A stretch of 30,012 bases of DNA from a virus, in the IMG/VR virus record IMGVR_UViG_3300013285_000052, positions 1 to 30,012 of that record, one strand, 5' to 3'. The notes beneath the pieces are model-generated. The model worked only from the letters and a program-made list of their open reading frames with translations, was not told where the DNA came from and searched no databases. Positions 1-30,012 of this stretch are shown here, piece by piece. Made by a program: the position numbers and the translations under genes. Each line of letters begins with the position of its first letter. The first letter of the stretch is position 1.

Positions 1-857
1 ACAGAGTTGGCTCTGCGATTACGAATGAAGTAAGAAAGATCATCCGAAGTGAACTCTCCGTCTGCGTTTATATCATCCGAGTTTGCCTGAAACTCTGATC
101 GAGGAAAACCGTAGAGGATCTGCTGGTAGGCCGCTTGCGGAGCCATTGGGCGCATACCGCGATCATCTAAGAGTGGCTTGATAGTAGATCCATCGAGGAT
201 TTGGAAACCGTATAGATCTCCCCCTACTGTCTTTTGCGGCCATACTGCCCACGCATCAAGTACGAGGATCTCTTCGAGCGCCATCATCATCCAGTCGATG
301 AAAGTTAATCCGTTAGCGCGGTCGGGATTTTCCCAAAATGTACGAAGGCGATAGATCTCATCGGAGAACTTAGTGCGAGCCTGAGACATGGCGCGAGTGT
401 GATCTCCACCAATCTCAGAGATAATCTTTTCGCTTGCATCCTCAGCGATAACAATATCCCAGTCGAGTCCGGAGATTTTAGCCTTGAGAACTTCTACGCA
501 ACGGCGAACGATGTCGATTTGTTCAGCGGCACCGCGTAGAGTTTTAAACGGAACGAGTTTTTGCTCTGTTCCAATATTAATGTTTTGCGCAACCTGATAT
601 TCGTAGCGGCGTGGATCAGCGCGCCCATCATCACGAAGCGGGTTAATCGCACCCGGCAGGATTGGTGAACCCGGACCGAACGGTACGCCAGCCATACGAG
701 GATCACGAGTTAATGGAGTCTGAGCGCCATAAGTACTGCGCTGATTTGCATCTCTCATCTCTTGTTCAGTCATTACAACCGAACCTGCTGGAAGATTACT
801 TGGAGCCTTTTCGATTTGATTTGCTACTGCTTTGGCTAGACGGTCGATTAGACCCAT
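1..857 (-). CDS. Portal protein (N-terminal part, runs off the left edge)
   Basis: The first 285 codons of a phage portal, the dodecameric ring at the head vertex through which DNA enters and leaves. I translated it from the ATG at 857, which is preceded by GGGAGA at good spacing. After a polar N-terminus the chain has a conserved portal-like core: CVEVLKAKISGLDWDI, then TFIDWMMMALEEILVLDAW, then FQILDGSTIKPLLDDRG, and near the edge a YGFPRSEF / FTSDDLSYFIRNRR stretch typical of siphovirus portals. It follows the terminase and methyltransferase genes in the same direction, the usual terminase-to-portal order. The C-terminal clip, wing and crown lie outside the window. The family call is from recognised motifs, not a search. 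Confidence 0.85.
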   Translation of the reverse strand, partial: MGLIDRLAKAVANQIEKAPSNLPAGSVVMTEQEMRDANQRSTYGAQTPLTRDPRMAGVPFGPGSPILPGAINPLRDDGRADPRRYEYQVAQNINIGTEQKLVPFKTLRGAAEQIDIVRRCVEVLKAKISGLDWDIVIAEDASEKIISEIGGDHTRAMSQARTKFSDEIYRLRTFWENPDRANGLTFIDWMMMALEEILVLDAWAVWPQKTVGGDLYGFQILDGSTIKPLLDDRGMRPMAPQAAYQQILYGFPRSEFQANSDDINADGEFTSDDLSYFIRNRRANS

Positions 858-879
858 GTTGTCTCCCTAGTTATGCCCC

Positions 880-916
880 TTGTAAATCAGGCTACGCAAT
901 GATAGCGGATTTACAA
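880..916. promoter_or_regulatory. Perfect 9-bp inverted repeat upstream of the portal gene
   Basis: Arms TTGTAAATC (880-888) and GATTTACAA (908-916) are separated by 19 bases in the 72-base gap between the methyltransferase stop and the portal start. There is no T-run typical of a terminator on either strand. It could be an operator or an mRNA hairpin just ahead of the portal ribosome-binding site. Its arms resemble, but are not the same as, the dyads near 8760, 9644 and 14117. Confidence 0.45.
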
Positions 917-929
917 CGCGAGCATAATT

Positions 930-2000
930 TTAATTTTTAAGCAAATATTCATTTTGATTATTTTTTATGTATTTAATCCGCGCCCTAGCAATCTCAACAT
1001 ATTCAGCCGATTGCTCAATGCCAATGAATTTGAATCCTTCATAGGCACACGCCTTGCCAGTTGAACCTGAACCCATAAATGGATCAAGGACTGTGCCATT
1101 CGGCGGTGTCACTAGGCGCACAAGGTATTGCATCAGCGATGTTGGCTTGACTGTTGGGTGGTGGTTTTTCGTTTCATCAAGCCCCTCATTCCTGTCACGC
1201 TTGCTTGCCTTTGCGCAATAGAAGAATCGGGCTGCGGAGCCTGAGTCGCCAAATCCAAGTTGCTCTGTGTCTGCCTCTTTTGGGTTCCAATCAATGTTTG
1301 CAGTTGCTTTGCTTGAGCGTCTATAAGTTTTTGGTGACTTCGTATCAGGAAACAGCGCCACCACCTCATCACTGCCATCGTGAATGAAGTTGGCGGGGAA
1401 GCGGCCACCTGAATTGTCAGGTCGCGCTAATTCTTTCCGCCCACCATCTTCAACATCGGGCATATTGCCCACATTGTTTACTGTAACTTTTCCTTGAGGG
1501 GTTGCACTTGCTTTATCAGATTCAGATTGAAATTCAACCCGCGACCCATCAATGTTCAACCCGCCCACGCCATAAGTGAGGACATTGTTAGCAACAGTGC
1601 CAACGACAGGCTTGCGAGCCAACACCATCGGTTCGTGGGCAGGTTTGAGTGCAGTGCCCCAGCCGTTCCAACCTTCAATTTTTTTGCTTATGTTGTGCGA
1701 CTTGGGAAACCCCGACCCATACACCCACATGATCTGATCGCGGATTTGAAAACCCGCATCCTCAATCGCAACTGCCATGCGGTGATAAGTGCGAGAGCCT
1801 GAGAAGGCGATGAGGTGTCCACCTGGCTTCAACACTCGCAACGCCTGTTGCCAGACTTCAACATTGAATGCGATGCCAGTTGCATCCCATGACTTACCCA
1901 TGAATCCAAGTTCGTATGGCGGGTCAGTGACAATGGAATCCACCGAGTCATCTAGCATCGCCTTCATTGCTTCGATGCAGTCTGCGTTGATTAGTTTCAT
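930..2000 (-). CDS. Beta-class DNA methyltransferase (probably N6-adenine)
   Basis: A 356-residue amino methyltransferase that should transfer methyl from S-adenosylmethionine to a base in DNA. Catalytic motif IV, DPPY, is at residues 26-29. The HHPTVKP block is at 280-286, followed by the SAM-binding DPFMGSGSTG at 306-315. Motif IV before motif I defines the beta class; DPPY favours N6-adenine over N4-cytosine. Residues about 140-270 form the variable target-recognition region. The start overlaps the TerL stop as ATGA. A solitary methyltransferase with no matching restriction enzyme in the window suggests protection of phage DNA from host restriction, or marking of DNA for packaging. The recognition site cannot be read from sequence. 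Confidence 0.93.
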   Translation of the reverse strand: MKLINADCIEAMKAMLDDSVDSIVTDPPYELGFMGKSWDATGIAFNVEVWQQALRVLKPGGHLIAFSGSRTYHRMAVAIEDAGFQIRDQIMWVYGSGFPKSHNISKKIEGWNGWGTALKPAHEPMVLARKPVVGTVANNVLTYGVGGLNIDGSRVEFQSESDKASATPQGKVTVNNVGNMPDVEDGGRKELARPDNSGGRFPANFIHDGSDEVVALFPDTKSPKTYRRSSKATANIDWNPKEADTEQLGFGDSGSAARFFYCAKASKRDRNEGLDETKNHHPTVKPTSLMQYLVRLVTPPNGTVLDPFMGSGSTGKACAYEGFKFIGIEQSAEYVEIARARIKYIKNNQNEYLLKN

Positions 2001-3367
2001 TTTGCCCCCGTCTGTGCGTTACATCTTGGGCATACTCTAGTGCCTTTCACTAGCGGAAGGCGACATGACGGGCAGAAATCAGCCATCGCCGCTAATGACC
2101 TCAATGCGTTAGATCCATTCATTAAATCACTTACTGCCCATACCATCGCATCCATACGATCGGGAGATTTATCGGAGTCCGGTTCCCATGTAACGAGTTG
2201 ATCTTCCAATAACGAGAAATTAGATCCCACCATGTGAAGGCGCAACTGCTCTGATAATGCAGATATAGGTTCGGCTCGAACTCTCTTACCTCTAGTCGCA
2301 GTCACTTTACGATACGGAATACTTGGATCGACTTGCCTTAATAGCGCTTCGATCATATCTCCACCGTTATTTGCTTCACCGATCACTCGATCGCATTTAT
2401 GTTTTTTATACATCTCAACGGCTTTACGAGCCCAGTTCTCAGGCGTTCCCCTCATGGTGGCATCTTCGAGAATATAGTAATGACCATCGGGAGTTGCCCC
2501 AGCGACCACGATTCCAGTTTCGTCTGAACTTTCCCCACTCGTTACGGCAGGGTCAATAGCGACCACGACTCTAAAGTAAGGCGGCTGATCTTCCGGCTTA
2601 ATACGAGCATCTTCGAGCACTTTACGAGTCCAGAGAGCCGAGTCTGACTCGTTAAGGATTTCGCCATATAACTCTTGACGACCCATTCTTGTGCCAGCAT
2701 ATCGAGCCTGTAACTCAATTAAGGCTTGCGGTGCAAGGTTGTCGGCGTTATCAAAGGTTGAACCCTTAGCGACCTTTACCGTTCCATCAGTTCTGTTGGC
2801 AAGATTACGAATTAACGCAACAGGGCGAGGCGTAGTCGTAACGATAGTTCGAGGATGATCTCCCAGTCTTAGCCCGAATTGCAGTTGATCCCATGTGTCC
2901 GTATATCTCCATGCGGCTAACTCATCGCACCACGCTCCATGATGTTGCGGACCACGAAGGCGATCAGGTTCATCGGCAGAAAAGAGTTTGATCCTAGATC
3001 CATTGGTGAGGACTATTTGCCCCTGAGAGCGGTTGTAATCATCTATCGACCCGTAGGAGTTAAGGATATTTACGATGCCTGACTCACCCTCAGCGCAGAC
3101 ATCTCTCACATCTCCGAAAGTTGGAGCCACAATAGCCCATCGAGTATTCGGGCGAGTTGTTGATTCCCACGCCAGCCATTCAGCGGCAGTTCGAGTCTTT
3201 CCAGCACCACGACCAGCGAGGTAAAGATAGATCGACCAGCCTTCATCGTTATTCGGTAACTGCTCCGGTCGCGCTAGATCCGTCTCCCACGCCACTCTCC
3301 GATCTTCGAATCTCTCGGATAGTTTCGACAATCTCCTTTGTTCTCTGTCGTAAAAGGTTTCCGTCAT
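1997..3367 (-). CDS. terL: Terminase large subunit (TerL), ATPase plus nuclease
   Basis: The DNA-packaging motor and headful/cos nuclease, 456 residues. Walker A, GRGAGKT, is at 52-58; Walker B with catalytic acid, WCDE, at 146-149; the coupling motif TTTPRP at 177-182. The RuvC-like nuclease has acids at D272 (VAIDPAVTSG), E331 (IGEANNGGD) and D404/D407 (SPDRMDAMVW). The last 25 residues carry a CxxC...CxxC zinc ribbon (C432, C435, C446, C449), not a constant feature of TerL. The annotated ATG lies 119 bases inside the terS gene; TTG at codon 13 and GTG at codon 25 are alternative starts that still leave the ATPase intact. Confidence 0.95.
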   Translation of the reverse strand: MTETFYDREQRRLSKLSERFEDRRVAWETDLARPEQLPNNDEGWSIYLYLAGRGAGKTRTAAEWLAWESTTRPNTRWAIVAPTFGDVRDVCAEGESGIVNILNSYGSIDDYNRSQGQIVLTNGSRIKLFSADEPDRLRGPQHHGAWCDELAAWRYTDTWDQLQFGLRLGDHPRTIVTTTPRPVALIRNLANRTDGTVKVAKGSTFDNADNLAPQALIELQARYAGTRMGRQELYGEILNESDSALWTRKVLEDARIKPEDQPPYFRVVVAIDPAVTSGESSDETGIVVAGATPDGHYYILEDATMRGTPENWARKAVEMYKKHKCDRVIGEANNGGDMIEALLRQVDPSIPYRKVTATRGKRVRAEPISALSEQLRLHMVGSNFSLLEDQLVTWEPDSDKSPDRMDAMVWAVSDLMNGSNALRSLAAMADFCPSCRLPLVKGTRVCPRCNAQTGAK

Positions 3368-3728
3368 AATTCGTTACCTCAACTTCCGTCTTGACCGGCA
3401 TATTTAATCCGAAGAGTTTTGCATCTTGATCGAGAATCTTTAGCATCATGTCGATTGCTTTTAGATCCCCCTGTAATACCCGATCCCATATCGCAACGAG
3501 AGCAGTCTCTAATCTAGCCCTATGAAGTTCTCTACCCTCAGCGGCTAAGCCTTCATCCCGAGTTCGTTCTATCGCTCTCTTAAACGCGGCATGAGCACCT
3601 GACGGATGCGAATAGCCCATCTTTTCAGCGATCTGATCAAAGGTTAATCCGCCCTTGCGATATTTTAGGACTTGTCGCTCTTTCTCAATTAGAGCAGAAT
3701 CCAGTTTGATTACATTATTTTCGCTCAT
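3249..3728 (-). CDS. terS: Terminase small subunit (TerS)
   Basis: A 159-residue DNA-recognition subunit that selects phage DNA and regulates TerL. The N-terminus (about 15-60) is a helix-turn-helix with FDQIAEKMGYSHPSGAHAAFKRA, read here as FDQIAEKMGY then SHPSGAHAAFKRA. A helical oligomerisation segment follows (about 65-110), then a GLNMPVKTEVEV turn and a charged tail. Length and position immediately before TerL fit the family. No clear Shine-Dalgarno precedes the ATG; instead two small palindromes, GTAATGGTTAC and TTACAATGTAA, overlap in the 31-base gap upstream. The 3' end overlaps terL by 119 bases. Confidence 0.82.
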   Translation of the reverse strand: MSENNVIKLDSALIEKERQVLKYRKGGLTFDQIAEKMGYSHPSGAHAAFKRAIERTRDEGLAAEGRELHRARLETALVAIWDRVLQGDLKAIDMMLKILDQDAKLFGLNMPVKTEVEVTNYDGNLLRQRTKEIVETIREIRRSESGVGDGSSATGAVTE

Positions 3729-3759
3729 AATTACATTGTAACCATTACGGTACGACTAT

Positions 3760-4605
3760 TCACTTTTGTAATTTACCTGTAATGATCTTTGGTACGGTGT
3801 GATCCCACTTAATCGAATGATGCAATCTACGGTTCGTGTTTCCCATGCTTTTAACAGTAACCGAAGATGGATGAAACATTACGCTGTAAAAGGATTTTGT
3901 ATAAGTACCGAGTCCGAGATAAATATCAGTCATGCCCCCACTAGATTTTTGTGTTTGATTCTGTGTTAGTTGCAACCCAGTTACGGTGAGGAATAATTCC
4001 CCCCTGCTTCCATCTAGCACATAAGCGTTTACATCTTCGTTAATTCTGCCAACGAACTTAATCGGCCTGCTCGTCCTAATAAAAAAACTGTTCATCGCTT
4101 TACGCAGAATCCCTTTGCTGATAGATCCTTCTACCCCGCCTATGTGATCCCCGCCTTGACTAAAGGCAACAGTCAGCGCATTTGTATCCTCTAGGAGTTT
4201 AAGCATGGCATCAACTACCCCATCGAAGTTACGAATAGCGGTTGATTTAATTACATCGTTATGAATAAACCGATAGCAAAACGAGGTGTAATCATCATCC
4301 AGTTGGAGCATGTAATCTAACCCCATCTCTTTAGCGATTCTTTGAGATGCGTTTCGAGCATATACGATCGATCTTCTATCGTCTTGCGTATCAGCGGTAT
4401 CGAAAAGTTCTGATTCGGCTTTTTTATCGAACTTGATTACCCACTCTTCACCGAACTCGGCTTTATATTTATCTCCGAACTTATCTTCATTGTCGATAAT
4501 TATGTAAACCTTGCCTGTGTATCCGGATTTACGCAGAGTCCTCAGAGTAATCACATTGTCCGGTCTGCCATGAGTCAGGATAAATGCGGCGAAGTCATCC
4601 CTCAC
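3760..4605 (-). CDS. TAGT-like glycosyltransferase (GT-A fold), candidate DNA-modifying enzyme
   Basis: A 281-residue protein resembling the TET/JBP-associated glycosyltransferase family found in phages with hypermodified bases. The opening FAAFILTHGRPDN (5-17) and KVYIIIDNEDKFGDKY (32-47) are the family's nucleotide-sugar Rossmann-like start. YARNAS (82-87) and the acidic QLDDDYTSF (101-109) provide the DxD-type metal/sugar-nucleotide site. The start is GTG, preceded by AAGG at 9 bases, and overlaps the ParB gene by 11 bases, so the two are probably translated together. Family knowledge suggests glycosylation of a hydroxylated DNA base, but no TET/JBP, hydroxymethylase or thymidylate-synthase homologue is visible here, so the substrate is unknown. 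A surface-glycan role cannot be excluded. Confidence 0.72.
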   Translation of the reverse strand: MRDDFAAFILTHGRPDNVITLRTLRKSGYTGKVYIIIDNEDKFGDKYKAEFGEEWVIKFDKKAESELFDTADTQDDRRSIVYARNASQRIAKEMGLDYMLQLDDDYTSFCYRFIHNDVIKSTAIRNFDGVVDAMLKLLEDTNALTVAFSQGGDHIGGVEGSISKGILRKAMNSFFIRTSRPIKFVGRINEDVNAYVLDGSRGELFLTVTGLQLTQNQTQKSSGGMTDIYLGLGTYTKSFYSVMFHPSSVTVKSMGNTNRRLHHSIKWDHTVPKIITGKLQK

Positions 4606-5365
4606 TACGATCGACCTTTTCGAGTCGGTTTAGTTCATCCATAAAATCAACATACCCATAATGAATCGCATCGTTGATATCTATAATAACGAGAGCGGAT
4701 TTCTCCATAAGTTTTTGCATCTCAGGCGTAGCATGAGGATAATACTCAGCGGCTTTTTTGTAATTAAAAACTATATGCCTTGCCGCCGCCCCCATTAAAT
4801 AACTTTTCTCCTCATCGGGAATGTCTGCCAATAAAATCTCTTGGCTTAACTCGATAAACTTCTCATTGTCTGTTAATTCTATGAGCGCAGGCTTTTCCCC
4901 TACGATCTCGTACTGCGGGATATTTACTACTGCGGTGTACGCATTTTCTTCATCTCCGAAAATCTGCTCACCTTTTTGCATTTCTTTTACATCTTCGCTG
5001 GTAAATCCTAATTCGCCTACATCCCACCCATTCTCATCGAGATTAACGAGTTGAGATACGAGTACGCCACTATCCCATTCCGCCAATTCAGCCGAGCGAT
5101 TATCAGCGAGCGCATAAGCCTTAGCGGTATCAGCATCCCAGTCGGCAGGGCAGACACTTATTTGAATCTCAGTCCAGCCCAATGACTTAGCGGCTTCGAG
5201 CGTTCCGTTGCCAGCGATCACTACATTGTTATGAACTACTATCGGTTTGCGTTGCCCGAACTTACTTAGGCTCGCCTTGATAGCATCAAGATTACGGCTT
5301 GAGTGTCTCCGCGCGTTCTGCGAGTCGAGACTCAGACTCTCGATTGCTACTGTTTCCAATTCCAT
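4595..5365 (-). CDS. ParB/Srx-like nuclease-domain protein with conserved phage C-terminal module
   Basis: A 256-residue protein. Residues 1-100 are a ParB N-terminal-like domain: VAIESLSLDSQNARRH, then PIVVHNNVVIAGNGTLEAA (GNGT at 52-55) and ALADNRSAELAEW (85-97). This fold binds nucleotides and in phages is often catalytic rather than a partition factor. The C-terminal half, from VNIPQYEIVGEKP to AAARHIVFNYKKAAEYYPHA and MEKSALVIIDINDAIHYGYV, is a module I recall from other phage ParB-like proteins without a known function. No parA or parS-like array is present, which argues against segregation. Coupling with the glycosyltransferase and closeness to terminase suggest a DNA-modification or packaging role. 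Confidence 0.85.
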   Translation of the reverse strand: MELETVAIESLSLDSQNARRHSSRNLDAIKASLSKFGQRKPIVVHNNVVIAGNGTLEAAKSLGWTEIQISVCPADWDADTAKAYALADNRSAELAEWDSGVLVSQLVNLDENGWDVGELGFTSEDVKEMQKGEQIFGDEENAYTAVVNIPQYEIVGEKPALIELTDNEKFIELSQEILLADIPDEEKSYLMGAAARHIVFNYKKAAEYYPHATPEMQKLMEKSALVIIDINDAIHYGYVDFMDELNRLEKVDRSEG

Positions 5366-5543
5366 TACTGATTGCCTCTAATCTAGCGTCTAATAATGAA
5401 TCTAACTCACCCATGAGGAACGCCTTACGCTGATGGGTGATTCTGTTTCCATAACGATCTTTGAGCATTACGGCAAGGTGAGCGATCGCTTCGTCAATAT
5501 CTGCGAGCGTGATTACTTCCCTGTCGATGATCATGGGGATCAT
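5292..5543 (-). CDS. Small protein of unknown function
   Basis: An 83-residue acidic protein beginning MIPMIIDREVITLADIDEA, predicted mostly helical, with a QRKAFLMGELDSLLDARL helix. I do not recognise the family. The start overlaps the upstream HTH gene's stop (ATGA), and the end overlaps parB by 74 bases in another frame. The overlap is long, but both ends are supported: the upstream coupling here and a good AGAGG site before the parB ATG. Confidence 0.7.
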   Translation of the reverse strand: MIPMIIDREVITLADIDEAIAHLAVMLKDRYGNRITHQRKAFLMGELDSLLDARLEAISNGIGNSSNRESESRLAERAETLKP

Positions 5544-5728
5544 TTTACTGCTTTACGAGCCTCTCGTTTTTCTTTGTAGGCTTTTACATCATCCGCAAGA
5601 TAGAAAACGGCTTTACCCTCTTTTTTTACCCATTTAATTGTTTTGCGAAATTGCAACTGACGAAGATTGTTTATCGTAATCTGTAGGTGATTTACGACCT
5701 GTTGCGAAGTCCAGAGTTCATCTACCAT
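5540..5728 (-). CDS. MerR/excisionase-like helix-turn-helix protein
   Basis: A 62-residue DNA-binding protein: LWTSQQVVNHLQITINNLRQ forms a helix-turn-helix, KTIKWVKKEGKAVFYLADDV a small beta wing, followed by a basic tail KAYKEKREARKAVK. This layout matches excisionase/MerR-type HTH proteins. It overlaps the ssb 3' end by 7 bases and the next gene by 4, so it is within one operon. With no integrase visible it is more likely a regulator than an excisionase. Confidence 0.72.
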   Translation of the reverse strand: MVDELWTSQQVVNHLQITINNLRQLQFRKTIKWVKKEGKAVFYLADDVKAYKEKREARKAVK

Positions 5729-6093
5729 GACGGCACATCCTCAGCCTGTATGAATGACGATGCGTTTGTAGTTACCTTACGAGGCTTTATGTAAAAATCA
5801 GTTCCGGAGATTTCTAACGAAGTCTTTGTCTCTCCATCTTTTGTTTTGTAAGTAGATTGCGCTAACTTACCCACTACTGCAATACGATCGCCCTTTTTTA
5901 GATTCTCAATTACCGCATCTGACTTACTATTCCAAAACGCAACTCGAAACCATATTGTTTCGCCATCTTCGTACTGCCCATTAACTTTTTTGCGAGGCGT
6001 ATGTGCCAGCGAAAACGATGCTAATACTTCATCCTTGAGCATCTTAATTTCAGGATCTGAGCCTAAATTGCCTTCGATAATGATTTGATTCAT
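5722..6093 (-). CDS. ssb: Single-stranded DNA-binding protein
   Basis: A 123-residue OB-fold SSB that coats single-stranded DNA in replication and recombination. MNQIIIEGNLGSDPEIK starts strand 1; WFRVAFWNSKSDAVIENLKKGD (68 onward in part) and VGKLAQSTYKTKDGETKTS carry the typical aromatic and basic DNA-binding positions. It is shorter than bacterial SSB (about 160-180) because the flexible linker is nearly absent. The C-terminal tip is AEDVPSW, an acidic tail ending in Trp instead of the usual Phe, which may alter docking to host repair proteins. It lies with HNH and HTH genes in the replication operon. Confidence 0.93.
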   Translation of the reverse strand: MNQIIIEGNLGSDPEIKMLKDEVLASFSLAHTPRKKVNGQYEDGETIWFRVAFWNSKSDAVIENLKKGDRIAVVGKLAQSTYKTKDGETKTSLEISGTDFYIKPRKVTTNASSFIQAEDVPSW

Positions 6094-6124
6094 TTATATG
6101 CCTTTCATGATTGGATTGCTTACA

Positions 6125-6445
6125 TTACACCTTCTGCACACTTCCGTCACTTTTCAGGATCACCCATTCACCATCGGGTTGCAGGAACGGCTCCGTCTCA
6201 GGATCACACCAACTGCTCACCATCCACCCTTTATCGGTAGCCATTGAAGGGTTTGCATGAATCGAGTCAGTTCCGAGGTTATGGCAACTATGATGAACAC
6301 GAATCAAGTTAGCGACTGAATCCTTACCGCCCCTAGATTTTAACTTTCTATGATGCAACGCCATAGATTCGAGAGCAGGATTTCCGCAAGTTTCGCAGTA
6401 ATATCCGGCTCTCGTTTCTACGATCGCAACGATCTTCTGATCCAA
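6125..6445 (-). CDS. HNH endonuclease
   Basis: A 106-residue HNH nuclease. A zinc pair YCETC (C17, C20) precedes LHHRKLKSRGG (catalytic His at 31/32), then ANLIRVHHSCH with Asn46 and the H/C set at 51-55, the complete beta-beta-alpha metal finger. It starts at TTG directly after the stop of the transglycosylase gene. Phage HNH enzymes can act in cos cleavage or packaging, or as homing enzymes; here it lies outside the terminase operon proper, so a replication or host-DNA role is equally possible. Confidence 0.85.
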   Translation of the reverse strand: MDQKIVAIVETRAGYYCETCGNPALESMALHHRKLKSRGGKDSVANLIRVHHSCHNLGTDSIHANPSMATDKGWMVSSWCDPETEPFLQPDGEWVILKSDGSVQKV

Positions 6446-6838
6446 TTAGTACCAGCCGAATCTCTTTTCGTGTTTCCACGCGGCGCAAGGTGAGCCGTAT
6501 CTGCGCTTAATATAGTGCAGTCCGTAGTCAATTTGCTTGATCGGGCTTTTAGGCTTGTACTCCATTTTGTAATTTCCCCATGTAGTCGGCAAGAATTGAG
6601 CGATGCCGAACGCACCCGAAGATTTATTTAAGGCTTTAGCGTTCCAATGACTTTCCTGTGTCCACAGTTTATCGAGACACGCGAATTGACCCCCACTCGG
6701 CACTTTTATATGAGCATAAAGTTTTGGGTGCATTATGAACGAAAGGCTTTCACGCGGAGCATTTGCCGCTTCGGCGCTTACCATATGAAAAGATCCCACC
6801 AAAAAGGCTACTGCAAGGATCTTCCTCCACGCCTTTAT
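6446..6838 (-). CDS. Secreted lytic transglycosylase (SLT-like), unusual start codon
   Basis: A peptidoglycan-cleaving enzyme. The core LWTQESHWNAKALNKSSGAFG, split here as LWTQESHWNAK / ALNKSSGAFGIAQFLPTTW, contains the catalytic Glu of the QESHW motif; IDYGLHYIKRRYGSPCAAWKH closes the fold. The frame upstream of the first accepted start (TTG at 6802) is open for 12 more codons and completes a textbook signal peptide: basic KAWRK, hydrophobic ILAVAFLVGSF, and VSA/ANA cleavage options. No ATG, GTG or TTG starts it. An ATA at 6838 sits 7 bases after an AAGG site and overlaps the upstream TAA, so I place the start there; TTG at 6802 is the conservative alternative. It lies far from the lysis cassette, among early genes. 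Confidence 0.8.
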   Translation of the reverse strand: MKAWRKILAVAFLVGSFHMVSAEAANAPRESLSFIMHPKLYAHIKVPSGGQFACLDKLWTQESHWNAKALNKSSGAFGIAQFLPTTWGNYKMEYKPKSPIKQIDYGLHYIKRRYGSPCAAWKHEKRFGWY

Positions 6839-6933
6839 CCGAAAACCTTACTCCGTTTCGTACAGACTTCGCAGGTGTTTCCCTCATAAATCCATTCACC
6901 ACATTTGTGGCGCATAACTTTTGTATCATCCAT
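6835..6933 (-). CDS. 32-residue zinc-ribbon microprotein
   Basis: Translated by hand: MDDTKVMRHKCGEWIYEGNT then CEVCTKRSKVFG. The ATG at 6933 follows AAGGA at 10 bases. Cys11 and the CEVC pair (21, 24), with His9, could bind one zinc. The stop TAA overlaps the proposed ATA start of the transglycosylase. Function unknown. Confidence 0.6.
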   Translation of the reverse strand: MDDTKVMRHKCGEWIYEGNTCEVCTKRSKVFG

Positions 6934-6980
6934 TTTCGTACATCCTTTCGGGAGATAGCGGACTGATCTAGTTTAGCCTC

Positions 6981-7145
6981 TTATTTACTGCCGCCCCATC
7001 CATCGCCCCTGAATGAAACGCCGAAAGAGTTAAAAATCCTTTCCATCTTTCCGCAACATTTAGGCAATTCAGGCGTATCGTAAATCGAGGCGCCTACCTC
7101 ATAGATCCTAAAACACCCTTCGCACTTGTATTCATAAACCGGCAT
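6981..7145 (-). CDS. FmdB-type zinc-ribbon protein
   Basis: A 54-residue protein translated by hand: it opens MPVYEYKCEGC, has a second pair in LPKCCGKMERIF, and ends GVSFRGDGWGG. The order (MPxYEYxC, CxxC, second Cys pair, GxxFxGxGW) is that of the FmdB putative regulatory family. Its ATG overlaps the upstream stop as TAATG. In bacteria FmdB-like proteins are poorly understood; a regulatory or nucleic-acid-binding role is inferred only from the zinc ribbon. Confidence 0.75.
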   Translation of the reverse strand: MPVYEYKCEGCFRIYEVGASIYDTPELPKCCGKMERIFNSFGVSFRGDGWGGSK

Positions 7146-7465
7146 TAGCGACCTGTTACCGCATAAACATACGACTCGTAATCTTCTTGAGCCTGATTGT
7201 TTTCGTCTCTAGGTTCATCAGGTACGAGAGCAGTAATCGCCTCAGTATGACAACAGGGTGTGATGAGATATTCATCCTCTACGCTCCACATCATCTCCGA
7301 AATTGTCCACTCGTCATTGTTAGCGCACCATCCGCAAGTGAATAAATCTTTTTGATCGTAATCATATTGCGCGCAAAAAATTGCAACGAATACCGGAGTT
7401 GATTTAATTAACTTGCCCCGCTTCTCAGAGCATGTAGGAATCTTTAGCATCTCTTCGTAGCGCAT
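7145..7465 (-). CDS. Cysteine-rich protein of unknown function
   Basis: About 106 residues from the ATG at 7465, chosen because it overlaps the upstream TGA (TGATG) and is preceded by GAAGGTGG; a GTG 18 bases upstream is an alternative. FTCGWCANNDEW and LITPCCHTEAIT give two Cys pairs that could form a zinc ribbon, in an acidic chain ending with many Glu/Asp. I do not recognise the family. Confidence 0.7.
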   Translation of the reverse strand: MRYEEMLKIPTCSEKRGKLIKSTPVFVAIFCAQYDYDQKDLFTCGWCANNDEWTISEMMWSVEDEYLITPCCHTEAITALVPDEPRDENNQAQEDYESYVYAVTGR

Positions 7466-7623
7466 CAGAGTCCACCTTCGCACTTAATCATATCGCCCCA
7501 GCAAAAACTTGTGCCTGTCCACCATATATGATTGACGAGATAGTAAGAGGCGATAAGTCCAACGAACGCAAGCGTTCCAAAAACTACACGCCTACGAATT
7601 ACATATTTGCGATCCATTTTCAT
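7465..7623 (-). CDS. Small single-pass membrane protein
   Basis: 52 residues from the ATG at 7623, selected for the AGAGG site 7 bases upstream and the ATGA overlap with the preceding gene. A basic start (MKMDRKYVIRRR) is followed by one hydrophobic helix, VVFGTLAFVGLIASYYLV, and a short Cys-containing tail, giving an N-in topology. No family recognised; a superinfection-exclusion or inhibitor role would be speculation. Confidence 0.65.
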   Translation of the reverse strand: MKMDRKYVIRRRVVFGTLAFVGLIASYYLVNHIWWTGTSFCWGDMIKCEGGL

Positions 7624-7838
7624 TTTGTTTCCTCTTTTATTAAAGATACCTTGCGAACGCTTATGAATTCTTTTTGATTGCAGATCCAATAATCTACACG
7701 ATCCCATATTCCGTCTCGTTTTAATTGATTGTGATGACTTTTAGTAATTTCTTGCGGGTTACTGCTTTCACATAATCCTGCTTGATGAACCCAATTAGTG
7801 TCGATATCTACTTCAATTGTTACGAATGCTTTAGTCAT
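7620..7838 (-). CDS. Small protein of unknown function
   Basis: 72 residues from the ATG at 7838, preceded by AAGGAG at 9 bases. It begins MTKAFVTIEVDIDTNWVHQA and has a charged C-terminus. It overlaps the preceding gene by 8 bases and the following one by 4. The N-terminal strand-rich segment and polar remainder match nothing I can name. Confidence 0.65.
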   Translation of the reverse strand: MTKAFVTIEVDIDTNWVHQAGLCESSNPQEITKSHHNQLKRDGIWDRVDYWICNQKEFISVRKVSLIKEETK

Positions 7839-7983
7839 TGAAATCAACTCCTTGTTTCATTAGTTCTACGGATATCTTTAGTGAGCACCATTCGCACTCA
7901 TAGATAGCGGCATCTTGCCCAACGAGATTTATGATTAAGCGATTAGCGAATCCGCCTTTAGATCCACACCATACACACATCAT
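7831..7983 (-). CDS. 50-residue zinc-ribbon protein
   Basis: Start at ATG 7983 (a second ATG follows at once), with AAGG 6 bases upstream. It has MMCVWCGSKGG and YECEWCSLKI, two CxxC knuckles about 30 residues apart, the pattern of a zinc ribbon that binds nucleic acid or protein. A longer reading frame upstream overlaps the membrane microprotein and lacks a ribosome site. Function unknown. Confidence 0.65.
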   Translation of the reverse strand: MMCVWCGSKGGFANRLIINLVGQDAAIYECEWCSLKISVELMKQGVDFND

Positions 7984-8060
7984 AGTTTGCCTTCTGCCCA
8001 TATTAAAATGCAGAAAATTGCTATAACGGTTGCAAGTCCTAAAATAATCATTTCCCACAT
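7980..8060 (-). CDS. 26-residue membrane microprotein
   Basis: Translated by hand: MWEMIILGLATVIAIFCILI then WAEGKL. Nearly the whole chain is one transmembrane helix. Its ATG overlaps the preceding stop (TGATG) and its TGA overlaps the next start (ATGATG), so it fills the gap exactly with coupled junctions at both ends. No homologue recognised. Confidence 0.5.
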   Translation of the reverse strand: MWEMIILGLATVIAIFCILIWAEGKL

Positions 8061-8350
8061 CAGATGACCCACCCATAATTTGTTGTGATCATATAAGTAT
8101 CATCAGCGGTGTCGTAATAAACTCGATAAGTAAAATCAAAGGCTTGAAAAAATGCCTTGACGAACATTACCGCAGGATAATTTTCTACCCAGTAAGCGCG
8201 AGCGAACTCGTAATCAACTTCGGGCTGGAATGCTTCCGAGTAATCTATATCTTCGAAACGACCCTCTTGCAGTTCCCAGTCGGTTTTGTTTTCTTTCCAG
8301 TTCATTGAATTAACTGTTAGATTTTCGAAATCTGTTGCTGTAATTTTCAT
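8060..8350 (-). CDS. Acidic protein of unknown function
   Basis: 96 residues, strongly acidic and aromatic, for example EGRFEDIDYSEAFQPEVDYE and AFDFTYRVYYDTADDTYMIT. It starts at an ATG overlapping the previous TAA (TAATG). Size and charge resemble small phage DNA-mimic or inhibitor proteins, but this is only a compositional remark; the family is not recognised. Confidence 0.68.
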   Translation of the reverse strand: MKITATDFENLTVNSMNWKENKTDWELQEGRFEDIDYSEAFQPEVDYEFARAYWVENYPAVMFVKAFFQAFDFTYRVYYDTADDTYMITTNYGWVI

Positions 8351-8544
8351 TATGCATTAACCACCCATCCGGCAGAATAAACACGACCGCAATCAAAACA
8401 CTTGCCAGCGCGCACATCATAAGTCGAGGCGCAAAAACATCCATGAGGTCGGACAGTAGGTTCGCCTTTGTGAAAATCATAATGAAGGAGTAACTGATAT
8501 TGCGCCTTAAACTTTTTACCGCAGTTGTAACATTCGTATTTCAT
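8350..8544 (-). CDS. C2H2-type zinc-finger protein
   Basis: 64 residues. The start MKYECYNCGKKFKAQYQLLL followed by HYDFH is an almost classical C2H2 finger (YxCxxCxxxF...LxxHxxxH). A second CxxC set follows: CFCAS and CFDCGRVY. C2H2 fingers are uncommon in phages and bind DNA or protein. It lies in the operon of small zinc proteins downstream of the promoter near 8760. Confidence 0.7.
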   Translation of the reverse strand: MKYECYNCGKKFKAQYQLLLHYDFHKGEPTVRPHGCFCASTYDVRAGKCFDCGRVYSAGWVVNA

Positions 8545-8545
8545 A

Positions 8546-8704
8546 TTAACGACCTACACTTTGCTTGAAAGCGATCATTGCAACCTGCTCATCAAAACGA
8601 GATTCAAGATAATCGAGAATATCTCTTTTGGAATATCCTTGAGCCTTTAGAGCCAAAATAGTCGCATCGGCTAGATCTGTATTGATCTTAGTAACTTTTT
8701 GCAT
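8546..8704 (-). CDS. Small helical, possibly HTH, protein
   Basis: 52 residues translated by hand, starting MQKVTKINTDLADATILALK and containing AQGYSKRDILDYLESRF, which resembles a helix-turn-helix of resolvase type. The ATG follows AAAGG at 7 bases. It is the first gene after the leader hairpin (8724-8736) and promoter-like element (8748-8776). Its role as a regulator is inferred only from the HTH-like segment. Confidence 0.62.
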   Translation of the reverse strand: MQKVTKINTDLADATILALKAQGYSKRDILDYLESRFDEQVAMIAFKQSVGR

Positions 8705-8723
8705 TTAACTGCCTTTCGTTTGG

Positions 8724-8736
8724 GGGCTTGTTGCCC
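8724..8736 (-). promoter_or_regulatory. 5' leader hairpin, copy A
   Basis: On the minus strand GGGC-AACAA-GCCC sits between the -10-like element and the ribosome site of the 52-residue gene. With the predicted start of transcription it would lie at or near the mRNA 5' end. Copies B (9609-9621) and C (14081-14098) occupy the same place. Confidence 0.5.
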
Positions 8737-8745
8737 TGTTAAGTA

Positions 8746-8776
8746 GTAATCTAAAGTGTTGCCCGATAGATTACAA
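8746..8776 (-). promoter_or_regulatory. Promoter A overlapping a perfect dyad
   Basis: Minus strand: TTGTAA (8771-8776), 17 bases, TAGATT (8748-8753), a sigma70-type spacing. The arms GTAATCTA and TAGATTAC (8746-8753 and 8767-8774) form a perfect 8-bp inverted repeat with a 13-base spacer that covers both promoter elements, as an operator would. Drives the 8704-to-left operon. Confidence 0.6.
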
Positions 8777-8813
8777 GCGACACACCCCGATTTAAGAATC
8801 TTTGACCAGTCAT
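8751..8813 (-). CDS. 20-residue leader micro-ORF, copy A
   Basis: Reads MTGQRFLNRGVSLVIYRATL then TAG. Its ATG overlaps the stop of the upstream gene (ATGA) and its stop falls in the -10-like element of promoter A. A second copy at 9635-9697 has the same length and 13 of 20 residues identical, with no insertions or deletions. It may be a translated microprotein or merely the reading frame through a duplicated control element. Confidence 0.4.
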   Translation of the reverse strand: MTGQRFLNRGVSLVIYRATL

Positions 8814-8965
8814 CGCCCTAAGGCTAAATCATCCAGCGACACGCCCAATTCGACCGCCCGCTCCTTGAGGTAATCCGCCATCGCATCTAAAACCTCTCCA
8901 TCCGTCATCGAGTCCGGACTGTTGTAAAGAATCGCCGTCATATCCCGTATGAGCATCGTTTCCAT
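8810..8965 (-). CDS. 51-residue protein of unknown function
   Basis: Translated by hand: it begins METMLIRDMTAILYNSPDSM and continues TDGEVLDAMADYLKERAVEL. Predicted two-helix acidic protein. The ATG directly follows the TAA of the zinc-ribbon gene and the stop overlaps micro-ORF A. A GGAG of the upstream gene's last codons serves as ribosome site. Family not recognised. Confidence 0.62.
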   Translation of the reverse strand: METMLIRDMTAILYNSPDSMTDGEVLDAMADYLKERAVELGVSLDDLALGR

Positions 8966-9082
8966 TTATTCTCCCCATTCCACTTCGCCGTAGCATCCTT
9001 TGCAGACCAGCCCGAAATCGATATAAGTGACCCTGCACCCGCAACATGAAGAGAGTTCTGATTTCGTGTTTGCCGTAGCCAT
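8966..9082 (-). CDS. 38-residue zinc-ribbon microprotein
   Basis: Translated by hand: MATANTKSELSSCCGCRVTY then IDFGLVCKGCYGEVEWGE. CCGC and CKGC supply two Cys pairs 14 residues apart, a minimal zinc ribbon. The ATG directly abuts the stop of the LPD29-like gene. Confidence 0.62.
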   Translation of the reverse strand: MATANTKSELSSCCGCRVTYIDFGLVCKGCYGEVEWGE

Positions 9083-9586
9083 TTATGCCACCGCCTTTTC
9101 ATAAGAGAGGCGGTAGATTAAGTTTGAACCGTATCCAGCATCGAAAGCGAAATCGAACTTTGTAGCAAGATTTGTGTAGCGCTCATTCTCATCGAATGTT
9201 TGACCTTTAGTGTGCTCGTTCATGTCGAGGATTTCTTGAGCGATCTTTCCGAGTTCCGCCTTAAACTCAGGAGAAAGATCACGATTCGTGAAAACGAAGT
9301 CAGCACCGTAGTGAACTTCAACCGGCATTGTTGAACCTTCGAGAATTGCAAAAGAGTTGTGATACGACTTGAGGTCAATCATTCCATCGAATGATGCACC
9401 TTGAAAACGCTTTACGATTACATCTACTTCGCTTGTAGTTGGTCCATCAGTCCATGAAACATTTATTGAAGATCCACCTGAATATGAATGTGAACGAACT
9501 GAAAACTTTACATTTGGAAAATAGTGCTTAACTTCTTTACGGATCATCTTTGCAGTATCAGCGGTTGAGATTCGTGTAACTTCCAT
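9083..9586 (-). CDS. LPD29-domain protein
   Basis: A 167-residue protein matching, from memory, the large-polyvalent-protein-associated domain 29: STADTAKMIRKEVKHYFPNV, then KFSVRSHSYSGGSSINVSW, TDGPTTSEVDVIVKRFQG and ASFDGMIDLKSYHNS. This domain is common in actinobacterial mobile elements and phages; its biochemical role is unknown, though an alpha+beta nucleic-acid or protein-binding fold is plausible. The start follows AGAAGG. It is the first gene behind promoter B and is followed closely by two small genes. Confidence 0.82.
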   Translation of the reverse strand: MEVTRISTADTAKMIRKEVKHYFPNVKFSVRSHSYSGGSSINVSWTDGPTTSEVDVIVKRFQGASFDGMIDLKSYHNSFAILEGSTMPVEVHYGADFVFTNRDLSPEFKAELGKIAQEILDMNEHTKGQTFDENERYTNLATKFDFAFDAGYGSNLIYRLSYEKAVA

Positions 9587-9608
9587 TTGCTTGCCTTCTT
9601 TCTCTTGG

Positions 9609-9621
9609 GGGCTGTTTGCCC
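9609..9621 (-). promoter_or_regulatory. 5' leader hairpin, copy B
   Basis: Minus strand GGGC-AAACA-GCCC between promoter B and the LPD29 gene ribosome site. Same stem as copy A with a different 5-base loop. Confidence 0.5.
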
Positions 9622-9629
9622 TGATAAGA

Positions 9630-9660
9630 GAAATCTAAAGTGTTGTTCGATAGATTACAA
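9630..9660 (-). promoter_or_regulatory. Promoter B overlapping a dyad
   Basis: Minus strand: TTGTAA (9655-9660), 17 bases, TAGATT (9632-9637). The dyad arms at 9630-9637 and 9651-9658 match copy A except one base. The 17-base spacing and the position of the dyad are identical to promoter A, and the sequence after the -10, TTCTCTTATCAGG, is shared with copy C. Confidence 0.6.
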
Positions 9661-9697
9661 GCCCTAGACCGCGTTTCTTTAATCTTTGACCAGTCAT
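9635..9697 (-). CDS. 20-residue leader micro-ORF, copy B
   Basis: Reads MTGQRLKKRGLGLVIYRTTL then TAG. The ATG overlaps the stop of the RusA gene (ATGA), and the stop codon lies in the -10-like element of promoter B. It corresponds residue for residue to copy A. Either a translated microprotein or a fossil of a duplicated control element. Confidence 0.4.
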   Translation of the reverse strand: MTGQRLKKRGLGLVIYRTTL

Positions 9698-10065
9698 TTT
9701 GTAAATACTTTTATGTCCGCCCCAGCCATGTCCGAATAGACTTTTTCCGCCTTAATGTCTATTACCTGCGAATCATCAAGATAGGCGATTCCAGTTAGGG
9801 CATCAAGAACCCCACGAATATATTTATCGAGATCCGGAGCGACAGTCGGATAATCTCTTTTAACCGTTTTGGGTCGCCTCACCCGAAATACGATCTCAAT
9901 TCCGATTGCACCCTCAACAGGTTTTGCCCCTGCGAACCTAGCGGAAAGAGCGACAGTCGATCGCCACACGGCAAGCGCAGAGCCTTGCGAGTGCAGAATA
10001 TGACCGTTAATCACTTTCATCGAACCTTGCGGCACCGGAGTGCCATCGCAACTAAAAGAGATCAC
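9694..10065 (-). CDS. rusA: RusA-like Holliday-junction resolvase
   Basis: A 123-residue nuclease that resolves four-way DNA junctions during recombination and before packaging. The start SFSCDGTPVPQGSMKV is typical; the catalytic core is APDLDKYIRGVLDALTG (Asp78, Asp80, Asp88) and YLDDSQVIDIKAEKVY (Asp97, Asp98), the metal-binding aspartates of RusA. Length agrees with the E. coli enzyme (120). It begins at GTG overlapping the upstream TGA (GTGA). Confidence 0.93.
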   Translation of the reverse strand: MISFSCDGTPVPQGSMKVINGHILHSQGSALAVWRSTVALSARFAGAKPVEGAIGIEIVFRVRRPKTVKRDYPTVAPDLDKYIRGVLDALTGIAYLDDSQVIDIKAEKVYSDMAGADIKVFTK

Positions 10066-10244
10066 CCGATAAGGGTAACTGACTCAGTAACGACCTTATG
10101 CGATTGTCCGCTTTCGTTTTCGAGGTAAAAATCGTATGCGCCTGAGTAATCAGATTCTAAAGATTTCACCGTGTAAATTGAGTCGCCGAACTTAACTTGA
10201 TCGCCGAGTTGAATAAAACTCGGGCTTACTTGTGCAGTAGTCAT
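10062..10244 (-). CDS. Small beta-rich protein of unknown function
   Basis: 60 residues from the ATG at 10244, preceded by a strong GGGGG site; a GTG two codons earlier is an alternative. The sequence IQLGDQVKFGDSIYTVKSLE followed by YDFYLENESGQSHKVV looks like a small SH3-like beta barrel, as seen in many phage accessory proteins. It overlaps rusA by 4 bases. Function unknown. Confidence 0.7.
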   Translation of the reverse strand: MTTAQVSPSFIQLGDQVKFGDSIYTVKSLESDYSGAYDFYLENESGQSHKVVTESVTLIG

Positions 10245-10294
10245 AATCACCCCCTCTCGGTTGCGTAATGCTTACGATAACTGTATCAGATTAC

Positions 10295-11092
10295 TTACGG
10301 ATTACGGCGGATTTGCCCCAGTAGAGCCTTGACGGATTCGGGCATTGGAGACCCTTCTGGAGCATCGTCCGCAGTAAATCTAGGTGGAACTATTGTCGGG
10401 GTGGTATTAACCTCTCTGAACCCTGTCTGAGCCCTTTTTTGGGGTAGTGGGGAGTCCAGCCATCTATCGCCATTCAGCCATGTCGCAGGATGAGCAGTAA
10501 AGGCAGGATCTCTGTTCGGATCTTTTGCGTATCGGTCAGCCCCTTCGATAATGACTTCTGCCGTTCCTCTCTTGAGAGCCTTCACCCACGAACGCATCGC
10601 AGTAGCCTTTCCGACTTTTATCGGATAGGTGTTCCAAAATATCTCGAACGATGTAGTTTCTTTATCTTTATCTTTATCTTTATCTTTATGGTTGAACGGT
10701 CGTTGAACGGTCGTTGAACGGTCGTTAGATTTATCCTCAGATTCCGTTGAACGGTCGTTGGATTCACGCTTGAGAGCAGACTTTTGACCAGCCTTCGAAG
10801 ACTGTTCAGACTTCTCTCGAACTTTCGCTAAATCATTTTCGACCCTAGCGTGTGTCCATATATCGCCGTCAATCCAAAAAAACTCGGCAAGGATCTCGCG
10901 ATTATCTTCCCACTCTTCCGGACTCATTCGAGCCACGAACGCCAGTCGATCTCCGGCATTGTCTAACGGCTTACCTCTTTGCCAGTAATTCATGAGGAGT
11001 AACAGGTACGCCCCATTTTGCGCCGCATTAAGGTGAGCAGTATCGGCAAGATAATCGCTTACATAAAGTTGCATATACGGTAGTGAACTCAT
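10295..11092 (-). CDS. Replication initiator/organiser (DUF1376 N-terminal domain)
   Basis: A 265-residue protein expected to recognise the origin and load the host helicase. Residues 4-75, starting LPYMQLYVSDYLADTAHLNA, resemble the DUF1376 domain found in phage initiators. Residues 95-145 are a polar linker of KSNDRST and (DK)n runs. The C-terminal domain (148-212), with FEIFWNTYPIKVGKATAMRS and HPATWLNGDRW, is the primosome-type module common to phage replication proteins. The linker DNA contains iteron-like repeats and an AT-rich tandem repeat, so the origin may lie within this gene as in lambda O. The start overlaps the whiB stop (ATGA). Confidence 0.83.
   Translation of the reverse strand: MSSLPYMQLYVSDYLADTAHLNAAQNGAYLLLLMNYWQRGKPLDNAGDRLAFVARMSPEEWEDNREILAEFFWIDGDIWTHARVENDLAKVREKSEQSSKAGQKSALKRESNDRSTESEDKSNDRSTTVQRPFNHKDKDKDKDKETTSFEIFWNTYPIKVGKATAMRSWVKALKRGTAEVIIEGADRYAKDPNRDPAFTAHPATWLNGDRWLDSPLPQKRAQTGFREVNTTPTIVPPRFTADDAPEGSPMPESVKALLGQIRRNP
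10661..10756. other. Candidate replication origin: iterons plus AT-rich tandem repeat
   Basis: Plus strand: four TTTATC hexamers and a fifth ending ATG (10661-10690) directly abut three head-to-tail 11-bp repeats GTTGAACGGTC (10691-10723). A fourth copy is at 10746-10756, starting 33 bases after copy 3, that is three periods, so all are in phase. The 11-bp period shifts codon frame, so repeats are kept at DNA level. Iterons next to an unwinding-prone AT tract is the layout of lambda-type origins. Confidence 0.6.
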
Positions 11093-11571
11093 TCTCTCCC
11101 AATCGCTTGCAGGATCATCTCTTTTGTAATTCCGTAACTGGCAAAATCTTTGTAAACTTTATTCTTAACTGTTGATTTGTGATTACTTAAAAGGGATTGC
11201 CGTTCTTCATTAGTCATTCCGCCCCATACTCCGTACTGTTCATGATGAGTTGCATACCCTAAGCATTGTCGCCATATAGGGCAAGGAGCGCAGGTAAATC
11301 TGAAAACATCTATGTCGATTAACTTAGATACCCCCCGATCCTCAATCTTGTAAAAAAAGTCTGTTGGAAGATTCTTACACGCGGCACGACCCCAGTCCAC
11401 TTCCGTATAATCAGGGTTTTCGTAGTTATCCGTAAGAGCATCTAACTGATCGCGGTTGTAAGTACCATCTGAAAACTGATGAATTTCGTACTTAATAATC
11501 CATCTGTGAATTGTTCTTTGCGTAACTCCATAACGAGTTGTCGCGGCGGCTACCGTAATTTTGACGGACAT
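11089..11571 (-). CDS. WhiB-family iron-sulfur regulator with N-terminal HTH
   Basis: A 160-residue protein. The WhiB core has four cysteines: C65 (AACKNLP), C94 and C97 (FTCAPC), C103 (RQCLGY), followed by the GVWGG turn (114-118) and a basic C-terminus. The family binds a [4Fe-4S] cluster, contacts the host principal sigma factor and changes transcription; phage versions can override host WhiB2. Residues 1-50, with ATTRYGVTQRTIHRWIIKYE, form a separate MerR/HTH-17-type helix-turn-helix not found in standard short WhiB proteins, so this one may bind DNA specifically. Overlaps the nuclease gene by 22 bases. It is the best evidence for an actinobacterial host. Confidence 0.92.
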   Translation of the reverse strand: MSVKITVAAATTRYGVTQRTIHRWIIKYEIHQFSDGTYNRDQLDALTDNYENPDYTEVDWGRAACKNLPTDFFYKIEDRGVSKLIDIDVFRFTCAPCPIWRQCLGYATHHEQYGVWGGMTNEERQSLLSNHKSTVKNKVYKDFASYGITKEMILQAIGRE

Positions 11572-12212
11572 CCATTTACCCCTGTCTCATCATAAAAATC
11601 GCAATACGAACGGCAGAAGAAAACATCCTTTTCGGGTTCAGGGATTTCACCATTTGCCGCCATTTCTTGAATGTTAGAGATCCAATCTAAACCCTGTTTT
11701 GCCATCTCAGGATCGTAAGGCTCGGTGTGTTCTCTAATATCTTCCGCCCCGCCATCTCTCGCAATAGCCACGAGCGAAACGCTTTCTACCGGATACCCAT
11801 TCTCGCTCACTAAGTAACCGTATAACTGAACCTGCAACCGTTGTTGCAACGAAGGAAAATAGCGAAGGCTTTTAACCTTTGTCGTTTTCCAGTCCACGAT
11901 CTGCGCTTTATCTTTTATGTAGAGATCAACATGACCCCGCAATCCTTCGACCTTGAATTCTTGCTCAATCATAAAGTTATCGCCGAACGGATCTTCTCTT
12001 TTAATTGCTTCGGCAATTCCAGCATGAATAAAAGTTCCCATAATCGCCGCAAGTTTCTCGGTCTGATTTACTTTAGGCGCTTGCGTGATATTCATAAAAA
12101 CTCTGCGCTTGCAATCACCTACGGCTGACGGTCCAATATCAACCTGCAAAGATCTGTCTCGCTGAGCATCGTGTCCACTTAATGCCCCGACCAGCATCTT
12201 TTTAATTTCCAT
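11550..12212 (-). CDS. Cas4/RecB-type PD-(D/E)XK nuclease with iron-sulfur cysteines
   Basis: A 220-residue exonuclease likely working with the annealing protein in phage recombination. The active site reads LRGHVDLYI (Asp96), IVDWKTTK (Asp107, Lys109) and the RecB-type QVQLYGYL (127-134). Cysteines at 34 (GDCKRRVF), 200, 204 and 215 are placed to hold a 4Fe-4S cluster joining the N- and C-terminal ends, as in Cas4 and AddB. There is no CRISPR array or other cas gene, so this is the phage recombination type, common in actinophages. Start overlaps the upstream stop (TAATG). Confidence 0.9.
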   Translation of the reverse strand: MEIKKMLVGALSGHDAQRDRSLQVDIGPSAVGDCKRRVFMNITQAPKVNQTEKLAAIMGTFIHAGIAEAIKREDPFGDNFMIEQEFKVEGLRGHVDLYIKDKAQIVDWKTTKVKSLRYFPSLQQRLQVQLYGYLVSENGYPVESVSLVAIARDGGAEDIREHTEPYDPEMAKQGLDWISNIQEMAANGEIPEPEKDVFFCRSYCDFYDETGVNGCPSKLR

Positions 12213-12577
12213 TATGAGACATCCATTCCAGTACGAACCGAAGTTCCGATCGAGCGAGCAATATCTACCTGCACTCGAAGCCGAGCCACATTCGCACGAT
12301 TAGCCTTGACGATTGCTTCATCTCCGGCAACGATTCTGTGAGCCTCTCTATTTTCTAAGATAGCCATATCTTCACGCTCTCCGACTGTGTAATTCTTTCC
12401 AGTAGGAGAAGATTTGTTGGCAAGCGATAGGCGCGTAGTAGCCATAGCGATTTCGTAGTCAGCCTTATGTTGGTGGTAAGCCGATTCAGCATCTACGAGG
12501 TCGTTATGCGCTTCGTCAATTAGTTTGCTGAGATCCTTTAATCGAGCCTCAACTTGAACAGGGGTTACGACACTCAT
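12212..12577 (-). CDS. Coiled-coil protein next to the Cas4-like nuclease
   Basis: 121 residues from the ATG at 12577, which has GGAG 9 bases upstream; the longer frame lacks this. It starts MSVVTPVQVEARLKDLSKLI and is almost entirely helical with heptads (DEAHNDLVDAESAYHQHKAD), plus a GKNYTVGEREDMA hairpin in the middle. Similar proteins accompany exonucleases in actinophages as far as I recall, suggesting a partner role; the function is unknown. Confidence 0.75.
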   Translation of the reverse strand: MSVVTPVQVEARLKDLSKLIDEAHNDLVDAESAYHQHKADYEIAMATTRLSLANKSSPTGKNYTVGEREDMAILENREAHRIVAGDEAIVKANRANVARLRVQVDIARSIGTSVRTGMDVS

Positions 12578-12579
12578 TT

Positions 12580-12708
12580 TTATTTGCTCCAAAACTCTAG
12601 GTCGATAAACCTATGAATAAAAGTAATCGTGAGCGAGCGTTCATAAGGCGCAAACTCGATACCGAACCCCCACGAACTTGTCCGGCCGTAAAATAGTTTG
12701 ATTTTCAC
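12580..12708 (-). CDS. 42-residue protein of unknown function
   Basis: Translated by hand: begins MKIKLFYGRTSSWGFGIEFA and continues PYERSLTITFIHRFIDLEFW. GTG start overlaps the upstream TGA (GTGA) with GAGG nearby. Rich in aromatics and beta-prone; may be a compact sheet protein. No family recognised. Confidence 0.6.
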   Translation of the reverse strand: MKIKLFYGRTSSWGFGIEFAPYERSLTITFIHRFIDLEFWSK

Positions 12709-12971
12709 TTAGCCTCACCTATCGCAATCTGAGCGCACATATCTTGAACTTGTAAAGCCACATTCTCTATGCCACTCTTAACGATTAACTTGCGATTATT
12801 TGTAAAGTCGATAGCGCAGATTTGTTCGTAAATATCTAAACGGATCTCAGCCTCAAGTCGGGCAGTCATTTTCGTAAGTTGTTCCGCTAGGAGTTCATCC
12901 GTCTCTGCTCCGAGAATTAACTTTCCGTTGTTAATCTCCCAATGTTGCTTGCCTTTGCATAATAGTTTCAT
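12705..12971 (-). CDS. Protein of unknown function
   Basis: 88 residues from the ATG at 12971, chosen because it overlaps the upstream stop as ATGA. Starts MKLLCKGKQHWEINNGKLIL; helical after residue 25 with TDELLAEQLTKMTARLEAEI. The N-terminal strand-pair followed by long helices is not a family I can name. Confidence 0.7.
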   Translation of the reverse strand: MKLLCKGKQHWEINNGKLILGAETDELLAEQLTKMTARLEAEIRLDIYEQICAIDFTNNRKLIVKSGIENVALQVQDMCAQIAIGEAK

Positions 12972-13243
12972 AACATCATTCCGTTCTCGGCGTATCGCCA
13001 TACGATGCACCGGTTGCCTTTATCGTTATCTCTAGTAGTCCCGCTATCTATTACGAACCCATCCGCCACGAGAGATCCGCGAATTGGTCGAACAGTATTT
13101 CCATCGAGGTGAAGATACTTCTCGATTTCGTTATCAGTCAATCCTGTCAGCCCGCGATTTATGAAAAGTTCATAAACCTTTCTACGAAGCGATCCGATCT
13201 TAGGCTCAATCTTTGCCCTTGCTTCGATCGAGGTTTCCTTCAC
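12968..13243 (-). CDS. Winged-helix DNA-binding protein
   Basis: 91 residues if started at the GTG at 13243, which overlaps the preceding stop (GTGA) and has AGGA 7 bases upstream; the longer ATG frame would overlap the annealing gene by 91 bases. Residues with KVYELFINRGLTGLTDNEIE and LHLDGNTVRPIRGSLVADGF make a helix-turn-helix, and VIDSGTTRDNDKGNRCIVWR a wing. Likely a regulator or replication accessory factor; the exact role is unknown. Confidence 0.72.
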   Translation of the reverse strand: MKETSIEARAKIEPKIGSLRRKVYELFINRGLTGLTDNEIEKYLHLDGNTVRPIRGSLVADGFVIDSGTTRDNDKGNRCIVWRYAENGMML

Positions 13244-13785
13244 GATAGATCCTGCACTCTTTTGTTGAGCGCATCTTTTAGCGTTGTACCTTTGATCGAG
13301 CAATCTAAAAAATCCTTCTGTTCTGTCCATATTTCACGAAGGCGAGTCACTTCATTTGTTGCGTAGATTTCATCCAGCACGATCTCGAGTTTATTTAATT
13401 CTTCGAGAGTCAGAGTACGCACCGCATAAAGATTCTTGCGGGGATTCTTTTCGTAACGCTCGACCTTTTCCATCTCTTCACGCGAAGGTCGCTTGTTTCC
13501 GGAGAATAAGAAATTTGCTAACGCTCTACCGATTGCCGAAGTTTCACATACTTCGAGAGCAGATGATTTCGTAACCATAGACGAGCCGACAATTTCCTCA
13601 GCCATTCCACTTGTTACTGCGCGAGCATCTTCACGATCTACATATACATAAGCCTTGACCACGAATCGAGTCTCATCATTAAAGATAATGTCGGTAAGGA
13701 TTCTTCCGTTTGGAAATTGCTCCCAAAACTTTTTAATGCGCGATTCGACTGTGTCGTAATCTTCTAAGTTAAAACGACCTGCCAT
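13240..13785 (-). CDS. Conserved actinophage protein, probable recombination/ssDNA-annealing type
   Basis: 181 residues. It begins MAGRFNLEDYDTVESRIKKF and has the signature SALEVCETSAIGRALANFLF near residue 90, followed by KRPSREEMEKVERY. The TSAIGRALAN block is shared with a group of phage proteins encoded beside exonucleases and often assigned to Erf/Rad52-like annealing proteins; I rely on memory for this and am only moderately sure. Neighbouring Cas4-like nuclease, SSB and RusA support a recombination role. Preceded by GAAGG before the ATG. Confidence 0.62.
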   Translation of the reverse strand: MAGRFNLEDYDTVESRIKKFWEQFPNGRILTDIIFNDETRFVVKAYVYVDREDARAVTSGMAEEIVGSSMVTKSSALEVCETSAIGRALANFLFSGNKRPSREEMEKVERYEKNPRKNLYAVRTLTLEELNKLEIVLDEIYATNEVTRLREIWTEQKDFLDCSIKGTTLKDALNKRVQDLS

Positions 13786-13786
13786 T

Positions 13787-13891
13787 TTATTTGCCTTCTT
13801 TCTTTAGTTGGGATTCACACCATCGGCACATGCCTTTGTTTTTAATTTGTATCGGGCTGTGCGGTTCTGTTCCGCATTTAGGGCATCGCAT
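13787..13891 (-). CDS. 34-residue zinc-ribbon microprotein
   Basis: Translated by hand: MRCPKCGTEPHSPIQIKNKG then MCRWCESQLKKEGK. CPKC and CRWC are 16 residues apart, a minimal zinc ribbon. It lies between two genes with no spare bases and starts 3 bases inside the stop region of the upstream gene, with AGGTG upstream. Confidence 0.62.
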   Translation of the reverse strand: MRCPKCGTEPHSPIQIKNKGMCRWCESQLKKEGK

Positions 13892-13893
13892 TT

Positions 13894-14061
13894 TTATGCA
13901 CCTGCCTTTTTAAGCATTGCAAAACCATCTTTAATTGCTTGATTAAATGAAGCCCATATAGCAGACTCGCAAGACGGACAATGTGAAACGAACTTGCTTG
14001 AAAGTTCAGCATAAGTTGTTGAGTAAATCTTGTTGCAGTTTGTGCATTCGTCTTTGATCAT
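13894..14061 (-). CDS. 55-residue zinc-ribbon protein
   Basis: Start at the ATG at 14061 with AAAGG 7 bases upstream. KDECTNCNKIYSTTYAELSS and HCPSCESAIWASFNQ give two CxxC pairs. A longer open frame to 14187 exists, but it runs through the promoter-like element and hairpin and lacks its own ribosome site. First gene of the operon behind element C. Confidence 0.68.
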   Translation of the reverse strand: MIKDECTNCNKIYSTTYAELSSKFVSHCPSCESAIWASFNQAIKDGFAMLKKAGA

Positions 14062-14080
14062 TTTCTTGCCTTTCTGTTGG

Positions 14081-14098
14081 GGTTCATTCTTTTGAACC
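14081..14098 (-). promoter_or_regulatory. 5' leader hairpin, copy C
   Basis: Minus strand GGTTC-AAAAGAAT-GAACC, at the same place as hairpins A and B but with a different stem sequence and loop length. Base pairing is kept although bases changed on both sides. Confidence 0.5.
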
Positions 14099-14106
14099 TG
14101 ATAAGA

Positions 14107-14127
14107 GAAATCTACCCCATAGATTAC
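14107..14127. promoter_or_regulatory. Dyad C, operator-like, between divergent genes
   Basis: Arms GAAATCTA and TAGATTAC with only a 5-base spacer (13 in copies A and B). The minus-strand TAGATT and following TTCTCTTATCAGG are kept, but the TTGTAA arm is now too close to be the -35; the best alternative -35 is poor. It lies between the minus-strand zinc-ribbon gene and the only plus-strand gene. Confidence 0.45.
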
Positions 14128-14185
14128 AAAAAGGGAACTATTTGGCAAAAAAGATTTTGGGCGAGTCTTGTGCAAGGATTGACCC

Positions 14186-14389
14186 ATGATTAGAGTTCAG
14201 ATCAGCCTGTGGAGCCTAGCCGTCATGGTCGAGGCTGAATTAAAGTACCCCGATCAGATTGACGATATCGTTAATCGGGCTAGCACCCTTTTCGTAACAG
14301 GCTTGATGGCGGCTAAGAATCAAGATTTAGACATCGCTCAGGTTAATTTTGTTGATCTTGGAGACGAAACTACCGCAGAAGAGGATTAG
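14186..14389 (+). CDS. Only plus-strand gene: small protein of unknown function
   Basis: 67 residues, MIRVQISLWSLAVMVEAELK at the start and a strongly acidic end (DLGDETTAEED). The ATG follows AAGG at 8 bases. It is divergent from the zinc-ribbon operon across dyad C and overlaps the proteasome-like gene tail to tail by 20 bases. Codon choice looks like the neighbours and no better minus-strand ORF covers the space. A regulatory role would fit the divergent layout, but no DNA-binding motif is clear. Confidence 0.62.
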   Translation: MIRVQISLWSLAVMVEAELKYPDQIDDIVNRASTLFVTGLMAAKNQDLDIAQVNFVDLGDETTAEED

Positions 14390-14918
14390 ACCTTTTTTGC
14401 TCTAAGTATAAAAAGGGAGCCGCCGTATATGGATCGTGCCGCCCTGCTATCTCTAAAGCCTCACTAATACTCGCCCCGGCCTCTAACGCTCCTATGGCAA
14501 GGCTCGAACCGCTTCCGACCCCATAGAATCCTGACGAAGTTAAACTCACGGCAAAATCGTCCGCAATATCGAAAACCTCTCCGCAGACCGCAATCAAGAA
14601 AGCGAATCTAGGCTCATCATCTTTATCGCCATCTAGTTTTAGATCGTTGTCCTTAAAACATTGTTTCAGGTTAGGGATCACCTTCGCAATTAAAAAATGG
14701 TAAAGATCCTTTCGATCTTCAACGGTTGGCTTAGGCGGAGTCCAGATATGTTGAGCGACATCGCAATAACTCGATAGCCCACTTCCGGCAATTATGAACT
14801 GACCTTTTTGAGAAATCTTCACCATTCGAGGGTGATTATATTTTCGCCCTGCCGTTACTAAAGAATCAGCGCCAAAAAATACGCCCTCTTTTTTTTGTAC
14901 GGCAACGATCGTAGTCAC
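14370..14918 (-). CDS. Proteasome/HslV-like Ntn-hydrolase
   Basis: 182 residues. After removal of Met, MTTIVAVQKK exposes Thr as residue 1. Numbered from that Thr, Asp17 (GADSLVTAG), Lys33 (RMVKI) and the Gly in IIAGSG line up with the catalytic Thr1/Asp17/Lys33 and oxyanion glycine of HslV and proteasome beta subunits. The C-terminal half has GVGSGSSLAIGALEAGASIS, matching the GSGS block that supports Thr1. The start is GTG directly after the upstream stop. No HslU or other unfoldase is visible. It could cleave peptides, self-process a phage protein or use the host ATPase. Confidence 0.8.
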   Translation of the reverse strand: MTTIVAVQKKEGVFFGADSLVTAGRKYNHPRMVKISQKGQFIIAGSGLSSYCDVAQHIWTPPKPTVEDRKDLYHFLIAKVIPNLKQCFKDNDLKLDGDKDDEPRFAFLIAVCGEVFDIADDFAVSLTSSGFYGVGSGSSLAIGALEAGASISEALEIAGRHDPYTAAPFLYLEQKRSNPLLR

Positions 14919-15971
14919 TTAGTCCAACCATAATCTGTATTCGGAAGTGACTCGACCCTTAACCGGATCTACGAAATGAAGTCTCTGCGAAGGCTCACCA
15001 TTACTGGCAAGGAGATCACGCGCATAACGGTTTCCAGTTTCTACTGCTCCGGACATAAATACAGACCCTTCGCCGTTAGCCATATTCCACGACTGGTGCT
15101 GATGGTAATGCCCGATATACAAGTCTCTAAAATCAAAACCCTTAGTAAGCGAATCAACTTCATCAAAGAACTTATACGCACCTGATTTCCAACGATCAGC
15201 GAATCTAACGATTGTTGATGCAGTACCCCATCGAATTTCATCTCCGTGAATAAGTAACGCTTTGTAGTTTCCAATAGTTACTCGCTGAATGTCCTCTTTA
15301 GTCATTTGCCATGTTAAGCGTTTCTCATCTTTCAATGCTTGTCCGGCGAACATATAAGTAAGTTTGTCCCAGTTAATGTCTTTAGGTAATTCTCCGAACT
15401 TTCCAATACGACCATGATTACCCGGCTCGCATACGACAGTTACCTTTTCGAAGTTAGCGAGAAGCGTTCTCACTACATCTATGAGAATACGAGAAGCCTC
15501 AACGAACTGAGTCATTACATCCGAATCGACTTCATAAACCTGAGCAGGAAAGATCGTTGTGTTTTCTACAATATCTCCGCCAAGCATTAACACGATTTCC
15601 TTAACAGGATGATCTGCTCTTTGTATATCAGCGATCTGAATTGTTTTCTCAACAGATTGTTTAACTAAGCGTTCACACTCTTTGGTGTTATAGGTGAGAG
15701 TGTGCTTTCCTAATTGCCAGTCCGTAGAGTGCAATAGCGCAACCTCTCCACGCTTACTTCGTGCATCTTTTTTAGGAGCAGGAACGGCTGGCATTGGTCC
15801 AGTTGATAGCATCGCATCGTGAGCCGCATTTACTACTGCTTGCGTAAAGTCCTCTTTGTTTCTTTTTAGGTCGGCAATAGTTTTTTGAGAACGCAATAGC
15901 GCCCTACGAAGTTCGACAACATCTTGTGGCTCCGGTTCAGGGAGTTGACTAAGGCGATCGCTCAGAGTCAT
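14919..15971 (-). CDS. Calcineurin-like metallophosphoesterase (Mre11/SbcD-like)
   Basis: 350 residues. All five metal motifs are present: STDWQLGK (Asp84), GGDIVEN (131-137), GNHGR (184-188), HGDEI (242-246) and GHYHQH (287-292). Two-metal phosphoesterases of this size in phages often act as DNA nucleases or on nucleotides. Residues 1-72 form a helical extension with a Pro/Ala-rich linker, likely for protein contacts. No SbcC-type ATPase lies nearby. It sits at the head of the early operon and is coupled by an ATGA overlap to the gene upstream. Confidence 0.9.
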   Translation of the reverse strand: MTLSDRLSQLPEPEPQDVVELRRALLRSQKTIADLKRNKEDFTQAVVNAAHDAMLSTGPMPAVPAPKKDARSKRGEVALLHSTDWQLGKHTLTYNTKECERLVKQSVEKTIQIADIQRADHPVKEIVLMLGGDIVENTTIFPAQVYEVDSDVMTQFVEASRILIDVVRTLLANFEKVTVVCEPGNHGRIGKFGELPKDINWDKLTYMFAGQALKDEKRLTWQMTKEDIQRVTIGNYKALLIHGDEIRWGTASTIVRFADRWKSGAYKFFDEVDSLTKGFDFRDLYIGHYHQHQSWNMANGEGSVFMSGAVETGNRYARDLLASNGEPSQRLHFVDPVKGRVTSEYRLWLD

Positions 15972-16231
15972 TCGATCCCCATTATGTCTTTACCGTGTTG
16001 CGTGTAACCCTCTTTGTCGAGCCACGAATCATCCTTGTAAGGGTTATAGAAAAGGCGCACCGACTTTAGTGCATCCATCATTAACGCCACTTGATACGCA
16101 GGAATATCATCCTCTAACTTTAGAAATCCAGCCCACACGCGACCAATAGCGGTGAACTCAATAAACGCATCGCCGTATTCATCTAAGCGTTCTTCGAGAA
16201 TTTGCTCTACTCGGTTGCGGGGCATTTGCAT
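15968..16231 (-). CDS. DUF6378-like phage protein
   Basis: 87 residues. The region IGRVWAGFLKLEDDIPAYQV and MMDALKSVRLFYNPYKDDSW matches, from memory, the DUF6378 family of phage proteins (YGD...W...L...Y.VAL.M...K..R....P..DD.W.D..GY). Function unknown. ATG 16231 overlaps the upstream gene by 25 bases; a second ATG two codons on has a better-placed GGA and may be the true start. Confidence 0.75.
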   Translation of the reverse strand: MQMPRNRVEQILEERLDEYGDAFIEFTAIGRVWAGFLKLEDDIPAYQVALMMDALKSVRLFYNPYKDDSWLDKEGYTQHGKDIMGIE

Positions 16232-16443
16232 TTTCCATTTCTGTGTTTAGAGAAAGTTGCCTCTGCTACTTGATAACCCTCAGAACGAAGGGCGGCAGTA
16301 AGAGTTGAAGTTGGTGTGCCTTTTAGAATGTGCGTTAGTAGATCCTTGCGATCTTTCTCATCTAGCATTTCGAGAATAATTGCGAGAGTGCATTTGCTTT
16401 CAGACTTAGCGGTATGTTTTTCGATGGAATCGGCTAGTGCCAT
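16207..16443 (-). CDS. First early gene: small HTH-like protein
   Basis: 78 residues. LLTHILKGTPTSTLTAALRS and VAEATFSKHRNGKC could form a helix-turn-helix like those of small phage regulators. AAAGGGGG, 6 bases before the ATG, is one of the strongest ribosome sites in the window. It lies first after the promoter-like pair at 16479-16507, fitting an early regulator; no family is recognised with confidence. Confidence 0.68.
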   Translation of the reverse strand: MALADSIEKHTAKSESKCTLAIILEMLDEKDRKDLLTHILKGTPTSTLTAALRSEGYQVAEATFSKHRNGKCKCPATE

Positions 16444-16478
16444 TGTTTGCCCCCTTTGTAAGAGAAGCGTACCGAGAA

Positions 16479-16507
16479 TAAATATGAGAAGCGAATAGAC
16501 ACGCCAA
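16479..16507 (-). promoter_or_regulatory. Probable early promoter
   Basis: Minus strand TTGGCG (16502-16507), exactly 17 bases, TATTTA (16479-16484), about 35 bases before the first early gene start. Lies just after the terminator, where an early operon would need its own promoter. Confidence 0.4.
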
Positions 16508-16515
16508 AAAGAAAA

Positions 16516-16556
16516 GAGCCGCGGCAGATGATTTTTAGGGTCATCCGAGGCGGCTC
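16516..16556. terminator. Bidirectional rho-independent terminator
   Basis: Arms GAGCCGC (16516-16522) and GCGGCTC (16550-16556) with a further inner GATGA/TCATC pair and a T-rich loop. On the minus strand it is followed by TTTTCTTTTT, on the plus by ATTTTT. On the minus strand it ends the tail-lysis transcript before the early operon. Confidence 0.8.
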
Positions 16557-16662
16557 ATTTTTGTAACTTAGATAGCACTCATGGGTTACGGGTAGAAACA
16601 GTATTTACTTGTCCTGCCTTTTAGCATTGAGATCAGCCTAATAGAAAAGGCTTAATAATCAA

Positions 16663-16722
16663 AATATGCGTTTAAGCGCATATTCGTATCATTAAAGATA
16701 CGCACCTATTCGCGTACGCGAA
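16663..16722. repeat. Cluster of three inverted repeats in the control region
   Basis: AATATGCG-6-CGCATATT (16663-16684), CGTATC-6-GATACG (16685-16702) and the perfect 14-bp palindrome TTCGCGTACGCGAA (16709-16722) lie almost end to end. The 16444-16747 gap contains no credible gene. Possible operators, a nuclease site or an accessory origin; no T-run follows. Confidence 0.65.
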
Positions 16723-16747
16723 GGGAAGTGTCATAGTAAATCTGCTA

Positions 16748-16975
16748 TTAAGCGGTAGGAGTTTTAGGCGTTCCATCCGGATTAAGTTCTGCCACGCCAT
16801 ACTGATTTGTAAGCGGGGTAATCACTAGGGCGATAGCGGCTATTGCAGACCCTACGAGAGCCTGAACAGGTGCGCTGAGGTGGAGAGTATGGATATAACC
16901 AACGGCAAGCGTTAGAGCCGATCCTAGCAAGGCTATGAGCGCATGGCGCAGTTGCGGTGAAAGTTTCTCTAGCAT
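16748..16975 (-). CDS. Holin-like two-helix membrane protein
   Basis: 75 residues with two hydrophobic helices, about HALIALLGSALTLAVGYI and VQALVGSAIAAIALVITPL, a short polar loop and a hydrophilic tail. Two-pass proteins of this size directly after an endolysin are the usual class II holin position. Holins form membrane pores that set lysis time. The gene ends the late operon, just before the palindromes and terminator. Confidence 0.75.
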   Translation of the reverse strand: MLEKLSPQLRHALIALLGSALTLAVGYIHTLHLSAPVQALVGSAIAAIALVITPLTNQYGVAELNPDGTPKTPTA

Positions 16976-16984
16976 TTTTGCTCC

Positions 16985-17440
16985 TTAGACTGGGATTCGA
17001 ACGACTGTCCGAATGACTGATGTTGCCCTTACTTTACTGTAAACCCCATCACCATTCGACTGATTAACCCCGACATGATCCGGACCAGTATTGCCACCCA
17101 CCGTTGGAACGAGGTGAGTCTTAGCATCTATCCCACCTGCGGCGATCTCAATATGCTCGGCGTGTCCGGAACGATCCCAATCGAAGAGCAGTAGATCATT
17201 GGCTTGGATTTTGTCGATAGGAATGATGAATTTATTTTTGATTGCCCATGCCTCAAAGGCTTGTACGCCAGCGGTTTTAAGGATTTTAGATCCTAGCCCT
17301 GCTTGATTAAAACACCATACAACGAAAATCATGCACCACGGCTGACGATTAAGCCCATACCATACGCCGTATTTGTTATCGTTATTAGTACCCTCTTTGT
17401 AGCCGACCTCTTTTTTTGCAAAATCTACTGGTGTGCTCAT
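16985..17440 (-). CDS. CHAP-domain endolysin
   Basis: A 151-residue amidase/peptidase of the host cell wall. The CHAP core comprises PWCMIFVVWCF with catalytic Cys36, and GHAEHIEIAAGG with His (93 or 96), preceded by VGYKEGTNNDNKYGVWYG. No signal peptide and no cell-wall-binding domain are visible, so export would need the holin. The start overlaps the upstream TM gene (ATGA). Its substrate is probably a peptide crosslink. Confidence 0.88.
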   Translation of the reverse strand: MSTPVDFAKKEVGYKEGTNNDNKYGVWYGLNRQPWCMIFVVWCFNQAGLGSKILKTAGVQAFEAWAIKNKFIIPIDKIQANDLLLFDWDRSGHAEHIEIAAGGIDAKTHLVPTVGGNTGPDHVGVNQSNGDGVYSKVRATSVIRTVVRIPV

Positions 17441-17685
17441 TCGTCTGCCCTTTTCTTATCGACTTTTCTGAACGCCGAGTCTATCTCTTTGTCCGTAAGT
17501 TTGCCGTCATCAAGAAAACTACGAGCGAGAGCCTCAGTTACAGTAGCCACGCCTAGCGTTCCTGCGATACATATACCAACGAGCGTATTTACCCCGAACA
17601 TAGAACTGGCACCAATTACAGAAAGACCGGATGCACCGAACACGGCGGCGATCCGCATAAAGATATTAAAGATCCGGTGTTTCAT
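17437..17685 (-). CDS. Membrane protein of the lysis cassette (second holin candidate)
   Basis: 82 residues. Two hydrophobic segments, about IAAVFGASGLSVIGASSMF and TLVGICIAGTLGVATVTEAL, precede a charged tail (DDGKLTDKEIDSAFRKVDKK). The position directly before the endolysin fits a holin or antiholin. Overlaps both neighbours (ATGA). Confidence 0.68.
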   Translation of the reverse strand: MKHRIFNIFMRIAAVFGASGLSVIGASSMFGVNTLVGICIAGTLGVATVTEALARSFLDDGKLTDKEIDSAFRKVDKKRADE

Positions 17686-18122
17686 TTCTTTACATAAGTT
17701 TGATACGCGGCGTACCAGTTAGTAGAAATCAACTTTTGAGCAGTAGCGAGAGGCATCTTGTTAGCGCATACGAGATCGTGTAATTTGTTTTCGATCTGAT
17801 CTTTAATACGCGCGCCTGTTCCAGCGTACGGCTCCGGCCATAGATTCTTAGGATCAGTCGGGTTGCCACCTAGTTCGAGAGAGATCAGATGATCCTCTTC
17901 GTAAGAGGCGGTTGATTTATCTGTAAATGCCTTATACGCGCCAGCGAGTTGAGAAATTTTAAGTTTAGTTGTGTACGAGGCAGGCGGGCGAATGGTGGCG
18001 GTATATCCCGACACACAGATTTTTTGCTGAATATTTGCCTGAGTCACGGCAGGATTAGTAACGCCCGGCGTTACGGTTGAAATAGGGAGAACGATTGCCA
18101 GCACGGCCTTTGCAAAAATCAT
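17682..18122 (-). CDS. Secreted HNH-like nuclease
   Basis: 146 residues. The hydrophobic start MIFAKAVLAIVLPISTVTPG looks like a signal peptide. The core YEEDHLISLELGGNPTDPKN then LWPEPY holds the DH...N pattern of a His-Me finger nuclease, as in secreted nucleases of actinobacteria and their phages. Cys35 and Cys119 could make a disulfide, fitting an exported protein. Overlaps the upstream membrane gene (ATGA). It may degrade DNA released in lysis or aid DNA passage through the wall. Confidence 0.75.
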   Translation of the reverse strand: MIFAKAVLAIVLPISTVTPGVTNPAVTQANIQQKICVSGYTATIRPPASYTTKLKISQLAGAYKAFTDKSTASYEEDHLISLELGGNPTDPKNLWPEPYAGTGARIKDQIENKLHDLVCANKMPLATAQKLISTNWYAAYQTYVKK

Positions 18123-18436
18123 CTTACGGCTTCTTCGATATGATTGTTAAAACGCCCTTCTAGTTTAGAAAGACTTTTCACAGTTTCTAAAGTTAAGCGA
18201 GTGTTTTCCTCTAGGGCTTGATCTTGTTTTTCATTTCTAGCCTCAATACGAACCAACGAGTCCATGATAGATCCGCCACCATTACGCTTGTATGTGTAAT
18301 TTTTGATCTCTTTTAATTCGCTCATAAACTTAAAATAAATCCTAGCGCCACCCCATACCATCGTTACGAGAAATACGATGAAGGCACTTGCTCCCCATAT
18401 AATCTGAGTCCAATTAGCGGCATTGTTTAGATTCAT
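18119..18436 (-). CDS. Membrane-anchored coiled-coil protein
   Basis: 105 residues: one transmembrane helix (IIWGASAFIVFLVTMVWGGA) followed by a long coiled coil (IEARNEKQDQALEENTRL and TLETVKSLSKLEGRFNNH). This layout resembles the DUF2746-type and holin/spanin-like proteins in actinophage lysis cassettes. Function unproven. Confidence 0.7.
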   Translation of the reverse strand: MNLNNAANWTQIIWGASAFIVFLVTMVWGGARIYFKFMSELKEIKNYTYKRNGGGSIMDSLVRIEARNEKQDQALEENTRLTLETVKSLSKLEGRFNNHIEEAVR

Positions 18437-18458
18437 TTGCGCCCTTTCGGGTTATTGT

Positions 18459-18674
18459 TTAGACGAGTGTAATGGATTTAATTGTACCAGCGGAGTTCAC
18501 GAATTTTAGGATATTAGTTGTGGAGTTGTACCACATATCCCCATTACGATAATTTGTAGGATCAGTTGTAACTATTGGAACAGTAAAACGATTAGCAGTC
18601 TCTAATTTGTTTATACGAGCATCAAGACTCTGAAAGAGATCACGCAACGCAGGTGGCTGATTTACATAGGGCAT
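18459..18674 (-). CDS. Small tail-associated protein
   Basis: 71 residues: an N-terminal helix RDLFQSLDARINKLETANRF for trimerisation, then YRNGDMWYNSTTNILKFVNS, a motif repeatedly seen at the C-termini of phage fibre proteins. Probably a small fibre or tip component; its exact place is unknown. Confidence 0.6.
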   Translation of the reverse strand: MPYVNQPPALRDLFQSLDARINKLETANRFTVPIVTTDPTNYRNGDMWYNSTTNILKFVNSAGTIKSITLV

Positions 18675-18682
18675 TTGCTACC

Positions 18683-19783
18683 TCAGTTCGAAGTTGTTGT
18701 AAGAGTTAAGGTTACGCGCTCTGGTCCATTTTCGCCCGGACTTACATTCAGCCCAATGATTCGATAATTGCCATCGAACTCGGAAGGGTAGAACGGATCT
18801 GTAATAACGACACGCGCCTGATCTCCGAGATTATATGTACCGAATACAGGATCAGCATATGGCGGAGCGACAATTTGCAAAGTTTGTGGGGGGTAAGAGG
18901 CGGCTAACACTTGACCATTTGCTAACCCTAAGAGCAGGGTTGAATCCGTTATGTTGGAATAGTTAGACGAATCCTCTAAGAGTGGCCAGCCCGATGCAGT
19001 TTTAGTTGAGTCCGTACCGGTAGCGATCAATTTACCTTCGTTAGATCCAGCGCCAGTTGCGTACACAGTATTAACGGCCTTAGTGCCATCCTCTTTATAG
19101 TTGTATTGAACTATATTTCCAGCGGGCAGGATAAAAGTTGGAACAGTAGCCGAGGTTGCAGAATAGGTGTTGCCTAGCCGTGGATACCCGAGTTGTAAAG
19201 TTTTTGTAGGGTTTCCATCGCCATCGTAAGCAACTTTTATGTTGAAGTCGAATCCGTTATTGTTTTTAGCAAGATCCGAGAGCGCATTGAAGTAAGTCTT
19301 AAACTCATAATTGTAATAAACCTGAGATGCAATAGTTACACCCGAAGTTGCAGTAGGAATAATCACGCCGAGGTTTCCATACGGTACTGCTTGCGCGTTC
19401 TGAATTAACTGTCCAGCAATCGTTAGTTGATCTTGATTTGTATAAGCCTGCGTTGTTGTAATTCTTCTGCGCTCAAAATAAGATTCGAACTCTCTAGCGC
19501 TTACCTTTAGGTGTTGATTTCCTGAATCATATTCTCGACCCCATATAATTCCGCCCCATACCAATACGCCTGAGCGATCTACATATATGGCGCAACGCCC
19601 CGGAATCGTAGAGGCTAGAACATTTAGCCCCGCGCTATTAACTCCCGAGAGAAGTAGATCACCTGTTAAAGTACCAGCCGCATTAAGTTGCTGAGTAAAA
19701 TTAACATTGGTGATCGGCAATTCAGCGAGGATCTGATTACTCAGAACATCGGCAAAAAGATAACGGTAATAGGTCGTAGCCAT
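18683..19783 (-). CDS. Minor tail protein, tail hub (gp37-like)
   Basis: 366 residues. The order YYRYLFADVLSNQILAELPI, VDRSGVLVWGGIIWGREYD, YNYEFKTYFNALSDLAKN and GENGPERVTLTLTTT matches the baseplate-hub-like minor tail protein of actinophages (ReqiPepy6 gp37-like by recollection), which follows Dit and connects tube to tip. No lytic domain seen. Confidence 0.75.
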   Translation of the reverse strand: MATTYYRYLFADVLSNQILAELPITNVNFTQQLNAAGTLTGDLLLSGVNSAGLNVLASTIPGRCAIYVDRSGVLVWGGIIWGREYDSGNQHLKVSAREFESYFERRRITTTQAYTNQDQLTIAGQLIQNAQAVPYGNLGVIIPTATSGVTIASQVYYNYEFKTYFNALSDLAKNNNGFDFNIKVAYDGDGNPTKTLQLGYPRLGNTYSATSATVPTFILPAGNIVQYNYKEDGTKAVNTVYATGAGSNEGKLIATGTDSTKTASGWPLLEDSSNYSNITDSTLLLGLANGQVLAASYPPQTLQIVAPPYADPVFGTYNLGDQARVVITDPFYPSEFDGNYRIIGLNVSPGENGPERVTLTLTTTSN

Positions 19784-19787
19784 ACCG

Positions 19788-20105
19788 TTACTTTACAGGG
19801 TCGGCAGACTCCGGTACTACGAACTCATCTTTGACTGCATCGTAAGTCATGCCAGCGCCAGCAAAGCGCCCACGAAACTTGCTATTGAAGGAAGTTTGTA
19901 GCCACTTTCCTTCGAAGCCTGATTCAGCGAGGACTGCCTGACCTAACGCTTCAGTATCGGGAAAATCCAAAGAGCCATGCTCTGAGTGGTATTCCTCTTG
20001 GTAATCCCAATGCTCTTTGCCAATGCACGAGCCAATGGCGCAATTAGAAATAGCCGTTACTGTTTCAACGATATTTTCTGAGTTTATTTTTGCAAAATAT
20101 GCCAT
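19788..20105 (-). CDS. Conserved phage protein of unknown function
   Basis: 105 residues: MAYFAKINSENIVETVTAIS, then WLQTSFNSKFRGRFAGAGMT followed by YDAVKDEFVVPES. The WxQTSxNxxxRxxFAGxGxxYD segment is widespread in marine and freshwater phages next to tail-fibre genes. The function is unknown; a tail-fibre chaperone or accessory role is only inferred. Confidence 0.7.
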   Translation of the reverse strand: MAYFAKINSENIVETVTAISNCAIGSCIGKEHWDYQEEYHSEHGSLDFPDTEALGQAVLAESGFEGKWLQTSFNSKFRGRFAGAGMTYDAVKDEFVVPESADPVK

Positions 20106-20115
20106 TGTTTTTTCC

Positions 20116-20925
20116 TTATCCTAGAACAATCACTACATAGCCAAGTCCGCCTGCGCCGCCGATTCCTGCGCTGCCAGCACCACCGCCACCACTTCCAGTA
20201 TTTACTGTTCCTGCAGTTGAAGTGTTTCCAGTTCCACCTATTGATGAACCGCCAGCGCCACCTGTACTACCACCACCACCACCGCCACCACCTGCGTATG
20301 TGACTGCTGAACCAGTAATAGAAATTGAAGAGCCAGCACCGCCAGCACCGCCAGCGTTACCGCTTCCATTACTTCCCACTGCGCCAGCACCACCACCACC
20401 GCCACCAGCCGCAGTTGCTCCTGTGGCATTACCACCGTTATTTCCTTGTCCAGAAATGCTAGCGCCTAACAACTGGGTATTGCCAGTACCAGCCCCGCCT
20501 CCCGACCCACCTGCACCGCCATTACTATTATTGCTTGCCCCCATACCGCCACCAACTCCAATCAATGAACCAACAACGCTGCTTTGTCCATTTGTTCCAG
20601 TTATATTTGCATTAGAGTAAGCACCACCCGGACCAACTGTTACCGTCAAAGTTCCCGAAGGAAGAAAAATAGATGTGTTGTAAAGAACTCCACCTGCACC
20701 GCCACCACCGCCACCGGAACCAGCCCCCCCACCTGAACCCCCGCCACCAATAACCAACACTTCACAATATCCCGCAGTTCCAATAGTGATGGAACCTGAA
20801 CCTGTGTATTTGATGATTGTTTTACCGGCGCGAGATGATGTGTCAATAGTTGGCGAACCTGTTGTAGCAGTATAGGTAGCCTTACCGACTCCACCTGCTG
20901 AAACTGGGTTAAAAAACGGACTCAT
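20116..20925 (-). CDS. Poly-glycine adhesin-like tail protein
   Basis: 269 residues. After an N-terminal beta domain (to about 55), the chain becomes glycine-rich: EVLVIGGGGSGGGAGSGGGG, AGGVLYNTSIFLPSG then many GG-A/S/N runs, ending GGLGYVVIVLG. This resembles glycine-rich phage adhesins such as T-even gp38, whose polyglycine helices carry receptor-binding loops. It probably recognises the host surface. The Gly-rich code also gives a plus-strand Pro-rich shadow frame that is not a gene. Confidence 0.72.
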   Translation of the reverse strand: MSPFFNPVSAGGVGKATYTATTGSPTIDTSSRAGKTIIKYTGSGSITIGTAGYCEVLVIGGGGSGGGAGSGGGGGGAGGVLYNTSIFLPSGTLTVTVGPGGAYSNANITGTNGQSSVVGSLIGVGGGMGASNNSNGGAGGSGGGAGTGNTQLLGASISGQGNNGGNATGATAAGGGGGGAGAVGSNGSGNAGGAGGAGSSISITGSAVTYAGGGGGGGGSTGGAGGSSIGGTGNTSTAGTVNTGSGGGGAGSAGIGGAGGLGYVVIVLG

Positions 20926-20937
20926 AATTTGCCTCTC

Positions 20938-22299
20938 TTATGCGTACTTAACCGGACCAGCGGCGAGAACAGTAAACGCAGCCGAACCAGTTTTTAGAAT
21001 GGTGAACGAGTAAATATCTACTGCCGAAGCGTTACCTGCAGTTGGAGCAGTACCACCTGTCCATTTAGGAGTAATTGCGCCACCATCGACCTGCACCGCG
21101 CTCACATAAAACGCAGTCGTGTTAGTGATAAGCAAAGAGAAGGTAATCGCTTGCCCAGTAGTCATCACCGTATTCAGAGTTGTACCCGAAGCATAAGTTA
21201 TGTTGAGCGTTCCGTTAGCACTTGAGGCAGTAGTTAAATAATGAACCCCATTGTTAGTTTGTAGATAAGCCGTATATCCAGCAAAGGCAGTTGCGTTGAT
21301 ATACCACGCTTCGAGCGGATATTGGAAAACGCTACCTGCAAGAGTTTTGTTTGTAAGCGTGTCGGTAGTAGTACGAGCGACAAGTGTATCCGTAGCCGTA
21401 GGCAAGGTAAGCGTTCCTGTATTCACAATAGAAGAAATAACAGGTGCAGTAAGAGTTTTGTTTGTAAGCGTATCCGAAGTTGTACGCGCAACGATTGTAT
21501 CTGTGACTGTTGGAAGAGTAAGCGTTCCAGTATTAACGATTGTTGCTATTACCGGAGCAGTTAATGTTTTATTTGTAAGAGTATCAGTTGTTGTTTTTGC
21601 TACTAGCGTATCTGTAACATCCGGAAGCGTAAGAGTTTTGGCAGTAGTAAAGGCAGAAGTTAAAGTGCCTGTAATACCGGTTGTTCCAGTTACATCTATA
21701 TTTAAGCGTTTTGTAGCATCGGTTGCATCTACGATAAAAGTAGTTGAATCAGAAAGAGATTTGTTAGTTAAGGTGACTGCGTTAGTAAGAGTTACGCTTG
21801 CCGCAAAAGGTGAAGTTGTAAGTGTTCCGTAGTTAGTAATGTTTGCAGTAAGGATAGAAGTAACGCTTGTGCCTACCGCAATCTGACCTAATGCCAAAGA
21901 GTTTGCAGGTGTAGCAGGAACGGTTGGAGATGCGGCAGGTGTTCCAGCAATTACTTGGAACGACACATTGTTAAGCGTTCCTGTGTAGTAAGCATCGTTA
22001 ATCGTAACCACGATAAGGTCAATACGAGGATTGGAACCGCTCGCAGTAGAGATAGTAAGGTTAGTTGAAGCATCGTTGTACGCAATATAAGTACCCATAT
22101 TTGCTTGGGTAGTTCCCACAATAGCGGCGTAACCTGACGACACATTCACGGACATATTTCCGCCACCGTTTTGTGTAATCTGTAAGTCGGAAGAGTTTAT
22201 GAGTCCAGTTGTTGTAAAGATGGCCTTAGTAGTTAAACGATCATTTTCCGCAGGGTGAGATCCATTTTGTAGCCAACTTGGAGGTGTTCTTAATGCCAT
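20938..22299 (-). CDS. Minor tail / fibre protein with tandem repeats
   Basis: 453 residues. Residues 1-150 (PRIDLIVVTINDAYYTG and NSLALGQIAVGTSVTS) are the typical actinophage minor-tail N-terminal module attaching to the tip. Residues 222-320 contain 37-residue repeats with TLTLPTVTDTIVARTTSDTL and TNKTLTAPVISSIVNTG, a likely beta-helical shaft. The C-terminus (330-453) is a separate beta domain, likely receptor-facing. Confidence 0.75.
   Translation of the reverse strand: MALRTPPSWLQNGSHPAENDRLTTKAIFTTTGLINSSDLQITQNGGGNMSVNVSSGYAAIVGTTQANMGTYIAYNDASTNLTISTASGSNPRIDLIVVTINDAYYTGTLNNVSFQVIAGTPAASPTVPATPANSLALGQIAVGTSVTSILTANITNYGTLTTSPFAASVTLTNAVTLTNKSLSDSTTFIVDATDATKRLNIDVTGTTGITGTLTSAFTTAKTLTLPDVTDTLVAKTTTDTLTNKTLTAPVIATIVNTGTLTLPTVTDTIVARTTSDTLTNKTLTAPVISSIVNTGTLTLPTATDTLVARTTTDTLTNKTLAGSVFQYPLEAWYINATAFAGYTAYLQTNNGVHYLTTASSANGTLNITYASGTTLNTVMTTGQAITFSLLITNTTAFYVSAVQVDGGAITPKWTGGTAPTAGNASAVDIYSFTILKTGSAAFTVLAAGPVKYA
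21340..21636 (-). repeat. 111-bp coding tandem repeats in the fibre gene
   Basis: Two full and one partial copy of a 37-codon unit begin at residues 222, 259 and 296 of the fibre protein. The copies have diverged in third positions, so they are not recent duplicates. Confidence 0.7.
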
Positions 22300-22308
22300 C
22301 TTGTCCCC

Positions 22309-23436
22309 TTAGATATAACTGTTGTACCAAGTAACTATTGCGGAAGTCGTACCCGCAAGTGTACCTGTTCCTGATAGGTAAAACTGATTTGCTCCCGGCT
22401 GAGCATAAAACCAATTTGATCCGCCCGCAACTAGATTTCGAGCAGTAGATCCATTCAGAGTAACGAGCCTTTGCGCTAGATCAACCACGATTGTATCTGT
22501 ATTGGCATAAGTTCCCTGAATCGTAATGTAATTTCCTTGAGTCGAGTTACCTACGACCGCATTTGTAATCGGCCCAGTAATAGTAATGATTGGGTAGGTG
22601 TTAGCCCATCCAGCGTTGTTAATTGTTGTTCCAGCGGCTCCGCCACCATAAACGAGAGGATAAATGCGATTGTAAAGACGACCGAGAGCGTTATTACCTA
22701 CCAACGAGGCAGACTGCTGAGTGTTGTCATAGAAATTAGGATCAGGCGCAAAGAAAGTCCATTGGCTTGTAATGTACCCATAAGTAAAATCAGGGGTGAT
22801 AACGGTTTTAGAATCTCTTACGCGAGCGTTAAAAAATTGCAGACTAGAGGATTGAGGCAACTTAAACTGCAATTTGTTAGTTGTGGAAAAAGTTGTGTAT
22901 GACGAAGTGGGTAATAGATTACTTTTCAACAGGTTGTAATTTGCCTGTGCGCTCATTACAGAGTTGGCGGATCCACCCGAAGTGTATGTATCAGTCAAAG
23001 TAACTGGAACTGTAAAACGAGTATTGTCTAAGACCGTAAGAGTTTGAGAAGTTTGATTGAATCCAGCGCCAGCCGTACCCGAGGGATTTCCACTAGAGAG
23101 TACGCCAGTAATAGTAGCGATCTGTCCAGTAACGAAATTATGGTAAGCCGAAGTCGTATAAGTAATTACGCCTGTTCCGGTAGCAGTAGCACTCGTAATC
23201 GTGGCAGTTGTATTGCTGGAAAGGGTTAGGATCGTCAAGATGATTGATCTGCCACCTAAGAAATCACGACCTGAGAACATTCCATCATTGAAACCTTGCG
23301 TATCATCTTGATTACGAATCGTAGGCAAGCCTTCAATGCCATCGGCAGATGTAATCTGATATGGGGATCCAGCACCGCCGAATGCAAAACCATTCCAAGC
23401 AAATCCGTAAGTATTAAGAGAAGTTAGAGTTGCCAT
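22309..23436 (-). CDS. Distal tail (Dit-like) protein
   Basis: 375 residues. WNGFAFGGAGSPYQITSADG near the start and WTFFAPDPNFY, then PIITITGPITNAVVGN, VVDLAQRLVTLNGSTARNLV and SNWFYAQPGANQFYLSG follow the Dit/phage tail fold that joins tube and tip. Residues about 73-165 hold an inserted beta domain (FVTGQIATITGV ... NTRFTVPV). Start overlaps the tape-measure stop (TAATG). Confidence 0.82.
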   Translation of the reverse strand: MATLTSLNTYGFAWNGFAFGGAGSPYQITSADGIEGLPTIRNQDDTQGFNDGMFSGRDFLGGRSIILTILTLSSNTTATITSATATGTGVITYTTSAYHNFVTGQIATITGVLSSGNPSGTAGAGFNQTSQTLTVLDNTRFTVPVTLTDTYTSGGSANSVMSAQANYNLLKSNLLPTSSYTTFSTTNKLQFKLPQSSSLQFFNARVRDSKTVITPDFTYGYITSQWTFFAPDPNFYDNTQQSASLVGNNALGRLYNRIYPLVYGGGAAGTTINNAGWANTYPIITITGPITNAVVGNSTQGNYITIQGTYANTDTIVVDLAQRLVTLNGSTARNLVAGGSNWFYAQPGANQFYLSGTGTLAGTTSAIVTWYNSYI

Positions 23437-26222
23437 TACATCGCCCTCACAGATTGAGCATTAAGCGCACCCGGCATATATTTATTTGCAGGGATAATGC
23501 CTTGAGTTTGTCCAAGAGTAATAGCGGCAAGTGTACCCGCAGTAACGCTAGGCAGGGAAGCATCCGTTGTGTAAACATTTTGATTGAGCGTTCCAATAGC
23601 GGTTGATCCACTAAACCCATTAACCAATCCCGGAGTTGTTGTAATCTTATTTGTACTAGTTGGATCTGAAATATATTGAGATGAAGCGGCAACTCCTAGT
23701 GTGCTAAGCATGGCAAGGGTTGTTTTGATCTGACCTTGTAACGCAGTTAATTTATCGTCCATCGCCTTTGATATAGCGCTGATCTGATCATTGTAAGCCT
23801 TTAGCGAAGCCGCGTTAGCATCATCAAGTGCACGCTGAGCGGTTGCCATTCCATCTTTAAGAGTCTGATCTGCGGCGGCTTTAGCATCATTCAGGCGTTG
23901 CAATTCAGAGGCAAGTGCATCGGATAAAGTCTTGTCGGCGGCGGCTACTGATTTATTGTAAGAACTGGTAGCGGCTGCAAAAGATTTATCGTACGATACG
24001 GCATCTTTTTCGAGTGCTATTGCTAGTTTGGAAGAATTATCTGCAAGCGACTTAGCGAGATCAACACCGACTTGATTGTATTGATCCATCATTTGTTGCG
24101 TAGCGAGTCGTGTTCCACTATTCATACTCTTAGCGAGAGCATCTAGTCCGGTGTCGGATACCTTCTCAATTTGACCATAAAGAGATTTAAGTTGTGCGGC
24201 AGTCTCAGGTGTAGCATCAAGAATTGCTTGAGACATTTCATCGCCAACTTGCGGACCTTTAGCGATCACTTGATCAATAAAGGTTTGAGAATATCCTTGA
24301 GCCGCAAGGAGTCCAGCATCTTTTTGTAATTTAACGACTGCGGTTAGTTGATCCTGTAAGGCAGTTTTAAGATCCCCTGCGGTATTGCCTGTCTTAAACA
24401 GAGATCCGATATCGACCTTTGTAGCGTTAGCGAATGCGCTGGTCATCAAGTCAATCGAAGATTGAATAATTGTCTGTCGCTTATCAGCGGCTTGTTGCTC
24501 TAGTGCAGTTGCGTTGTCTGCGTACTGCTTGTTAATAGCAATTAAGTTTTCGTTAGCCGTCTTTAATAGATCAGCCTTCTGGGCGGCAAAGTCAGCATTG
24601 ATTTGCTTAATTGCTTCAGTGTGAACTCTCTCAGAATTAGCCGAAGCCTCGTCGTAAGTTTTTTGAGCGGAAGCATAAGCCTCTGCGTGTCGGCGGTTAA
24701 GGTCGTCTTTTGTTTCATTAAAACTCAGTAATGCCTTTGCTTCTGCATCTCGGCGAGTTTGCAAGGCGGCATCCATTTGATCTTGACGATTAACGAGATC
24801 AGTTGCGTACTGGTCGTTTAATTTTTTAAGCGTAGCAAGATTTTTAGTTACCAACGCTTCGTGGGCTTTAGCGGCAGCGGCGGCTGACTTTAATACATTA
24901 CCATTTGCCGCTTGACCTGCAACATCAATGACAGGTGCCGCACCTGTTCCACCCTTAGAAAGATCAGGCGTACTCATACCAATAGAAATCTTTTGATTTT
25001 TTAGAGATTCGAGTCCCGAGGCGAACTTGTCTACTTTAGCCTTTGTAGAGTCAAAGAATTGCCCTACATCTTTAATACCATCGTTAATAAAATTGAGCGC
25101 AGATTTTGCACCCGGAAAATGCAGAGCGGCGGCTACTGACAGGATTGCCCTCAACGGTCCAGACTCGAACTTGAGGAACGCACTTACTAAATCGCCAACT
25201 GCTCCAATGAGCCACCCGACTGCTTTGACACCCGCCTCCATCGCATCAACGATTGCAACACGGAAGCCTTTAGAGTGATTCCATACTGTTATGAGTACTG
25301 CTATAAGGGCGACAACGGCCGCTACGGTCAGCATTACTGGGTTTGCATCTAATACTATGTCCAACGCCTTCTGAGCCATCTCCCACGCTTTAACGGCGAT
25401 TATGACGGTTCCTATAGTTGCCGCAATAATTGTAAGTTCAGGGAGAATCGGTTTAATTACATCCAGCACCTTTGCGAATACGCCGGTCAGACTAGTGAGA
25501 ACAGGGATAAGCGCACCGCCGATAGTTTCTTTGGCCTTATCCATTTTTGTTTTAAGTAATTCCATTTTGCCGGCATAAGTATCAAGGTAAGCCGATGCTT
25601 GATTTTTAATCTTTTCGTTTAACTCATTAAACGCCTTAGTGATTGCCTGATTCTTAGGCAAGGTCGTATCTAAAGTGATTCCGTATTCTTTAAACGCTCC
25701 GCCTAGTTTTCCGGCAGTTGCCTTAGCGAGAGTTTCAGCCGCCGCCCCCAATGATTCGTGTTGAGCGCGAGCCAAGTTTGATGCCAGCCCCATTAACTCA
25801 GTTGATTTTGTAACAGATCCAGTTGCAGTTACGAGGGTCATCATCGCACCTCGAGCATCGTTGCCCGTGAACGCTAGATTTTCCATCGAAGTAACAGACT
25901 TCTCTACTGCGCTTCTATTTGCCTCTGTATTGACCTTAGCATTGTTCATAGCGGTTGCTAGTGCCACGGTTGTTGTTTGAGCCTGAGAGGCGGCTTCTAC
26001 GACCCCTTTGAGCCCTTCCTCGAGTTTGCCTAGACCGGCAGTAAGAAGATTGCCAGCGAACACGCCGGCCATTGTGGATTTAAGTTGTCCGAACTTAGGC
26101 TCTTGTTCTTTAGCGGTATTACCGATTTTGTTCAGCCCGGCGGTGGCCTCATTAACTGCGGCAGTAAGGTTAGAGAGTTGTACGAGGATTTCGACATTTA
26201 AGTTAGGAATATCGCCAGCCAT
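23436..26222 (-). CDS. Tape measure protein
   Basis: 928 residues; scaffolds the tail tube, sets its length and may pass through the host membrane. The N-terminus has EAASQAQTTTVALATAMNNA and SLGAAAETLAKATAGKLGG, typical of TMPs. Two hydrophobic helices lie at about 262-279 and 296-314. Long charged coiled coils run from about 440 to 600 and 730 to 840, the latter in Ala-Lys-Asp repeats. At about 1.5 angstrom per residue the tail would be near 140 nm. No lytic domain visible. Order after the chaperones is canonical. Confidence 0.93.
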   Translation of the reverse strand: MAGDIPNLNVEILVQLSNLTAAVNEATAGLNKIGNTAKEQEPKFGQLKSTMAGVFAGNLLTAGLGKLEEGLKGVVEAASQAQTTTVALATAMNNAKVNTEANRSAVEKSVTSMENLAFTGNDARGAMMTLVTATGSVTKSTELMGLASNLARAQHESLGAAAETLAKATAGKLGGAFKEYGITLDTTLPKNQAITKAFNELNEKIKNQASAYLDTYAGKMELLKTKMDKAKETIGGALIPVLTSLTGVFAKVLDVIKPILPELTIIAATIGTVIIAVKAWEMAQKALDIVLDANPVMLTVAAVVALIAVLITVWNHSKGFRVAIVDAMEAGVKAVGWLIGAVGDLVSAFLKFESGPLRAILSVAAALHFPGAKSALNFINDGIKDVGQFFDSTKAKVDKFASGLESLKNQKISIGMSTPDLSKGGTGAAPVIDVAGQAANGNVLKSAAAAAKAHEALVTKNLATLKKLNDQYATDLVNRQDQMDAALQTRRDAEAKALLSFNETKDDLNRRHAEAYASAQKTYDEASANSERVHTEAIKQINADFAAQKADLLKTANENLIAINKQYADNATALEQQAADKRQTIIQSSIDLMTSAFANATKVDIGSLFKTGNTAGDLKTALQDQLTAVVKLQKDAGLLAAQGYSQTFIDQVIAKGPQVGDEMSQAILDATPETAAQLKSLYGQIEKVSDTGLDALAKSMNSGTRLATQQMMDQYNQVGVDLAKSLADNSSKLAIALEKDAVSYDKSFAAATSSYNKSVAAADKTLSDALASELQRLNDAKAAADQTLKDGMATAQRALDDANAASLKAYNDQISAISKAMDDKLTALQGQIKTTLAMLSTLGVAASSQYISDPTSTNKITTTPGLVNGFSGSTAIGTLNQNVYTTDASLPSVTAGTLAAITLGQTQGIIPANKYMPGALNAQSVRAM

Positions 26223-26225
26223 CGG

Positions 26226-26681
26226 CTACGCTCCCATCGCTCGTCTGATCTCATCCCTAATGTACGCAGATGCCCTGCCCGATTGTACCAAGTAATCACG
26301 CGCTGGAATCATATAAGGGAATCTAACCCCACTCGCCCATCTAGGCGAACCTTCTTCGACTGCCCTTGCATATTCAGCACCCGAAACCACGCTTGCCGTA
26401 TAAGACCCAAAACCTGTCCGGCTAACAGGGTTGGCGATAATGTTTCTAAAAAGGTTTCCGGTTGCATAGTTCGGACCTTCACCGGATCTTGGTCCAATAT
26501 GAGGGTTATAGCGAAGCCTGTTGTTTTTTTGTATAGGCGGATTTTTGACTTCACTAGCATTTTTTTTTGCCTGAAATACTAGATCCCGAGTAATCAGTTG
26601 TGTCGCACGATAACCCGCATCATCCATACGCTTCTGCCAAGCCTTGAGAGCGGCGAACACTTCATTCCTGTTATCGCTCAC
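26226..26681 (-). CDS. HK97 gp10-like tail completion/minor tail protein
   Basis: 151 residues. GPNYATGNLFRNIIANPVS, SYTASVVSGAEYARAVEEGS and PYMIPARDYLVQ is the usual gp10-like pattern (TGxLxxS...Yaxxve.Gt......paRPFl). It starts at GTG overlapping the chaperone stop (GTGA). Its position after the chaperones, rather than before the major tail protein, is less usual. Confidence 0.75.
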   Translation of the reverse strand: MSDNRNEVFAALKAWQKRMDDAGYRATQLITRDLVFQAKKNASEVKNPPIQKNNRLRYNPHIGPRSGEGPNYATGNLFRNIIANPVSRTGFGSYTASVVSGAEYARAVEEGSPRWASGVRFPYMIPARDYLVQSGRASAYIRDEIRRAMGA

Positions 26682-27225
26682 CGCTTCTCCGTCTGCTCAA
26701 TTTTGACCTGTTCGATTGCATCCGCAATAGCAAGGAACCAATCGGATTGGGCGGCTGGCAAGTTATCTACCTGCTCAGGTGTCCACCCAAAACGATCTGC
26801 GAACTTAAAGTAAAACCATTCAGTTGTTGGATAATTGAACTCGTCAGATTTTTGGAATCCCCTGAAAAGATCCTTTAAGCGTTCGAGTCTGCGGTAATTA
26901 CTTTTGGGTCGGCGACATTCTCTGCCGAATCAGTAATGTCTGGGAATAACTGCTTTGTTAAATCTTCTGTTTCTTTCATCAGAGCCACATAATCAGGGAT
27001 TGGCAACTCTTCGATCGAATCTTCTTTGACGGATGGGATCATTAAGTCGTATGACCAATCCTCAATGATTGCGGCTAGTAGAGCATTGCCGATTGCAATA
27101 CCTTTATCCGCATCGGATTTAGCGTTACCAGCGCGCATAATACGGTTACGATCCTTGACCTTGAGTGCGCTTGCATCTTTAAGATCAACTGTTGCGCCTG
27201 ATGGTAATGTCACTTTTTTTGTCAT
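26678..27225 (-). CDS. Tail-assembly chaperone GT fusion (-1 frameshift product)
   Basis: A 182-residue fusion if ribosomes slip back one base at 26902-26908. The first 108 residues equal the short chaperone; after the slip come 74 residues beginning SNYRRLERLKDLFRGF and including EWFYFKFADRFGWTPEQVDN, ending EQTEKR. The second frame has no start codon of its own but ends in a coupled GTGA junction with the next gene. Lambda-type G/GT pairs hold the tape measure during tube assembly. Confidence 0.85.
26875..27225 (-). CDS. Tail-assembly chaperone G (0-frame product)
   Basis: 116 residues, MTKKVTLPSGATVDLKDASA onward with RNRIMRAGNA and MKETEDLTKQLFPDITDS. It is the abundant short product made when no frameshift occurs. 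It starts after a long stem-loop separating it from the major tail gene; AAGGGGG precedes the ATG. Confidence 0.85.
   Translation of the reverse strand: MTKKVTLPSGATVDLKDASALKVKDRNRIMRAGNAKSDADKGIAIGNALLAAIIEDWSYDLMIPSVKEDSIEELPIPDYVALMKETEDLTKQLFPDITDSAENVADPKVITADSNA
26902..26908 (-). other. -1 programmed frameshift site CCCAAAA
   Basis: On the minus strand the heptamer is C CCA AAA in the zero frame, exactly X XXY YYZ. It lies 8 codons before the zero-frame stop, inside the overlap with the second chaperone frame. Confidence 0.8.
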
Positions 27226-27258
27226 AATGCCCCCTTGTTAGTCTTGCCTTACTCATAT

Positions 27259-27330
27259 CCTAGCAAAATCTAGGCAATAGGGGTGCGGGATCAGGCTAAG
27301 GCAAGCCGATCAACCTGCCACCCCTATTGC
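27259..27330 (-). terminator. Long stem-loop, possible attenuator, between major tail and chaperone genes
   Basis: A perfect 12-bp pair GCAATAGGGGTG/CACCCCTATTGC (27274-27285 and 27319-27330) encloses an inner GGCT/AGCC stem with GATC flanks. Next to it, CCTAG-6-CTAGG (27259-27274) forms an overlapping small hairpin. Only a short ATTTTG follows the main stem, so termination would be partial. Confidence 0.55.
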
Positions 27331-27338
27331 GTTCTAGG

Positions 27339-28319
27339 TTAAGCGACCGAAGTTGTAACCGCGTTCTTGACGACCCACTTAATAGGTGAGTAGCCAACGG
27401 CACCTGCATCGGTCAAGTTGCCTTGTGCATTGAAATCGACCAAAACTTCTACGAAGTCTTTTGAGCGTTCGATAACTGCGAGTGTGTATGCACCCTTAGT
27501 CATTGTTGCCTGAATCGAAGTCTGTGATGCACCTGTTCCAGTAGTCCAGTTAAAGACGAGAGCAGGTTGAGTGTTGCTGAGGTAGTTAGTAAGTTGTGTG
27601 TCGTTTTCCATAAGGAAAGTTGCCTTACCGGTAACCTCTAGCGCACCGAGGAAAACCTGATACGGAGTCTGCACATTTGAGATTCCATAGACAGGTGTAA
27701 CGGGGCGCTTTAGATCAATGTTGCCCATTGTATTTGTCGAGATAGTAGTTCCGCCAACGCTTACTGTTCCAGTCCATACAACGGAAGGCAATACGGTTGA
27801 GAACGAAGGTGTTGGAGTAGCGACCGTTGCTGACTGCCATCCAGTTGATTTTGCATCGTACTCTAGGAGTCCGTCTGCACTCCACTTGAGAGTGAAGTCA
27901 TGGAACTGCTGACCAGCATAAGTACGAACATTCGCACCGTAGTAATCAAGAATTGTGTACGCAGATGGCTGAGCATCCGAGGCAGTAGCGGTAGTGTTCT
28001 TTAGAGCCATTGTGTGAACATAAGGAGCAGATCCGCTAACTACATCTTCACCGAGCACACCAACGAGAGGATAAATTACTGTGTCTGCGAATACTGCGCC
28101 ACCGAAATCGAACTGTGTATGAATACGACCCTGTAGGTAGTTGTAATTCTTTACGAGAGATCCACGAAGACCTTCATCGAAGAGTGGTGTGTAAATATCT
28201 TGAGGCTTAACGGTGCTCGCGATTACAGGAATGTAAGCGACCGGAGTTGATACTGCGGTTCCCTTAGTTGTTTCCTTTGCGATTCCAATATACGAACGAT
28301 GGGTATTTTGTAATGCCAT
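27339..28319 (-). CDS. Major tail tube protein
   Basis: 326 residues. HRSYIGIAKETTKGTAVSTP and FDEGLRGSLVKNYNYLQGR begin a tube-type beta fold; later GALEVTGKATFLMENDTQLT and VIERSKDFVEVLVDF are typical of the TP901-1/SPP1-like major tail class. Position before the chaperones and tape measure agrees. Ser/Thr-rich with few charges. The stem-loop just downstream may protect this abundant mRNA. Confidence 0.85.
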   Translation of the reverse strand: MALQNTHRSYIGIAKETTKGTAVSTPVAYIPVIASTVKPQDIYTPLFDEGLRGSLVKNYNYLQGRIHTQFDFGGAVFADTVIYPLVGVLGEDVVSGSAPYVHTMALKNTTATASDAQPSAYTILDYYGANVRTYAGQQFHDFTLKWSADGLLEYDAKSTGWQSATVATPTPSFSTVLPSVVWTGTVSVGGTTISTNTMGNIDLKRPVTPVYGISNVQTPYQVFLGALEVTGKATFLMENDTQLTNYLSNTQPALVFNWTTGTGASQTSIQATMTKGAYTLAVIERSKDFVEVLVDFNAQGNLTDAGAVGYSPIKWVVKNAVTTSVA

Positions 28320-28323
28320 TTAT

Positions 28324-28509
28324 TCACTCTCCTACTGTTGAGTCAGGCGCGGCTGACGGTGCTGGTGTTGTTTTCTTTACTGCGGAAGCGAGAGTTACAT
28401 TGGCTGAGATAACCTCATCCGCTGACTCGAAAGTGTCGCCGGGCTTGACGGTCAGTTTAAGAGTTGGGAACTCTCTAACATCGTCACCGTTGTACTGATA
28501 AGTAGCCAT
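28324..28509 (-). CDS. Small protein between tail genes, unknown function
   Basis: 61 residues: a beta-like start YQYNGDDVREFPTLKLTVKP then GDTFESADEVISANV and a disordered KKTTPAPSAAPDSTVGE tail. Similar small proteins appear before major tail genes in actinophages. Function unknown. Confidence 0.68.
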   Translation of the reverse strand: MATYQYNGDDVREFPTLKLTVKPGDTFESADEVISANVTLASAVKKTTPAPSAAPDSTVGE

Positions 28510-28516
28510 CGTTCTC

Positions 28517-29008
28517 CTATGCCTGAATCATTTGGGTAACATCGAATCGAATCTCTGCAAAGGTTTCTGTTGCCCCATTGTCCGAGGTAACAGGTTCTCC
28601 ATAGAGACAGTCGATAACAGGTTCCGCGCCTTGCCATACATTGACCTGAGAGGTATCTCCGAAGTTATGACTGGCTCGTAGCGTATTCTTGATGTTGTCG
28701 ATAAGTGTATCAAAATCTGCCATCGCATCTTCGGCGTTATTTTGTACCGAGTGGTGGAAGATTTGCAAGATCACTTGAAAATCAACACGCTTCCAACCGT
28801 TAGTTGCTCCACCAATAGCAAGGCGAGTTTCGCGCTCACTCTGAATAAAGATTACGGCGGCGGCACGGCTCATCTGCCCTGCGGTTGCATTGACCTGATA
28901 GTTAATACGCTTAGGGAACGAAGTAAAGATCTGATTGAGCGTAGCGATACTCGCCCCTGTGAGATACGAGTAAAGAGTAGATCGAAGTTGGGAACGACCG
29001 ACTGCCAT
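28517..29008 (-). CDS. Tail terminator-like protein
   Basis: 163 residues. RSTLYSYLTGASIATLNQI, RAAAVIFIQSERETRLAIGG and DFDTLIDNIKNTLRASHNFG, then ETFAEIRFDVTQM, fit the lambda gpU/HK97-type terminator fold which caps the tail tube before head joining. ATG directly follows the connector stop. Confidence 0.68.
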   Translation of the reverse strand: MAVGRSQLRSTLYSYLTGASIATLNQIFTSFPKRINYQVNATAGQMSRAAAVIFIQSERETRLAIGGATNGWKRVDFQVILQIFHHSVQNNAEDAMADFDTLIDNIKNTLRASHNFGDTSQVNVWQGAEPVIDCLYGEPVTSDNGATETFAEIRFDVTQMIQA

Positions 29009-29902
29009 TTAGCGCATCCTGCGGAACGGTGCGAGCAATTCTTTAGCGAGAGCCATATCAGATCCGATGATGTCCTGAACACTCGGACCACTAGAGGCAC
29101 GAGTCGTTACTGCCATTGTAAGAGAGTTATCTCCACGCACTTTAAGAAAGTCTGTTGCAACTAAGATCGCGGCTTGCTTAACTGCCTGTGGCATATTACC
29201 TACGGCTACACCGGAAGCGTGAGTGTACTTTAATCCAGTTGTAATGTTAATGGTGCTTGAGCCATAAGTGTATGAAGATGAGATCGTAACCTGTTCAGTA
29301 TATTGACCATCGTAAATAGTTACGAGCGTTCCGGCAGTCAGCCCAATAGGGTCGATCATAGTAAAAGAGGTCGCAGAGGCGCTGGCAGTCTGAATGTATC
29401 CATTACAGAATCCAGCGCAGTAGTTATATGTTGCATAAATGCGAGAACGAACTGTTGGCGGAAAACCAAAAGATAATGGCCCTTGAGAAGAGTAGCCGAT
29501 TCCGACCTGACTCATAGGGTAAATGAATTGAGACTTTTCGAACCATATTGATGCCAACGAAGTTGCCGATACGGTAGTCATAGCCGTAGGAGTAGCACCA
29601 TAAGCGAGGGAGTTTACCGCCACGACATTGTTGTAGTCCGGAGAGATCACCATGAAACCCTCTTGGGTAATACGAGTACGAGACTGTTCTACGAAGTTTT
29701 GAGCAATAAGAGGCTGATTCACATAGATATCGATCCACGATGAAGCGCGTTGAATTACTGCCGCAAGTTCAGCATCTTGTTGAGCCGCAGTTCCGCCAAC
29801 CACTAGGTTGTTGTAATCAATCGCAGTCGGGGCGTTTTTATACTCAGCAATAGTGAGATAAGAGCCTGACTGAAATTGCGTAATCGGCGAGACTGCTGCC
29901 AT
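29009..29902 (-). CDS. Head-tail connector/adaptor (gp6-like) with inserted domain
   Basis: 297 residues. YLTIAEYKNAPTAIDYNNLV, AELAAVIQRASSWIDIYVNQ and QAVKQAAILVATDFLKVRGD are the helical parts of an HK97 gp6-like adaptor that binds the portal. Between them, at about 170-235, lies an extra beta domain (SFTMIDPIGLTAGTLVTIYD). Preceded by GGAGAT before the ATG. Confidence 0.75.
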   Translation of the reverse strand: MAAVSPITQFQSGSYLTIAEYKNAPTAIDYNNLVVGGTAAQQDAELAAVIQRASSWIDIYVNQPLIAQNFVEQSRTRITQEGFMVISPDYNNVVAVNSLAYGATPTAMTTVSATSLASIWFEKSQFIYPMSQVGIGYSSQGPLSFGFPPTVRSRIYATYNYCAGFCNGYIQTASASATSFTMIDPIGLTAGTLVTIYDGQYTEQVTISSSYTYGSSTINITTGLKYTHASGVAVGNMPQAVKQAAILVATDFLKVRGDNSLTMAVTTRASSGPSVQDIIGSDMALAKELLAPFRRMR

Positions 29903-29904
29903 TT

Positions 29905-30012
29905 TTAATCTCCGTCTGTTTTAGGTGTTGACGATTCGTGTCCACACTTGGAACACAATTTGAACCACGATCCGAAACCACAGTTATCGCAATTATACCC
30001 GCGATCTCCATC
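29905..30012 (-). CDS. C-terminal part of a zinc-ribbon protein
   Basis: 35 residues visible: DRGYNCDNCGFGSWFKLCSK then CGHESSTPKTDGD. Two CxxC pairs (CDNC, CSKC) form a zinc ribbon. The start is outside the window, on the right. It stops just before the connector gene, so in order it lies after the capsid genes. Confidence 0.65.
   Translation of the reverse strand, partial: DGDRGYNCDNCGFGSWFKLCSKCGHESSTPKTDGD

Follow-up and report, generated by a model that had tools for sequence, protein, structure and literature searches.

The closest described counterpart of the locus analysed here is the origin of phage lambda, which lies inside gene O: there, as in its Stx-phage relatives (PMC7466680), dyad repeats that serve as initiator sites occupy the linker-coding middle of the initiator's own gene. 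The lambda iterons are 18 bp long and lie at 20, 24 and 23 bp (about two turns), the array starts at codon 117, an AT- and purine-rich tract follows 3′ of the iterons on the coding strand (the AT maximum, at 39130, comes just after iteron 4), and a helicase-loader gene follows the initiator gene. Work on the Stx-phage O protein shows that origins of this kind are open to testing through changes to the iterons that do not alter the protein (PMC7466680). The Rac prophage, which carries a DUF1376 homologue, ydaU, beside ydaV, has been reported to have an active origin, oriJ (PMC3945230).

We analysed a 30,012-nt linear fragment of a phage genome (hereafter "the window"), for which a first-pass annotation had proposed a lambda-O-like origin within a replication initiator gene. 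Sequence comparisons indicate that the array at 10691–10756, together with the AAAGAT tract that adjoins it, is very probably a phage replication origin inside its own initiator gene, and that such arrays recur, with other site spellings, throughout the large and almost unstudied DUF1376 family. Searching the literature, we found no report of iterons or an origin in DUF1376/ydaU genes; most subscription journals fell outside that search, and priority is unproven.

The host gene and its product

The gene (10295–11092, minus strand) encodes a 265-residue protein that matches PF07120 with E=1.2e-21 and 77.3 bits, against a gathering cut-off of 30.1, making it a DUF1376 member. Its PHROG matches are to 'primosomal protein' (2.8e-46) and 'replication initiation protein' (2.8e-22). 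In cultured Pseudomonas phages the order is cro/cII, DUF1376, DnaC/P, which gives DUF1376 the position of lambda O and, as in lambda, places a helicase-loader gene after the initiator gene. These matches and this place in the replication module agree with the first-pass identification of the protein as a replication initiator. The Rac ydaU–ydaV pair shows the same neighbourhood as the cultured DUF1376 phages, the 'primosomal'/YdaU proteins being the PF07120 family. The window also encodes SSB, RusA, exonuclease and WhiB-like proteins, and no DnaB, DnaC or P was present among the window proteins scanned.

AlphaFold2 models the initiator with a mean pLDDT of 85. The predicted layout comprises an N-terminal domain at residues 11–80, a long helix at 82–116, a disordered linker at about 117–139 and a helical C-terminal domain at about 140–215 with the motifs FW..YP/TWLN..RW. 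For residues 11–80 the model gives helices plus a hairpin in winged-helix order, and we therefore predict that the DUF1376 N-terminal domain is a winged helix: this reading comes from the order of secondary-structure elements and not from PDB fold matches, since a fold search with the model returned only insignificant winged-helix (MarR-like) matches (best E=0.47) and a PDB sequence search with the family profile gave chance matches only. The pLDDT falls below 50 at residues 124–138, and the tandem iterons (codons 124–134) fall on this predicted disordered stretch, in keeping with the earlier description of the repeat region as a linker.

Several other genes of the window were also noted. A minus-strand gene at 11089–11571, which overlaps the start of the DUF1376 gene, encodes a WhiB domain behind an N-terminal segment that gives a weak match of excisionase/HTH type, and suggests an actinobacterial host. 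The minus-strand product of 3760–4605 matches PHROG 842, beta-glucosyl-HMC-alpha-glucosyltransferase (E=2e-70); its gene adjoins a ParB-like gene (4595–5365), with a DNA methyltransferase (930–2000) nearby, and this glucosyltransferase-like and methyltransferase region is possibly a module for modification of DNA or something else. An HslV-family peptidase-like protein (PHROG 1040, E=6e-26) is encoded on the minus strand at 14370–14918, and a 111-bp repeat (37 residues) is present in two tandem copies at 21340–21585, within a 453-residue gene (20938–22299), where it is likely a repeated tail-fibre segment.

An 11-bp dyad array in the linker-coding segment

The sequence GTTGAACGGTC has four exact copies in the window. 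Three are in tandem at 10691–10701, 10702–10712 and 10713–10723 (together 10691–10723, annotated on the minus strand; GTTGAACGGTC on the plus strand, GACCGTTCAAC on the coding strand), and a fourth, at 10746–10756 (minus strand, codons 113–116), starts exactly three periods (33 bp, 3 × 11) from the third, beyond a two-period gap with no recognisable sites (10724–10745). Each copy contributes to a dyad AACGGTCGTT that crosses the boundary between 11-bp units and has no strand of its own, giving dyads at 10695–10704, 10706–10715, 10717–10726 and 10750–10759. Across the 30-kb window AACG-NN-CGTT has four matches, all in the array, against a chance expectation of 0.45; 0/100 shuffles of the window reached that count, and no second cluster of exact dyads lies elsewhere in it. 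The repeats and the TTTATC hexamer beside them proved to be placed just as the first-pass annotation had them; the dyad, described there as contained in each iteron, instead runs from one unit into the next.

Directly 3′ of the array on the coding strand is a candidate DNA-unwinding element at 10659–10689 (minus strand), an AT- and purine-rich (AAAGAT)n tract that encodes KDKDKDKDK and that TRF reports as (TCTTTA)5.2 over the same span. The most AT-rich 30-nt stretch within the gene (10661–10690, 83% AT) overlaps this tract. The order along the coding strand is iteron 4, the two-period gap, iterons 3, 2 and 1, and (AAAGAT)n.

The repeats were said to encode different residues in each copy. That holds for the three tandem copies, which encode DRST / TTVQR / RPFN, one per reading frame; the fourth breaks the rule, being in frame with the third, so that both give NDRST. 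The broader claim, that the repeat is held at the DNA level, stands up to synonymous resampling, in which codons are redrawn with the protein unchanged and the result is scored on its best non-triplet self-repeat: the window linker scores 25 at lag 11, compared with 6.9±1.6 after resampling, a value matched by 0/2000 resamplings (p<0.0005). The same test recovered lambda O, our positive control (lag 20, p=0.002). In the ydaU gene of Rac-SA53 (locus L081), unlike the window, there is only a degenerate array, GTTCAAACAAATGTT ... GTTTGAACATG (lag 11, p=0.11).

Dyad arrays across the DUF1376 family

A first search gave 79 viral loci, most of which have GTT(C/G)AAC cores in 11-bp phase with varying spacers and amino acids; adding bacterial genomes and more viral contigs brought the set to 185 distinct proteins in 128 clusters. 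When multiples of three are left out, the period at which the linker DNA repeats best is 11 bp in 78/128 clusters, 22 bp in 15 and 23 bp in 7. By the synonymous null (p<0.02) the linker repeat is significant in 72/128 clusters, 54 of them at lag 11, compared with 18/296 control ORFs from the same loci, some of which may encode other kinds of initiator. In 84/128 clusters the search called a period-11 dyad (8.4% in the null); by this test the other 44 have no such array. The relatives change their amino acids and keep an 11-bp dyad array, which is the opposite of the outcome that the first-pass annotation had named as telling against the proposed origin, amino acids kept and repeat lost.

The polarity of the AT-rich tract is also conserved: the 30 nt of the gene richest in AT lie 3′ of the array, no more than 75 nt away, in 48/68 cases and 5′ of it, at up to the same distance, in 3/68, and the 3′ tract is purine-rich on the coding strand family-wide.

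The 158 sites of the AACG class are spread over the three reading frames almost evenly (49/54/55), with start-to-start gaps of 11 bp (91 times), 22 bp (14) and 23 bp (6). Their dyad bases are kept at any codon position, third positions included, while the 2-bp spacer and the centre base are free; sites were gathered at up to 2 mismatches, which inflates core conservation, a bias that does not enter the synonymous null. In one of the frames G or A at the centre would give TGA/TAA, and 98% of the AACG-class sites in that frame have C or T there; in the other two frames C and G are about equally common at the centre.

In other DUF1376 lineages the half-sites are AGCG, AGCA, TGCG or similar words, and period and symmetry are unchanged. 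A tree built from the DUF1376 domain alone, linker excluded, implies at least 14 changes of dyad type with palindromic symmetry retained, a number that is approximate given the few columns and many unresolved forks. Two changes lie within strongly supported clades of near relatives, one being the clade of the window (support 98/95), where AACG gives way to AGCG. Symmetrical change of both half-sites is the expected trace of a dyad-binding protein with evolving specificity. We set aside the mutual information between residues and site type in the DUF1376 domain (positions 47, 87, 52 and 48), which is confounded by phylogeny.

Natural domain swaps show which part of the protein the sites accompany. 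Dyad arrays occur in 43/60 DUF1376 proteins that have the common C-terminal domain and in 41/68 that have a different C-terminus, as against 5/29 proteins with the common C-terminal domain and no DUF1376, and none of those five has a DUF1376 site type. Site type therefore tracks the DUF1376 domain, which is indirect evidence, from sequence comparison, that this domain binds the sites.

Phage initiators of the HTH_36 type (PHROG 270-like) resemble DUF1376 proteins in having DNA repeats in the linker that immediately precedes the shared C-terminal domain, but differ in their HTH_36 N-terminal domain and in having mostly 22–23 bp repeats (CAGGGGTGACAG...) in place of 11-bp dyads. At loci L075, L077–L079, L334, L336–L338, L343 and L345–L347, the 22–23 bp linker repeats (for example CAGGGGTGACAGACCAGGTAA) give p of about 0.007 under the synonymous null; these initiators probably represent a separate family of intragenic origins.

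Discussion

The sequence data support a lambda-O-type design in the repeats, the side on which the AT-rich tract lies and the position in the linker, and do not support membership of the lambda O protein family. We tried that family (Phage_rep_O, PF04492) and rejected it: the window protein matches only PF07120, hhalign against lambda O gave a probability of 0.1%, and BLASTP gave no match, while lambda O itself does match PF04492. We likewise rejected 18-bp iterons at a spacing of about 20–24 bp for the window, whose period is 11 bp. The two systems share their polarity and nearly the same starting point in the gene (codon 113 in the window), but the window packs a dyad of 9–10 bp into every 11 bp, and site spelling varies widely within the DUF1376 family, unlike that of lambda O sites. 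The comparison supports the view that the window contains a lambda-type intragenic origin by design, not by family.

Three other explanations deserve weighing. The linker could be a selected low-complexity disordered peptide (NDRSTTVQRPFN, KDKDKD), with the DNA repeat a by-product of slippage and coding. The linker is indeed predicted to be disordered, its KD/TD/EED repeats are compatible with triplets, and the window's three tandem copies do not differ at all, as a recent tandem duplication would leave them; even so, we consider this explanation very improbable, since 11 is not a multiple of three, the repeat is lost on synonymous resampling, the sites occupy every reading frame, keep their third positions and leave spacer and centre free, and relatives alter the amino acids yet retain the dyad array. 

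Operators and parS sites also typically have dyads at helical spacing, and the window does contain a ParB-like gene; the sites might accordingly be operators for autoregulation of the replication operon, or parS-like partition sites for the ParB-like protein of 4595–5365, with no origin present. We regard this as unlikely: the sites lie within a coding region beside an AT-rich tract and not at a promoter, their type tracks the DUF1376 domain over phages of different hosts, and no parB is annotated near the arrays in those neighbourhoods of cultured lambda-like phages that we examined. A third idea makes the array an element for copy-number control or handcuffing to which the initiator binds, with replication starting elsewhere in the phage genome; it draws on the fact that plasmid iterons also serve control and on a GC skew that does not indicate the array. 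It sits poorly with an AT-rich tract at a conserved side and distance, as for a melting site, and with the single cluster of exact dyads in the window, and we give it very little credence. The skew itself, which the first-pass annotation had put forward as a check, is the one testable sequence-level expectation that the data did not bear out: it fails to point to the array, with the cumulative minimum of the window near 20.8 kb and not 10.7 kb. In nine relatives of ~40 kb and in lambda, the extremum likewise lies at a distance from the initiator gene and goes with gene strand. Because the lambda origin too lies off the extremum, and because skew follows gene strand, we count it neither for nor against an origin.

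Taking the array as an intragenic origin, we infer a course for initiation. The N-terminal winged-helix domain of DUF1376 would bind the AACG-NN-CGTT / CGTT-N-AACG sites, probably as dimers, given that the sites are dyads. With sites once per 11 bp, successive protomers would stack on one helical face to form a compact nucleoprotein array, which would melt the AT-rich, strand-asymmetric tract alongside. Recruitment of the replicative helicase would fall to the C-terminal domain or, where the phage has a DnaC/P gene, to a partner, and replication would begin at this site.

With less assurance than for the window, we lean towards extending this reading to the whole family: DUF1376 phages and prophages of Actinobacteria-type, gammaproteobacterial and rhizobial hosts would have their origin inside the initiator gene as an array of dyads at 11 bp (one helical turn), the half-sites having been rewritten symmetrically many times along with the protein, and the sequence of the linker peptide being set by the DNA of the origin.

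These findings suggest that an origin hidden in the linker-coding part of the gene is also found in one or more initiator families that show no detectable homology to lambda O; a third family that uses a linker-embedded origin is probably that of the HTH_36 initiators, whose repeats are 22 bp long. DUF1376, annotated as a domain of unknown function in many phages and prophages, is thereby connected to a specific initiator–origin system in which some 80 origins are predicted, each with its site spelling. The symmetrical changes of site type among near relatives provide material on the evolution of origin recognition by an initiator and, if the whole-family reading is true, the family would offer a natural series of matched switches in initiator–origin specificity.
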